DNA from: Limimaricola variabilis
GTDB lineage: Bacteria > Pseudomonadota > Alphaproteobacteria > Rhodobacterales > Rhodobacteraceae
Reading direction: 5' to 3'
Assembly: GCF_014195545.1 (NCBI RefSeq)
Contig: NZ_JACIBX010000002.1
Location: 1 to 64,000 of the forward strand
Length of the DNA: 64,000 nt
The translations under genes were made by a program, and so were the position numbers. The first letter of the stretch is position 1. Every line of letters begins with the position of its first letter. Shown here piece after piece: positions 1-64,000 of the stretch. Under the pieces are notes generated by a model that did not search any database, had not been told where the DNA came from, and worked only from the letters and a program-made list of their open reading frames with translations.

Positions 1-196
1 CCAAACAACTGCGCCCTATCGTCCGGCGCGCCGCCTCGTCCCCTTCGGAATTTCGTCACCAGCACTGCATCTCTGCGCCGCCGGTGAGGGGCTATTTATG
101 CCCCGGTTCGGTGAGTCGCAACAGGAAAAACGTCACCGCGGCCAAAAAACTTCTCGCGCCGCCAATCCGGGCGATGCGCGGCAGTCCGTGCCTGGA

Positions 197-1332
197 CTAG
201 AGGCTGTCGCGCAGAATCGCCTCAAGTTGGGGCTGCGACAGCGCGACCGGGTTGCCCCGCATGGAGGAGGTTGCCTGGGACTCCCGGGCGAGGTCCGGGA
301 TGTCGGCTTCCCCTACCCCCAAGGTGGCGAGGCCTGGCAGGCCCCACGCAGTGATGCTGCGCTCCAGCACCCCAATCGGGTCGGCATCATCGCCCAGCGC
401 CGCGCCGATCCAGCCCGCCACCTCGTCATGCCGGGACAGGTCGCCCCCCTCTTCCGCGACGGCGCGCACATTGGCGCGCAGCACCCCCGGCAGCAGTCGG
501 CCGCAAAGCGCGCCATGGGCCGCCCCGGTGCGGCCGCCGAGCACCCCGGCGAAGCCATGCACCGCGCCGAGCCCCGCATTGGCGAGCGCCAGCCCGCCGA
601 ACAGGCTGGTCAGCGCGAGATCATCGCGGGCAGCGGCGTCCTCTCCCTGCATCAATCGAGCCAGCGCCGTGAGCCCGCGCGGGATCGCGTCGCGGCACAG
701 CGCATCGGTGAAGGGCGTGGCGCGGCAGGAGAGATAGGGCTCGATCACCTGCGTCACCGCGTCGAGCCCCGAGGCCAGTGTCACGTCGCGCGGTGCGCCG
801 TCGGTCAGCGCGGGATCGATGATGGCGAGGTTGGCCAGCATGCGGGCGTCGCGCAAGGATACCTTGCGGCCATGTTCGGGCACGCCGATCACCGCGTTCT
901 TGGTCACCTCGGCGCCGGTGCCGGCGGTGGTGGGCAGCGCGACGAAGGGCAATGGCGCCGCCTCGAGGGTTCGTCCCTCCCCTACCACTTCCAGGTAACG
1001 CATTGCCGGGCCCAGTGCCGGGATCAGCGCGGCGGCCGCCTTGGCCATGTCGACCGCCGAGCCGCCGCCCAGCGCTGCGACCACGTCGATCCGCATCTCG
1101 CGACTGCGCGCCACGATCGCTTCCAGGTCATCGAGCAGCGGCTCGCCCTTCTGGCGGATCTCCTCGACCGCGCAGCCTTGCGCGCGCAGATCGGCGGCGA
1201 GCCGGTCCGCGGCGGCGTGCGAACCGCGCAGCAGCAGCACCCGCGTGCCATGGGCCCGGATCGCATCGACGGCATCGGCGGCCCGGCCGCGGCCGAACAC
1301 GACGCGTCCCGCGGTCAGGATCTCGAAGCCGC

Positions 1333-1336
<4 letters not shown>
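197..1336 (-). CDS. iron-containing alcohol dehydrogenase family protein
   Basis: A 379-residue NAD(P)-dependent group III alcohol dehydrogenase, normal length for the family. The nucleotide-binding GGGS lies at about 90-93 and the [10 protein letters not shown] motif at 136-145. The metal site reads D192, Q196, H260 and H274; classical members have His where this one has Gln196 (motif DAVTQVIE instead of DALTHAIE), a variant known from a subgroup of the family. It is the last gene of the glycerol operon, its start overlapping the glpK stop by four bases (ATGA). That suggests a role in oxidising or reducing a C3 alcohol or aldehyde, but the substrate cannot be read from sequence. Glycerol dehydrogenase and maleylacetate reductase are other possibilities. 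No clear terminator follows it; positions 1-196 contain no gene that I can support. Confidence 0.88.
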
Positions 1337-2814
<1,478 letters not shown>

Positions 2815-2838
2815 CGGAAGCTCTTGTCTTGAGTGGAC

Positions 2839-2892
2839 GCGCCGCGGAGGGGAGGCTCCGCGGCGCGGGAGGCCGGGGCCCGCGGGCCCCGG
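2839..2892 (-). other. two consecutive intercistronic hairpins between glpV and glpK
   Basis: Positions 2839-2866 form a perfect 11-bp stem with a 6-base loop, and 2873-2892 is a perfect 20-bp palindrome (CCGGGGCCCGCGGGCCCCGG). Neither is followed by a T-run on the minus strand, so they look like mRNA-stabilising or processing structures behind the abundant binding-protein transcript, not classic terminators. Confidence 0.6.
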
Positions 2893-2904
2893 TCGTTCAC
2901 GGGC

Positions 2905-4623
<1,719 letters not shown>

Positions 4624-4691
4624 ATGGTTTCCTCCCATTTGTCGAACCGAGCAAAGACGCCGCCCTCCCTGAACGGCGCCGAACGAACCTG

Positions 4692-4964
4692 TCAGACCCA
4701 GCGGAACACCGCTGCGGCGTAGACGAGGCAGACCAGCATCGCCCAGGGCTGGGCCGCATCGACGAGGCCTAGCCAGGCGAGATTGATGAACGCGGAGCCC
4801 AGGAGCGTGATGAAGAGCCGGTCGCCGCGCGTCGTCTCGATCCCCAGCACGCCGGTGCGCGGCGTCTCGGGAAAGCGGATCGCCAGCACCGTGAAGATCA
4901 CCAGCAACGCCGCGATCGAGCCGAAGAAGATCGCCGTGGGGATCGTCCATGCCATCCATGCCAT
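4692..4964 (-). CDS. glpU: small DUF2160 membrane protein of the glycerol ABC system
   Basis: A 90-residue protein with three predicted membrane segments: about 8-28, a middle one around 48-66 and a C-terminal one at 72-88. They are separated by a polar stretch containing RFPETPRTG. It matches the DUF2160 family, found next to glycerol ABC permeases and called GlpU in Rhizobium. The role is unknown; an accessory subunit or assembly factor of the transporter is the likely guess. The start at 4964 has a good GGAGAG ribosome site. It lies 15 bases after the permease glpQ and 68 bases before glpV. Confidence 0.82.
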   Translation of the reverse strand: MAWMAWTIPTAIFFGSIAALLVIFTVLAIRFPETPRTGVLGIETTRGDRLFITLLGSAFINLAWLGLVDAAQPWAMLVCLVYAAAVFRWV

Positions 4965-4979
4965 GTCGTCTCTCCTCTC

Positions 4980-5869
<890 letters not shown>

Positions 5870-5870
<1 letters not shown>

Positions 5871-6745
5871 CAGACACCATCCCTTTTGTCGAGGTTGGTC
5901 ATGACGGTGTAGAACACCCAGGAGATCAGCAGGATGACGAGGAAGTACATCAGGCTGAAGGCCGCCGCCGGGCCGAGGTCGAACTGCCCCAGCGCCATCT
6001 TCACGAGGTCGATCGACAGGAAGGTGGTGGCGTTGCCCGGACCGCCGCCGGTGACGACGAAGGGCTCGGTATAGATCATGAAACTGTCCATGAACCGCAG
6101 CAGGATCGCGATCATCAACACGCCGGCCATCTTCGGCAGCTCGATGAAGCGGAACACCTTCCAACGCGAGGCCTGGTCGATCTTGGCGGCTTGGTAATAG
6201 GCGTCGGGGATCGATTGCAGACCCGCATAGGCCAGCAGCGCCACCAGCGAGGTCCAGTGCCAGACATCCATGACGATGACCGTGGCCCAGGCGTCGATCA
6301 CGTTCTGGGTGTAGTTGTAGTTCACGCCCAGCTTGGCGAGCACGTAGCCCAGCAGACCGATGTCGACCCGGCCGAAGATCTGCCAGATCGTGCCGACCAC
6401 GTTCCACGGGATCAGCAGCGGCAGCGACATCAGCACGAGGCAGAACGAGGCCCAGAACCCCTTCTTCGGCATGTTGAGGGCGACGAAGATGCCCAGCGGC
6501 ACCTCGATCGCGAGGATGATACCGGAGAAGACCAGCTGGCGGCCCAGCGCGTTCCACATCCGCTCGCTCTCGAGCATGTCGCGGAACCAGTCGAGCCCGG
6601 CCCAGAAGAAGACGTTGTTGCCGAAGGTGTCCTGCACGGAATAGTTCACCACGGTCATCAGCGGGATCACCGCCGAGAAGCCGACGAGGATCAGCACCGG
6701 CAGGACGAGGAACCAGGCCTTCTGGTTGACGGTCTTGTTCATCAC
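5870..6745 (-). CDS. glpP: glycerol ABC transporter permease
   Basis: A 291-residue permease of the MalF/UgpA type with six membrane helices, starting MMNKTVNQKAW. The EAA-like loop is around QSIPDAYYQAAKIDQAS. It pairs with GlpQ to form the membrane channel for glycerol. The gene start overlaps the end of glpT by four bases (ATGA) and its stop overlaps the glpQ start by one base, so glpT, glpP and glpQ are tightly coupled. Confidence 0.92.
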
Positions 6746-7836
6746 GCGGCCCTCCCCTGCAGGTTCTGCGGCGCGACGCGCCAGTCGTCGGCATAGACGT
6801 TGATGGCGTCCGCATCGAAGCTCACCCGGTCGGCGCCCGCCGGCACCGGCGTGCCCTCGTCGAGGATCGCGTTGGCGGCCGTGCCGCCGACATCGAGCCG
6901 GACGATCTTGTGGCGGCCGACATCCTCGACCCGGGTGATGCGCGCGGGCAGCCCCTCGCCGCCCGCATGCAGCCGGACGAATTCAGGGCGCACGCCGATC
7001 TGCACCTGCCCCGCCACCGGGGCGTAGCTGTCGCCCAGCGGCACCGACACGCCCTGTACGGTGGCGGTCGTGCCCGAGACCTGGGCGTCGAACAGGTTCA
7101 TGCCGGGCGAGCCGATGAAGAAGCCGACGAAGGTATGCGCCGGCCGCTCGAACAGCTCCTGCGGCGTGCCGATCTGCACCACGCGACCGTCATACATCAC
7201 CACCACCTTGTCGGCGAAGGTCAGCGCCTCGGTCTGGTCATGGGTGACGTAGATCATCGTGTGGCCGAAATCGTGGTGCAGCTGCTTGAGCTGGGTCCGA
7301 AGCTCCCACTTCATATGCGGGTCGATCACGGTCAGCGGCTCGTCGAAGAGAAGCGCGTTCACGTCCTCGCGCACCATGCCGCGACCGAGCGAGATCTTCT
7401 GCTTGGCGTCGGCTGTGAGCCCGCGCGCCTTGCGCTTGAGCTGTTCCTCCATGCCGATCATCGCAGCGATCGCGTTGACCCGCTCGGCGATGTATTTCGG
7501 ATCGGCACCGCGGTTCTTGAGCGGAAAGGCGAGGTTCTCGCCCACGCTCATCGTGTCGTAGACCACCGGAAACTGGAACACCTGCGCGATGTTGCGCTCG
7601 GCCGTCGGCGCGTCGGTCACGTCGCGCCCGTCGAACAGGATGCGACCCCGGCTCGGCCGCAGCAGCCCCGATATGATGTTCAACAGCGTGGACTTGCCGC
7701 AGCCCGAGGAGCCCAGCAGCGCGTAGGCCTCGCCGTCGACCCAGTCGTGATTGAGCTCCTTGAGCGCCCAGTCATCGTCGGATTGCGGGTGCTTCAGATA
7801 GGAATGCGCGAGGTTGTCGAGCGTGATCTTGGCCAT
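6742..7836 (-). CDS. glpT: glycerol ABC transporter ATP-binding protein with degenerate signature
   Basis: One of two ABC ATPases of the glycerol importer, 364 residues with a C-terminal regulatory OB-type domain from about 240. The start is the ATG at 7836 (MAKITLDNL); the preceding gene ends two bases away. Walker A GSSGCGKST is at 42-50, the Q-loop glutamine is near 88 and Walker B ALLFDEP at 161-167. The ABC signature LSGGQ is absent: the position holds LTADAKQKISLGRG (from 140). The partner GlpS has a canonical signature, so the ATPase dimer is probably asymmetric. The rest of the protein is intact and not frameshifted. Confidence 0.92.
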   Translation of the reverse strand: MAKITLDNLAHSYLKHPQSDDDWALKELNHDWVDGEAYALLGSSGCGKSTLLNIISGLLRPSRGRILFDGRDVTDAPTAERNIAQVFQFPVVYDTMSVGENLAFPLKNRGADPKYIAERVNAIAAMIGMEEQLKRKARGLTADAKQKISLGRGMVREDVNALLFDEPLTVIDPHMKWELRTQLKQLHHDFGHTMIYVTHDQTEALTFADKVVVMYDGRVVQIGTPQELFERPAHTFVGFFIGSPGMNLFDAQVSGTTATVQGVSVPLGDSYAPVAGQVQIGVRPEFVRLHAGGEGLPARITRVEDVGRHKIVRLDVGGTAANAILDEGTPVPAGADRVSFDADAINVYADDWRVAPQNLQGRAA

Positions 7837-7837
7837 G

Positions 7838-8926
<1,089 letters not shown>

Positions 8927-8953
8927 TGTCGTCCTCCCTGCCGAGCGGCGGCC

Positions 8954-10546
8954 TCAGCCGTGCCGCGCGACCCTCTCTCCTTGCATCCAGTCCTCCAGCG
9001 CCGCGACCTGGTCTCCCGACAGGCGCAGCCCCAGCTTCGATCGCCGCCACAGCACGTCATCCGCGCTGCGAGCGTATTCCTTTTCCATCAGCCACGCGAC
9101 CTCGGCCTCGCTGAGCGTCGCGCCGAAATCTCGACCCAGATCCTCGGCACGCCGCGCCGCGCCGAGAATGACGCGCGCCTCGGTGCCGTAGGCGCGCACC
9201 AGCCGCCGCGCCCAGACGTGGTCGAGGAACGGGTAATCCGCCTCGAGCCCAGCGATCAGCGCCTCGACCCCGTCGACCGGGAAATCGCCCCCCGGAAGCG
9301 GCGCCCCTGCGGTCCAGGGCCCCTTCACGCCGTCGAAGAACGGCGCGATCTTTTCCAGCGCACTCTCGGCAAGCCGGCGATAGGTGGTGATCTTGCCGCC
9401 GAAGACGTTGAGCACCGGCGCGCCGCCCTCGGCCTCGACCTTGAGCGTGTAGTCGCGCGTCGCCGCCGTCGCGCTCGAGGCGCCGTCATCATAGAGCGGG
9501 CGGACACCGGAATAGGTCCAGACGATGTCGTCGCGCGTCACCGGCCGGGCGAAGTAGCGGCTGGCGAAGCGGCACAGATACTCCTGCTCCTCGGGGGTGC
9601 AGACTGCGGGCTGCGACGGATCGGGGTGGTCCGCATCGGTGGTGCCGATCAGCGTGAAATCGGTCTCGTAGGGGATCGCGAAGATGATCCGCCCATCCGT
9701 GCCCTGGAAGAAATAGCACTTGTCGTGATCGTAGAGCCGCTTGGTCACGATATGGCTGCCGCGCACCAGCCGCACGCCGTCGCGGGTCTCGACGTCGATC
9801 GCGCCTTCGAGCAGCCGGCCCACCCAAGGTCCGCCGGCATTGACCAGCATCCGCGCGCGATGGGTGCGGCGGGCGCCGCCGGGCTGGTCTTCGGTCTCGA
9901 CCACCCAGATTCCGTCTTCGCGCGCAGCGCTCAGCACCTTGGTCCGGGTCATGATCGTCGCGCCGCGCGACTCGGCGTCGCGGGCATTGAGCGCGACCAG
10001 CCGCGAATCCTCGACCCAGCAGTCGGAATACTCGTAGGCGGTCTCGAACTTAGGATCGAGCGGGCCGCCCGCCGGGTCGTTCTTCAGGTCGACGGTGCGG
10101 GTGCCGGGCAAGATCTTCCGCCCGCCCAGATGGTCGTACATGAAGAGGCCGAGCCGGATCAGCCAGGCCGGGCGACGCCCGCGCATCCACGGCATCACCG
10201 TGCCCAGAAGCTTGGAAGTCGGCGTATCGCTCTCGAAGCGCATCGAGGGGTGATAGGGCAGCACGAAGCGCATCGGCCAGGAGATGTGCGGCATGGCCCT
10301 GAGCAAGGTCTCGCGCTCGATCAGCGCCTCGCGCACCAGCCGGAACTCGAAATATTCGAGGTAGCGCAGCCCGCCATGGAACAGCTTGGTCGAGGCGGAG
10401 GAGGTTGCCTGAGCAAGATCGCCCATCTCGGCCAGCACCACCGAGAGGCCGCGCCCGGCAGCGTCACGGGCGATGCCGCAGCCATTGATGCCACCGCCGA
10501 TCACGAAGAGATCGGAGACCGGCTCGGATGTCGGGCTTTGCGACAC
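8954..10546 (-). CDS. glpD: glycerol-3-phosphate dehydrogenase (FAD)
   Basis: Membrane-associated flavoprotein that oxidises sn-glycerol 3-phosphate to dihydroxyacetone phosphate and passes electrons to the quinone pool; 530 residues, full length. The FAD dinucleotide motif GGGINGCG is at 17-24, followed by the family stretch SSASTKLFHGGLRYLE. The C-terminal accessory domain (SEAEVAWLMEKEYA) is present. I chose the GTG at 10546 because GGGAGG lies seven bases upstream and the protein then begins shortly before the FAD motif; the open frame runs further up into the glpR side without a ribosome site. It is the first gene of the glycerol operon, divergent from glpR. Confidence 0.95.
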   Translation of the reverse strand: MSQSPTSEPVSDLFVIGGGINGCGIARDAAGRGLSVVLAEMGDLAQATSSASTKLFHGGLRYLEYFEFRLVREALIERETLLRAMPHISWPMRFVLPYHPSMRFESDTPTSKLLGTVMPWMRGRRPAWLIRLGLFMYDHLGGRKILPGTRTVDLKNDPAGGPLDPKFETAYEYSDCWVEDSRLVALNARDAESRGATIMTRTKVLSAAREDGIWVVETEDQPGGARRTHRARMLVNAGGPWVGRLLEGAIDVETRDGVRLVRGSHIVTKRLYDHDKCYFFQGTDGRIIFAIPYETDFTLIGTTDADHPDPSQPAVCTPEEQEYLCRFASRYFARPVTRDDIVWTYSGVRPLYDDGASSATAATRDYTLKVEAEGGAPVLNVFGGKITTYRRLAESALEKIAPFFDGVKGPWTAGAPLPGGDFPVDGVEALIAGLEADYPFLDHVWARRLVRAYGTEARVILGAARRAEDLGRDFGATLSEAEVAWLMEKEYARSADDVLWRRSKLGLRLSGDQVAALEDWMQGERVARHG

Positions 10547-10637
10547 GTGGACCCTCCCGTCCGGTGTTCGATTGCCCGTGACACTGCCCCCGGCGCGCGC
10601 GTCTGGCAAGAACAATTTTTCGTTTCGGTTCGCTTTT

Positions 10638-10650
10638 TTCGCATTGCGAA
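10638..10650. promoter_or_regulatory. candidate GlpR operator (palindrome) in the glpD/glpR intergenic region
   Basis: TTCGCATTGCGAA is a perfect 5-3-5 palindrome. Just before it are repeated TTTCG units at 10618, 10623 and 10637, a pattern typical of DeoR-family operators. It lies about 90 bases upstream of glpD, where it could overlap the operon promoter. Confidence 0.5.
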
Positions 10651-10730
10651 CCACTGCAAACCCCCGCGATTGCACGCGAAAGGCGAGGGCCTGGGGCGGT
10701 GCGGGCAACGCAATGCCGCGTTCTGTTGCG

Positions 10731-10742
10731 TTTCGAGCGAAA
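10731..10742. promoter_or_regulatory. second candidate GlpR operator near glpR
   Basis: TTTCGAGCGAAA is a perfect 5-2-5 palindrome with the same TTTCG/CGAAA half-site, 36 bases upstream of the glpR start. Together with the site at 10638 it would let GlpR repress both its own gene and glpD. Confidence 0.45.
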
Positions 10743-10778
10743 CCGCGCATGATGGAACATCGCCGCAGGAGCCCACCC

Positions 10779-11546
10779 ATGTCCCAGAGCTTTCGCCAGC
10801 CCGAGATCCTCGAGATTGCCCGCCGCGACGGGCGGGTGACTGTGGAAGGGCTGGCCGAGCATTTCAACGTGACGCTGCAGACGATCCGCCGCGATCTCAC
10901 CGAGCTGGCCGAGGCCGGGCGGCTCGACCGGGTGCATGGCGGCGCGGTGCTGCCCTCCGGCACGGTCAATATCGGCTACGAGCATCGCCGCACGCTCAAC
11001 CCCGGGCCCAAGGCCGCCATCGCCGCGGCCTGCGCCGCCGAGATCCCCGACGATGCCTCGATCTTCCTCAACATCGGCACCTCGACCGAGGCGGTGGCGC
11101 GGGCGCTGCTGCGGCATCGCGGCCTGATGGTGGTGACCAACAACATCAACGTCGCCCATATCCTCGCCGAGAATGCCGAGGCGCAGGTGATCGTCGCCGG
11201 CGGCACGCTGCGGCGGGCCGATGGCGGGCTGGTCGGGTCGCTGACCACCCAGACCGTGCAGCAGTTCAAGTTCGACCTCGCCGTGATCGGCTGCTCGGCG
11301 CTCGACGAGGAGGGCGACCTTCTTGATTTCGACATCGAGGAGGTCGGCGTGAACCACGAGCTGATCCGCCGCTCGCGCCGCACCGTTCTGGTGGCCGACC
11401 GTTCCAAGTTCTCGCGCTCCGCCCCGGCTCGGATCGCCTCGCTGCGCGAGCTCGACGTGTTCTACACCGATGCACCGCTGCCTGAACCGTTGGCGCGGCG
11501 CTGCGTTGAATGGAACACGCGGGTCGTGGTGGCTCGGCCCGGTTAG
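10779..11546 (+). CDS. glpR: DeoR-family glycerol-3-phosphate regulon repressor
   Basis: Transcriptional repressor of 255 residues. The N-terminal DeoR helix-turn-helix spans about 5-57 (TVEGLAEHFNVTLQTIRRDL) and is followed by the sugar-phosphate isomerase-like effector domain with NIGTSTEAVA at 98-107 and the GCSALDEEGDLLDFD stretch near 171. The start is the ATG at 10779, with AGGAG ten bases upstream; longer in-frame readings run into glpD on the other strand. Divergent from the glycerol operon, it most likely represses that operon and is relieved by glycerol 3-phosphate, as in known GlpR proteins. Confidence 0.93.
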   Translation: MSQSFRQPEILEIARRDGRVTVEGLAEHFNVTLQTIRRDLTELAEAGRLDRVHGGAVLPSGTVNIGYEHRRTLNPGPKAAIAAACAAEIPDDASIFLNIGTSTEAVARALLRHRGLMVVTNNINVAHILAENAEAQVIVAGGTLRRADGGLVGSLTTQTVQQFKFDLAVIGCSALDEEGDLLDFDIEEVGVNHELIRRSRRTVLVADRSKFSRSAPARIASLRELDVFYTDAPLPEPLARRCVEWNTRVVVARPG

Positions 11547-11622
11547 GTCCGGCCGGGCGTGCACTGGCTCTTCACCCTTGCCCGCCATAAACAGGCCGGG
11601 TTGCCCCCTCCCCGGAGATCCG

Positions 11623-12276
11623 ATGCCCGTTCCCCTGCCCAGACTGATCCTGCGCCTCGCGCTCGTCGCGGTGCTGGTCGCGGCTGCGCTGTGGTTCGGC
11701 GTCTGGCTGCGCGGCTTCGTGGCCGAAATGGCGGCCCAGGGCCGGATCGAACTTCTGGGGCTGACGCTGCTCGGGTTGCTGCTGCTCTATGCCCTGCTGT
11801 TGGCAATCCCCTTCGTGCCCGGGGCCGAGATCGGGCTGGCGCTGCTGATGACCCATGGCGCGGCGGCAGCACCGGTGGTTTGGGCCGCCACCGCCGTCGG
11901 GCTGATGCTGGCCTTTCTCGTCGGCCGCGGGCTTTCGGCGCCGCGGGCCTGCGCGATGCTCCAGCGTCTCGGTATGGAGCGGGCGGCCGCGGCGCTTGAA
12001 CGCCAGCGCAAGACGGATCCCGATACCCGGCTGCGCCGGCTGGAAGCGGCGGTGCCGCGCTGGGCCCGTGGCTGGGCGCTGCGCCGGCGCCACCTTCTGC
12101 TGGCGCTGCTGATCAACCTGCCGGGCAACACGATCCTCGGCGGCGGTGGCGGCATCCTCATGGCCGCCGGCGCCAGCCGCTTGTTCCGCCCCCTGCCGGT
12201 GGCACTGATGCTGGTGCTGGCCACCGCGCCGCTTCCGCTTCTGGTACTGATGACCGGGCCCGACTTCCTCGGCTGA
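11623..12276 (+). CDS. hypothetical polytopic membrane protein
   Basis: 217 residues with about five hydrophobic segments. Two are N-terminal (about 7-28 and 41-65), one is in the GAAAAPVVWAATAVGLML region, and two are C-terminal around LLLALLINLPGNTILGGGGG and PVALMLVLATAPLPLLVLM. A basic cytoplasmic loop (RRLEAAVPRWARGWALRRR) separates the halves. The glycine-rich NLPGNTILGGGGGI near the end is distinctive. It resembles the SNARE-associated/VTT-like class only loosely and I do not assign a function. It follows glpR by 76 bases and may be co-transcribed. Confidence 0.75.
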   Translation: MPVPLPRLILRLALVAVLVAAALWFGVWLRGFVAEMAAQGRIELLGLTLLGLLLLYALLLAIPFVPGAEIGLALLMTHGAAAAPVVWAATAVGLMLAFLVGRGLSAPRACAMLQRLGMERAAAALERQRKTDPDTRLRRLEAAVPRWARGWALRRRHLLLALLINLPGNTILGGGGGILMAAGASRLFRPLPVALMLVLATAPLPLLVLMTGPDFLG

Positions 12277-12337
12277 GCGGTCTGGCCCCGCACCGCGCGG
12301 CGGCGTAACGATGGGCCGGCAGCCACGGAGACGCGAC

Positions 12338-13288
12338 TTGGCCTATCTCGACAACATCCGCACCTTCGTCAGGGTCTACGAGCTGGGATCGATGTCGGCT
12401 GCCGGCCGTGACCTGCGGATCTCGGCCGCCGTGGCCTCGGCCCGGATCGGCCAACTCGAGGCCCATTTGGGCGTGCGCCTGTTCCAGCGCACCACCCGCA
12501 GCCTCGCCCCGACCGAGCAGGGGCGCCGGTTCTACGATGGTGCGGTGGCGGTGATCGAGAAGGTCGAAGAGGCCGAAGCCCTGGTGGCGCAGATCACTGA
12601 AACGCCGCGTGGCACGATCCATGTCGCGGCACCGCTCGGCGCGGGGCGGCGGCTGATCGCGCCCGAACTGCCCGGCTTCGCCGCCGCCTATCCGCAGGTC
12701 GATCTGCGACTGCGCCTCTCGGACCGGATCATCGATCTCGCCGCCGAAGCCATCGATCTGCGCTTCTTCCTCGGCCGGCCGCGCGACAGCGACCTGACGA
12801 TCCGGCAGATCGCCACCTGTGCGCGTGTGCTCTGCGCCGCGCCAGATTACATCGCCCGGCGCGGCGCGCCCCGGGACGGGGCCGATCTGGTAGCGCAGGG
12901 CCATGATTGCCTGAACCTGCGCTTTCCCGGCGCGACCGAGTTCCGCTGGACCCTGCAGACCCCCGATGGCCCGCAGGCCCATGCCGTCTCGGGGCGGCTG
13001 GAATGCGATGATGGCGACGTGCTGACCGACTGGGCGCTGGACGGCGCGGGGATCGCGATGAAGCCGGTCTTCGAGATCGCCGAGCATCTCGCGGCCGGGC
13101 GGCTGGTCGCGGTCTGCACCGAGACGCCGCCGCTGCCGGTGCAGATGGCCTGCCTGTTCACCCATCGACGGTTGCAGGATCCCAAGATCCGGCTGTTCAT
13201 CGATCACATGGCCGGGCGCATCGGCGCGGCGCTGAGTGCCGCGGAATCGCGCGCCGGGCCGCTCGAGGCCCGCGATATCGGCAAATAA
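12338..13288 (+). CDS. LysR-family transcriptional regulator
   Basis: 316 residues with an N-terminal winged helix-turn-helix (FVRVYELGSMSAAGRDL, then the recognition region LGVRLFQRTTRSLAPTEQG) and a C-terminal LysR substrate-binding domain. I prefer the TTG at 12338, because GGAG lies seven bases upstream and the product then starts at the usual point (AYLDNIRTFVRVYE). An ATG at 12311 adds nine residues but has no ribosome site. Its closest class is the CrgA/LysR group that often acts on a neighbouring gene; no obvious divergent target is present, so the regulon is unknown. Confidence 0.85.
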   Translation: MAYLDNIRTFVRVYELGSMSAAGRDLRISAAVASARIGQLEAHLGVRLFQRTTRSLAPTEQGRRFYDGAVAVIEKVEEAEALVAQITETPRGTIHVAAPLGAGRRLIAPELPGFAAAYPQVDLRLRLSDRIIDLAAEAIDLRFFLGRPRDSDLTIRQIATCARVLCAAPDYIARRGAPRDGADLVAQGHDCLNLRFPGATEFRWTLQTPDGPQAHAVSGRLECDDGDVLTDWALDGAGIAMKPVFEIAEHLAAGRLVAVCTETPPLPVQMACLFTHRRLQDPKIRLFIDHMAGRIGAALSAAESRAGPLEARDIGK

Positions 13289-13376
13289 TTGCTCATTGCT
13301 GCATCCCTCTGGAACAGTTTGTGAATGCGAAAGCCGTCTCGGGTATACGCGGAGGGGACAGCCTAGGAGATCGCTC

Positions 13377-13772
13377 TTGTTCGCAGCCATCGGTACCGCC
13401 ATTTCCCCCGAGCGCCCCGTCAGCCCCGCCGAGACCGGGCCCCTGGTGCGCACCGCCGTTCTGCTGGCACGGGTCTGGGAGCTGGGCGACGCGCAGATGG
13501 TGGCGATCCTCGGCGGGATGCAGCCCGAGAGCTGGCGCCGCTGGTGCGCCGGCTGCGTCGAGATCGTCGACCGCGAGCGGCTCCGCCGTATGGCGCTTCT
13601 GCGCGACATCCATCTTGCTACTCGCACCGCCAGCGCCGGGCTCGGGGCGGCCGACTGGATCCGCGCGCGCCAGCCCGCGCTGGCCGGTCGCAGCCCGCTG
13701 CAGATGATGGCCTCGGGCCGGATCGACGATCTGGTGCGCCTGCGCGACGCCTACGCACCGCTCGCCGCCTGA
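13377..13772 (+). CDS. solitary Xre/MbcA/ParS-type antitoxin-like protein (DUF2384 domain)
   Basis: 131 residues. The C-terminal half carries the toxin-binding MbcA/ParS pattern: a helix ending in GAADWIRARQPALAGRSPLQMMASGRIDDLVRLRDAY, in which the PLQMM...G..D.V segment is the family signature. The N-terminal part (ELGDAQMVAILGGMQPESWRRWCAG) resembles the Xre-like helix bundle. I used the TTG at 13377, since AGGAGA is six bases upstream. In RES-Xre systems a RES-domain toxin gene follows at once; here the next gene encodes a TRIC channel, so no partner toxin is visible. It may be an orphan antitoxin or a domesticated regulator. Confidence 0.7.
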   Translation: MFAAIGTAISPERPVSPAETGPLVRTAVLLARVWELGDAQMVAILGGMQPESWRRWCAGCVEIVDRERLRRMALLRDIHLATRTASAGLGAADWIRARQPALAGRSPLQMMASGRIDDLVRLRDAYAPLAA

Positions 13773-13852
13773 TCTCGCGCTGCCGGCCACGTTGACACCG
13801 CCCCGGCAGCGGCTAGGAGGGCGCGCGCCCTCCTGACGCCCGGAGCCCCGAC

Positions 13853-14503
13853 ATGGACCTGCCCATCGCACCGCTGCTCGCGGCGCTCGATCTCATTTCC
13901 GCCGTCTCCTTCGCCGCCACCGGCGCGCTGGTCGCCTCGCGCAAGGAGCTCGACATCCTCGGTTTCGTCTGGTTCGCGGTGATCACCGGCGTCGGCGGTG
14001 GCACCACGCGCGACCTGATCCTCGGCCAGCCGGTGTTCTGGGTCGAGGACCCGACCCCGGTGATCGCCTGCATCCTGACCGCCATCGTCACGCATTTCGC
14101 CGCGCATCTGATGGAATACCGCTATCGCTACATCCTGTGGCTCGATGCCTTCGGCATGGCGCTGGTGAGCGTGGTCGGCACGCTCAAGGCGCTCGATGCG
14201 GGTGCGGGGGTGACGGTGGCGATCGCCATGGGCGTGATCACCGCCAATGTCGGCGGCATCATCCGCGACACGCTGGGTCAGGAGCCCTCGGTGATCCTGC
14301 GCCGCGAGATCTATGTCGCGGCCTCGATGCTGGGCGCGGCTGGCTGCGCCGCCTTGGCGAGCTTCGGCGCTCCGCGCGAGGCGGCGGCGCTGGCCGGGTT
14401 CGGGCTGGCCTTCGCGCTAAGGATCGTGGCGCTGTGGCGCAGCTGGTCGCTGCCGGCCTACCGCTCGCGGCCGGGGCGTCACAACCCGCCCGCCGATCTC
14501 TGA
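13853..14503 (+). CDS. TRIC-type cation channel family protein (UPF0126/YadS-like)
   Basis: 216 residues with seven membrane segments arranged as two internally related halves, as in trimeric intracellular cation channel homologues of bacteria. The glycine-rich repeats TGVGGGTTRDLILG (first half) and ANVGGIIRDTLGQEPSVILRREIY (second half) are the family signatures. The likely role is a potassium-permeable inner-membrane channel, known only for a few homologues. It lies 80 bases after the antitoxin-like gene and is closed by a strong terminator shared with the convergent symporter gene. Confidence 0.88.
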   Translation: MDLPIAPLLAALDLISAVSFAATGALVASRKELDILGFVWFAVITGVGGGTTRDLILGQPVFWVEDPTPVIACILTAIVTHFAAHLMEYRYRYILWLDAFGMALVSVVGTLKALDAGAGVTVAIAMGVITANVGGIIRDTLGQEPSVILRREIYVAASMLGAAGCAALASFGAPREAAALAGFGLAFALRIVALWRSWSLPAYRSRPGRHNPPADL

Positions 14504-14512
14504 GGCGCATGA

Positions 14513-14538
14513 AAAAGGGGGCGTCGCCGCCCCCTTTT
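14513..14538. terminator. bidirectional rho-independent terminator
   Basis: GGGGGCG and CGCCCCC form the stem with a four-base loop, flanked by AAAA on the left and TTTT on the right. It sits between convergent genes and serves both. Confidence 0.9.
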
Positions 14539-14560
14539 CCGGATCGTTCGGATCGTCCGG

Positions 14561-15997
14561 TCAGCCGAGCGGACGGGTCCGGGCCGGCGCGGCCCAGGCG
14601 TCGCGGTCGAGGTCGAGGTCGGCGTAATCCGAGATCTCAAGCACCGGCTCGACCGCCCCGGCGCGCAGCTGGCGACGGTAGTCGGCCAGCAGCCGCAGCC
14701 CGACCGGGAACAGCATCGCCAGCGCCAGCAGGTTGACCAGCGCCAGCAGCCCCATCAGCGGGTCGGAGAAGAAGAACACCGCCGTGGCACCGGGCGCCGC
14801 GGCGCCGAGGAACACGACCAGCGGCACCGCAAGACGCAGCAGCAGCCGGGCGATCTTGGTGTCCGACAGCACGGTCAGCGCGGTCTCACCGAGATAGTAG
14901 TTGTAGATGATCGAGCTGAAGGCGAAGAGCAGCACCGCGCCGGTCAGGAAGTATTGCGACCAGTCGCCCAGATGGCCGACAAGGCTCTGCTGGGTCAGCG
15001 CCACGCCATCGACATCGGTCGCGCCGGGCACGTAGACGTCGCCGAGCAGGATCACCAGCGCCGTGCAGGTGCAGATGATGATGGTGTCGATGAACACCGA
15101 CAGCGACTGCACGATGCCCTGGCTGATCGGGTGCGGCACCGCCGCCGCCGCCGCGACGTTGGGCGCCGAGCCGAGGCCCGCCTCGTTGGAGAACAGGCCG
15201 CGCCGCATGCCCTGCGAGACGGCTGCACCGATGCCGCCGCCCACGGCTTCCTCGAGACCCACGGCGTTGGCGACGATGGTCCACAGCGCCTGCGGCACCT
15301 CGGTGAGGTTGAGCACGATCACCGCCAGCGCCAGCACGATGTAGCCGATCGCCATGATCGGGATGATCACGTCGGAGACGCGGGCGATCCGCTTGATGCC
15401 GCCAAAGACGATCACCAGCGTGACCAGCGCCAGACCGAGACCGACCCAGATCGGGTCGAGCCCGAGGCTGTCCTGCGCGGCGACGGCGACGGTGTTGCCC
15501 TGGAAGGCCGAGAAGCCGAGACCGAAGGAGGCCAGAAGGCAGATCGCGTAGAGCACGGCGAGCCAGCTGAAATTGGCGCCGAGCCCGTGGCGGATGTATT
15601 GCGCCGGGCCGCCGCGGAAGGTGCCGTCGGGCTCGGTCCGCTTGTAGAGCTGGGCCAGCGCGCATTCGAACAGCGAGGTCGCCATGCCGATCAGCGCGAC
15701 CACCCACATCCAAAACACCGCACCGGGTCCGCCGAGCGTGATCGCCACCGCGACGCCGGCGATGTTGCCGCCACCGACCCGGCCACCGATCGACACCAGC
15801 AGCGCCTCGCGCGAGGACACGCCGCCGTCACGGTCGCCGCCATCCGACAGCACGCCCCACATGCGCCCGAAATAGCGCAGCTGGACAAAGCCCGAGAGCA
15901 GGGTGAAGGCACCGCCGAGCACGACGAGGAACGGGATCAGCGCCCAGCCCCATGTCGCGTCCCCGAGCCAGCCGAAGAGCGTCTGAAGATATGTCAT
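14561..15997 (-). CDS. AGCS-family sodium:alanine/glycine symporter
   Basis: 478 residues with about eleven membrane helices. The family signature SNEAGLGSAPN lies in the middle, preceded by RRGLF, and the N-terminal GGRVGGGNIAGVAVAITLGGPGAVFWMW motif is present. It imports small neutral amino acids (alanine, glycine) with Na+. The start was set at 15997 (MTYLQTLFGWLGD) because the alternative start further up adds residues in no known homologue. It is a single-gene unit with a terminator at its 3' end; the substrate is inferred from the family only. Confidence 0.9.
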   Translation of the reverse strand: MTYLQTLFGWLGDATWGWALIPFLVVLGGAFTLLSGFVQLRYFGRMWGVLSDGGDRDGGVSSREALLVSIGGRVGGGNIAGVAVAITLGGPGAVFWMWVVALIGMATSLFECALAQLYKRTEPDGTFRGGPAQYIRHGLGANFSWLAVLYAICLLASFGLGFSAFQGNTVAVAAQDSLGLDPIWVGLGLALVTLVIVFGGIKRIARVSDVIIPIMAIGYIVLALAVIVLNLTEVPQALWTIVANAVGLEEAVGGGIGAAVSQGMRRGLFSNEAGLGSAPNVAAAAAVPHPISQGIVQSLSVFIDTIIICTCTALVILLGDVYVPGATDVDGVALTQQSLVGHLGDWSQYFLTGAVLLFAFSSIIYNYYLGETALTVLSDTKIARLLLRLAVPLVVFLGAAAPGATAVFFFSDPLMGLLALVNLLALAMLFPVGLRLLADYRRQLRAGAVEPVLEISDYADLDLDRDAWAAPARTRPLG

Positions 15998-16091
15998 GCG
16001 GTGCTGTCTCCCCTGTGGCACGCAACGATTACGGTGCGGCTCTCTGGCGCGTTTGCGCAAGAGGCGCAACGCATTGTTCCGATACAGGCCG

Positions 16092-17117
16092 TCATAGAAG
16101 CACCAGTGCCACGGAGCCTGCATAAAGACCCAGCACGATCACGCTCTCGAATCCGATCCGCACCGGGCCGGTCTTCTCGCGCCGCAGCATTCCGAGCAGC
16201 AGCACCCCGGTCATCAGCATCGCGATCAGCGCAGTGGTGCGGTCGGCAGCGGTCATCGCCCCATAGATCGACCCCTCGTCGAAGAAGTCGGCGGCCGACA
16301 GGAACATCACCTCGAAGGCATTGCCGCCGATTACGTCGCCCACCGCGAGGCTGACCGCGCCGATCCGGACCGCGGCGACGGCGGTGACCAGTTCGGGCAG
16401 GGAATTGGCGACGCCGGCAAAGATCGTGCCCACCGCGCTCTCGGCCATGCCGGTGATCTCGACCAGCGCGAGGCTCGCCTCGCCGATCACCCAGCCTGCC
16501 ACCGCCGTAGCACCCGCATAGAGCGCGAAGCGCAGCCAAAGGCCGGTATCGGACTTGCCGCCTTCGCGATCCGGCTCTGACACCTCTTCGCGGGTCTCGT
16601 CGGTGTCGACCGGGTGCCACATCGGGTCGTCGTGAATGCGGCTCAGCAGCCGCAGGCCGAATCCGTAGCCCACCGGGATCAGCAGCGAAGCCGGGTGCAC
16701 GCCCCAGACGGTGATCTGCGGCTCGGTTGAGGCGATGAGCGGGATCGACAGCAGCACCACCAGCAGGACGCCCTGCGCCAGCCCGGTGACCGAAGCCGCC
16801 GCATGTTCGAGATTGGCGCGCCGATAGAACAGGTCGGCTACGGCGATGAAGGCAGTCTGCGCGGTCAGCCCGCCCAGCGCGTTGCCCACGGCAAGCTCGG
16901 AGGCGCCTTGCGCGGCGGTGGAAACGGAGGTGATCGCGCCCGGTAGCGAGGTCGCCGCGCCGACGAAGAGCGCGCCGGCCACCACCTCGCCCATGCCGGT
17001 CCGGTCGGCCAATGCATCCGCGACATGGGCGAGCCTGACGCCCGCCAGCGCGATCACCGCCGCCGCCATCACGAAGATGCCGGCGACGGGCCAGAGCGGG
17101 AGACCCGCCAGACTCAT
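16092..17117 (-). CDS. CaCA-family sodium/calcium exchanger-type membrane protein
   Basis: 341 residues with two inverted halves of about five helices. The first alpha repeat contains GATSLPG variants (FVGAATSLPGAITSVSTA) and the second GVANSLPELVTAVAAV followed by GDVIGGNAFEVMF, matching cation/Ca2+ exchanger repeats. A long acidic cytoplasmic loop (DDPMWHPVDTDETREEVSEPDREGG) joins the halves. It probably exchanges Ca2+ or another cation for Na+ or H+. It is convergent with nothing and stands 20 bases after the coiled-coil gene, so the two could share a transcript. Confidence 0.85.
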   Translation of the reverse strand: MSLAGLPLWPVAGIFVMAAAVIALAGVRLAHVADALADRTGMGEVVAGALFVGAATSLPGAITSVSTAAQGASELAVGNALGGLTAQTAFIAVADLFYRRANLEHAAASVTGLAQGVLLVVLLSIPLIASTEPQITVWGVHPASLLIPVGYGFGLRLLSRIHDDPMWHPVDTDETREEVSEPDREGGKSDTGLWLRFALYAGATAVAGWVIGEASLALVEITGMAESAVGTIFAGVANSLPELVTAVAAVRIGAVSLAVGDVIGGNAFEVMFLSAADFFDEGSIYGAMTAADRTTALIAMLMTGVLLLGMLRREKTGPVRIGFESVIVLGLYAGSVALVLL

Positions 17118-17137
17118 TTATCGGACGGTGTCTCGCA

Positions 17138-18715
17138 TCACTGCGCCGCCGTGAAGGCCCGGCCTTCGAACAGCGCGCAGGAGCCGTCGCTGTCGGCAAT
17201 CGCGATGTCGGCGCCGCTGGAATGGATCTGGCAGCGCATCGGGAAGATCGCCGATCCGGTGTCACCTTGCACTTCGTCAAGGGTCAGCACGCCATCGGCA
17301 ACGGTATAGCGGCCGTTGACCCGGCCCAGCCGGTCGCTGCCTGCCATGCTGAAGCGGCCATCCTCGGAGAACTTCACCGCGATCGGGCCAAGCGTGTAGA
17401 GCCCCGGCTCGATCGACTGCACCGGCGCGCCGGCCTCGGCCACCTCGTCGACCATCGACGGACTCGCGGCGGGACCCGCGGGCTGATCGGACGACGCCAC
17501 CTCGTTTGCCGACTGCTCGGCAGGCGCTGCGGCAGCGGCTTCGACGGGAGCGGCCTCCTCGGCCACCGGCGCGGCATCCGCTTCCTGCGGCAGATCGGTG
17601 ATTTGCGGGCGCGGAGCATCCGCTTCGGCCTCAACGGCCTCACCCTCATCCAGCGGGGCGATTTCCGCGTCAGCCGCTTGCGGCTCGACCGGCGCCTCCT
17701 GCGTTTCTTCGGGCAGGTCGGTCACCTGCGGCCGCGCCTCCGACCCTTCGGACACCGACTCTTCGTTCACGGTCTCTTCGGCCGAAGCCGCGTCCTCCTG
17801 CGGCTCCTCGGGCAGATCCGTGATTTGCGGGCGGATCGCGGTCGCAGAGGTGCCGGCGATCCGGGCTTCGACACGCGCCAGTTCCTCGGCCCGGCGGGCC
17901 AGGTTCTGCGCCAGGTCCGCCACTTCCTGCTGGAGCAGCTGCCGCTGCTCGCGCGCGGCTTCGACCTCCTGCGAGAGCGACTGCCGATCTTCGGTGAGAC
18001 GAGACACTTCGGTCTCGAGCCCGTCGCGGCGCTCGGTCAGCTCGGCGACGCGGGCTTCAGCCTCGTTGGCGCGTTGCTCAAGAGCGGTGGTCTCTTCGCG
18101 CAGCGCGCTCAGATCGGTTTCGGCCTGCGAGACCTGTTCGGTCAGGGTGGCGGCCTCCTGACTCAGCGTGGCGATCAGCTGACGCAGCTCGGCTTCTTCG
18201 GCACGCGCCTGCTCGAGCCGCTGGCTCACCTCGCGCAGTTCGGCCGTGGCGACTTCGGCAGCCTCGGCGGCCTCGGCGCGGCGGCTCTCGAAATTGTCGA
18301 GCTCGGTCCGCAGCGGGGCCAGCCGCTCCTCGAGCGCCTGGGTCTGGGCCTGCGCCTGAGCCAGATCGGCCTCGGCATCCGCGATCTCGCCGGACAGCTC
18401 CTGCAGCCGAGCCTCGGCGGGGGCGATATCGGCCTCGATGGTGGCGCGCCGGTTCTCGAGCTCCTGCTCTTCGACCCTGAGACCGTCCAACTCGGCGCGC
18501 AGCGCCTCGATGCTGCCCATGGTCTCGGTCTGGATGGCGACCTGATCCTCGAGGTCGACGAGGCGGAGGCGCGCCTCCTCGAGATCGCCGCCGACCGATG
18601 CGCGCGCGATCAGCAACCACAGCACCAAGAGCCAGCCGATCACCGCGGCGGCAATCGCGATCCAGTAGTTGCGCGAGCCGTTCGGCCGCTTCGCGGGTTC
18701 GGCGGTATCGGTCAT
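17138..18715 (-). CDS. membrane-anchored coiled-coil protein with TDLP repeats
   Basis: 525 residues of unknown function. A single membrane helix at about 17-37 follows a short cytoplasmic tail. Next comes a long coiled coil (about 40-270) rich in Glu, Ala, Leu and Gln. An acidic low-complexity linker follows, containing three near-copies of the sequence RPQ(I/V)TDLP(E/Q)E spaced about 30-40 residues apart. The C-terminal ~80 residues form a small globular domain (LGPIAVKFSEDGRFSMAGSDRLGRVNGRYTV, split here by GRY) with two cysteines (MRCQI and GSCALF). The ATG at 18715 places the helix correctly; the longer open frame upstream overlaps another gene. An envelope or scaffold role is a guess. 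Confidence 0.75.
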   Translation of the reverse strand: MTDTAEPAKRPNGSRNYWIAIAAAVIGWLLVLWLLIARASVGGDLEEARLRLVDLEDQVAIQTETMGSIEALRAELDGLRVEEQELENRRATIEADIAPAEARLQELSGEIADAEADLAQAQAQTQALEERLAPLRTELDNFESRRAEAAEAAEVATAELREVSQRLEQARAEEAELRQLIATLSQEAATLTEQVSQAETDLSALREETTALEQRANEAEARVAELTERRDGLETEVSRLTEDRQSLSQEVEAAREQRQLLQQEVADLAQNLARRAEELARVEARIAGTSATAIRPQITDLPEEPQEDAASAEETVNEESVSEGSEARPQVTDLPEETQEAPVEPQAADAEIAPLDEGEAVEAEADAPRPQITDLPQEADAAPVAEEAAPVEAAAAAPAEQSANEVASSDQPAGPAASPSMVDEVAEAGAPVQSIEPGLYTLGPIAVKFSEDGRFSMAGSDRLGRVNGRYTVADGVLTLDEVQGDTGSAIFPMRCQIHSSGADIAIADSDGSCALFEGRAFTAAQ

Positions 18716-18816
18716 GTCAGGCAATCTCCCCTCGTGGCACCCATGGCGCCATATTCTTGTCGCCAAGGAGCAACCGGAGCAAGGCGGCCGGGGTTCCGGA
18801 ACGCGGCGAAAATTCC

Positions 18817-19608
18817 TCAGCCGCGCGGGGGCCAGTGACGGGAGACGGCCTCGCGCACCGCGCGGAGCGGATGCGTCACCGCAACCTGCGGCAGCGGATC
18901 GACCCGCCCGTCCGGGCTGTAGCCAAACGCGCCCATCGCCTCCTCCACCTCGGCGTTGCGAGGCAGGTTCGTGTGCAGATCGTAGTCGGCATTGCCGTCG
19001 CGCACCGGCTCCATCGGCGCGGCGGGCGCGGGCCGGTCGCAAAACGCCGCGAGCGCCAAGCGCGCCGCCTCAGGCGTCGTCACGAGATCCTCGTAGCGCA
19101 GGATCAGCCGCGCATGCAGCCGCCGCGCATCCTCGAGCGCGAGGCGGTAGGCCCGCGCCCAATGCGCCACCAGTTCCGCCTCGCCCCGGTCGCTCCATTT
19201 CGCGGTCGCGCGTGCCACCGCCAGCGGGTGCCGCACCACGATCACGAACTGCGATAGAGGGAAGAGCTGCTGGTAGAGCCGCATCCGCAGCAGGTTCACC
19301 GGGGATTTCTCGACCCGCCACGGGGTGTCGGGAAACCACGGCGCCCAATCCGCCTCGATCCGCTCGCGGATGTCCAGCCGGTCGAAACGCCCCCCTTCGA
19401 TCAGATGCTGCTCGGGATCAAAGGCGAAGGCGCCGGGCATGCCCGCCATCGCGTCATGCGGGATCGCGCCCTGCAGATACACCCCCTCATTCTCGGGAAC
19501 GGGCGCGTGCGAAATCGTACCGATCCCCTCGATGCTTCCGGCGATCCGCGCCGCGAGAGAGGTCCCCGAGCGGTGCAGCCCGCCGATGAAGAGATAACGA
19601 TGAGGCAT
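18817..19608 (-). CDS. sulfotransferase family protein
   Basis: 263 residues from the ATG at 19608 (MPHRYLFIGG); an in-frame ATG at 19644 would add twelve residues, and neither start has a convincing ribosome site. The PAPS-binding loop GLHRSGTS is at 10-17, and the 3'-phosphate-binding strand FVIVVRHPLAVARATAKW lies near residue 130. Such proteins move sulfate from PAPS to a carbohydrate or other hydroxyl or amine. It is divergent from the glycosyltransferase cluster that follows, so a sulfated glycan is a plausible product; the acceptor is unknown. Confidence 0.83.
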   Translation of the reverse strand: MPHRYLFIGGLHRSGTSLAARIAGSIEGIGTISHAPVPENEGVYLQGAIPHDAMAGMPGAFAFDPEQHLIEGGRFDRLDIRERIEADWAPWFPDTPWRVEKSPVNLLRMRLYQQLFPLSQFVIVVRHPLAVARATAKWSDRGEAELVAHWARAYRLALEDARRLHARLILRYEDLVTTPEAARLALAAFCDRPAPAAPMEPVRDGNADYDLHTNLPRNAEVEEAMGAFGYSPDGRVDPLPQVAVTHPLRAVREAVSRHWPPRG

Positions 19609-19761
19609 GATTTTCTGGGGTCCAGCGGGATGTCGGTCCGACATCTAGGGCGCGAGGATCGCGGGACACGCACGGGCCGCTCGCGAAACAGAGAGGGAAC
19701 CGGGGGGGAGGACGGGACATTAGGGGGCCAAAGACGACACTCCCAGTTCGAAAGTCCTCCG

Positions 19762-21813
19762 ATGTTCGTGATGCAGATCGCGCTCGGCGGCTGCCTCAAG
19801 GCGCCGCCGATCCCCTATGGCCTGACCGACGACACCGGAGGTCACATCGCCTATGTCCTCGCCGCCAGCCGGGCGCTTGAAGAACGATCCGACATCGACC
19901 GGATCGAGATCGCCACCCGTCGCTTCGACCGGCCCGACCTTGGCGCCATCCACGCCCAGCCCCGCGAGCCGCTTGGCCCGAAATCCGAGATCCTGCGGAT
20001 CGACGACGGCTGCCCTGACTATCTGAGCAAGGAGGCACTCGAGGCCCAGATCCCGGCCTTTACCGCCGCCTTCCTCGAACATCTCGCCACCCTCCCCCGC
20101 AAGCCCGACGCGATCCACGCGCATTTCGCCGATGCCGCCCATGTCGCGCTGGCTGCCCGCGATCGCTTCGGCATTCCGGTGATCTACACGCCGCATTCGC
20201 TGGCGCTCGACAAGGCGCGGGCCATGACCGGGCGGTCGCAAGAGCTGGCCCGCCGGATCGCCGCCGAGACCCGTGCCATTGCCGGGGCCTGCGCCACCGT
20301 GGTCTCGTCCCGCGACGAGGCCGAGCGCCAAGTCGCGGCCTATGAGGGGGCCGACCCGGCCCGCATCCACTGCATTGCCCCGGGCGCCACCCTGCCCGCC
20401 CGTGCCGACACCGATGCGGCGCGGGCCCTGATCGCGCCATGGCTCGACGCGCCGGAGCGGCCTTTCGTCCTCGCGGTGGCCCGCCCCGTCGAGAAGAAGA
20501 ACCTCGCCGGGCTGGTCGCCGCCTTCGCCGCCGCGCCGGGACTGGCGGAGCGTGCCAACCTCGTCATCCTTGCTGGGCTCCGTGGCCCCGGACGGCAGGG
20601 CAGCGAAGAGCAGCGCCGGGTGATCGCGGGGATCAAACGGGCGATTGAGGCCCATGGTCTCCAGGGCCGCGTCGCTTTGCCCGAGGAGCACGACACCGGG
20701 ACGCTGGGCGGCATCTACCGTCTCGCGGCCGAGCGGCGCGGCGTCTTTGCCAATCCGGCGCTGACCGAACCCTTCGGGCTGACTCTGCTCGAGGCGGCGG
20801 CGGCGGGGCTGCCGGTCGTGGCGACCTGCCATGGCGGCCCCTCCGACATCGTGGCGCGGGTCGGGCACGGGCTCACCGCCGAGCCGACCGACCCCGAAGC
20901 CTTTGGCGCGGCACTGGCGCGGCTGATGACCGATGAGACGCTGCATGCCCGGGCCCGAAACGCGGCACGGGCATATGAGACGAGCTATTCCTGGAGCGCA
21001 TGGGCCGCGCGGGTCGCGGCACTCGTCGCCCGGCTGGCCGCGCCGCGCCGCCTTGCGGCACCGTCGCGCATCCTCGCTTCCGACATCGACAACACCCTGA
21101 CCGGCGACCGGTCCGCGTTGGAGGAATTTGCCGCTTGGCGCGCGGGCGGTCATGCGCTCTTCGCCGTGGCCACCGGACGCAGCATCACCGAGGCGCGACG
21201 CATCCTCGCCGAATGGGAAATCGATGAGCCAGACGCCTTCATCACGTCGGTCGGCACCGAGATCTACCGCCGCGACGCGGCCGGGCAGCTGCGCTTCGAT
21301 CCCGATTGGGCCGCAGAGATCGAGGCCGACTGGCGGCGCGCGGAGATCCACGCCCTGCTCGACAACCCCTCGATCCGCCCCCAGGAAGCGATCGAGCAGC
21401 GCCCCTGGAAGCTCAGCTATTACGGCGATGCCCGGCAGGCCCAGCGCATCCGCAACCGGCTCGACATGGCCGGGCTGGCCGCACGGGTCATCGCCTCTCA
21501 TGGGCGGCTGATCGATGTGGTGCCGATACGCTCGGGCAAGGGCGCCGCGGTCGGGCATCTGGCGCGCGCATATGGGCTGACGCTCGACCACTGCGTGGCG
21601 GCGGGCGATTCCGGCAACGACGAATGCATGCTGCGCGCCGCCGGCCGGGCCATCGTGGTCGGCAATGCCGATGCGGATCTCGCCCGGCTGCCACGCCGCC
21701 CCGGCCTCTATCGCAGTCGCCACTTTCACGCCGCCGGGCTGATGGACGGCCTCGCCTGGGCGGGTCTGCACGAGGTCAGGGAGGCGCCCGCCTTGCGAGT
21801 GGCCGCGGAATGA
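19762..21813 (+). CDS. bifunctional sucrose-phosphate synthase/sucrose-6-phosphatase-like protein
   Basis: 683 residues in two domains. Residues 1-425 form a GT4 glycosyltransferase of the sucrose-phosphate synthase type: DDTGGHIAYVLAASRAL at 23-39, the HSLALDKARA stretch at 145-154, KK at 245-246 and the E-x7-E pair E336/E344 in TEPFGLTLLEA. Residues 436-683 form a HAD phosphatase of the sucrose-phosphatase class: D441-x-D443-x-T445, VATGRS, FITSVGTEIY near 494, K593 and GDSGND at 615-620. The expected reaction is UDP-glucose plus fructose 6-phosphate to sucrose via its phosphate, but the acceptor site differs (GGHIAYV rather than GGQVKYV), so another disaccharide is possible. The ATG at 19771 is an alternative start. 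Confidence 0.83.
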   Translation: MFVMQIALGGCLKAPPIPYGLTDDTGGHIAYVLAASRALEERSDIDRIEIATRRFDRPDLGAIHAQPREPLGPKSEILRIDDGCPDYLSKEALEAQIPAFTAAFLEHLATLPRKPDAIHAHFADAAHVALAARDRFGIPVIYTPHSLALDKARAMTGRSQELARRIAAETRAIAGACATVVSSRDEAERQVAAYEGADPARIHCIAPGATLPARADTDAARALIAPWLDAPERPFVLAVARPVEKKNLAGLVAAFAAAPGLAERANLVILAGLRGPGRQGSEEQRRVIAGIKRAIEAHGLQGRVALPEEHDTGTLGGIYRLAAERRGVFANPALTEPFGLTLLEAAAAGLPVVATCHGGPSDIVARVGHGLTAEPTDPEAFGAALARLMTDETLHARARNAARAYETSYSWSAWAARVAALVARLAAPRRLAAPSRILASDIDNTLTGDRSALEEFAAWRAGGHALFAVATGRSITEARRILAEWEIDEPDAFITSVGTEIYRRDAAGQLRFDPDWAAEIEADWRRAEIHALLDNPSIRPQEAIEQRPWKLSYYGDARQAQRIRNRLDMAGLAARVIASHGRLIDVVPIRSGKGAAVGHLARAYGLTLDHCVAAGDSGNDECMLRAAGRAIVVGNADADLARLPRRPGLYRSRHFHAAGLMDGLAWAGLHEVREAPALRVAAE

Positions 21814-22937
21814 GGCCGCTGGGCTACTTCGTCCACCACCAGGGGCGCGGCCATGCCGAGCGCTGCGCGGCCTTGGCCCATGCCCTGCCCCCCACGCGCG
21901 AACTGATGATCTTTTGCGCCCGCGACGACATCTTTCCGGCGCTTCCCGATCACGCCCGCATCGTCACCATCCCCTCGCTTTTCGAGGCGAGCGGCGTGGA
22001 GGCGCAGGGTCTTGCTGATCTCGACACGCCCGACACGCTGCATTGCGCGCCGGTCGGCTGGCCCGGCATTCGCGAGGCGATGGGCACCATCGCCCATTGG
22101 TTCCGCGAAGCCGATCCCGCGCTGATGATCTGCGACGTCTCGGCCGAGATCGCCCAGCTGTCACGGATCTGCTCGGTGCCGCATGTGAAGGTGCTCCAGC
22201 ATGGCGACCGCAGCGACCCCGGCCATGTCGCGGCCTATCGCGGCGCGCTCGGATTGCTGGCGCCGTTCCATCGCGATCTGGCCCAACCCGGCTGGCCGGG
22301 CTGGATGCGGGACAAGATCCATTTCGCCGGCGGCCTCGGCATCGCGCCGATGCCGGACCGCGCCGCCGCGCGTGCCCGGCTCGGTCTGCCCCCTGAGGCC
22401 CGGATCGCCCTCGTCGTGTCGGGCGGCGGCGGCTCGGGCTTCGCACAGGCGCCGATCGGCGTGGCCGCGCGAGCGTTGTCGGACTGGCAATGGCACACGA
22501 TCGGCCATGTGGAGCGGGACTGGCACGCGACCGAGCCGGGCAACCTGACCCATCATGGCTGGGTCGAGGATGCCGCCGACCGGATCGCCGCCGCCGATCT
22601 CGTCGTGGCCTCGACCGGAAACACCACCTGCCATCAGATCATGGCCGCGGGCGTGCCTTGGATCGCCGTGCCCGAATGGCGCTATTTCGACGAGCAGCAC
22701 GAGAAGGCCCGCGCTCTGTCGCGGGCCGGGATCGCGCATGCCGTGCCGCATCTGCCCACTTCGGCGCATGGATGGCGCGCGGCGGCGCAGACGGCGCTCG
22801 AGAGCCATGATGCGGCTCGGATGCGAGCGCTGATCGACCCGGATGCCGCCCGCCATGCCGCGGACTGGCTCGAAGACCTCATCGCACGCGCCTGGGAGGG
22901 CGCGCCCGCTGGCCACCTCGCCCTTGTGGCTGAATGA
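21810..22937 (+). CDS. GT-B glycosyltransferase, MurG/GT28-like
   Basis: 375 residues. The N-terminal motif HHQGRGHAERCAALA is the typical G-x-GH-x-x-R loop of GT28-like enzymes, and the C-terminal donor-binding region reads VVASTGNTTCHQIMAAGVP, then PEWRYFDEQ. VVSGGGGSGF at the domain joint is also characteristic. No membrane helix is seen, so it acts from the cytoplasmic side. The start ATG overlaps the stop of the sucrose synthase/phosphatase gene by four bases, giving translational coupling. Donor and acceptor are unknown; it belongs to the glycan cluster. Confidence 0.78.
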   Translation: MRPLGYFVHHQGRGHAERCAALAHALPPTRELMIFCARDDIFPALPDHARIVTIPSLFEASGVEAQGLADLDTPDTLHCAPVGWPGIREAMGTIAHWFREADPALMICDVSAEIAQLSRICSVPHVKVLQHGDRSDPGHVAAYRGALGLLAPFHRDLAQPGWPGWMRDKIHFAGGLGIAPMPDRAAARARLGLPPEARIALVVSGGGGSGFAQAPIGVAARALSDWQWHTIGHVERDWHATEPGNLTHHGWVEDAADRIAAADLVVASTGNTTCHQIMAAGVPWIAVPEWRYFDEQHEKARALSRAGIAHAVPHLPTSAHGWRAAAQTALESHDAARMRALIDPDAARHAADWLEDLIARAWEGAPAGHLALVAE

Positions 22938-22959
22938 CCCTGAAATCCTGGAGTACCCG

Positions 22960-23886
22960 ATGACCGCCTCCGTCCTCACCATCGCGCGTGGCCGCGATGC
23001 GCATCTCGCCAACCTCGTGCGCGGCCTTGCCCGGCAGACCGAGCTTCCTTCCGAGCTGGTGATCGTGCGCATGCAGGAGACCCCCTATGATCTGCCCGAG
23101 GCGCCTTTCCCGGTGCGGCAGGTGGAACTGGTCAGCGGCGACCTGCCGCTGGCGCAGGCGCGCAACCTCGCAGCCCGCGAGGCGAAGGGCGACGAGTTGC
23201 TGTTCCTCGACGTCGACTGCATCCCCGGACCGGATTTCGTCGCCGATTACCGCCGCCACCTTGCCGCTTTCGACGGCTTGGTCATGGGTGAGGTCATGTA
23301 CCTGCCCGACGGGGTCAACCGCGAGGGCTGGGACTACCCCGATTTCGAGGCGGTGGCCGAGCGTCATTCCGATCGCCAGGGGCCGCCGCCCGAGGGCATC
23401 CGACCCTGCAACGACTACCGCTGTTTCTGGTCGCTGAACTTCGCGCTGCGCCGTTCCGATTTCGAACGCGCGGGCGGCTTCGATGAGCGCTTCCACGGCT
23501 ATGGCGGCGAGGATACCGATTTCGGACGGGTTCTGGACGAGGCTGGGATCGCGCTGGGCTGGGCCAAGGGCGCGCGCGCCTATCACCAGTACCACCCGCA
23601 TCACATGCCGCCTGTGCATCATCTGGAGAGCGTGATCCGCAATGCCGAGCTGTTCCGCGCCAAATGGGGGCATCGCACCATGGGGCATTGGCTGCATGCC
23701 TTCGAGCTGATGGGGCTGATCGCACAGGAGGAAGACAACATCCGTATCCTGCGCGCCCCTTCGGCGGCCGATCTGGCACTGACCCGGCATCAGAGCCACC
23801 GCCCCTATTGCAATTCGGCCGAGGTGATCCGCGAGATCGAGCGGCGCCGGGCCAGGGCCAGCGCCGGACCGGTCGCCGCCGAGTGA
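22960..23886 (+). CDS. GT2/GT7-type glycosyltransferase
   Basis: 308 residues starting at the ATG at 22960 (GGAG eight bases upstream). A GT-A fold is shown by QARNLAAREAKGDELLFLDVDC, in which DVD is the metal-binding DxD. The galactosyltransferase-like C-terminal motif GGFDERFHGYGGEDTDFG carries the acidic GEDTD cluster that binds the acceptor. A His-rich region YHQYHPHHMPPVHH follows. The enzyme probably adds a single sugar in the cytoplasm to an oligosaccharide or lipid carrier. It is the third gene of the plus-strand cluster, 22 bases after the previous gene. Confidence 0.8.
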   Translation: MTASVLTIARGRDAHLANLVRGLARQTELPSELVIVRMQETPYDLPEAPFPVRQVELVSGDLPLAQARNLAAREAKGDELLFLDVDCIPGPDFVADYRRHLAAFDGLVMGEVMYLPDGVNREGWDYPDFEAVAERHSDRQGPPPEGIRPCNDYRCFWSLNFALRRSDFERAGGFDERFHGYGGEDTDFGRVLDEAGIALGWAKGARAYHQYHPHHMPPVHHLESVIRNAELFRAKWGHRTMGHWLHAFELMGLIAQEEDNIRILRAPSAADLALTRHQSHRPYCNSAEVIREIERRRARASAGPVAAE

Positions 23887-23889
23887 AGC

Positions 23890-25026
23890 TCAGGCCCCGG
23901 CGGGCATATCCGCCGAGGCCGTCGACAGTTCGTGCGGCGCATAGGCGATGTCGGGCCAATTGGCCCCGCGCGCCGCGCTTGCCTCGGCGTAGAGCGCCTC
24001 GTAGCCGTCGACCATCGCCTCGATCGAAAAGCGCTCCTCGACCCGCGCCCGCGCCGCCCGCCGCGACAATGTCATCGCCCGCAGCAGTGCTGCCGCCAAG
24101 GCTGGCGCATCATCGGCGGACGCGTAGGCGCCGCAATCGCCCACCACCTCGCGCACCGCACCCATCTCCACCGCCGCCACCGGCAGCCCGCAGGCCATCG
24201 CCTCGATCGCGGCGAGGCCGAAGGGCTCGTCCCAGAGCGGCGTGAACAACAGCGCCGAGGCGCGACCGAAAGCCTCTGCGAGCGCCTCTCCCGAGAGATG
24301 CCCGCCATGGCGGATGTCGCCCCCCAGATGCGGCCTGACCTCGCTCTCGAAGTAGTCGCGATGTTCGATCACCCCGTAGATCGTCAGCGGCACCCCGGCG
24401 ATCCGGGCCGCCTGCGCCGCCAGATGCGGCCCCTTGGTCGGCGTGATGCGCCCCGCCCAGACCGCCGATCCGTCGCCTTGTGCCGAGAACGGCCAGTCGG
24501 CCAGAGCGATGCCATTGGGCACCACCCGCGCCATGGCCGGGATCTCGTCCCACCACCGGGTCAGCTGACGCGCCGAGCAGGTCGTAGCGAGGTGCCAGGG
24601 CGCGAGACTGTCATTCATCGCGCGTCTGAGCGCGGCAAAGGGCGGCACGTGCATCGAGGAAACCATCGGGATGCGCCGCGCCCGCGACAGGCGCGGCGGG
24701 AAGCGGTGCAGCGTGTTGTTGTGCACCACGTCGAAATCTGCCGCCGTCAGCGCCGCGCAGGCCTTAACGAAGGCACGGTCGAGATGGTCGTTGAGAATGT
24801 CGGTTCCGTGGTAGTCGTGCCAGGGATAGACCGTGTCGTAATGCGTCTCGACCACCGGGTGCAGCGTCACGCCCGGCGGCGGCGCGCTGTCGCCCGCCGC
24901 CATCAGCGTCACCTCGTGACCGCGTGCGGCCAGTTCGCGCGCCAGATGCCAGCCATGCGCCTCCATGCCACCCATGAAGGGCGGGCGCACCGGGTGGCGG
25001 ATATGGGTCATGAGGGCGATCTTCAC
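23890..25026 (-). CDS. GT4 family glycosyltransferase
   Basis: 378 residues from a GTG at 25026, with GGAGAG ten bases upstream; the longer open frame starts in another gene's promoter region. The N-terminal GT-B domain has PPFMGGMEAHGWHLARELAARG, and the C-terminal domain has the donor motif LWDEPFGLAAIEAMACGLP with the E-x7-E pair. This is a retaining alpha-glycosyltransferase typical of capsule, lipopolysaccharide or glycolipid synthesis. It is convergent with the GT2 gene, three bases apart, so it shares the cluster but not the transcript. Confidence 0.84.
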   Translation of the reverse strand: MKIALMTHIRHPVRPPFMGGMEAHGWHLARELAARGHEVTLMAAGDSAPPPGVTLHPVVETHYDTVYPWHDYHGTDILNDHLDRAFVKACAALTAADFDVVHNNTLHRFPPRLSRARRIPMVSSMHVPPFAALRRAMNDSLAPWHLATTCSARQLTRWWDEIPAMARVVPNGIALADWPFSAQGDGSAVWAGRITPTKGPHLAAQAARIAGVPLTIYGVIEHRDYFESEVRPHLGGDIRHGGHLSGEALAEAFGRASALLFTPLWDEPFGLAAIEAMACGLPVAAVEMGAVREVVGDCGAYASADDAPALAAALLRAMTLSRRAARARVEERFSIEAMVDGYEALYAEASAARGANWPDIAYAPHELSTASADMPAGA

Positions 25027-25170
25027 GCGGGGTCTCTCCGGGAGCGTCGTCTGCCCTTCCGAAGCTGCGTCGCCCCCCCGCCCGGTCAAGAGCGCGATAC
25101 GCGCCGAGGCAGGAACGAAGCGCGGCACCGGGTCGTTGTCCCAGCGTTCCACAGGCGGAAAGGATGTCCC

Positions 25171-25860
25171 ATGAGCCTCAAACGCATTCTCGGTGTCATG
25201 CTCGCCTCGCGCATGGCCGGTCGCGGCCGGCGCCGCGGCGGCCTCGGCAACGCGGCGCTTCTGGGCGGGCTCGGTGGGCGCGGCCTGCGCGGCAAGGCCG
25301 GCGTCGCGGCGCTCGGCTACATGGCCTATCAGGCCTATCGCGACCACCAGTCGCGCCAACGCGCGAGCGGTTCGACCGCACATGCCGCCTCGTCCACCAA
25401 ATCAAGCAGCGGCTTGGGCGGCATCTTCGATCAGATTTCCGAGGCGCTGGGCGGCGAGGCACGGGTCTCCTCCGAAACCCCGGACCCGGCGCATAAGCAG
25501 GCCGCCGAGGAGATGAGCGACGATCGCGCGCTGTTGCTGATCCGCGCGATGATCGCCGCCGCCCATGCCGACGGCAATCTGACGATGGATGAGCGGCACC
25601 GTATCTCGGGCCAGCTCGACGAAGCCGAGGCCAGCGCCGACGAGCGGCGCCTGATGGCCACCGAGATCGAGAACCCCAAGCCGCTCGACACGCTGCTCGC
25701 GCAGGTGAACGACCACGACACGGCGGTCGAATTCTACCTCGCCTCGCGCGCGGCGGTGGATTCGGAGACCGAGGCCAACCGGGCCTATCTGACGCTGCTG
25801 CGCAATCGGCTCGGCATCACTGAGGAAGAGGCGCGCGAGGCCGAAGAACTCGCGCCCTGA
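25171..25860 (+). CDS. DUF533/TerB-like protein
   Basis: 229 residues, starting at the ATG at 25171, which has GGAAAGGA upstream. The N-terminus is basic and glycine-rich (RMAGRGRRRGGLGNAALLGGLGG), then comes a hydrophobic stretch KAGVAALGYMAYQAY at about 49-63. The C-terminal half is the YebE/TerB-like helical domain: LLIRAMIAAAHADGNLTMDE, then AEASADERRLMATEIENP and EVYLASRAAVD-like pattern (VEFYLASRAAVDSETEANR). Members are inner-membrane associated and of unknown role, sometimes linked to metal or envelope stress. It is closed by the terminator at 25886. Confidence 0.8.
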   Translation: MSLKRILGVMLASRMAGRGRRRGGLGNAALLGGLGGRGLRGKAGVAALGYMAYQAYRDHQSRQRASGSTAHAASSTKSSSGLGGIFDQISEALGGEARVSSETPDPAHKQAAEEMSDDRALLLIRAMIAAAHADGNLTMDERHRISGQLDEAEASADERRLMATEIENPKPLDTLLAQVNDHDTAVEFYLASRAAVDSETEANRAYLTLLRNRLGITEEEAREAEELAP

Positions 25861-25885
25861 CCACGATCATGCCGCAAGAAACAGG

Positions 25886-25918
25886 AAAGGGCCGCGCTCT
25901 TCGGAGCGCGGCCCTTTT
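25886..25918. terminator. bidirectional rho-independent terminator with UUCG loop
   Basis: A 14-bp stem, AAAGGGCCGCGCTC paired with GAGCGCGGCCCTTT, around a TTCG tetraloop and followed by T on both strands. It separates the convergent genes at 25860 and 25937. Confidence 0.92.
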
Positions 25919-25936
25919 CCATTTCGGCTAAATTTC

Positions 25937-26458
25937 TCAGTCGTCCCGCAGTGCGCCCTTGGCATAGTCCGCGGCGGTTTTCTCCGGTCCGCTGCGGACC
26001 GCGCGACGGCTTACCTTCTTTTCGCCGGCCGCCTTGGTGTTGCCACCGGTCTTGGCACCCGCCTTGGCGGGATCATCGATGCTCGCGGCCTTCTTCGGTC
26101 GGCCACGCTTGGGCGCGGCGCCGGGCTCGGTCTTCTTGGCGGCGGCCTTGCGGCGGGTGCCGGTGGCCGGGGTGGTGTCGGCGATCTCTTCGCCGGGGCC
26201 ATCGCCCACGGCACCGCGTGCCTGCTCGACATCCATCTCATCGAGTCCGTCGGCGTTCAGCGGCAGATCGTCGCCGCGTCCCGCGAGCCCCGCCGCCGCG
26301 GCCGTACCGGGCGCGACCTCGTTGCCTTCGGCCATCTCGGCATCGATCTGTGCCACCGCTTCGTGCCAGTGATCCTGGTCGCGCCCCTCAGGCGCTCCTT
26401 CGCGCTGCCACAGATCATAGGCACGCTGCCGGATCCGCTCTTCCCTGTCATCGGCCAT
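25937..26458 (-). CDS. DUF2934 domain protein with lysine-rich AT-hook-like tail
   Basis: 173 residues. The first ~45 (REERIRQRAYDLWQREG, then HWHEAVAQIDAEM) match the short DUF2934 domain, found in rhizobia and relatives. The rest is low-complexity and strongly basic with alanine, containing an AT-hook-like KRGRPKK near 118 and further KK/RR patches. That suggests nucleic acid binding, but no enzyme or partner can be named. The gene is convergent with the DUF533 gene and upstream of the tRNA-Arg, on the same strand. Confidence 0.75.
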   Translation of the reverse strand: MADDREERIRQRAYDLWQREGAPEGRDQDHWHEAVAQIDAEMAEGNEVAPGTAAAAGLAGRGDDLPLNADGLDEMDVEQARGAVGDGPGEEIADTTPATGTRRKAAAKKTEPGAAPKRGRPKKAASIDDPAKAGAKTGGNTKAAGEKKVSRRAVRSGPEKTAADYAKGALRDD

Positions 26459-26577
26459 CGGGGTCCTCCCGGTTGAATCCTCGTCTGCCGTTGACCTATC
26501 TCGCCTTTTTCGGAATTCGAGGGTCCACCCTGCTGAATCTGCGCAGGTCGGACAAATTGGATCAAACGGCCAAACCG

Positions 26578-26601
26578 CGCGTGTTCTGTTCAGAACACGC
26601 G
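26578..26601 (-). terminator. palindrome downstream of tRNA-Arg, possible terminator
   Basis: CGCGTGTTCTG, two T and the exact complement CAGAACACGCG form a perfect 11-bp inverted repeat 28 bases after the tRNA 3' end. On the minus strand the hairpin is followed by CGGTTTGG, only a weak T-tract, so an operator is an alternative. Confidence 0.45.
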
Positions 26602-26628
26602 GTCATACCGGATCTCGATGGGAGGAAG

Positions 26629-26705
26629 TGGCGGACTGGGGAGGATTCGAACCCCCGACCCCTTGATTCGTAGTCAAGTACTCTATCCAACTGAGCTACC
26701 AGTCC
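26629..26705 (-). tRNA. tRNA-Arg (anticodon ACG)
   Basis: Full cloverleaf on the minus strand with an encoded CCA end. Acceptor GGACTGG pairs with CCAGTCC, the D-arm TAGCTCAGTTGGATAGAG is normal, the anticodon stem CTTGA/TCAAG encloses CTACGAA (anticodon ACG), and the T-arm is GGGGG-TTCGAAT-CCTCC. The A34 is presumably deaminated to inosine to read CGU, CGC and CGA. No integrase or attachment-site duplicate is visible beside it. Confidence 0.97.
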
Positions 26706-26810
26706 GCTGTAGAGTGAGGCCGATCTATCGCTCGTGGCTGACAGGCGCAAGGGCCTTTTCGTAAAAAACCGCAGGCATCGGCCGCAAATCGTCCTGCCGT
26801 CACGGCAAGC

Positions 26811-28208
26811 TTACCGCGTGACGGGATGAGGCGCGCTGCGGGGCAGCATGATCGCGAACTCGGTCCCCTTCTCATCCGAGCGCAGCAGGTCGAGACGACC
26901 ACCATGGCCACGTACCAGCTCGGCCGCGATGGCGAGACCGAGCCCCGAGCCCCCCTTGGCGACGCCGCCCCGAAAGGCCCGGAACAGGTGCTCGCGTGCC
27001 TTGGGCGGCAGGCCCGGACCGGTATCGGCGATGCTGATCCACCAGGCCTCCTCGTCCTCGCGGGCCGATACGGTGACGCGCCCCGCCCGCCCCGTCGCCG
27101 CGATTGCCTGGCGTGCGTTGCGCACCAGATTCGACAGCACCCGGTACAGCTGTTCGGCATCGGCGCGCAGCACGAGTCCCGGCGGGATACGCTCCTCGAA
27201 CTCCACCGATGCATCCTCGCCCGCCGCCAGCCGCTCGGCTTCCAGCACCTCGGCGACCAGCGCCGCCAGCGGCAGCCGGGCGAGCTGCGGCGGCGGCTCT
27301 TCGGCGCGTCCAAAGGCCAGCGTCGATTCGCAGAGATTCACCGCCCGGCTGATCGAACCCACCAGCTTGGGTGCCATCCGCTTGACCAGCGGATCCTCCG
27401 AGCTGTCGAGCCGGTCGGCGAAGAGTTGCGCCGAGGTGAGGATGTTGCGCAGGTCGTGGCTCACCTTGGCCACGCCCGAGCCAAGCTGCGCCAGCCGGTC
27501 CTTCTGGCGCAGCGCGCTGGTGAGCTGGGTTTCCATCGCCTGCAGCGCGGTTTCGGCCTCGCGCAGTTCGAGAAGCTTGGCGCGCGGCGCGATGATGCGG
27601 CGCGCATCCTCGGGCGCGTCGGCATAGGAGCGGATCTGCGCCACCACCCGCTTGATCGGCCGCACCAGGAAGGCCTGCACGGCCGCGAAGAGCAGCGCCG
27701 CCGTCACCACCGAGATCACCGCCGACAGGAGGAGGATCCGCAGCCCGTAATCGATCATCTCGGCCCTCAGCGGGCCCTGATCCATCGTCACCTCGATCAG
27801 CAGGCCGCCCTGCTGCACCGGGTCGCCGATCACCCGGATGATCCGTTCCTGCGGATCGACAAGCGTGCCCAGCGCGTCGCGGATCAGTTCGAGCGGCGAG
27901 CCGTCGCGCAGGTCGTAGGTGGCATGGATCGGCTCGGGAATCGGCGAAGACAGCGCGAGCTGGCGCACCTCGTCGCGCCTCAGCACGACGTTGTAGACGC
28001 CGGCATTCTCCAACAGCTCGGCCTCCAGCTCGGCATCGAGGCTGTCAGAGGCGAGAAGCGCAAGCGAGGCGATCTGCGCCCTCTCCAGTCGCAGCTGGAG
28101 ATAATCCTGCCGGAATCGCGCGACCGAGGGCACGAAGATCAGCACCTCGGCCAACATCACGAAAACCGTGGTCAGAATCAGGAAACGACCGGAGAGGGTA
28201 TTGAGCAT
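26811..28208 (-). CDS. sensor histidine kinase
   Basis: 465 residues. Two membrane helices (about 7-29 and 156-182) enclose a ~125-residue periplasmic sensor region. A HAMP linker (about 183-235) precedes the dimerisation helix with the phosphorylated histidine H251 in KVSHDLRN. The catalytic domain has the N-box LVRNARQAI (near 361), G1 DTGPGLP (395-401), F-box LFRAF and G2 GGSGLGLAI (419-427), so it is catalytically complete. No response regulator gene is adjacent, so its partner and signal are unknown. It precedes the oxidoreductase gene by position but is separated by about 37 bases. Confidence 0.9.
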   Translation of the reverse strand: MLNTLSGRFLILTTVFVMLAEVLIFVPSVARFRQDYLQLRLERAQIASLALLASDSLDAELEAELLENAGVYNVVLRRDEVRQLALSSPIPEPIHATYDLRDGSPLELIRDALGTLVDPQERIIRVIGDPVQQGGLLIEVTMDQGPLRAEMIDYGLRILLLSAVISVVTAALLFAAVQAFLVRPIKRVVAQIRSYADAPEDARRIIAPRAKLLELREAETALQAMETQLTSALRQKDRLAQLGSGVAKVSHDLRNILTSAQLFADRLDSSEDPLVKRMAPKLVGSISRAVNLCESTLAFGRAEEPPPQLARLPLAALVAEVLEAERLAAGEDASVEFEERIPPGLVLRADAEQLYRVLSNLVRNARQAIAATGRAGRVTVSAREDEEAWWISIADTGPGLPPKAREHLFRAFRGGVAKGGSGLGLAIAAELVRGHGGRLDLLRSDEKGTEFAIMLPRSAPHPVTR

Positions 28209-28245
28209 CAGGTCCCTATTCGTGCCACCGGGCGGTCGGGAGCCT

Positions 28246-29664
28246 TCAGGGCACCCAGCGTTGCACGGCCCGGACGGCCATCTTCACCCATTCGTTATCA
28301 AACAGGCGGGGGCTGAAATAGTTGCCTGCCGCGCGTTTGTTGATTTCTCCGAAGCTTGGATAGGGCAGCACCGCCCCCGCGATCTTCGACAGCTTCTGGC
28401 CGCTGGCGATGGCGATGGCCCAGGTACCGATCAGGTCGTCGGCCCGTTCGCCGAGTATCGTCGCCCCCACCGGACGCCCCTTCATTACCATCAGCTTGAG
28501 CATGCCTTCGGTGCGCCGCTCGGCGATCGCGCGGTCGTTCTCTTCATAGCTCTGCCGGATCACCTCGAGCGCGTCGCCATGGCGGTCGCGGGCCTCTGCC
28601 TCGGTCAGCCCGACCTGCGCGAGACCGGGATCGGTATAGGTGGCCCATGGGATATGCGCCGTCTTGGCCTTGGCGGGCAGGCCGAACAGCAGGGCACGGA
28701 TGACGACGCCCGCGTGGTAGCCGGCGACATGGGTGAACATCAGCCCGCCCGCCGCATCGCCCACCGCGTAGACCTTGCGATTCGTCTCGGAGCGCAGCCC
28801 CTCCCCGACGGCGATCCCCTTCGGTCCATGTTTCACGTGTGCCACGTCGAGGCCGAGCCCCTCGGTCACGACCTCGCGGCCCACCGCGAGCAGCAGGTGG
28901 CTGCCCTCGAAGACGCCCTTCTCGGTGTCGACCCGGATTGCGCCGGGGCGGCCAGAAACGGCGGTGACCTTGGCCTCTTCCTCGATGCGGATACCTTCGT
29001 CGCGCAGCATGGCCAGAAGCCGGCCCGCCAGTTCCGGGTCATCCTTGCCCAGCGCCTTCGCACCCTCGATCACGGTGACCTCGCAGCCGAGCCGACGATG
29101 CGCCTGGGCCATCTCGATACCGATCGGCCCGCCGCCGATGATCAGCAGGTGCTCGGGCCGCTCGCGCAGATCGAAGATCGACTCGTTGGTCAGGTAGGGG
29201 GTGTCCGCAATCCCGTCGATCGGCGGCACCAAGGGCCGTGATCCGGTGGCCAGCACGAAACGACGCGCCCGGATCGCGGTGTCACCCGCCTGCACCTCGT
29301 CGGGCGACGTGAAACGCGCATGCTCGCGGATCACCGTGACGCCGAACCCCTCGTACCGCTCCTGCGAGTCGACCGGGGCGATGGTGGCGATGGTGCGCGC
29401 GACGTGGTCCTTCACCGCCGCGAAATCGATCTCGGGCGTCGCAGGCGTGATGCCCATCTCCGCCCCCACCGTCATCGCGTGGGCCTGCTTGGCCGCGGCC
29501 AGCATCGCCTTGGAAGGAACGCAGCCGCTGTTGAGACAGTCACCGCCCATCTCGGCGCGCTCGACCAGCACCACCCGCGCGCCCATCTGCGCTGCGCCCG
29601 CGGCAACGGACAGCCCTCCGGATCCCGCGCCGATGACGCAGAGGTCGCAGTCGATTCGTTTCAT
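28246..29664 (-). CDS. pyridine nucleotide-disulfide oxidoreductase (mercuric reductase/dihydrolipoamide dehydrogenase family)
   Basis: 472 residues. The FAD site GAGSGG is at 12-17, the redox-active disulfide C43-LNSG-C48 is intact and the NAD(P) site GGGPIGIE is at 177-184. Near the C-terminus, where lipoamide dehydrogenase has the catalytic His-Pro-Thr, this protein reads AVLPYPSFGEINKRAAGNYF; the general-base His is missing. It is therefore not a normal lipoamide dehydrogenase, and no pyruvate or oxoglutarate dehydrogenase genes are near. The start overlaps the TVP38 gene stop by four bases, a pairing commonly seen in bacteria. The substrate is unknown. Confidence 0.88.
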   Translation of the reverse strand: MKRIDCDLCVIGAGSGGLSVAAGAAQMGARVVLVERAEMGGDCLNSGCVPSKAMLAAAKQAHAMTVGAEMGITPATPEIDFAAVKDHVARTIATIAPVDSQERYEGFGVTVIREHARFTSPDEVQAGDTAIRARRFVLATGSRPLVPPIDGIADTPYLTNESIFDLRERPEHLLIIGGGPIGIEMAQAHRRLGCEVTVIEGAKALGKDDPELAGRLLAMLRDEGIRIEEEAKVTAVSGRPGAIRVDTEKGVFEGSHLLLAVGREVVTEGLGLDVAHVKHGPKGIAVGEGLRSETNRKVYAVGDAAGGLMFTHVAGYHAGVVIRALLFGLPAKAKTAHIPWATYTDPGLAQVGLTEAEARDRHGDALEVIRQSYEENDRAIAERRTEGMLKLMVMKGRPVGATILGERADDLIGTWAIAIASGQKLSKIAGAVLPYPSFGEINKRAAGNYFSPRLFDNEWVKMAVRAVQRWVP

Positions 29665-30419
29665 GCAAGGCCCTTTCGGCCGGTCACGGCCTTGATGACG
29701 AGCGGCAATGCCGACAGGGCGGCGAGGCCCAGCAGCGGCAGCAATACCTGCGGCTCGAAGATGATGCCGAGATCGGGGGTCTCGCCGGCGGCAAATACCG
29801 CACCCAGACCCGCGCCCACGGAGGTGAAGACGAGCGCGCCGGGCGCGATGCCGAGCAGCGTGGTGACGAGAAACGGCACGAGCCGCACGCCGACCAGCGC
29901 CGGCAGCAGGTTGGCCATGAAGAACGGCACCACCGGCAGCAGCCGCAGCAGGAACAGCATCGACCACTGATTCTCCTGAATCCCGTCCCTGATCTTCTTC
30001 AGCCGCCCCTCGGAGGTATCCATGCCCCGTGACAGCCGCTGACCGAGTCCCGCCCGTGCGGCAAGAAAGATCAGCACCGCGCCGGTGGTGGCCCCGAGCA
30101 CGTTGTAGAACACGCCCGGAAACGTGCCGAACAGGAACCCGCCGGTCAGCGTCGCCACGGTGGCGCCGGGCAGCGAGAAGGCGACGATCACCACATAGAG
30201 GCCGACGAAGACCATCGCCGCGAGCGGATAGTTGGAATCGCGCCAGGCGATGAGCGCGTCGCGGTTGTCGCGCAAGGTTTCGAAGCTGAGCACGTCGCGC
30301 AGCAGGAACGCCCCGCCCAGCGCCACGATCGCGATCAGGGCGATCGGCGCGTATCGGGCCCATCCTTGTCGGGCTTCGCTTTTCGGAGCCTCGGTACTCG
30401 TGGCTGGCTTGACGGTCAT
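29661..30419 (-). CDS. TVP38/TMEM64 family membrane protein (VTT domain)
   Basis: 252 residues; start at the ATG at 30419 with AGAGGA upstream (the longer reading begins MQLSCSRQ without a ribosome site). It has about five membrane helices with the VTT-domain core: a hydrophobic stretch GATVATLTGGFLFGTFPGVFYNVLGA, with the reentrant G-x-x-G region, then RLLPVVPFFMANLLPALVGV. Related eukaryotic TMEM64/TMEM41 proteins act as lipid scramblases; bacterial roles are largely unproven. It is translationally coupled to the flavin oxidoreductase. Confidence 0.86.
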   Translation of the reverse strand: MTVKPATSTEAPKSEARQGWARYAPIALIAIVALGGAFLLRDVLSFETLRDNRDALIAWRDSNYPLAAMVFVGLYVVIVAFSLPGATVATLTGGFLFGTFPGVFYNVLGATTGAVLIFLAARAGLGQRLSRGMDTSEGRLKKIRDGIQENQWSMLFLLRLLPVVPFFMANLLPALVGVRLVPFLVTTLLGIAPGALVFTSVGAGLGAVFAAGETPDLGIIFEPQVLLPLLGLAALSALPLVIKAVTGRKGLA

Positions 30420-30562
30420 GCTCTCATCCTCTTGGCGGCTGCAAGAGAGTTGCACCGTGCGTCAGCCGCGCCCAGCCCCCTCGCGGGCTGTTGATTCAGA
30501 AGGAGGAGTTGTAACATCTCCAGCGCGACCGAGGCGGGACGCGGGTTTTGCGCCGCCCCGCG

Positions 30563-30591
30563 TTGACAGATCCCCGCCGCGTCTCTATGGC
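30563..30591 (+). promoter_or_regulatory. sigma-70 type promoter for rpmH-rnpA-yidD
   Basis: TTGACA at 30563, a spacer of 17 bases and TATGGC at 30586. It lies about 80 bases before rpmH and is the best -35 match in this area. Confidence 0.65.
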
Positions 30592-30669
30592 ACGGGCTTC
30601 GAATGATGGCAGGCCCCGAATCCGGCATGGACGGCGGACGGCGCGGCCCCTTGAGACGGAGAAAGCGCA

Positions 30670-30804
30670 ATGAAACGCACGTTCCAACCCTCGAACCGTG
30701 TGCGCAAGTCGCGTCACGGCTTCCGCGCCCGCATGGCCACCAAGGCCGGCCGGAAGATCATCAACGCCCGCCGCGCGCAGGGCCGCAAGGTGCTGAGCGC
30801 CTGA
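30670..30804 (+). CDS. rpmH: 50S ribosomal protein L34
   Basis: 44 residues, basic, with the invariant [19 protein letters not shown] start and the [19 protein letters not shown] end (each written short here). It is too small for most ORF finders but unambiguous. GGAGAAAG precedes the ATG. It leads the classical rpmH-rnpA-yidD-yidC region, in which ttcA and an EAL gene are interposed here. Confidence 0.98.
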
Positions 30805-30815
30805 TCACCCAAGTG

Positions 30816-31217
30816 GTGACGGAGCAGAAGACCCCCGTGGTCGGCAGCGATGCCGCCGCGCCGGGGTCTTTTGGCGTTGGTGTCGACAAGATCCGCAAGC
30901 GCCCCGACTTCCTGCGCGCCGCGCGCGCGCTGCGGCAGGGCACGACCGGCTTTCATCTGCAGGCCAACCCGCGCGGCGACGGTGCGGGGCCGACACGCGT
31001 GGGCTTCACCTGCTCCAAGAAGGTCGGCAACGCCGTGGCCCGCAACCGGGCCAAGCGCCGACTGCGCGAAGTTGCGCGCCGGGTCCTGCCGGAGAAGGGT
31101 CGTCCCGGCTGGGATTACGTGCTGATCGGCCGGGCCGAGGTCACGGCAAGCCATGATTTCGAGCAGATGTGCCGCGACCTCGAATGGGCGCTGGGCCGCG
31201 TCCACGCCCAGGCATGA
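30816..31217 (+). CDS. rnpA: ribonuclease P protein component
   Basis: Protein cofactor of RNase P, about 133 residues from a GTG at 30816. The RNP signature NRAKRRLREVARRVLP (positions about 80-95 of the product) follows GFTCSKKVGNAVARNR. It lies eleven bases after rpmH and has no clear ribosome site, so it is probably translated by coupling from rpmH; GTG at 30813 is the alternative start. The long N-terminal stretch MTEQKTPVVGSDAAAPGSFG is not conserved. The stop overlaps the yidD start by four bases. Confidence 0.93.
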   Translation: MTEQKTPVVGSDAAAPGSFGVGVDKIRKRPDFLRAARALRQGTTGFHLQANPRGDGAGPTRVGFTCSKKVGNAVARNRAKRRLREVARRVLPEKGRPGWDYVLIGRAEVTASHDFEQMCRDLEWALGRVHAQA

Positions 31218-31435
31218 CGCCGCTGGCGCGGCTCATCGCCCTGCCTGTGCGCGCCTACCGGCTCACCTTCTCGCCGATGGTCGGCCATGGTTGCCGCTTC
31301 CACCCCACCTGCTCGGCCTATGCGCTCGAAGCGCTGGAGCGGCATGGCGGGCTCAGGGGCGGCTGGCTGACACTCCGGCGACTTGCGCGCTGCCACCCCT
31401 GGGGCGGCAGCGGTATCGACAACGTGCCGGACTGA
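31214..31435 (+). CDS. yidD: membrane protein insertion efficiency factor
   Basis: 73 residues with an N-terminal amphipathic/hydrophobic helix and the family motif FHPTCSAYALEALERHG, followed by LARCHPWGGSGIDNVP. The ATG overlaps the rnpA stop (ATGA). YidD helps insertion of membrane proteins together with YidC, whose gene lies three genes downstream. Confidence 0.96.
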   Translation: MTPLARLIALPVRAYRLTFSPMVGHGCRFHPTCSAYALEALERHGGLRGGWLTLRRLARCHPWGGSGIDNVPD

Positions 31436-31608
31436 TCGCCGCCAGAAACTGACGATTCCGCAGCCGCGTCGTGGGTCATCGGTCCTGACGGCCCTCGACA
31501 TAGGGCACCCCGCCATCAGCGGAAAATGCCCCGCCCCTCGCGCCTCGGCGCCCTTTCCTCGCAGGCGGCCCCATGGCATATCGCCGCCGATCCACAGGAG
31601 CCCCGATC

Positions 31609-32493
31609 ATGCTCGACGACGCCCAGGACGACAGCCACGACGACATCCACCCGCTCTTCGCCGGCGCGCCCAAGACGACGGAGTTCCGCAAGCTGCGCAA
31701 GCGGATCATCCGCGACACCCGCGAGGCGATCGAGAAATACGGCATGGTCGAGCGCGGCGCGCGCTGGCTGGTCTGCCTCTCGGGCGGCAAAGACAGCTAC
31801 ACGCTGCTCGCCGCGCTGACCGAGCTGCAATGGCGCGGGCTGCTGCCGGTGGAAATCCTCGCCTGCAACCTCGACCAGGGCCAGCCGGGCTTTCCGGCAA
31901 CCGTGCTGCCCGAGTTTCTCGAGCGGATGGGCGTGCCGCACCGGATCGAGTATCAGGACACCTATTCCATCGTCATGGACAAGGTCCCGCAGGGGCGCAC
32001 CATGTGCGCGCTCTGCTCGCGGCTGCGCCGCGCCAATCTCTACCGCGTCGCGCGCGAGGAGGGTTGCTCGGCCGTGGTGCTGGGCCATCACCGCGACGAC
32101 ATGCTCGAGACCTTCTTTCTCAACCTGTTCCACGGCGGCAAGATCGCGACCATGCCGCCCAAGTTGCTCAATGACGAGGGCGACCTGCTCCTCTACCGGC
32201 CGCTGGCCCACGTCGCCGAGGCCGATTGCGAGAAATTCGCGAGCGCGATGAACTACCCGATCATTCCCTGCGATCTGTGCGGCAGCCAAGACGGGCTGCA
32301 GCGCCAGCAGATCAAGCGGATGCTCGACGAATGGGAAAGCCGGTCGCCGGGGCGTCGCCAGAAGATGTTCACCGCGCTGAGTCAGGTCCGGCCGAGCCAC
32401 ATGCTCGACCCGGCGCTGTTCGACTTTGCCGGGCTGGCACCGCCCGTCGCGCCGGATGAGGGCAATTCGAACGATTTGCCCGACGCCCGTTAA
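31609..32493 (+). CDS. ttcA: tRNA 2-thiocytidine(32) synthetase
   Basis: 294 residues. The ATP-binding PP-loop SGGKDS is at 58-63, and the iron-sulfur cysteines are C133 and C136 (TMCALC) with C221/C224 (CDLC) completing the cluster site. The enzyme thiolates C32 of certain tRNAs, including tRNA-Arg species such as the one at 26629. The ATG at 31609 was chosen for the ACAGGAG seven to twelve bases upstream; a start at 31573 gives an unconserved extension. It sits between yidD and the EAL gene and may be separately transcribed. Confidence 0.94.
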
Positions 32494-32577
32494 CACCGCG
32501 CTCAGACCGCTTTTCTAGCCTGCGCCCCTGTCAGGCCGGTGCCTCGATGCCCGGCCCCCCGCAGGATGGATGCAGCG

Positions 32578-34122
32578 ATGCGCGGTTTGGTTCTCGAGTT
32601 TGCCCGGCAGAGGCGCCGCCCCGATCGGGCGGGAATCGACCGGCTCGCCCGGGTGCTCGGGCTGGCGCTGGCGCCGCTCTTGCTGCTCGGCGCGCTGGTG
32701 GCCGGTGAGGGATTGGGCACCGCCCTCGTCGTGGCGGCCTTGCCGCTCAGCGTGGCGACGGCGCTCGGGCGGCCGATCCTGAAACACGACATCCGCCGCG
32801 ATTCGCTCACCGGGCTCGAGGATCGCGCCGCGCTGATCCGCCGCCTCGACCGCATGTTGCGCGCACCCGAAACGGCACGCCGCGCGGTCGCCGCCATGGC
32901 GGTCGAGATCGACGGCTTCAAGCATCTCGAGCAGCGGCATGGCCGCCCGGCGGTCGAGCGGGTGCTGCGCCGGATCGGCGACCGGTTGCAGGATGGCCTG
33001 CGCAGCGATGACGGCTTGGCCCGCCTCGACGGACCCAGCTTCGGCATAGCGCTCTCCTCGAGCCGCCGTTTCGACCTCGAATCCGCGATCCAGCTCGGGC
33101 AGCGCCTGCAGCAGGCGGTTGCCGACCCGATCGAGATCGAGGGCGGACAGGTCCATGCCAGCATCTCGATCGGCTTTGCGCTGGCACAGCGGCTGGAGCA
33201 GCCGGGCGGTGCCGAGCTATTGCAGGCCGCGACGCTGGCCCTGATCGAGGCGCAGCGCGGCGGCACCGCCTCGATCCGCAGCTATTCCGAGGCGATGCGC
33301 CACCGGATCAGCGTCCGCAACGGTCTGTCGGACGAGATTGCCGGGGCGCTCGACCGGGGCGATATCTGTGCCCATTTCCAGCCGCAGATCTCGCTTGGCG
33401 ATGGCGGCATCAGCGGCATGGAGGCGCTGGCGCGCTGGCATCACCCCGATCGCGGGCTGATTCCCCCGGCCGAGTTCCTGCCCGTGGCCGAGCAGGCCGG
33501 GCTGATGAGCCGGCTGGGCGAGGTGATGGTCCAGGACGGGCTCAACGCCCTGCGCCTGTGGGACGCCGCCGGACTCAAGGTGCCGCAGGTCGGCGTCAAC
33601 TTCTCCCAGGTCGAGCTGGCCGACCCCCGGCTGGTCGACCGCCTCGCGTGGGAGCTGGACCGCTTTGACCTGCAGCCGGACCGCTTGGTGATCGAGGTGC
33701 TCGAGACCGTGGTGGCGCACCGGCTGGAGGACGTGGTGGTGCGCAACCTTTCGGGACTGTCGCGCCTCGGCTGCCGCCTCGACCTCGACGATTTCGGCAC
33801 CGGCCACGCCGCAATCACCTCGATCCGCCGCTTCTCGATCCAGCGGCTCAAGATCGACCGCTCCTTCGTCTCAAGGCTCGACTGCGATCCGGAACAGCGC
33901 AAGATGGTCGCGGCGATCCTCACCATGGCCGAACGGCTCGGCCTCGAAACCCTGGCCGAAGGGGTCGAGACCCGCGGCGAGCGCGACGCGCTGCGCATGC
34001 TCGGCTGCAGCCATGCCCAGGGCTTCGGCGTCGCCCGGCCGATGCCACGGGCCGAGACCGAAGCCTGGATCCGCGCTGCGCAGGCCAAACCCGCCCCGCT
34101 TTCGTCGCGTCGCGCGATCTGA
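32578..34122 (+). CDS. membrane cyclic-di-GMP phosphodiesterase (degenerate GGDEF-EAL)
   Basis: 514 residues. Two short membrane helices lie near the N-terminus (LGLALAPLLLLGALVAG and TALVVAALPLSVATAL). A GGDEF-like domain follows in which the GGDEF loop is LDGPSFG, so no diguanylate cyclase activity is expected. The EAL domain is intact: GMEALARW, VNFSQVEL, EVLET, DLDDFGTGHA, LKIDRSF, AEGVETR and QGFGVARP hold the metal and catalytic residues. It should hydrolyse c-di-GMP, affecting motility or biofilm. The ATG at 32578 fits best; two in-frame ATGs further upstream lack good spacing to a ribosome site. Confidence 0.88.
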   Translation: MRGLVLEFARQRRRPDRAGIDRLARVLGLALAPLLLLGALVAGEGLGTALVVAALPLSVATALGRPILKHDIRRDSLTGLEDRAALIRRLDRMLRAPETARRAVAAMAVEIDGFKHLEQRHGRPAVERVLRRIGDRLQDGLRSDDGLARLDGPSFGIALSSSRRFDLESAIQLGQRLQQAVADPIEIEGGQVHASISIGFALAQRLEQPGGAELLQAATLALIEAQRGGTASIRSYSEAMRHRISVRNGLSDEIAGALDRGDICAHFQPQISLGDGGISGMEALARWHHPDRGLIPPAEFLPVAEQAGLMSRLGEVMVQDGLNALRLWDAAGLKVPQVGVNFSQVELADPRLVDRLAWELDRFDLQPDRLVIEVLETVVAHRLEDVVVRNLSGLSRLGCRLDLDDFGTGHAAITSIRRFSIQRLKIDRSFVSRLDCDPEQRKMVAAILTMAERLGLETLAEGVETRGERDALRMLGCSHAQGFGVARPMPRAETEAWIRAAQAKPAPLSSRRAI

Positions 34123-34196
34123 TCCGGGACCGTTGCAACCCCTGTTCCGACAGGCGATACGCTCGCCGACCGCCCCGCCACCCAAGGCGAAAGAGC

Positions 34197-34225
34197 TTGA
34201 CCTTCCGACCCTCGCCCTGTTGAAC
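34197..34225 (+). promoter_or_regulatory. weak promoter candidate before yidC
   Basis: TTGACC at 34197, a 17-base spacer and TTGAAC at 34220, 38 bases before the yidC start. The -35 is good, the -10 matches only in half its positions. Confidence 0.35.
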
Positions 34226-34263
34226 CGCCACTGACCTTTTCCGGCGATCGAGGGCGGTGTTTC

Positions 34264-36099
34264 ATGGACGATCAGAACAAGAACCTGATCCTGGCGACGG
34301 TGCTCAGCCTAGTGGTGATCCTGGGCTGGTTCCTGATCTTCCCGCCCGAGGAGCAGGCGCCCTCGCCCGAGATCGACGAGGTGTCGACCGCACCGACCGA
34401 GAATCTCGGCCCCGGCACCGCGAGCGACGCCGTCCCCGGCAGCGCCCTCGAACAGGCCGCCCCGGTGGCGCAGGAGGCGCCGCGCGTCACCATCGAAACG
34501 CCGGAGCTGGCCGGTTCGCTGTCGCTGCGCGGCGGTCGAATCGATGACCTGTCGCTGGTCGACTACAACGAGACGCTCGACCCGCAGAGCCCGCTGGTGC
34601 GGCTGCTCTCGCCCGTGGGCACCGACACGCCCTATTACGCCGTCTGGGGCTGGGCCCCGGTTGGCGCCGCCGCCGGCCCCCTACCCGGCCCGGACACCGT
34701 CTGGACGCTCGAGAGCGGCGAGACGCTGACCCCCGAGAACCCCGTCACCCTGTCCTGGGACAACGGCGAGGGCCTGATCTTCCGCCGCACCGTCTCGGTC
34801 GATAACAAGTTCATGTTCGACGTCGAGCAGACCGTCGAGAACACCACCGACGCGGCTGTCACGCTCGCCCCCTATGGCTTCGTGGCGCGGCATGGCGAGC
34901 CCGACACCCAAGGCTTCTTCATCCTGCACGAGGGCGTCGTGCGGATGAGCGACGGCACGCTCGAGGAAATCGACTACGACGACATGCCCGATCTCGAGCC
35001 CGACGCCCGTGGCGCCGGCCGGGTCGACGTGGCCGAGGTCGCCGGCAATGGCTGGACCGGCTTCACCGACAAGTACTGGATGACGACGCTGATCCCCGAG
35101 CCGGGCACGCCCTTCCGCTCGGTGGTGCGCTACTCCGACAACTCCGAGATCTACCAGACCGACGCGGTCCTGCCGGCGATCGAGGTTGCGCCCGGCGCCA
35201 CTGCCACCTCCGGCACCCAGCTCTTCGCCGGCGCCAAGGAATGGGAGGCGATCCGTTCCTACCAGAACGAGGGCGGCATCGACGGCTTCGTCGACAGCAT
35301 CGACTGGGGCTGGTTCTTCTTCCTGACCAAGCCGATCTTCATGCTGCTGCACTTCCTCAACGGGGTGATCGGCAACATGGGCTGGGCGATCGTGGCGCTG
35401 ACCGTGATTCTCAAGGCGATCGTGTTCCCGCTGGCCTACCGCTCCTACGTCTCGATGGCGCGGATGAAGGAGCTGCAGCCGGAGATGGAGAAGCTCAAGG
35501 AGCAGGCCGGCGACGACCGTCAGAAGATGCAGCAGGGCATGATGAAGCTCTACAAGGAGAACAAGGTGAACCCGGCTTCGGGCTGCCTGCCGATCCTGCT
35601 TCAGATCCCGATCTTCTTCTCGCTCTACAAGGTGATCTTCGTCACCATCGAGCTGCGTCACGCCGAATGGTTCGGCTGGATCCGCGACCTCTCGGCGCCG
35701 GACCCGTCCTCGATCCTCAACCTGTTCGGCCTGCTGCCCTTCGACGCCCCCGATCCGACCAGCTTCCTCGCGATCATCTCGCTCGGCATCCTGCCGATCC
35801 TGCTGGGCATCTCGATGTGGCTGCAGCAGAAGCTGAACCCGGCCCCCGCCGACCCGACCCAGAAGATGGTCTTCGCCTGGATGCCCTGGGTGTTCATGTT
35901 CATGCTCGGCAACTTCGCCAGCGGCCTGGTGCTGTACTGGATCACCAACAACACCATCACCTTCATCCAGCAATACGCGATCATGCGTAGCCACGGTGCC
36001 AAGCCGGACGTGTTCGGCAACATCAAGTCCGGCTTCAAGCGCAAGCCCAAGACCGCCGAGGCGAAGCCCGCCAACGCCAACGGAAAGCCGCGCAAGTGA
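34264..36099 (+). CDS. yidC: membrane protein insertase
   Basis: 611 residues, full Gram-negative length. A first membrane helix at about 8-26 is followed by a large periplasmic beta domain and then five helices. The conserved arginine region LAYRSYVSMARMKELQPEM and NPASGCLPILLQIPIFFSLYKVIF are intact, and the tail is basic (KSGFKRKPKT). It inserts membrane proteins alone or with SecY. It precedes engB by an overlap of four bases (GTGA). Confidence 0.97.
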   Translation: MDDQNKNLILATVLSLVVILGWFLIFPPEEQAPSPEIDEVSTAPTENLGPGTASDAVPGSALEQAAPVAQEAPRVTIETPELAGSLSLRGGRIDDLSLVDYNETLDPQSPLVRLLSPVGTDTPYYAVWGWAPVGAAAGPLPGPDTVWTLESGETLTPENPVTLSWDNGEGLIFRRTVSVDNKFMFDVEQTVENTTDAAVTLAPYGFVARHGEPDTQGFFILHEGVVRMSDGTLEEIDYDDMPDLEPDARGAGRVDVAEVAGNGWTGFTDKYWMTTLIPEPGTPFRSVVRYSDNSEIYQTDAVLPAIEVAPGATATSGTQLFAGAKEWEAIRSYQNEGGIDGFVDSIDWGWFFFLTKPIFMLLHFLNGVIGNMGWAIVALTVILKAIVFPLAYRSYVSMARMKELQPEMEKLKEQAGDDRQKMQQGMMKLYKENKVNPASGCLPILLQIPIFFSLYKVIFVTIELRHAEWFGWIRDLSAPDPSSILNLFGLLPFDAPDPTSFLAIISLGILPILLGISMWLQQKLNPAPADPTQKMVFAWMPWVFMFMLGNFASGLVLYWITNNTITFIQQYAIMRSHGAKPDVFGNIKSGFKRKPKTAEAKPANANGKPRK

Positions 36100-36755
36100 G
36101 CGGCCCCCGCATGGTGTTTCCGGAGGCTGCCCCGCCCGAGCCCGATGCGGCCGAGGCGGGGCGTCTCCTCTTCGCGGGCGAGGTAGAGTTCCTCAAGGGC
36201 GTGGTGGCGATGTCCGGCCTGCCCCCGGCCGACCGGGCCGAGGTCTGCTTCGCCGGCCGCTCCAACGTGGGCAAGTCGTCGCTGATCAACGCGCTGACGG
36301 GCCGCAAGGCGCTGGCGCGCGCGTCCAACACGCCCGGCCGGACCCAGGAGATCAACTTCTTCACCGCCGCCGACAGCCATTACGTCGTCGACCTGCCGGG
36401 CTACGGCTTTGCCAACGCGCCCGTGGCCGTGGTCGAGAAGTGGCAGCGCCTGCTCAAGCAGTACCTCTCGGGCCGCCCGACGCTGCGCCGCGCCTTCGTG
36501 CTGATCGACGCGCGCCATGGCGCCAAGAAGGTCGACGAAGAGATCATGAGCCTGCTCGACCGCTCGGCGGTGCCGTTCCAGGCGGTGATGACCAAGATCG
36601 ACAAGGTCAACAAGACCGAGCTGGAGCGCAGCCTCGCGGTGACCCGCGAAACGCTGGCCCGCCACCCCGCTGCCTATCCGGAACTGGTCTTGACCAGCTC
36701 CGAGAAGGGGGATGGGATCGAAACGCTCCGTGCGATCATCGCGGGGCTGTCCTGA
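36096..36755 (+). CDS. engB: ribosome biogenesis GTPase YihA/EngB
   Basis: 219 residues. The GTPase motifs are G1 [10 protein letters not shown]2 TPGRTQ, G3 DLPGYG, G4 TKID and SSEKGDG near the end. Starts GTG at 36096, overlapping yidC by four bases (ATG at 36111 is possible). It assists assembly of the 50S subunit. Lies between yidC and argB in the same transcription direction. Confidence 0.95.
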
Positions 36756-36777
36756 CGCAAGGAACCGGGGGCCTCTG

Positions 36778-37674
36778 ATGAGGACGCAGAAGATGGATCG
36801 AGACTGGATCGCCACCGCTAAGACGCTCTCCGAGGCCCTGCCCTACCTGCAGCGCTATTCCGGCGCGATCGTGGTGGTGAAGTTCGGCGGCAACGCGATG
36901 GGCGACGCCGACGCCATGGCCGAGTTCGCCCGTGACATCGTGCTGATGCGGCAGGTCGGTGTGAACCCGGTCGTCGTGCATGGCGGCGGCCCGATGATCA
37001 ACGAGATGCTGGCCAAGCTCGGCATCGAATCCTCCTTCGTGCGCGGCAAGCGGGTCACCGACCAGGCCACGGTCGAAGTGGTCGAGATGGTGCTGACCGG
37101 CCTCGTGAACAAGCGCATCGTGCAGGCGATCATGGATGAGGGCGGCCGCGCCGTCGGTCTCTCCGGCAAGGATGACGACCTGATGGTTGCCGTGGCCGAC
37201 GATCCGGAGCTGGGCTTCGTGGGCCGCCCCGTGGAGATGAACGTGCAGGTCCTGCGCGACATGTTCGCCGCCGGGATCATCCCCGTCGTGGCACCGGTGG
37301 CCACCGGCATGGACCCGAACGAGACCTTCAACGTCAATGGCGACACCGCCGCCGGCGCCATCGCCGGCGCCCTCAAGGCCGACCGGCTGCTGCTGCTCAC
37401 CGACGTGTCGGGCGTCAAGGACGCCTCCGGCGAGGTCGTCACCCAGCTCTCGCCCGAGCAGGTGCGCCAGATGACCGCCGACAGCACCATTGCGGGCGGC
37501 ATGATCCCCAAGACCGAGACGGCGCTGATGGCGCTGGAACAGGGCGTGCGCGCTGTGGTGATCCTCGACGGGCGGCTGCCCAACGCCTCGCTGCTGGAGC
37601 TCTTCACCGAGCACGGCGCCGGCTCCATCATCCGCTCGAGCGAAAGCCGGATGAAGCCGCGCAACGAGGCATGA
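36778..37674 (+). CDS. argB: acetylglutamate kinase
   Basis: Second step of arginine biosynthesis, phosphorylating N-acetylglutamate. About 298 residues, amino-acid kinase fold: KFGGNAMGD at the start, [44 protein letters not shown] and the C-terminal [18 protein letters not shown]. Start taken at the ATG at 36778; the ATG at 36793 (MDRDWIATA), with AGGA eight bases upstream, is an equally reasonable choice. Overlaps the following phosphatase gene by four bases. Confidence 0.96.
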
Positions 37675-38165
37675 GCCTCGAGCTCATCCTGATCCGGCAC
37701 GCCAAGTCGGACTGGGCCGATCCCGGCCAGCCCGACCATGCCCGCCCCCTCGCCCCTCGCGGACGCCGGGACGCGCCGCGCATGGCCGGATGGCTGGCGC
37801 AGGGCGGCCATGTGCCCGAGCTGGTGCTGTGCTCGGACGCCGCACGCACCCGCGAAACGCTGGCGCTGATGCTGCCGGAATGGCCCGCGGCGCCGCGCGT
37901 GCTGCACGAGCCCATGCTCTACAACGCGCCGCCGCGGCAGCTGCTGGCGACGCTGGGCAGGCAGTCGGCGCGCCGCGTCGCCATCATCGCCCACAACCCC
38001 GGCATCGGCCGGCTCGCCGCCGATCTGGCCGAGACGGCCCCGGCGCATCCGCGATTTCAGGACTACCCGACCTGCGCGGTCACCGTGCTGAACTTCGACG
38101 TCGATGACTGGTCCGCGATCCGCAGGGGCCGGGTCGCGGCCTTCGCCATTCCCGCCGATCTGTGA
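37671..38165 (+). CDS. SixA-type histidine phosphatase family protein
   Basis: 164 residues of the histidine phosphatase superfamily. The phosphoacceptor motif LIRHAKSDW is at the N-terminus and the second catalytic histidine lies in [15 protein letters not shown]. Related SixA proteins dephosphorylate His-phosphorylated phosphotransfer domains. The start overlaps argB by four bases. Substrate unknown. A strong bidirectional terminator follows at 38171. Confidence 0.87.
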
Positions 38166-38170
38166 AACGA

Positions 38171-38200
38171 GAAAGGGGGCCGCTGTCGCGGCCCCCTTTC
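38171..38200. terminator. bidirectional rho-independent terminator
   Basis: GAAAGGGGGCCGC, loop TGTC, GCGGCCCCCTTTC: a perfect 13-bp stem with T or A at both ends between convergent genes. Confidence 0.92.
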
Positions 38201-38231
38201 CCTTTGACGGTCGTCGAAGCCGTCTCGTCGC

Positions 38232-39032
38232 TCAGTGACCGAGGATCTGGCTGAGGAACAGCTTGGTCCGGTCGGATTTCGGCGCCTTGAAGAAGGCCTC
38301 CGGCTCGTTCTGCTCGACGATCTGGCCCTGGTCCATGAAGATCACCCGGTTGGCGACCTGCCGCGCGAAGCCCATCTCATGGGTCACGCAGAGCATGGTC
38401 ATCCCCTCCTCGGCGAGCTCGATCATGGTGTCGAGCACTTCCTTGATCATCTCCGGGTCGAGCGCCGAGGTCGGCTCGTCGAAGAGCATGATGCGCGGCT
38501 TCATGCACAGCGAGCGGGCGATCGCCACGCGCTGCTGCTGGCCGCCGGAGAGCTGGCCCGGGTACTTGTGCGCTTGGTCGGGGATCTTCACCTTTTCCAG
38601 GAAATGCATCGCGATCTCCTCGGCCTCGCGCTTGGGCGTCTTGCGGACCCAGATCGGCGCGAGGGTGCAGTTCTCGAGGATGGTCAGATGCGGGAAGAGG
38701 TTGAAGTGCTGGAAGCACATCCCGACCTCGGAGCGGATCTTGTCGATGTTCTTGAGATCCGAGGTCAGCTCGATCCCGTCGACGACGATCTTGCCCGACT
38801 GGTGCTCTTCGAGCCGGTTGATGCAGCGGATCAGGGTCGACTTGCCCGAGCCCGAAGGCCCGCAGATCACGATCCGCTCGCCGCGATAGACGGTGAGGTC
38901 GATGTCGCGCAGCACGTGGAACGAGCCGTACCACTTGTTCATCTGCGAGATCTCGATCGCCACCTCGTCGGAGACCTGCATGTGGCTGCGATCGATGGTG
39001 CGTTCGGCGGTGGTGTTGGCGAGGTCCGTCAT
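38232..39032 (-). CDS. aapP: general L-amino acid ABC transporter ATP-binding protein
   Basis: 266 residues with Walker [10 protein letters not shown], signature LSGGQQQR and Walker [14 protein letters not shown] followed by the VTHEMGFA H-loop region. The N-terminal ~25 residues ([21 protein letters not shown]) are an unconserved extension. It energises the broad-specificity AapJQMP importer and is the last gene of the operon, ten bases after aapM; the terminator at 38171 closes it. Confidence 0.95.
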
Positions 39033-39042
39033 GGCAACCTCC

Positions 39043-40359
39043 TCAGTTGTGGCCGCGCTGGAGCTTTTTCTCCAGGTACAGCGAATAGCGGGACATGCTG
39101 AAGCAGCAGATGAAGAACAGCAGACCGATGAAGACGAAGAGCTCCCAGTAGATGCCGTTCCACTCGGTCGAGGCGCGGATCGCGTTCGACAGGCCGATCG
39201 GGTCGAGCAGGCCGATGAACACCACCAGCGTCGTGTCCTTGAACAGGCCGATGAAGGTGTTGACGATGCCCGGGATCGAGATCTTGAGCGCCTGCGGCAG
39301 GATGATCAGCCGCATCGACTGCCAGTAGGAGAGGCCGAGGCTGTCGGCGCCCTCGTACTGGCCCTTGGGCAGCGCCGCGAGGCCGCCACGGACCACCTCG
39401 GCGATGTAGGCCGCCGCGAACAGCGTCACCATGATGATGACCCGCAGCATCAGGTCGAAATTGGTGCCCGGCGGCAGGAAGTAGTTCAGCAGCAAGGAGG
39501 CGGTGAACAGCCAGACGATCAGCGGCACGCCGCGGATGATCTCGATGAAGCCGACCGAGATCTTGTTGATGATGAACAGGTCCGACTGCCGTCCCAGCGC
39601 CAGCAGGATACCCAGCGGCAGCGACAGGATGATCCCGGCGATGCCGATGATGAAGGACAGCATGAAGCCGCCGAAATCCTGGCTCGAGACGTATTCCATC
39701 CGGAACGGGATCACCTGCTCCAGCTCCCGCGCCAGCGGGCCGGCGGTGTAGAGCCAGTAGACGATCGGCAACGCCACCGCGACGATTGAGGCGACGAGCG
39801 TGCCCGCCATCGGCGCCAGCGCCCGCCAGGCCGCCCAACCTAGCACGAAGCCGAGGCCGATCGAGATCGGGAACCACGCCGTACCGCCCCAGAGCAGCCA
39901 GAACATCACGAAGGGCGAGACCGCCGTGAAGAGCAGCGCCCCGCGCGGCACGCGCGGGAACAGCACCGGCGCGATGGCGACGAGGAAGATAACCAGCGAC
40001 AGCACCGGCCGCCAGTAGAGCTCACGCGGGTAGAAGCCGAACAGCAGCTGCTGCCAGCGATCAGTCAGCACCGCCCAGCAGGCGGCCGAGGTTCCCTCGG
40101 GCAGGGTTGCGTCGCGGATCGCCCGGCATTCGGTGAGCGACGAGGCGTTCCAGATGCCCCGGAAGACCCAAGGCATGGTGTGCGACAGCGCCCACCAGAT
40201 CACGTAGAGCGAGATCAGCGTGGTGATGATGTTGAACCAGCCCGAGAACAGGTTCTCGCGCATCCAGAGGATCACGCCGCGGTTGCCCACGGGGGGCTCG
40301 GCCTGCGGGATCATGGTCTCGCGCACGAAGGGGACGGTCTGGGAATGCGTATCCGACAT
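39043..40359 (-). CDS. aapM: general L-amino acid ABC transporter permease
   Basis: 438 residues, long for a His/Glu-type permease because of an N-terminal extension with several extra helices before the conserved domain, as in AapM of Rhizobium. The C-terminal half carries the docking EAA-like loop ([26 protein letters not shown], shortened) with the [18 protein letters not shown] portion. Downstream of aapQ by one base, so tightly coupled. Confidence 0.94.
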
Positions 40360-40360
40360 C

Positions 40361-41890
40361 TCAGCGCTCCTTCAGCTTCACGCGGGAATTGTAGAGGTTC
40401 ATGGCGCTCGAGATGATCAGGCTGGTGACCAGGTAGAACAGCCCCAGCAACAGCATCCCCTCCAGCTCCTTGCCGGTCTGGTTGATGGTGATACCGCCCA
40501 GTGTCGAGCGCACGTCCATGTAGCCCACCGCGATCGCCAGCGACGAGTTCTTGGTGAGGTTGAGATATTGCGAGATCATCGGCGGGATGATGACACGCAG
40601 CGCCTGCGGCAGGATCACGAGGCGCATGGTGCGCGAGGGCTTGATGCCCAGCGCGAACGCCGCCTCGGTCTGGCCCTTGGAGACCGACAGGATGCCGCCG
40701 CGCACGTTCTCGGCGATGAAGGCGCCGGTGTAGAGCGACAGCGCCAGCCACAGCGCGATCAGCGAGTTCCGGAGCTGCAGCCCGCCCTCGAAGTTGAAGC
40801 CGCCCAGCACGGGGCGCTCGAACTCGACCGGCATGCCGCGCCGGATCGTGTCGGACAGCGCCACGGCGCCGGCGGGCACGGTGGCAATATCGACCGAGGC
40901 CGGCAGCGACAGGATGTTGCAGTTGCCCGCCTCGAGCGCGGTGAGCGCGCCCGCCGCATCCTCGACGGCGACGTAGTTGAAGCGGATCTCCTGGCTGCGC
41001 ATCAGCCGGCGCAGGTTCAGGGACTCGGTCGAGAACGGCACCGCGCAGGCGTTGATCGTCTGCTGGCTGGCCGCATAGTCGGCGAGCGTCATGCCCTCGG
41101 TCGCGCCGGTGGCCAGAACGGGCTGGGTCACCCGGCCCGAGGTCATACCCAGCGCCAGAAAGGCGACGGCGGTGGGGACGATCAGCAGGCCCAGCGTGCC
41201 CCAGCCGATCGGCAGGATGCGCCCGGTCTGCTCCTGCGTGCGATGCGCGTAGCGCCGCCAGAAGAAGATCGCGACCAGCGAGACGAGGAACACCGCGAGC
41301 AGGATGCCCGCGCCCGCGCCCCAGAACGGGGCCGGGATGAACACGCCGCGATTGGTGATGGCGATGGTGTCACCGAGGATCATCGAGGCATCGCCACCCT
41401 CGCGGAAATCGCGCGGCTGCGGCGTCGCCTCGGTCATCAGAGCGAAGATCAGCAGGATCCACAGCAGGACGGGGATGTTGCGGAAACCCTCGACATAGAT
41501 GGCCATCAGCTTGGCGACGAGCCAGTTCTTGGACAGGCGCAGCACACCGGCGAGGACGCCGACGATGGTGGCGAGCACGCAGCCCAGCACCGCGATCAGC
41601 AGCGTGTTGAGGATGCCGACCAGAGCGGCGCGGCCATGCGTCGAGGTGCTGTCGTATTCGATCAGTCGCTGGTTGATGTCGTAACCCGCACGCTGGCCGA
41701 GGAAGCCGAAGTCGAAATCCTTGCCCAGCGCGGACAGGTTGGTGATCGTGTTCGATACCAGCCAGCTCAGCCCAAGCATCAGCGCGATGAAGGCGATCAC
41801 CTGAATCGTCAGGGAGCGGTAGCGGGTATCGTAAATAAGCTGGCTCGGGCGGAACCCGGCCTTCGGAGGAGCGTCCGAGGTCGTTGTCAT
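40361..41890 (-). CDS. aapQ: general L-amino acid ABC transporter permease
   Basis: 509 residues. An N-terminal membrane helix (VIAFIALMLGLSWLVSN) and five more helices hold the permease fold; a large insertion of about 200 residues lies between helices three and five, including periplasmic-looking polar sequence (TQPVLATGATEGMTLADYAA). The coupling loop is ENVRGGILSVSKGQTEAAFALG. The length and insertion are normal for AapQ. It follows the hairpin region behind aapJ. Confidence 0.94.
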   Translation of the reverse strand: MTTTSDAPPKAGFRPSQLIYDTRYRSLTIQVIAFIALMLGLSWLVSNTITNLSALGKDFDFGFLGQRAGYDINQRLIEYDSTSTHGRAALVGILNTLLIAVLGCVLATIVGVLAGVLRLSKNWLVAKLMAIYVEGFRNIPVLLWILLIFALMTEATPQPRDFREGGDASMILGDTIAITNRGVFIPAPFWGAGAGILLAVFLVSLVAIFFWRRYAHRTQEQTGRILPIGWGTLGLLIVPTAVAFLALGMTSGRVTQPVLATGATEGMTLADYAASQQTINACAVPFSTESLNLRRLMRSQEIRFNYVAVEDAAGALTALEAGNCNILSLPASVDIATVPAGAVALSDTIRRGMPVEFERPVLGGFNFEGGLQLRNSLIALWLALSLYTGAFIAENVRGGILSVSKGQTEAAFALGIKPSRTMRLVILPQALRVIIPPMISQYLNLTKNSSLAIAVGYMDVRSTLGGITINQTGKELEGMLLLGLFYLVTSLIISSAMNLYNSRVKLKER

Positions 41891-41992
41891 CTGGTGGTCC
41901 CCGTTGATCCCGTCGACAGTTGCGCGCCGGTTGCTCCGACTGCGCCCGTCCGGCGGGAAGGATGGCGCCTCGCGCCGTGTCCGTGATTGGTG

Positions 41993-42016
41993 GGGAGGGG
42001 CGTGACCGCCCCTCCC
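41993..42016 (-). other. hairpin between aapJ and aapQ
   Basis: GGGAGGGGCG, loop TGAC, CGCCCCTCCC: a perfect 10-bp stem without a T-run, seven bases after the aapJ stop. It probably limits read-through or shields the 3' end so that the binding protein is made in excess of the permeases. Confidence 0.6.
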
Positions 42017-42023
42017 GATGTGC

Positions 42024-43043
42024 TTAGCGGAACGGCGGCGCGTAGATCAGGCCACCATTGGTCCACTGCGCGTTCAGGCCGCGCGCCAGACCGATCGGGG
42101 TGTTCTCGCCGATGTTCTTCTCGAAGATCTCGCCGTAGTTGCCGCCGGCGGCGATCGCGTTCTTGGCCCAGTCGTTCTCGAGGCCGATCATCCCGCCGAG
42201 TTCGCCCTCGGTGCCGAGCAGGCGGTTCACCTCGGGGTTGGTACCCGGGGCCGAGGCCAGCTCGTTCACATTGGCGGAGGTCACGCCGTATTCCTCGGCG
42301 GCGATCAGCGCGTTGAGCGTCCAGCGCACGATGTCGGCCCATTCGTTGTCGCCATGGCGCACGAGCGGACCGAGCGGCTCCTTGGAGATGATCTCGGGCA
42401 GGATCACGTGATCGCCCGGGTTCTCGAAGGTGGCGCGGGTCGCGGCGAGGCCCGACGCGTCGGTGGTGTAGGCGTCGCAGGCACCGGCCAGATACTGCTG
42501 CTGGCCTTCGGCGTTGGTCTCGACCGGGACGGGCTCGTAGCTGATGTTGTTGTTGCGGAAGAAGTCCGCGAGGTTCAGCTCGGTGGTGGTGCCGGTCTGG
42601 ATGCAGATCGTGGCGCCGTCGAGATCCTTGGCCGAGGACACGCCCAGCGCGGTCGGCACGATGAAGCCTTGGCCGTCATAGTAGTTCACGCCGACGAAAT
42701 CGAACTTGAGATCGGTGTCGCGCGAGAAGGTCCAGGTGGTGTTCCGCGCGAGCATGTCGATCTCGCCCGAGGCCAGCGCGGTGAAGCGGGTCTGACCGGT
42801 GGTGGGCACGAAGTTGACGGCCATCGGGTCGCCCAGCACGGCGGCGGCCACGGCGCGGCAGACGGCGACGTCGAAACCTTCCCAGACGCCGTTGGCGTCA
42901 GGCGCGCCGAAGCCGGCCAGGCCGGTGACCACGCCGCAGTTCAGCTCGCCACGCTCCTTGACATCGTCGAGCGTCGCGGCTTGCGCCGCTCCGGCGGCCA
43001 GACCAGCGGTGGTCAGGGCGCCGAAGAGTACGGATTTCTTCAT
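42024..43043 (-). CDS. aapJ: general L-amino acid ABC transporter substrate-binding protein
   Basis: Periplasmic binding protein of 339 residues. Start ATG at 43043 (MKKSVLFGALTTAGLAAG) gives a signal peptide cleaved after AQA; the mature part begins ATLDDVKERGELNCGV, typical of the family. Two conserved cysteine pairs are seen (NCGVVTG, then VCRAV and GATICIQTG). It binds a wide range of L-amino acids. First gene of the aap operon. Confidence 0.95.
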   Translation of the reverse strand: MKKSVLFGALTTAGLAAGAAQAATLDDVKERGELNCGVVTGLAGFGAPDANGVWEGFDVAVCRAVAAAVLGDPMAVNFVPTTGQTRFTALASGEIDMLARNTTWTFSRDTDLKFDFVGVNYYDGQGFIVPTALGVSSAKDLDGATICIQTGTTTELNLADFFRNNNISYEPVPVETNAEGQQQYLAGACDAYTTDASGLAATRATFENPGDHVILPEIISKEPLGPLVRHGDNEWADIVRWTLNALIAAEEYGVTSANVNELASAPGTNPEVNRLLGTEGELGGMIGLENDWAKNAIAAGGNYGEIFEKNIGENTPIGLARGLNAQWTNGGLIYAPPFR

Positions 43044-43272
43044 GAATAACCTCTTCCTGTGTCGCGGCCCCTCTTGGCGGGGGCGGCAATCTGGTGCTCC
43101 GGTGTCGCGGAGCCCGATGGGTCGAAGGGACCATGCCGGCCCCGACCGCGCCAGTTGGGCAATGATTTGCCATCGGGTCAAGGGCTGCGCCCCGTCACGT
43201 CACGGCGCGGACGCCGGGTAAAGCGGCGCCGCTGCCGAAAAACCGGGCGCTTTGCCGGGTCGCGATTCGCGC

Positions 43273-43980
43273 TCAGTGCAGCAGTTTCCAAAACCGCGCG
43301 GCGTCGAGGAAGGCGGCGCGTTTGACCTGGGCCATCGCCTCGGCCTCCTCGTCCTCGCCCCATTGCTCGATCTGCCACTCCTCGTCGATCCGGGACAGCC
43401 GCCAGGCCTCTTCCGGATCGAGCCGATCGGCGATCACCGCCAGCGCCAGAACCAGCGAGCCGGACAGCGCTACGAGGTCGTGGAACGCGGCGAGCGCGAA
43501 AGGCTCCATCTCCCGCACCGGCGCGGCCAGCCGTTCCAGCGCCGCGGCGTCCTGCGTCACCGGCATGATGCCGGCGGTGGGCCGGAGCCGGGCGCCATGC
43601 GCCGTCTCGGCCCAGTCGAGCAGCGGATCCCATTCGGCGGCCTGCCGGGCGACCAGCTCCGCCGGGGTCTCGGCGCGGTAGCACAGCATGTCCGAGCCGC
43701 CATAGGAAGCGAGCATCTCGGCTACCTCCTCGCGCTGCAGCGCCAGCTTGTCGATCGCCGAGTTGGCGGTACGGGTGGCGGGCATTGCGCGCGGGTCAAT
43801 CCGCTCTTCCTGCGCATCCCACTCGGCCGCGACCGCCTCGGCCAGCGCCTGCGAAGGCAGCAGCAGCGCCGCCTTGGCCGGGGTGCGGACCGGGCGGCCA
43901 TCGAGCAGCACCTGCCAGCCGCCATCGGCCTGGGTGGCGCTGGCCTGCTTCCAGAAGCGCTTGGCCTTCCATTCGCTCAT
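43273..43980 (-). CDS. ATP12 family F1-ATPase assembly chaperone
   Basis: 235 residues; start ATG at 43980 gives MSEWKAKRFWKQASATQADGG, the standard alphaproteobacterial ATP12 opening. The family pattern GGWQVLLDGRPVRTPAKAALLLPSQALA and AAEWDAQEERIDP is clear. Homologues bind the F1 alpha subunit before assembly. It overlaps the HAD gene by four bases, and follows the aapJ gene in reverse order with about 230 bases between. Confidence 0.9.
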   Translation of the reverse strand: MSEWKAKRFWKQASATQADGGWQVLLDGRPVRTPAKAALLLPSQALAEAVAAEWDAQEERIDPRAMPATRTANSAIDKLALQREEVAEMLASYGGSDMLCYRAETPAELVARQAAEWDPLLDWAETAHGARLRPTAGIMPVTQDAAALERLAAPVREMEPFALAAFHDLVALSGSLVLALAVIADRLDPEEAWRLSRIDEEWQIEQWGEDEEAEAMAQVKRAAFLDAARFWKLLH

Positions 43981-44651
43981 CGGGTCGTCTCCGTCAGATC
44001 GTCGAGCGCGGGACGAAGCCCGGCCCAGTCGTGGATGATGCGGTCGGCGCCCAGCCCCGCCGCCGGTTGATAGCCCCAAGCGACACCGATCGAGGCCACG
44101 CCGGCGGCGCGTGCCATCTCGACGTCGAACTGGGTGTCGCCGATCATTACCGCCCGCCGCGGCGCCACGCCGGTCTCGTCCAGCGCCGCATGGACCATGG
44201 CCGGGTGCGGCTTGGAGGGGTGATCGTCGGCGGTCTGCCGGCTGTGGAACACCCCTTCGAGGCCATGCGCCTCGATCAGCCGGTCGAGCCCGCGCCGCGA
44301 CTTGCCCGTGGCGACCGCCAGGAGCGTGCAGGGCTCCGCCGCTAGCCCTTCCAGTGCCGCGCGGGCGCCGGGATAGAAGGGGCTGCTCTCGGGGCCGTGC
44401 TTCTGCCGCAGATCGGCATAGGCGGTGCAGTAGACGGCGATCATGCGCGCGCGGCTGTCCGGCCCCTGCTCGCCCGCGAGGCGCAGGAAGGTCTCGGGCA
44501 GCGACAGCCCCACCCCCGACAGCACCCGCTCGCGCGAGGGCATGGCGAGGCCCTCCGAGGCGAAGGCTTCGGCCATCGCCGCGAGGATGTCGCGCTGGCT
44601 GTCGACGAGCGTGCCGTCGACATCGAAGATCACCAGCCGCAGTTCGCTCAT
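43977..44651 (-). CDS. HAD-IA family hydrolase
   Basis: 224 residues. Motif I FDVDGTLVDSQ is at 9-19, followed by the cap domain; motif II VATGKSRRGLD, motif III lysine in SKPHPAMVHAALD and motif IV MIGDTQFDVEMARAAG. Resembles phosphoglycolate phosphatase (Gph), but the true substrate is not known. It overlaps both neighbours by four bases, forming an operon rluC-HAD-ATP12. Confidence 0.88.
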   Translation of the reverse strand: MSELRLVIFDVDGTLVDSQRDILAAMAEAFASEGLAMPSRERVLSGVGLSLPETFLRLAGEQGPDSRARMIAVYCTAYADLRQKHGPESSPFYPGARAALEGLAAEPCTLLAVATGKSRRGLDRLIEAHGLEGVFHSRQTADDHPSKPHPAMVHAALDETGVAPRRAVMIGDTQFDVEMARAAGVASIGVAWGYQPAAGLGADRIIHDWAGLRPALDDLTETTR

Positions 44652-45706
44652 CCGTCGAGTTCGTCCGGATCGAACGGGTCCATCGGCGCGTCGCGCGTGT
44701 CCCAGCCGAAGAAGTCCCAGGTCCGCTCCATGTGCTCGGGCAAGGGTGCCACGATCTGCAGGATCGCCTTGGTCACGGGGTGCTCGATCTTGAGCGAGCG
44801 AGCGTGCAGGTGCAGCTTGCGGTCGATCTCCGCGCCCAAACCAGCGCCCCAGCCATCGCCGAGATTTTCCTGGCTCGAGCCGCCATACTTGCCGTCGCCC
44901 ACCACCGGGTGGCCGATCTCGGCCATGTGGGCGCGCAGCTGGTGGGTGCGGCCCGTCACCGGGACGAGCGCCATCCACGACACGCGCTGTCCCAGCGCGC
45001 TGAGCGTCGCGAAATCGGTCACGGCGCGCTTGGCGCCCGGGGTCTTGTCGACCTCGGCGGGGTGGATGCACTGCATCTTCTCGCCCTCGCCGCCCTTGCC
45101 ATGCCCCATCGCCTTCACGAGGCCGTACTTGATCGTGCCGGCACGCGGCTGCGGCACGCCGGCGACGGCAGCCCAGTAGATCTTGCGCGTCTCGCGGTGC
45201 TTGAGGTTCTCGGTCAGCCCCTTGGCGGCGGTGCGGGTGCGCGCCAGCAGCAGCACGCCGGAGGTATCCTTGTCGAGCCGGTGCACGAGGCGCGGCTTGT
45301 CCTCGAAGCCATCGCGCAGCGCTTCCGCGAGCCCGTCGACATGTTTCGCCACGCCCGAACCGCCCTGCGTGGGCAGGCCCGCGGGCTTGTTGATCGCGAT
45401 GATATGGTCGTCGCGGTAGATCACGCAGCCGCGGATCATCTCCGCGTCCTTCTTGGAGATCTGGCTGCGATCGACCGGCCGGCTCTCGACCTCATGCGCT
45501 TCGGGGATCGGCGGCACGCGCACGCTCTGGCCGACCTCGAGCCGGGTGGCGGGCTTCACGCGGCCGCCATCGACCCGAAGCTCGCCCTTGCGGCACATTT
45601 TCTCGATCCGGGTCTGGACGAGATGCGGAAAGCGCCGCTTGAGCCAGCGGTCGAGCCGCTGGTCGCCCTCGTCCGCACCCACGGTGATGGTCTGCACGCC
45701 GCTCAT
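44648..45706 (-). CDS. RluA-family pseudouridine synthase (RluC-like)
   Basis: 352 residues with an N-terminal S4-type RNA-binding domain (DQRLDRWLKRRFPHLVQTRIEKM) and the catalytic motif VHRLDKDTSGVLLLA containing the nucleophilic aspartate. Likely isomerises uridines in 23S rRNA. The ATG at 45706 has AAGGAG upstream and overlaps the crcB stop by four bases; an ATG at 45727 would overlap more. Confidence 0.93.
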   Translation of the reverse strand: MSGVQTITVGADEGDQRLDRWLKRRFPHLVQTRIEKMCRKGELRVDGGRVKPATRLEVGQSVRVPPIPEAHEVESRPVDRSQISKKDAEMIRGCVIYRDDHIIAINKPAGLPTQGGSGVAKHVDGLAEALRDGFEDKPRLVHRLDKDTSGVLLLARTRTAAKGLTENLKHRETRKIYWAAVAGVPQPRAGTIKYGLVKAMGHGKGGEGEKMQCIHPAEVDKTPGAKRAVTDFATLSALGQRVSWMALVPVTGRTHQLRAHMAEIGHPVVGDGKYGGSSQENLGDGWGAGLGAEIDRKLHLHARSLKIEHPVTKAILQIVAPLPEHMERTWDFFGWDTRDAPMDPFDPDELDG

Positions 45707-46056
45707 GCGAGGCTCCTTGCGATCCACAGGCCCGCCGCGCAGGCCGCAATTGAGAAGATGACCGATCCCGCCACATAGGCCAGCGCTGCCCCGGCCCGTC
45801 CCGCCTCGACAAGCCGCAGCGCATCAAGCGAGAAGGCCGAAAAGGTGGTGAAGCCGCCCAGCAGCCCGGTGATCAGGAGCGGCGCGAGTTGCGACGCGCG
45901 CCCCTCCAGCAGCACCCAGAGCGCACCGATGGCGAGGCTTCCGGCGATGTTCACCGCGACGGTGCCCATCGGGAAGACCACGGCCTGCCCGACGAGAAAG
46001 CGCAGGCTCGCGCCCCCGGCGCCGCCAAGGGCCACCAATGCAAGGGATGTCATCAT
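45703..46056 (-). CDS. crcB: fluoride efflux channel
   Basis: 117 residues with four membrane helices. The fluoride channel signatures GGAGGASLRFLVGQ and GLLGGFTTFSAFSLDAL are intact, as is the NIAGSLAIG stretch. Forms a dual-topology dimer exporting fluoride. No fluoride riboswitch could be recognised upstream. It heads the crcB-rluC-HAD-ATP12 operon. Confidence 0.94.
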   Translation of the reverse strand: MMTSLALVALGGAGGASLRFLVGQAVVFPMGTVAVNIAGSLAIGALWVLLEGRASQLAPLLITGLLGGFTTFSAFSLDALRLVEAGRAGAALAYVAGSVIFSIAACAAGLWIARSLA

Positions 46057-46242
46057 CCGCGCGGTGTCGTTGGGCAGGCCCCACTTGTCAAGCGTCGGCC
46101 CTTTCTACCCGGAATGCGCGGCCTGCCCGGACCCGGTGACGCGAGGTCTGTGGGGCGGGCGCCCCTGCTCCGCCGGGGCCGTGCTAGTATCGGCGGGCCT
46201 GCCCCGTGCCGGGGCGAATCGGCCTTGCAAAGGATCGGGACC

Positions 46243-46539
46243 ATGGGACTGCTCGTCGAATACAGCCTTGCCGAGGGCCAGTCCGAGGCCCAGACCGCGG
46301 CGCTGCAGGATCTCGTCTCCGGCCTGAAGGCCGAAGGCGTGGAGGGCTTCAGCTACACCGGCTATGCCACCGAGGATCCGACCCGCTTCATCGGCGTGCT
46401 CGAGTTCGAGGACGATGCCGGGAAGCAGCGCTTCCTCGACAGCCGGGCCTTTGCCGCCTATCGCGACGGCGCGCGGCCGCGCTTTACCGCGCCGCCGAAG
46501 ACCACGCCGATCTCCCGCGTCGCCTCGACGCTGGACTGA
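46243..46539 (+). CDS. small ABM-like hypothetical protein
   Basis: 98 residues; ATG at 46243 with AAAGGAT upstream. The sequence has an alternating beta/alpha pattern (LLVEYSLAEGQSEAQTAAL..., FSYTGYATEDPTRFIGVLEFED, KQRFLDSRAFAAYRDGARP) typical of the dimeric ferredoxin-like antibiotic-biosynthesis-monooxygenase fold, but no catalytic residues can be assigned. It lies just before the hydroxylase-like membrane gene and may be co-transcribed. Confidence 0.7.
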   Translation: MGLLVEYSLAEGQSEAQTAALQDLVSGLKAEGVEGFSYTGYATEDPTRFIGVLEFEDDAGKQRFLDSRAFAAYRDGARPRFTAPPKTTPISRVASTLD

Positions 46540-46561
46540 ACGGCCCGGAGTCTCCCGACAG

Positions 46562-47365
46562 ATGGACGAGATGCTCCTTGCCCGCGAACCGGTGATCCGG
46601 CTCGCCGCCTTTCTCGGTGTACTCGCGGCGATGGCGCTGTGGGAACTTCTCGCGCCGCGACGCCGCCGCGAGATCCCGCGCCTGCTGCGCTGGTCCAACA
46701 ACCTCGCGCTGGTGGCGCTCGACGCGGTAGCGCTGCGGATCGCCTTTCCGATCGTGGCGGTGGGCCTCGCGGTCCTGGCAGAGGAGCATGGCTGGGGCCT
46801 GTTCAACGCGTTCGGCACCCCCGGCTGGATCGCGGTGCCGCTGTCGGTCGTGGTGCTCGATTTCGCGATCTATCTCCAGCACGTGCTGTTCCACGCGGTG
46901 CCTGCGCTGTGGCGATTGCACCGGATGCATCATGCCGACCTGGAATTCGACGTGACGACCGGGGTGCGGTTTCATCCGATCGAGATCCTGTTGTCGATGG
47001 GGCTGAAGCTGGGGCTGGTCGCGGCGCTCGGCCCGCCGGCCATCGCGGTGCTGATCTTCGAGGTACTGCTGAACGCCAGCTCGATGTTCAACCATTCGAA
47101 CATCCACATCCCCGCCCGCGTGGACCGGCTGCTGCGCTGGATCGTGGTGACGCCGGACATGCACCGGGTGCATCATTCGGTTCTGCCCGAGGAGGCCAAC
47201 AGCAATTACGGCTTCAACCTGCCCTGGTGGGACCGGCTGCTCGGCACCTACCGCGCGCAGCCCAAGAGCGGGCATCTCGGGATGACATTGGGCATCGACC
47301 GGTTCCGCACGCGGCGCGACCTCTGGGTCGACCGGATGCTGCTGCAGCCATGGCGCCGTCGCTGA
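46562..47365 (+). CDS. fatty acid hydroxylase/sterol desaturase family membrane protein
   Basis: 267 residues with four or five membrane helices. The di-iron histidine clusters are all visible: HVLFH (H-x3-H), HRMHH (H-x2-HH), and HRVHH near position 203, with NHSNIH between. Substrate could be a lipid or carotenoid; family members hydroxylate or desaturate sterols and fatty acids. The ATG at 46562 follows 22 bases after the small ABM-like gene. Convergent with rarA three bases away. Confidence 0.88.
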   Translation: MDEMLLAREPVIRLAAFLGVLAAMALWELLAPRRRREIPRLLRWSNNLALVALDAVALRIAFPIVAVGLAVLAEEHGWGLFNAFGTPGWIAVPLSVVVLDFAIYLQHVLFHAVPALWRLHRMHHADLEFDVTTGVRFHPIEILLSMGLKLGLVAALGPPAIAVLIFEVLLNASSMFNHSNIHIPARVDRLLRWIVVTPDMHRVHHSVLPEEANSNYGFNLPWWDRLLGTYRAQPKSGHLGMTLGIDRFRTRRDLWVDRMLLQPWRRR

Positions 47366-47368
47366 GGC

Positions 47369-48721
47369 TCAGCGCCCCTCGCCCCGGCGGCGTTTCTCGC
47401 GCAGCCCGGAGAAGAACTCGACCCGCTTCCTGAGTTCTCGCTCATGCCCGCGATCGACCGGCGTGTAATAGACCGGGCGCTTCATCGTCTCGGGGAAGTA
47501 GTTCTGGCCGGAGAAGGCATCCTCGGCGTCGTGGTCGTAATCATATCCCTTGCCGTAGCCCTTTTCCTTCATCAGCCGGGTCGGCGCGTTGAGGATATGC
47601 TTGGGCGGCGGCTCCGAGCCGGTCTTGCGGGCCTCGGCCATGGCCGCCTTGAAGGCGGCGTAGCCCGCGTTGGATTTCGGCGCGAGCGCTAGATAGACGA
47701 CCGCCTGCCCCAGAGCCAACTCGCCCTCGGGGGAGCCCAGCCGCTCGTAGGTCTCCCAGGCATGCAGGCAGACCGTCTGCGCCTGCGGATCGGCGAGACC
47801 GATATCCTCGACCGCCATGCGGGTGATGCGCCGGGCAAGGTAGCGCGGATCCTCGCCCCCGGTCAGCATCCGCGCCAGCCAGTACAGCGCGGCGTCGGGG
47901 TCGGAGCCCCGCACCGATTTGTGCAGCGCCGATATCAGGTTGTAGTGCTCGTCGCCGGACTTGTCGTATTTCGCGGCGCGCTTCATCAGGCGCGCGGTCA
48001 GGGCCTCCACCCCGAGCCGCGTGTCGGTCTTCCAGGCCGCGACCTGCTCGATCAGATTGAGTAGAGCGCGCCCGTCGCCATCGGCCATGCCGAGCAGCGC
48101 TTCGCGCGCCGCCCCGTCGAGCGGCAGGGCCCGGCCCAACTCCTTTTCGGCGCGCTGGGCGAGACGCTCCAGATCCGCGAGATCGAGCCGCTCCAGCACC
48201 AGCACCTGCGCCCGGCTCAGGAGAGCGGCGTTCAGCTCGAAGGAGGGGTTCTCGGTGGTGGCGCCCACCAGCAGGATCGTCCCGTCCTCCATATGCGGCA
48301 GGAAGCCGTCCTGTTGCGCTTTGTTGAAACGGTGGATCTCGTCGACGAAGAGGAGCGTCGCACGCCCCTGCCCGCGCCTGAGCTTCGCCGCTTCGAACAC
48401 CTTCTTGAGATCCGCGACGCCGGTGAAGATCGCGCTGACCTGCACGAAGGCGAGATCGGTCGCATCGGCGAGCAGCCGCGCGATGGTGGTCTTGCCGACG
48501 CCGGGCGGCCCCCACAGGATCAGCGATGACAGCGAGCCGGCGGCAAGCATCGCGCCGAGCGGCGCCTCGGGCCCCAACACCTGCTCCTGGCCGATGACCT
48601 CGCCCAGCGTCTTGGGCCGCAGCCGATCCGCGAGCGGTCGATGCCCGGCCGGTTCGGGCGCGGACTTGGCGGGCGGAGGCGCCGGGTCAAGACCGGGCAA
48701 GTTGTCGAACAGATCGGCCAT
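47369..48721 (-). CDS. rarA: replication-associated recombination protein (AAA+ ATPase)
   Basis: 450 residues. Walker A GPPGVGKT, Walker B LLFVDEIHRFN and the sensor region LLVGATTENPSFELNAALLSR are intact, and the C-terminal MgsA/RarA domain with the GKGYDYDHD motif is present. Maintains stalled replication forks with the clamp and SSB. Full length. Positioned convergent to the hydroxylase gene, downstream of the LuxR gene by 76 bases on the same strand. Confidence 0.95.
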   Translation of the reverse strand: MADLFDNLPGLDPAPPPAKSAPEPAGHRPLADRLRPKTLGEVIGQEQVLGPEAPLGAMLAAGSLSSLILWGPPGVGKTTIARLLADATDLAFVQVSAIFTGVADLKKVFEAAKLRRGQGRATLLFVDEIHRFNKAQQDGFLPHMEDGTILLVGATTENPSFELNAALLSRAQVLVLERLDLADLERLAQRAEKELGRALPLDGAAREALLGMADGDGRALLNLIEQVAAWKTDTRLGVEALTARLMKRAAKYDKSGDEHYNLISALHKSVRGSDPDAALYWLARMLTGGEDPRYLARRITRMAVEDIGLADPQAQTVCLHAWETYERLGSPEGELALGQAVVYLALAPKSNAGYAAFKAAMAEARKTGSEPPPKHILNAPTRLMKEKGYGKGYDYDHDAEDAFSGQNYFPETMKRPVYYTPVDRGHERELRKRVEFFSGLREKRRRGEGR

Positions 48722-48797
48722 GCCCCAAATCTAGTGCGCCTGTGGATAACTGCCAAGGGATTTGGTATCGCGGCCGAAATCTTGTGTCAGGTCGCGG

Positions 48798-49409
48798 TCA
48801 GATCAGCCGCGCGTCCCTCGCCCGCTGCACCGCTTCGGTGGTGGTGCGCGCAAGCAGCGCGGCACGGGCCGATGACAGGCGCGCCTTGAACGCGCTCTCG
48901 GAAATCCCGAGCTTCGCGGCCGCGGCGGCGTGGCGGTCGCCCGCGGCGACGCAGCGCAATGCCTCGGCCTGTGCCTTGGTCAGGCGGCCGGGCGGCTCAG
49001 TCAGCTCGTGCAGGCGAGCGAGAATGTGCTCGATCTCGGCCATCTCCGCATCGGTGAACTCTCGATCCGCGCGGCAGGCCGAGGCGATGGAGCGCGACAT
49101 CATCGGGCCGCAGGACACCGCCACGCCATAGACCATGCCGAACCGGCGGGCCTGACCGAAGATGTCGAACGGATCGGGCAGCTCGATCTCGCTCCAACGG
49201 CAGGCACCGGTGGTACTGAAGCCCCAGGCGATCACCGGGTCGCGCAGCGCATAGGCCTCTTCGGTGTAGCGCCGGACCCAAGCCTCCGGAAAGCTCTGAT
49301 GGCTGATCAGCGGCAGGGCGAAGCGGATATGCAGGGCAAAGAAGGCCCCACCCGGCGCGCGTGCTTCGAGGTCCTGGATATGGCTGTCGATATCGACTTT
49401 CGGAGACAT
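48798..49409 (-). CDS. LuxR-family solo with autoinducer-binding domain
   Basis: 203 residues. The N-terminal ligand-binding domain keeps the usual acyl-homoserine-lactone landmarks: W and Y in WVRRYTEEAYALRDPVIAW, Asp-Pro, then W in CRWSEIE. The C-terminal helix-turn-helix (about 135-200) is unusual: the usual LTxREE start is LTKAQAEALR and the recognition segment is HAAAAAKLGISESAFKARLSSAR, with changes at conserved positions. No luxI synthase lies in this window, so it is a solo responding to foreign or self signals, or a diverged copy. Confidence 0.82.
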   Translation of the reverse strand: MSPKVDIDSHIQDLEARAPGGAFFALHIRFALPLISHQSFPEAWVRRYTEEAYALRDPVIAWGFSTTGACRWSEIELPDPFDIFGQARRFGMVYGVAVSCGPMMSRSIASACRADREFTDAEMAEIEHILARLHELTEPPGRLTKAQAEALRCVAAGDRHAAAAAKLGISESAFKARLSSARAALLARTTTEAVQRARDARLI

Positions 49410-49499
49410 GCCGGTCCTTGGTCTGCTGGCTCCCTACCGGGATAGCCCCTCAGACGTCGTGTGCCAAAGCTCTAACGTATTGACGCAGCGACCATAACC

Positions 49500-49528
49500 A
49501 AAAACGCCCCACCCTTTCGGGTGGGGCG
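49500..49528 (-). terminator. terminator of the alpha (rpsM...rplQ) operon
   Basis: On the minus strand CGCCCCACCC pairs with GGGTGGGGCG around a GAAA loop, followed by TTTTT. It lies 26 bases after rplQ and ends the ribosomal cluster. Confidence 0.95.
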
Positions 49529-49553
49529 CTATGCCTTGGTACTGGAGAGCCTA

Positions 49554-49973
49554 TCACTCCGCAGCGGCGTCCTCGGCCTCGAGTCGGGCGCGGTCGGCGG
49601 CGCCCTTGGCGTCGACGTCGCGGTCGACGAACTCGATGATCGCCATCGGCGCCATGTCACCATAGCGGAAGCCGGCCTTCAGCACGCGGACATAGCCGCC
49701 CTGACGGTCGGCGTAGCGCGGCCCGAGGATGTCGAACAGCTTGGCAACGTAGGCGTCCTGCTTGAGCTGGGCCGCGGCCTGACGGCGGGCATGCAGGTCG
49801 CCGCGCTTGCCGAGAGTCACGAGCTTCTCGATCACGCGGCGCAGGTCTTTCGCCTTGGGCAGCGTGGTCTTGATCTGCTCGTGCTCGATCAGCGAGCCGG
49901 CGAGGTTCGCGAACATCGCCTTGCGGTGCTCGTGGGTACGGTTCAGGCGGCGGTAGCCACTTCCATGACGCAT
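49554..49973 (-). CDS. rplQ: 50S ribosomal protein L17
   Basis: 139 residues from the ATG at 49973 (GGAG upstream). The family start [20 protein letters not shown] and [23 protein letters not shown] are clear. The acidic C-tail ([10 protein letters not shown]) is normal for alphaproteobacteria. Last gene of the alpha operon. Confidence 0.97.
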
Positions 49974-50056
49974 TGGGTGTCTCCTATAGCGTTTTGCTTT
50001 GTCCGGCAGCCGATGCGTGTCGGCCACTCTCCTTGGGGCAGGATGCCCGGGTCGTG

Positions 50057-50080
50057 TCGGGGGCGGTCACCCGCCCCCGA
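50057..50080 (-). other. intercistronic hairpin between rpoA and rplQ
   Basis: TCGGGGGCG, loop GTCACC, CGCCCCCGA: nine perfect base pairs seven bases after the rpoA stop, without a T-run. Confidence 0.55.
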
Positions 50081-50087
50081 AGATCGA

Positions 50088-51104
50088 TCAGAACTGGTCT
50101 TCGAACTTCTTGGCCAGGTCTTCGATGTTGTCCGGCGGCCAGTCCTCGACGTCCATGCCGAGATGCAGGCCCATGCCCGAAAGCACTTCCTTGATCTCGT
50201 TGAGCGACTTGCGGCCGAAGTTCGGGGTGCGGAGCATCTCGGCTTCGGTCTTCTGGATCAGGTCGCCGATATAGACGATGTTGTCGTTCTTCAGGCAGTT
50301 CGCCGAACGCACCGACAGCTCGAGCTCGTCGACCTTCTTCAACAGCAGCGGGTTGAACTCGAGACCATCGTCGAGCGCGCCGGCCGAAGCCGATTCCGGT
50401 TCGTCGAAGTTCACGAAGATCGACAGCTGGTCCTGCAGGATGCGCGCGGCATAGGCCACGGCGTCGTCCGGGGTCAGCGAACCGTCGGTCTCGACCTTCA
50501 TGGTCAGCTTGTCATAGTCGAGCACCTGACCCTCACGGGTCGGCTGCACGTCGTAGGACACCTTCTTGACCGGCGAGTAGATCGCGTCGATGGCGATCAT
50601 GCCGATCGGCGCGTCCTCGGGCTTGTTGCGGTCGGCCGCGACATAGCCCTTACCGGTGTTGACGGTCAGCTCCATGTAGAGGTTGGCGCCATCGTCGAGG
50701 TGGCAGATCACGTGATCCTTGTTGAGGATCTCGATGCCCGCGCTCTCGGAGATGTCACCGGCGGTGACGACGCCGGGGCCGGTCGCCTGGACGGAAAGCC
50801 GCTTCGGGCCCTCGACTTCCATGCGGATCGCGACGCCCTTGAGGTTCAGCACCACGTCGGTCACGTCTTCACGGACGCCCGAGATCGAGGAGAACTCGTG
50901 CAGCACGTTGTCGATCTGGACGGAGGTGATGGCCGCACCCTGGAGCGACGACATCAGCACGCGGCGCAGCGCGTTGCCCAGCGTCAGGCCGAAGCCGCGC
51001 TCGAGCGGCTCGGCGACCACGGTGGCCTGCCGCGCCGGATCGTTGCCCGGCTTGACGTCGAGCTGCGTCGGCTTGATCAGCTCGGCCCAATTCTTGTGGA
51101 TCAT
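50088..51104 (-). CDS. rpoA: DNA-directed RNA polymerase alpha subunit
   Basis: 338 residues; start ATG at 51104 (GGAGG upstream, [12 protein letters not shown]). The N-terminal dimerisation domain ([25 protein letters not shown]) and the C-terminal DNA-contact domain ([22 protein letters not shown]) are complete. The alpha subunit assembles RNA polymerase; in the usual place between rpsK and rplQ. Note that rpsD, present in the enterobacterial alpha operon, is missing here as usual for this class. Confidence 0.98.
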
Positions 51105-51172
51105 GCGTCCCTCCATTCCTGTCCGTGCTCCATGGTCCCGAAGAGCCGGACGCCCGAGGTTTCAAAATGACG

Positions 51173-51206
51173 GTTCGGGGCCGCGCAGACAGGCGCGGCC
51201 CCGAAC
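51173..51206 (-). other. strong hairpin between rpsK and rpoA
   Basis: GTTCGGGGCCGCGC, loop AGACAG, GCGCGGCCCCGAAC: 14 perfect pairs starting 13 bases after the rpsK stop, followed on the minus strand by CGTCATTTTG. A partial terminator or processing site. Confidence 0.6.
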
Positions 51207-51219
51207 AGGTAGTGCTGGC

Positions 51220-51612
51220 TCAGACGCGGCGGCGCTTCGGCGGGCGGCAGCCGTTATGGGCGATCGGCGTCACGTCGCGGATCGACGTGATGTTGAAGCC
51301 GACGGCGGCCAAGGCGCGCAGCGCGCTCTCGCGGCCCGAACCGGGGCCCTGCACTTCGACTTCCAGCGTCTTCACGCCGTGTTCCTGCGCCTTGCGGCCC
51401 GCGTCTTCGGCGGCGAGCTGGGCAGCGTAGGGGGTCGACTTGCGCGAGCCCTTGAAGCCCATGGTGCCGGCGGACGACCAGGAGATCGCGTTGCCCTGCA
51501 CGTCCGAGATCAGGATCTTGGTGTTGTTGAACGAGCTGTTCACATGCGCCACGCCTGCGGCGATGTTCTTGGAGACCTTCTTCTTGCCTCCGCGACGGGT
51601 ATCACGTGCCAT
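51220..51612 (-). CDS. rpsK: 30S ribosomal protein S11
   Basis: 130 residues with the family blocks [40 protein letters not shown], and the ending [12 protein letters not shown] (each written short). Between rpsM and rpoA. Confidence 0.98.
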
Positions 51613-51624
51613 GGATGCGTCCCC

Positions 51625-51993
51625 TTATTTCTTCTTGCCGGCAATGGCCTTCGCGGGGCCTTTGCGGGTGCGAGCGTTGGTGTGGGTACGCTGGCCGCGG
51701 ACCGGCAGGTTGCGACGGTGGCGCAGGCCACGGTAGCAGCCGAGATCCATCAGGCGCTTGATGTTCATCGTGGTCTCGCGACGCAGGTCGCCTTCCACGG
51801 TGAGGTTGGCGTCGATGTGCTCGCGGATCGCCAGGACCTCGGCGTCGGAGAGATCGTTGACCCGACGGGTCACGTCGATGCCGACGGCTTCGCAGATCTG
51901 GCGGGCGGTGCTGTCACCGATACCGGTGATGTAGGTGAGGGCGATCGGAACCCGCTTCGCGGTCGGGATGTTCACGCCGGCAATACGTGCCAC
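51625..51993 (-). CDS. rpsM: 30S ribosomal protein S13
   Basis: 122 residues starting with a GTG at 51993 (AAAGGA upstream). Family blocks [24 protein letters not shown], and [15 protein letters not shown] are present. It opens the alpha operon, behind a leader with a promoter and hairpins. Confidence 0.97.
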
Positions 51994-52013
51994 GTTTAGC
52001 GTCCTTTCGTTGC

Positions 52014-52039
52014 GGCTCCGTGATGCCGGAGCCTTTTTT
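52014..52039 (+). terminator. plus-strand-oriented terminator in the rpsM leader
   Basis: GGCTCCG, loop TGATGC, CGGAGCC then TTTTTT reads as a classic terminator on the plus strand, opposite to all genes here. On the minus strand it is a hairpin just before the rpsM ribosome site. It may stop antisense transcription or serve as a leader structure. Confidence 0.6.
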
Positions 52040-52048
52040 CACAACTGA

Positions 52049-52067
52049 GGCCCGGAAGATCCGGGCC
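52049..52067 (-). other. second hairpin in the rpsM leader
   Basis: GGCCCGGA pairs with TCCGGGCC around three bases, 10 bases upstream (in the RNA) of the hairpin at 52014. Confidence 0.5.
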
Positions 52068-52146
52068 GCATCCTGCGAGGTGATCCGCGCGGGCAGCGGG
52101 AGCGACCCGTGTGCGCGCGCGAAATGATTCCCTTTCGGGATGGGGC

Positions 52147-52175
52147 TGTCTATGGGCGGATCGGCGGAGGGTCAA
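52147..52175 (-). promoter_or_regulatory. promoter of the alpha operon
   Basis: On the minus strand TTGACC (52175-52170), 17 bases, TAGACA (52152-52147). It lies just after the adk stop and about 155 bases before rpsM, so the alpha operon can start here. Confidence 0.65.
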
Positions 52176-52206
52176 GCCCCCCGGCCGTTCCGTCCGGACG
52201 CCGCGC

Positions 52207-52868
52207 TCAGGCGTCCTGGGTCTGGCTGCCCAGCAGTCCGGAGATCTCGGCGGCGACCGCCTCGATCGCGGCCAAGCCGTTGACGCTCTCGAGCTGGCCC
52301 TTGGCATGGTAATAGCCGATCAGCGGCGAGGTCTGCTTGTAATAAGCCAGCAGCCGCGTGCGCAGCGCGTCCTCGTTGTCGTCGGCGCGACGCTTGATCT
52401 CGGTCGAGCCGCAATTGACGCACTTGCCATCGGCGGGGACCGGGCGGGTCACGTCGTGATAGACCTCGCCGCAATTGCCGCAGGTCGACCGGCCGGTGAT
52501 CCGCGCGACCAGAACCTCGTCATCGACACGCATCTCGATCACGTGGTCGAGCGACTGGCCCAGCTCCGAAAGCAGCGCGCCGAGCGCGTCGGCCTGCGCC
52601 AGGGTGCGCGGGAAGCCGTCGAAGATGTAGCCGCCATGCGCCGCGCCGGAGGTCAGCTTCTCGCGGATCAGGCCGATGACGATCTCGTCGGTGACCAGCT
52701 CGCCGCGATCCATCACGGCGGCGACCCGCTGCCCCATCTCGGTGCCGGAGGAGCGGGCCTCGCGCAGCATGTCGCCGGTGGAGAGCTGGACCATGCCACG
52801 CTCTTCGACCAGCCGCTTGGCCTGCGTGCCCTTGCCCGCGCCCGGCGGCCCCAGAAGAATGATGTTGG

Positions 52869-52872
<4 letters not shown>
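52207..52872 (-). CDS. adk: adenylate kinase, zinc-lid type
   Basis: 221 residues. P-loop [10 protein letters not shown] at 8-17, [17 protein letters not shown] and the LID region with two cysteine pairs, STCGNCG and KCVNCG, a four-cysteine zinc site. Paracoccus denitrificans adenylate kinase is known to bind zinc this way. Catalyses ATP + AMP to 2 ADP. Overlaps the secY stop by four bases. Confidence 0.97.
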
Positions 52873-54242
<1,370 letters not shown>

Positions 54243-54263
54243 CGGGGCTCTCTTGTCATGTCA

Positions 54264-54298
54264 GCGCCGCCAGACCGGGATCTTCCGGTCGGCGGCGC
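54264..54298 (-). other. hairpin between rplO and secY
   Basis: GCGCCGCC, a bulged A, GACCGG, loop GATCTT, CCGGTC, GGCGGCGC: 14 pairs in the 106-base gap. No T-run. Confidence 0.55.
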
Positions 54299-54348
54299 GG
54301 GAACAGTCGGTGACGGGGGCGGGGAGCGCAAGGCCCCCCGGCCACCGA

Positions 54349-54825
54349 TTATTCGGCGGCGGCCGCCGGTGCGGTGACGGTGAGCTTGCCACCGGCCTTC
54401 TCGACCGCCTCGATCGCGCCCTTGGAGGCGCCGGTCACGGCGATGTTGGCCTTGGCGGTGAACTCGCCCTTGGACAGCACGCGGATGCCGTCACGCTTGC
54501 GACGGACCAGGCCCGACGCGATCAGCGCGTCCTCGGTGATGTCCTGAGCGGCGTCGATCTTGCCGGCGTCGATGAACTTCTGGATCAGGCCGAGGTTCAC
54601 GACAGCGTATTCGCGGCGGTTCGGCTTGTTGAAGCCGCGCTTGGGCAGACGCTGGTAGAGCGGCATCTGGCCGCCCTCGTAGCCCTTGATGGCCACGCCC
54701 GAACGGGATTTCTGACCCTTGATACCACGGCCACCCATCTTGCCGGTGCCGGAGCCCGGACCACGGCCGACGCGCTTGGCTTTCTTGGTCGCGCCCGGAT
54801 TGTCGCGCAGTTCGTTGAGTTTCAT
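54349..54825 (-). CDS. rplO: 50S ribosomal protein L15
   Basis: 158 residues from the ATG at 54825 (GGAGAAG upstream). Family start [20 protein letters not shown] and the glycine-rich [24 protein letters not shown] (split) are clear. Normally follows rpmD directly; here 1.8 kb away, with its own promoter at 54923. Confidence 0.97.
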
Positions 54826-54922
54826 GTCGCTTCTCCTTGTGCCGGAACTGCCCCCCAGCGACGGAACGGGCAAACGCGGCTTTTATGTACGGATTCGGGA
54901 CCCGCGATCGGGCCACCGGCGG

Positions 54923-54951
54923 CGTATACGACCGCCTGCGCCGAGTTTCAA
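54923..54951 (-). promoter_or_regulatory. promoter of the rplO-secY-adk unit
   Basis: On the minus strand TTGAAA (54951-54946), 17 bases, TATACG (54928-54923). It lies eleven bases after the DUF2182 stop and about 100 bases before rplO. The best sigma-70 match in the ribosomal region. Confidence 0.7.
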
Positions 54952-54961
54952 GCGTCCTACC

Positions 54962-55756
54962 TCACGGCAGGAGAACGACGCCCCCCGACATGAGTAGGAT
55001 CAGGCCGGTGATCCGCCCCACTGCCGGGCCGCGCGGCGCCAGCTTCTCGACCAGCACCAGCAGCGCCAACCCGGCGATCCAGAGGGGGTTCATCACGCCG
55101 CCCACGAAGAGAAGCGCCATCAGCGCCCAGCAGCAGCCAAGGCAATAGCCGCCATGGCCCACCCCGATCGCCAGCGCGCCGCGCCAGCCACGGCCCCGGT
55201 GGCGGATGAGCCAGTCCACCGGCGAGCGGCAATGCCGCAGGCAGGCGCGTTTCGCCGGGGTGAACTGCCACGCCCCTGCGGCCAGCAGCAGTCCGCCGCT
55301 CAGCACCCCGCTCGCGCTCGCCATGCCTGAACCGATCCAGCGAACCTCGGAAAGCGCGGCCTGCGCCACCACCGCTACGAGGCTGAAGCCGAGCCAGGTC
55401 AGCTGGTAGCCCGCGACGAACACTGCCGTGGCGGAGAACGGGGCGCGACCGGTCGTGCGGCGGTTCAGCGCGGCGGCGAGCAGGATCACCGGCGCGGCCG
55501 ATGGCAGCATCATCGCGACCATCATCACCCACCACATCGCGAGCATCAGCGCGGCATGCGACAGGCTCCACCCCATGGCAGCGGAGCCGGTGCCTTCACC
55601 CGGGGCCGGAGCCACGCCTCCAAACGGCAGCGCTATGCGCGCTCCTGCCAGCGTATAGACCCAAGCCAGCGCGCAGACCGCGGCCAGCAGGGCGCCGCAG
55701 ATCAGCCGGTCGCGCCTGAGCAGGGGCACGAGGCGGTCCGCTGCGGCCTCAGCCAT
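54962..55756 (-). CDS. DUF2182 predicted metal-binding membrane protein
   Basis: 264 residues (ATG at 55756; an ATG at 55774 adds six). Six or seven hydrophobic segments. The Met-rich segment LSHAALMLAMWWVMMVAMMLPS (H67, M71, M74, M78, M79, M82, M83), the QFTPAKRACLRHCRSP motif (C172, C176) and HGGYCLGCCW (H201, C205, C208, C209) are the family landmarks. Pfam describes the family as predicted metal-binding integral membrane proteins. It starts eight bases inside the end of the DUF1326 gene, so the two are coupled. Metal and role are not shown by sequence. Confidence 0.8.
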   Translation of the reverse strand: MAEAAADRLVPLLRRDRLICGALLAAVCALAWVYTLAGARIALPFGGVAPAPGEGTGSAAMGWSLSHAALMLAMWWVMMVAMMLPSAAPVILLAAALNRRTTGRAPFSATAVFVAGYQLTWLGFSLVAVVAQAALSEVRWIGSGMASASGVLSGGLLLAAGAWQFTPAKRACLRHCRSPVDWLIRHRGRGWRGALAIGVGHGGYCLGCCWALMALLFVGGVMNPLWIAGLALLVLVEKLAPRGPAVGRITGLILLMSGGVVLLP

Positions 55757-56387
55757 GCACGACGCCCTCTCCATTGTGGTGCAGCCGGTTGAACTGGCCG
55801 TAGCTGTCGGTCAGGTCGAGCGAGATGGCGCTGTCGGTGCCGCTGCGCGAGGTGGCGCTGCCGATTTCCGCGGTCTCGAACTCGATGCCGCCGGGGATCT
55901 GGATCCGCACCCGGTGCTCGCCATCGGAATGCGGCGGCATGATCGGCCGCCCCTCCCCGGTCAGGACACCGGGGATCGTGGCCCGCGCCCGTCGCGCGTC
56001 GATGTCGAGTTCGAGCTCGATCGGGCGATACAGCGTCGGGTGCACCACGTCGGACATCGCCCGGAACACCCACCAATGCGTCGCGGCCTCGGCGGTCTCG
56101 CCGCCGTGGAGCACCCGCTCCAGCGCCGCGCGCTGATCCGCGTCGGCGCGCTCGTCGATCACCGCCTGCAATTCCCCGCGACCTTCGAAGATCGGACCCG
56201 GCCAGGCATAGAGCAGCGCGACAAGGAGCCCGTCGAGCCGGGTCTCGGCAAAATGGCCGCGCTCGATCCGCAGCACCTCGAAGCCCCGGCAATGGCCGTG
56301 CGTCGGAAGATCCTCGAACTGGCACGGACATCCATAGGCGCAGTTGCAGTTACCGAAGGATTCCCCCTCGATGGACTAGTCGATCAT
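55749..56387 (-). pseudogene. DUF1326 domain protein gene interrupted by an amber codon at codon 4
   Basis: Reading from the ATG at 56387, which has a GGGGGAGGGGG ribosome site, the frame is M-I-D-TAG-S-I-E-G-E-S-F-G-N-C. The TAG (56376-56378) occupies the place of the family's conserved tryptophan, nine residues before the N of NCNC. Downstream the gene is intact for 209 codons, with the cysteine cluster NCNCAYGCPCQF (C14, C16, C20, C22), PTHGHC (C33), LDGLLVALLYAWPGPIFEG and the usual C-terminal part. A shorter product of 175 residues could start at the GTG at 56276, but it would lack all these cysteines. It could be a true pseudogene, a read-through gene or a sequencing error; it is coupled to DUF2182. 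Confidence 0.72.
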
Positions 56388-56562
56388 GGCCCCCTCCCCC
56401 GTTGCGGAAGCCGCCCTGCGCGGGGCGGCGGGACACGGGCCGAGACGGGGCGGCGCAACTCGGGATCAGGTCCGGGCAGGATGTCCGCCATTGCCGCGAC
56501 CTTGCCGCATCATAGCAGCCCCGCCCGAGTCGCGGGAGGGCAGCGGGACGGGCCGCATGCGA

Positions 56563-56594
56563 AAGGGGCGCCGCGGTTTCCCGCGACGCCCCTT
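56563..56594 (-). terminator. terminator after rpmD
   Basis: On the minus strand AAGGGGCG, mismatch, CGCGG, loop, CCGCG, mismatch, CGCCCCTT followed by TC. It lies 23 bases after rpmD and separates the rpmD-side operon from the DUF1326-DUF2182 pair. Confidence 0.75.
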
Positions 56595-56616
56595 CCATTC
56601 GCGCTGAGCCGGTGGC

Positions 56617-56802
56617 TCAGGCCTTTTCTTCGATGATCTGCACGAGGTGCGGGATCGAGTTCACCATGCCGCGGACCGAGGGGGTGTCCTCGAGCTCGCG
56701 GGTGCGGTGCATCTTGTTGAGCCCCAGACCCTTCAGCGTCGCGCGCTGGATGGCGGGGCGGCGGATCGGCGAGCCGATCTGCTTGACGACGATGGTTGCC
56801 AT
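56617..56802 (-). CDS. rpmD: 50S ribosomal protein L30
   Basis: 61 residues, [27 protein letters not shown] pattern (in short: [20 protein letters not shown]) with the family ending. Last ribosomal gene before the DUF1326/DUF2182 insertion; followed by a terminator. Confidence 0.96.
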
Positions 56803-56813
56803 GTCCGCTCTCC

Positions 56814-57371
56814 TCAGGCTTCGGCGACTTCGGCGCCGGCCTCTTCGGGCTTGCGCAGAATGTCGGCGACCTTCTTGCCGCGACGCTGGGCGACCGCACG
56901 CGGCGACTGCTCGGCGCGGAGGCCGTCCAGCGTGGCGCGGATCATGTTGTACGGGTTCTGCGAGCCGAGCGACTTGGACACGACGTCCTGCAGGCCCAGC
57001 ATCTCGAACACCGCACGCATCGGGCCGCCGGCGATGATGCCGGTACCCGCCGGAGCGGCACGCATCACGACGCGGCCGGCGCCGTGGCGACCTTCCATGT
57101 CGTGGTGCAGGGTCCGACCCTCGCGCAGCGGCACGCGGATCAGGTTGCGACGCGCCTGCTCGGTGGCCTTGCGGATGGCCTCGGGGACCTCCTTGGCCTT
57201 GCCCTTGCCGAAGCCGACGCGGCCCTTCTGGTCCCCGACGACGACGAGCGCCGCGAAGCCGAAGCGCTTGCCGCCCTTGACGGTCTTCGAGACCCGGTTG
57301 ATCGCCACGAGACGATCGGCGAATTCCGGGTTCTCGTCGCGGTCGCGGCGACGGTTGTCACGTTCTGCCAT
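56814..57371 (-). CDS. rpsE: 30S ribosomal protein S5
   Basis: 185 residues with an N-terminal dsRBD-like part ([22 protein letters not shown]) and the C-terminal S5 domain ([19 protein letters not shown]). The N-terminal [14 protein letters not shown] extension is typical of alphaproteobacteria. Between rplR and rpmD. Confidence 0.97.
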
Positions 57372-57382
57372 GTTACGTCTCC

Positions 57383-57742
57383 TCAGATCTTCAGGCCGGC
57401 GTCACGGGCCGCGTCAGCGAGCGCCTTGACCTTGCCGTGGAACAGGAAGCCGCCGCGATCGAAATAGGCTTCGGTCACGCCGGCCTTCTTCGCACGCTCC
57501 GCGATCGCCGCACCGACCTTGGCGGCCGCCTCGACGTTGTTCTTCCCGACGATGCCCAGATCCTTCTCGAGCGAGGAGGCCGAGGCGAGAGTGACGCCGT
57601 TGACGTCGTCGATCAGCTGCACGCTGATGTTCTTGTTGCTGCGGTGCACGCTGAGGCGCGGACGCCCGGCGTTGACCTTGCGCAGCTTGCTCCGGACGCG
57701 CTGACGGCGCTTCAGGAACAGATCCCGTTTGCTGTTTGCCAT
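57383..57742 (-). CDS. rplR: 50S ribosomal protein L18
   Basis: 119 residues, [22 protein letters not shown]-like core (in short [19 protein letters not shown]) and the ending [20 protein letters not shown]. Binds 5S rRNA. Confidence 0.97.
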
Positions 57743-57754
57743 TTTTTCGCGTCC

Positions 57755-58288
57755 TTACTTCTTCTTGCCTTCCTTGCGGAAGATGAACTCGCCCTTGTAG
57801 CGGATGCCCTTGCCCTTATAGGGCTCGGGAGCGCGCCACTCGCGGATGTTGGCCGCGACTTGACCGACGAGCTGCTGATCGATGCCCTCGACCACGATCT
57901 CGGTCTGCTTGGGCGCCGTAACCGTGACGCCCTGGGGCACCTCGAAGTTCACGTCGTGGCTGTAGCCGAGCGCCAGCTTCAGGGTGTTGCCCTGCATCTG
58001 GGCACGGTAGCCGACGCCCTGGATCTCGAGCTCTTTCTTGAAGCCCTCGGAGACACCAGTGACGAGGTTCTGAACCATCGAGCGGGACATGCCCCACTGC
58101 TGGCGCGAACGCTTCGACAGGCCGCGCGGGGTGACGCTGATCGCGCCATCCTCGAGCTTGAGTGTGACGTCATCGGTGGCGGTGAAGCTGCGGGTGCCCT
58201 TGGGCCCCTTCACTTCGACCGTCTGGCCGGAGACGTTGGCGGTCACGCCGCTGGGCAGGGCGACCGGGCGTTTGCCGATACGAGACAT
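57755..58288 (-). CDS. rplF: 50S ribosomal protein L6
   Basis: 177 residues with the start [19 protein letters not shown] and the end [16 protein letters not shown], followed by a lysine-rich tail. Two L6 folds are in order. Confidence 0.98.
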
Positions 58289-58300
58289 TCCGGACCCTCC

Positions 58301-58693
58301 TTAGAATACGGTGCAGAGCACTTCGCCACCGACATTGGCAGCGCGCGCGTTGGCATCCGACATCACGCCGCGGGGCGTGGAGACGATCGAGACGCCCAGA
58401 CCCTGGCGCGGTGCCGGCAGGTCCTTGACGCTCATGTAGACGCGACGGCCCGGCTTGGAGACGCGCTTGAGCTCGCGGATCACCGGGGCGCCCTCGTAGT
58501 AGCGCAGGCTGATCTCGAGCGCCGGGTGGCCGTCCTTGCCGGTCACCTTCTCGTAGCCGCGGATGTAGCCCTCGTCCGCGAGGACATCGAGCACCCAGGC
58601 GCGGAGCTTGGAGGCGGGGGTGAGGACGGTGGACTTGTGACGCATCTGCGCGTTGCGGATGCGGGTCAGCATATCACCGATGGGATCGTTCAT
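58301..58693 (-). CDS. rpsH: 30S ribosomal protein S8
   Basis: 130 residues, [14 protein letters not shown] start and the end [20 protein letters not shown], followed by GGEVLCTVF. In E. coli S8 is the autogenous regulator of the spc operon; no such leader motif was sought in detail here. Confidence 0.98.
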
Positions 58694-58706
58694 CTGTGGA
58701 CCCTCC

Positions 58707-59012
58707 TTACCAGCTCGACTTGACCATGCCGGGGATTTCCCCGTTCGAGCCGAGCTCGCGCAGCATGATCCGGCTGAGTTTCAGCTTGCGGTAATAGGCG
58801 TGCGGACGCCCCGTCAGCTGGCAGCGGTTGTGAAGACGCGTGGGCGAGCTGTTGCGCGGCAGTTGCGCGAGCTTCAGGTTCGCCTTGAAGCGCTCTTCCA
58901 CGGGCTTGTCTTTGTCGTTCGCGATCGCCTTGAGCTCGGCGCGCTTGGCGGCATACTGCGCCACCAGACGCTCGCGCTTCTTCTCGCGTTCGATCATGGA
59001 TTTCTTGGCCAT
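58707..59012 (-). CDS. rpsN: 30S ribosomal protein S14
   Basis: 101 residues of the long, zinc-free type: no CxxC pair, [21 protein letters not shown] core (in short [14 protein letters not shown]) and [18 protein letters not shown] end. Between rplE and rpsH. Confidence 0.97.
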
Positions 59013-59033
59013 ATCTCTCTTTCCTCCCGCGGA

Positions 59034-59597
59034 TCAGCTGTTGAACGGCATGTTGAAATGCTTCAACAGCGCCTTCGCTTCCGCGTCGGTCTTCGCGGTG
59101 GTGCAGATGATGATGTCCATGCCCCAGACCTCATCGACCTTGTCGAAGTTGATCTCCGGGAACACGATGTGCTCCTTCAGGCCCATGGCGTAGTTGCCAC
59201 GGCCGTCGAAGCTCTTGCCGGGGACGCCGCGGAAGTCGCGGATCCGGGGCATCGCCACGGTGATCAGGCGGTCGAGGAATTCATACATCCGGTCGCCACG
59301 CAGGGTCACCTTCGCACCGAGCGGCATGTCCTCGCGGACGCGGAAGCCGGCGATCGACTTCTTGGCCTTGGTGACGACGGCGCGCTGACCGGCGATGGTC
59401 GAAAGATCGTCCTGGGCGGACTTGGCTTTCTTGGAATCGCGGACGGCCTCGGCCCCGGCGCCGATGTTCAGTACGATCTTGTCCAGGCGCGGGATCTGCA
59501 TGTCGTTCTTGTAGCCGAACTCTTCCTTGAGCTTGGCCTTGATCTCGCTGGCGAAGGTCGCCTTGAGACGCGGGGTATAGTTCGCGGTATCGAGCAT
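59034..59597 (-). CDS. rplE: 50S ribosomal protein L5
   Basis: 187 residues, [41 protein letters not shown] and the ending FNMPF. Overlaps the rplX stop by one base (TGATG-type). Confidence 0.98.
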
Positions 59598-59902
59598 CAG
59601 ATCACGTCCCCGGTGGTTTTGGCGAAACGCACCTTCTTGCCGTCTTCCTCGCGGAAGCCGACGCGGGCCGGTTTGCCGTTGGCATCGACGATGGCCAGGT
59701 TCGACAGCTGGATCGGCATCGCCTTGGGCTGACGGCCACCCTGATCGGTCTGGCTCTGCTTGACGTGGCGGATCGCGACGTTGATCCCTTCGACCACGGC
59801 CTTGCCGGCCTTGGGGTCGACGGACTGGATCTCGCCGGTCTTGCCCTTGTCCTTGCCGGTCAGGACGACGACCTTGTCACCTTTGCGGAGTTTGGCAGCC
59901 AT
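59597..59902 (-). CDS. rplX: 50S ribosomal protein L24
   Basis: 101 residues. The KOW motif [20 protein letters not shown] is near the start. Overlaps rplN by one base. Confidence 0.97.
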
Positions 59903-60270
59903 TACAGCACCTCCGGCGCGAGCGAGATGATCTTCATGAAGTTCTTCGCGCGCAGCTCGCGAACCACCGGCCCGAAGATACGGGTGCCGACCGGCTCGTT
60001 GTTGTTGTTCAGAATGACGGCCGCGTTGCGGTCGAAGCGGATCGAGGTGCCGTCTTCGCGACGAACTTCCTTGGCGGTGCGCACGACGACGGCCTTGCGG
60101 ACGTCACCTTTCTTCACGCGGCCACGGGGGATCGCTTCCTTGACGGACACCACGATGATGTCGCCGACCGACGCATACCGGCGGTGCGAACCGCCGAGGA
60201 CCTTGATGCACTGCACCCGGCGTGCGCCGGAGTTGTCAGCGACATCCAGATTGGTCTGCATCTGGATCAT
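59902..60270 (-). CDS. rplN: 50S ribosomal protein L14
   Basis: 122 residues, start [20 protein letters not shown] and [21 protein letters not shown], all as in the family. Overlaps rplX by one base. Confidence 0.98.
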
Positions 60271-60344
60271 GGGTTTCTCCCGACCTTTGGGGGGCTCGCA
60301 ATGGCCTTCTCCCCAGGGTTTCGTTCAAGCTGAGAGTGGGCGCC

Positions 60345-60575
60345 TTACTCGGCGATCACTTCCCAGCGCTTGGTCTTGGATTTCGGCGCGCATTCCTGAA
60401 TGCGGACGATGTCGCCCACATTGAAGGTGTTCGCCTCGTCGTGAGCCCGGTACTTCTTGGACTTACGGATCGTCTTCTTCAGAACCGGATGGGTGAACCG
60501 GCGCTCGACCGAAACGGTGACGGTCTGGGCGTTCTGGTTCGAGGTCACGACGCCTTGCAGGATGCGTTTGGGCAT
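60345..60575 (-). CDS. rpsQ: 30S ribosomal protein S17
   Basis: 76 residues; [20 protein letters not shown] start and the OB fold core ([19 protein letters not shown]). Follows rpmC by four bases; a 74-base gap to rplN shows no structure I can support. Confidence 0.97.
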
Positions 60576-60579
60576 GGGC

Positions 60580-60795
60580 TCAGGCCTCCGTGCCGGCGGC
60601 CGCGGCCGCCTTCTGGTTCAGGATGGTGTTGATGCGGGCGACGTCACGACGGACGCTGCGCATCCGCGCGGTGTTCTCGAGCTGACCGGTGGCCTGCTGG
60701 AAGCGCAGGTTGAACGCTTCCTTCTTGAGAGCGACGAGCTGCTCGCGCAGCTGGTCGGGGGTCTTGTCGTTGAGTTCCTTGGCAGCGAGCGCCAT
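60580..60795 (-). CDS. rpmC: 50S ribosomal protein L29
   Basis: 71 residues from the ATG at 60795 (AGGA upstream; a longer reading from 60816 starts MMWKGQP and lacks support). Family core [21 protein letters not shown] and [16 protein letters not shown]. Opens the spc-side unit after a terminator and a promoter. Confidence 0.96.
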
Positions 60796-60881
60796 GGGCT
60801 GTCCTTTCCACATCACCGGAAGGCCCCTGTCATCAGTGAAAGGGTCACCCTGATTCCGGTGGACTAGGTGAATGAGCGCTG

Positions 60882-60910
60882 TCCCTAGACGGAATGGGCC
60901 GGGGATGCAA
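60882..60910 (-). promoter_or_regulatory. promoter of the rpmC...rpmD unit
   Basis: On the minus strand TTGCAT (60910-60905), 17 bases, TAGGGA (60887-60882), about 90 bases upstream of rpmC. A moderate match. Confidence 0.5.
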
Positions 60911-60965
60911 ACCCTTTCTCGGAAAGCGCGCCCACGCGGGCCGAAGCGGCTTTCCGGCAGATACG

Positions 60966-61001
60966 AAAAGGCCCCCGCCGATTGCTCGACGGGGGCCTCT
61001 T
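60966..61001 (-). terminator. terminator after rplP
   Basis: On the minus strand GGCCCCCG pairs with CGGGGGCC with an inner stem of three pairs, followed by TTTTCG. It separates the S10-side genes from rpmC, which normally follow each other directly. Confidence 0.8.
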
Positions 61002-61010
61002 GGTGCGGTC

Positions 61011-61026
61011 GGGGCCCTAGGGCCCC
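61011..61026. repeat. perfect 16-bp palindrome after rplP
   Basis: GGGGCCCTAGGGCCCC is self-complementary and lies six bases after the rplP stop, just upstream of the terminator hairpin. Confidence 0.7.
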
Positions 61027-61031
61027 TGCCC

Positions 61032-61445
61032 TTACCAGTCCTCGCGGACCACGGTGCGGGTCTTGATCGGCAGCTTCATCGCGGCAAGGCGAAGAGCTTC
61101 GCGGGCAATTTCCTCGCTCACGCCGTCGATCTCGAACATCACGCGGCCCGGCTTGACCTTGGCGGCCCAGAAATCGACCGAACCCTTACCCTTACCCATC
61201 CGGACTTCGGTGGGCTTGGAGGTCACGGGCGTATCCGGGAAGATCCGGATCCAGACCCGGCCCTGACGCTTCATGTGACGGGTCAGGGCACGACGGGCGG
61301 CCTCGATCTGACGCGCGGTGATGCGCTCGGGCTGCACGGCCTTTAGGCCGTAGGAACCGAAGTCCAGGTTGAAGCCACCCTTGGCCTCACCGTGGATGCG
61401 GCCCTTGTGCTGCTTGCGGAACTTCGTGCGCTTCGGTTGAAGCAT
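61032..61445 (-). CDS. rplP: 50S ribosomal protein L16
   Basis: 137 residues. [40 protein letters not shown] and [20 protein letters not shown] are typical. Followed by the terminator at 60966. Confidence 0.98.
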
Positions 61446-61459
61446 GTGTCAGCCCTCCC

Positions 61460-62167
61460 TTACCGGCGGCCGCCGGCGCCGCGGGGCACGGGGCCCTCCT
61501 GCAGCTCGGCCTGTTTGCGGTCACGCGCCTGCGGATCATGTTCCATGATCTCGCCTTTGAAGATCCAGACCTTGATCCCGATGATGCCATAGGGGGTCTC
61601 GGCTTCGGACAGCGCATAGTCGATGTCGGCGCGCAGCGTGTGCAGCGGCACGCGGCCTTCGCGGTACCATTCGGTCCGCGCGATCTCGGCACCGCCGAGG
61701 CGGCCCGCGACGTTGACGCGGATACCGAGGGCACCCATGCGCATCGCGTTCTGCACGGCGCGCTTCATGGCGCGACGGAACGACACCCGGCGCTCGAGCT
61801 GCTGGGCGATGGACTCGCCGACCAGAGCGGCGTCGAGCTCGGGCTTGCGGACCTCGACGATGTTCAGGTGCAGCTCGGACTTGGTGAGGTTCGACAGCTT
61901 CTTGCGAAGCACCTCGATGTCCGCACCCTTCTTGCCGATGATCACGCCCGGACGGGCGGCGTGGATCGTCACCCGGCACTTGCGGTGCGGGCGCTCGATG
62001 ATCACGCGGCTGATGCCGGCCTGCTTGGCTTCCTTCTTGACGAAGTCCTTGATCGCAAGGTCCTCGAGCAGGAGATCGCCGTAGTCTTTCGTGTCGGCGT
62101 ACCAGCGGCTGTCCCAGGTCCGGTTGACCTGGAGCCGCATGCCGACGGGGTTGACCTTGTTACCCAT
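61460..62167 (-). CDS. rpsC: 30S ribosomal protein S3
   Basis: 235 residues from the ATG at 62167 ([20 protein letters not shown]). The KH-type core [22 protein letters not shown] (in short [14 protein letters not shown]) and C-terminal domain are intact. Overlaps the rplV stop by one base. Confidence 0.98.
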
Positions 62168-62547
62168 TAGGCTTGCTCCTCGACCTGACGGACCTTGATG
62201 GTGAGTTCCGAGAACGGCTTGACGATCTTGCCGAACCGGCCACGGGCCCGCGGGCGGCCGCGCTTCATGATCAGGTTCTTGCCGACCCAGGCCTCGGCGA
62301 CGACCAGTTCGTCGACGTCGAGGTTGTGGTTGTTCTCGGCGTTCGCGATCGCGGATTGCAGGCACTTCTTGACGTCGCCGGCGATGCGCTTCTTCGAGAA
62401 GGTCAGGTCCGAAAGGGCCTTCTCCACCTTCTTGCCACGGATCATCGCGGCAACGAGGTTGAGCTTCTGCGGGCTGGTGCGCAGCATCCGGGTCTTGGCC
62501 ATCGCCTCGTTGTCGGCGACGCGGCGGGGATTCTTGTCCTTGCTCAT
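62167..62547 (-). CDS. rplV: 50S ribosomal protein L22
   Basis: 126 residues with the exit-tunnel beta-hairpin region [19 protein letters not shown]. The start [10 protein letters not shown] is the usual form; ATG at position 16 is an alternative. Confidence 0.97.
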
Positions 62548-62550
62548 GGC

Positions 62551-62829
62551 TTACTTCCGCTTCGCTTTCTTGTCGGCGGCGTGACCGTGATAGGTGCGGG
62601 TCGGCGAGTACTCACCGAACTTCTGACCGATCATGTCTTCGCTGACGTTGACGGGAACGTGCTTGTGACCGTTGTACACGCCGAAGGTCAGTCCCACGAA
62701 CTGGGGCAGGATCGTCGAACGGCGCGACCAGATCTTGATCACTTCGTTGCGGCCGGACTCGCGCGACGCTTCGGCTTTCTTGAGCACGTAAGCATCGACG
62801 AAAGGGCCTTTCCAAACAGAACGAGCCAT
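62551..62829 (-). CDS. rpsS: 30S ribosomal protein S19
   Basis: 92 residues. [20 protein letters not shown] and the ending [11 protein letters not shown]. Between rplB and rplV. Confidence 0.98.
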
Positions 62830-62832
62830 GTG

Positions 62833-63675
62833 TTAACGGCCTTTCTTGCGAGCGTGGCGCGAACGAAGGATGAGCTTCGACGACGCCTTGTTCTTGTTGC
62901 GGGTGCGGGCACCCTTGGTCGGCTTGCCCCACGGGGTCACCGGGTGACGACCGCCCGAAGTCCGGCCTTCACCACCACCATGCGGGTGGTCGATCGGGTT
63001 CATCGCGACGCCGCGGACGGCGGGACGCTTGCCGAAGTGGCGGTTACGACCGGCCTTGCCGAGATTCTGGTTCGAGTGGTCGGCGTTCGACACCGCGCCC
63101 ACCGTCGCCATGCACTCCTGGCGCACGAGCCGGAGCTCGCCCGAGGAGAGGCGGATCTGGGCGTAGCCGCCGTCACGACCCACGAACTGGGCATAGGTGC
63201 CAGCCGAACGCGCGATCTGGCCGCCCTTGCCGGGCTTCATCTCGATGTTGTGGACGATCGTGCCGATCGGCATGCCCGAGAAGGGCATCGCGTTGCCGGG
63301 CTTGATGTCGACCTTGGCGCCAGCGACGACCTTGTCGCCGATCGAGACGCGCTGCGGCGCCAGGATGTAGGCCTGCTCGCCGTCTTCGTACTGGATCAGC
63401 GCGATGAAGGCGGTACGGTTGGGGTCGTATTCGATGCGGGCGATGACGGCCTGCATGTCGAACTTGTTGCGCTTGAAATCGACGATCCGGTAGAGGCGCT
63501 TGGCGCCACCACCACGACGACGCATCGTGATCCGTCCGGTGTTGTTCCGGCCGCCCGACTTGGTCAGACCCTCGGTGAGGGCCTTGACGGGGCGTCCTTT
63601 CCAAAGCTCCGAACGGTCGATCAGCACCAGCCCGCGCTGGCCCGGCGTCGTCGGCTTGTACGACTTGAGTGCCAT
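62833..63675 (-). CDS. rplB: 50S ribosomal protein L2
   Basis: 280 residues from the ATG at 63675 ([15 protein letters not shown]). Core [21 protein letters not shown], and the peptidyl-transferase region [20 protein letters not shown] with the conserved histidine. A long reading upstream overlaps the leader and is unlikely. Confidence 0.98.
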
Positions 63676-63718
63676 GCTTTGTGTCTTCCGTTGCTTTGCG
63701 GGCCCAGGGCCCGGTCGT

Positions 63719-63765
63719 TGAAGGGCCCCGAAGGTCCCCTGTGATGAAGGGCCCCGAAGGTCCCC
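63719..63765 (-). repeat. tandem 21-bp direct repeat in the rplB leader
   Basis: Copies at 63719-63739 and 63745-63765 are identical over 21 bases (they begin TGAAGGGCCCCGAAGG and end TCCCC), five bases apart. On the minus strand each can fold as a short hairpin with a TTCG loop. A further GGGCCC repeat lies at 63701. Confidence 0.75.
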
Positions 63766-63779
63766 GGCTGTCAAAAGGA

Positions 63780-63805
63780 GCGGCCCCGGACGAATCCGGG
63801 GCCGC
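63780..63805 (-). terminator. attenuator-like hairpin between rplW and rplB
   Basis: GCGGCCCCGG, loop ATTCGT, CCGGGGCCGC then TCCTTTTG on the minus strand: ten pairs followed by four T after a two-base gap. It stands 18 bases after the rplW stop. Confidence 0.7.
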
Positions 63806-63822
63806 GCCGATGGGGTCTGCTA

Positions 63823-64000
63823 TTAGAGACCGGTCGAGACGTCAATGCTGTTGCCCTCTTCGAGGGTAACATAGGCCTTCTTGACGTCCTTGCGGGTGCC
63901 GAGCGTGCCGCGGAACCGCTTGACCTTGCCCTTGGTGACGACGGTGTTGACCGCCTTCACCTTGACCTGGAACAGCGCCTCGACGGCTTCCTTGATCTGC
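63823..64000 (-). CDS. rplW: 50S ribosomal protein L23 (C-terminal part, truncated by window edge)
   Basis: The last 59 codons of rplW, running off the end of the window. The product reads [20 protein letters not shown], then [22 protein letters not shown] and ends VSTGL before TAA. It precedes rplB in the S10 operon; the N-terminus lies beyond position 64000. Confidence 0.95.

Follow-up and report, generated by a model that had tools for sequence, protein, structure and literature searches.

A probable recent nonsense loss of a DUF1326 gene, one of a dispensable DUF1326–PpoB2 pair, in Limimaricola variabilis

Introduction

In-frame stop codons are, according to the available part of Belinky et al. 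2021 (PMC7918605), widespread in prokaryotic protein-coding genes and mostly short-lived. The case described here resembles those considered in that part of their work in that one in-frame stop interrupts a gene which is otherwise under constraint. It differs from them in its distribution: the large-scale analysis, as far as that part goes, concerns stops common to orthologues of at least two species, whereas the stop described here occurs in one genome only. The loss of a gene by a nonsense change is an ordinary, well-described kind of event.

The gene which carries the stop belongs to DUF1326 (PF07040), entered in Pfam as a protein of unknown function, and is followed by a gene of the PF09948 (PpoB2) copper-chaperone family. 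In Marinomonas, PpoB2 is encoded in an operon with a tyrosinase gene; the downstream gene described here is like it in matching PF09948, but is paired with a DUF1326 gene. The pair may have a role in metal handling. DUF2182 is presumably the label of the PF09948 family, and a literature search for DUF1326 and DUF2182 found no paper in the limited collection searched.

The Gene and Its In-Frame Amber Codon

The gene lies on the minus strand of contig NZ_JACIBX010000002.1 of Limimaricola variabilis (GCF_014195545.1), within the window, i.e., the whole stretch of 64,000 nucleotides that was analysed (positions 1 to 64,000). Its 5′ end reads ATG (56387–56385) ATC GAC TAG (56378–56376) TCC ATC GAG. 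Codon 4 from the ATG at 56387 is an in-frame TAG (56376–56378, minus strand), as the initial annotation had described it, and both sequence and coordinates agree with that description. The start codon (56385–56387, minus strand) has a purine run resembling a ribosome-binding site, GGGGGAGGGGG, two bases upstream, and the start ATG ATC GAY is common to the window gene and three same-genus relatives. The DUF1326 frame (55749–56387, minus strand), delimited by the sequence and the profile match, comprises 212 codons and a TGA, and codon 4 is its sole interruption. Past the amber the frame is open as far as the TGA at 55751–55749, and the 209 codons previously counted there are made up of 208 sense codons and the stop. 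The spacing from position 4 to N13 of the NCNC motif is nine residues, again as had been described.

Downstream of the amber, the encoded product scores 163.5 bits with PF07040 (cut-off 25, E 7e-48), residues 9–179 of the product lying on profile positions 2–166. Since this match begins past the residue of codon 4, the tryptophan discussed below is a feature of the homologues compared and not of the Pfam profile. The NCNC...CPC cysteine motif is present in the window gene and conserved across homologues; in the alignment of homologues called A2 (see below), the cysteines of NCNC/CPC and C33 are invariant or nearly so. Thus, the gene is like other members of DUF1326 in its profile match over the cut-off and in its cysteine motif, and differs from them in having a stop as codon 4, where the homologues read have tryptophan. 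NCBIfam holds no family for this product or for the downstream PF09948 product, and a search by sequence for a solved structural relative of the DUF1326 product returned none at E up to 1. The read-through protein was modelled with AlphaFold2 (mean pLDDT 93.3), and the first strand of the model begins at residue 4. With this model, Foldseek gave weak acetoacetate-decarboxylase-like matches (best E 4e-5), the best ten having TM-scores of 0.35–0.46 and an rmsd above 11 Å. This similarity of the model can be taken as a lead to the fold, not to the function.

The Ancestral Codon

The position corresponding to codon 4 was read in three overlapping sets of homologues, and every row read has TGG. This holds for all 26 rows taken from other genomes (L006 and L023 show one and the same gene), for 45 of 45 loci with identities from 86% to 43% (the truncated L115 included), and for all 78 near-full-length matches, representing 75 distinct proteins, after matches starting past query residue 6 or ending before residue 190 had been dropped. 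Alignment A2 combines 51 of the 75 distinct proteins with that of the window, and alignment A3 combines 42 of the 45 loci with that of the window. Throughout the 52 rows of A2 (51 homologues and the window) the tryptophan at position 4 is invariant, the window contributing a W because its TAG was translated as such. Among 295 genomes of the family, a protein search with matches listed at E up to 1e-40 and at most 10 candidates scored per genome gave 29 places in 23 genomes, and only the place in the window has an internal stop (TAG).

As all homologue rows read have TGG, the amber of the window is, judged from these alignments, derived, and it is seen in this genome alone among those compared. 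The initial annotation had given tryptophan as the family residue at this place and proposed TGG to TAG as the origin of the stop, and both proposals agree with the rows read. It had also named a contrary pattern, relatives which have no tryptophan here and start downstream; this was looked for in the homologues and does not occur, TGG being present throughout.

The homologues also include close pairs of DUF1326 genes. Four genomes of the family (G297, G067, G307, and G254) have two such genes each, approximately 4 kb apart or less (pairs L135/L155, L136/L160, L137/L158, and L149/L159).

The DUF1326–PpoB2 Pair within the Genus

The downstream partner (54962–55756, minus strand) matches PF09948 with E 1.7e-64 and its frame is intact. 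Its ATG overlaps the stop of the DUF1326 gene as ATGGCTGA, and this overlap of start and stop has been kept in all four same-genus genomes which have the pair, the window included. A single DUF1326 match is present in the source genome; thus, no second copy was found.

The pair (54962–56387) sits between rpmD and rplO. Both genes are present in four of eight same-genus genomes, counting that of the window, and neither was found in the other four. Those with the gene include Limimaricola soesokkakensis CECT 8367 and Limimaricola sp. G21655-S1, two relatives in which the gap between rpmD and rplO is 1742 and 1741 bases, respectively; where the pair is absent, the gap is 275, 294, 281, or 331 bases. 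In a midpoint-rooted and weakly supported tree based on a MAFFT alignment from rplO onward, three of the four pair-less genomes group together and G003 falls in an unresolved group with carriers of the pair. For G002 and G004 the ungapped identities (0.435 and 0.403, respectively) are artefacts, caused by an offset that had not been aligned; the tree was built from the MAFFT alignment instead. This placement of the pair-less genomes makes at least one loss of the pair within the genus likely. Since half of the same-genus genomes compared lack the pair, it can be regarded as dispensable, and a nonsense loss in a dispensable pair can persist.

A Probable Recent Loss of Function

Very probably, the amber arose recently as a nonsense mutation which abolished the function of its gene, in a DUF1326–PpoB2 pair that is dispensable. 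According to this explanation, the TGG of the invariant tryptophan, with which the first β-strand begins, would have been turned into an amber codon; translation from the normal start would be stopped by release factor 1 after Met-Ile-Asp, so that the DUF1326 protein would essentially not be made and the strain would lack it. Because the start of the PpoB2-family gene overlaps the stop of the DUF1326 gene, translation of the second gene may be lowered as well. Two marks of a pseudogene are seen here: the in-frame stop truncates the product relative to its orthologues, and the stop is derived, with a sense codon in the relatives. As to the place of the change, the intact relative L075 has 44 codons which are one base from a stop, and 15 transitions in it would make a stop. 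That a gene of this kind should acquire a stop at one place or another is, therefore, unremarkable, and codon 4 is one among several likely places.

The third mark of a pseudogene, relaxed selection, was not seen on the window branch, either in dN/dS or in a mixture estimate. The DUF1326 gene of the window is 86, 85, and 82% identical to its three genus orthologues, and the corresponding pairwise dN/dS values, with codon 4 left out, are 0.14, 0.16, and 0.26. At codons where the other three genus orthologues agree, approximately 14.5 synonymous and 7.5 nonsynonymous changes are specific to the window; the same count for G004 gives 13 and 12. A simple mixture gives 0–3% as the best estimate for the part of the window branch that was neutral, with a one-sided upper bound of 18–23%. 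All four genus genes are 212 codons long, and their alignment contains neither a frameshift nor a second stop in the window gene. This pattern of substitutions shows the rest of the gene to be under purifying selection, and the earlier suggestion that the change is recent or tolerated is borne out by the frame, which is intact past the amber, and by the small proportion of nonsynonymous changes on the branch of the window. That no relaxation is seen fits a very recent loss, and also fits an error in the assembly or a gene used via read-through. Most likely, then, the loss was recent or, with less likelihood, there was no loss.

A Possible Sequencing or Assembly Error

The first way in which there would be no loss is that the codon in the strain is really a sense codon and that the TAG was introduced by sequencing or assembly, which is unlikely. 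The gene is otherwise intact and constrained, as would be expected of an error in a working gene, and the genome is a draft of 37 contigs. However, the change is a substitution and not an indel in a homopolymer, and the assembly has a completeness of 99.55% and a contamination of 0.13%; these points speak against an error without being decisive. A coding-potential scan of the window also gave no clear second interrupted gene, but this is a weak argument: the scan listed 16 stops and the amber studied here was not among them, so that the scan is insensitive and its silence elsewhere proves little.

Decoding of UAG

The second way is functional read-through, in which the amber would be decoded by a suppressor tRNA or by leaky termination often enough for some DUF1326 protein to be made, in a small and perhaps regulated amount. 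This is considerably less probable than the recent loss set out above, and very unlikely in itself. The low dN/dS and the intact frame past the stop would be expected of a gene that is read through, and the available part of PMC7918605 reports dN/dS below 1 in many stop-bearing genes and suggests frequent read-through. However, a recent event accounts for the low value as well as read-through does, and the same part of PMC7918605 has the vast majority of such stops as short-lived. Furthermore, TAG is still in use as a terminator in the window, where 59 mechanically picked open reading frames end in TGA (42), TAA (14), or TAG (3).

The tRNAs of the genome can be considered in some detail, as the initial annotation had included a suppressor-dependent gene among its possibilities. 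A tRNA family search gave 43 places over the cut-off, of which ARAGORN named 42, and none of these 42 has the anticodon CUA. The remaining place is a tRNA fragment with which contig C11 begins; read by eye, its anticodon is CAT. The family search missed a tRNA-Tyr, which was located with an anticodon-loop pattern and has the normal anticodon GTA. Thus, no UAG-reading tRNA was found at the 44 tRNA places examined. These form an incomplete list: tRNA-Ile(gat) and tRNA-Ala(tgc) were not found in the tRNA searches of the genome, and some tRNA genes must, therefore, be lacking from the draft or have escaped the search. The genome does encode release factor 1 (477 bits, over the cut-off, covering positions 8–359 of 361, without an internal stop), and the best match in a search for PylS has 29.8 bits against a cut-off of 178.15 and so lends it no support. 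Recoding would be marked by a UAG-reading tRNA or a supported PylS in the genome and by a stop at the same place in relatives; the genome gave neither of the former, and a stop at this place occurs in none of the homologues read. Dependence on a suppressor is, therefore, without support in the places and genes searched, a suppressor tRNA encoded in a gap of the draft being left as a slight chance.

Three further places or tRNAs were considered in this connection. L123, with CTA at the place of the anticodon, is not a tRNA according to ARAGORN. An odd tRNA-Trp was rejected as an amber reader: the tRNA-Trp with four-pair anticodon stems in the available part of PMC13092985 concerns UGA, and the tRNA-Trp of this genome, with the anticodon CCA, has a stem of five pairs by eye. 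A laxer tRNA search gave one extra, very weakly tRNA-like place outside the window (G000 C13:10415–10472), with 17.1 bits against a cut-off of 29 and E 1.53.

Improbable Re-Initiation and Retention

A shortened working protein made by a re-start downstream of the amber, at the ATC of codon 6 or the GTG of codon 38, is most improbable. The GTG (56274–56276, minus strand) is the first in-frame ATG, GTG, or TTG past the amber, and it arose from an alanine-to-valine change that, of the four genus orthologues, only the window gene has. However, it lies beyond NCNC...CPC, so that the product of a start at codon 38 would be without this motif, and would drop C33 together with the other invariant or nearly invariant cysteines. 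The purine run adjoins the original ATG and is distant from both codon 6 and codon 38, and ATC starts are very rare.

Equally far-fetched is the idea that the amber has been kept on purpose, low read-through of UAG setting a tiny dose of a cysteine-rich metal-handling protein, while an AUG-AUC-GAC-UAG minigene and the overlapping gene order would tune the downstream PpoB2-like copper chaperone.

A Probable and Apparently Young Loss among Ribosomal-Protein Genes

A recent nonsense loss would make this locus an apparently young case of loss in an accessory DUF1326–PpoB2 pair, which is patchy across Limimaricola and is situated among ribosomal-protein genes. As a natural null, the strain could be a small convenience for probing the function of DUF1326. 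The position in the assembly merits care when it is decided whether the annotation should give a functional gene or a pseudogene.

One feature of base composition may be added. The tetranucleotide CTAG is strongly under-represented in the window as a whole, with 16 matches against a shuffle mean of 63.7, and the amber of the DUF1326 gene sits within a CTAG.
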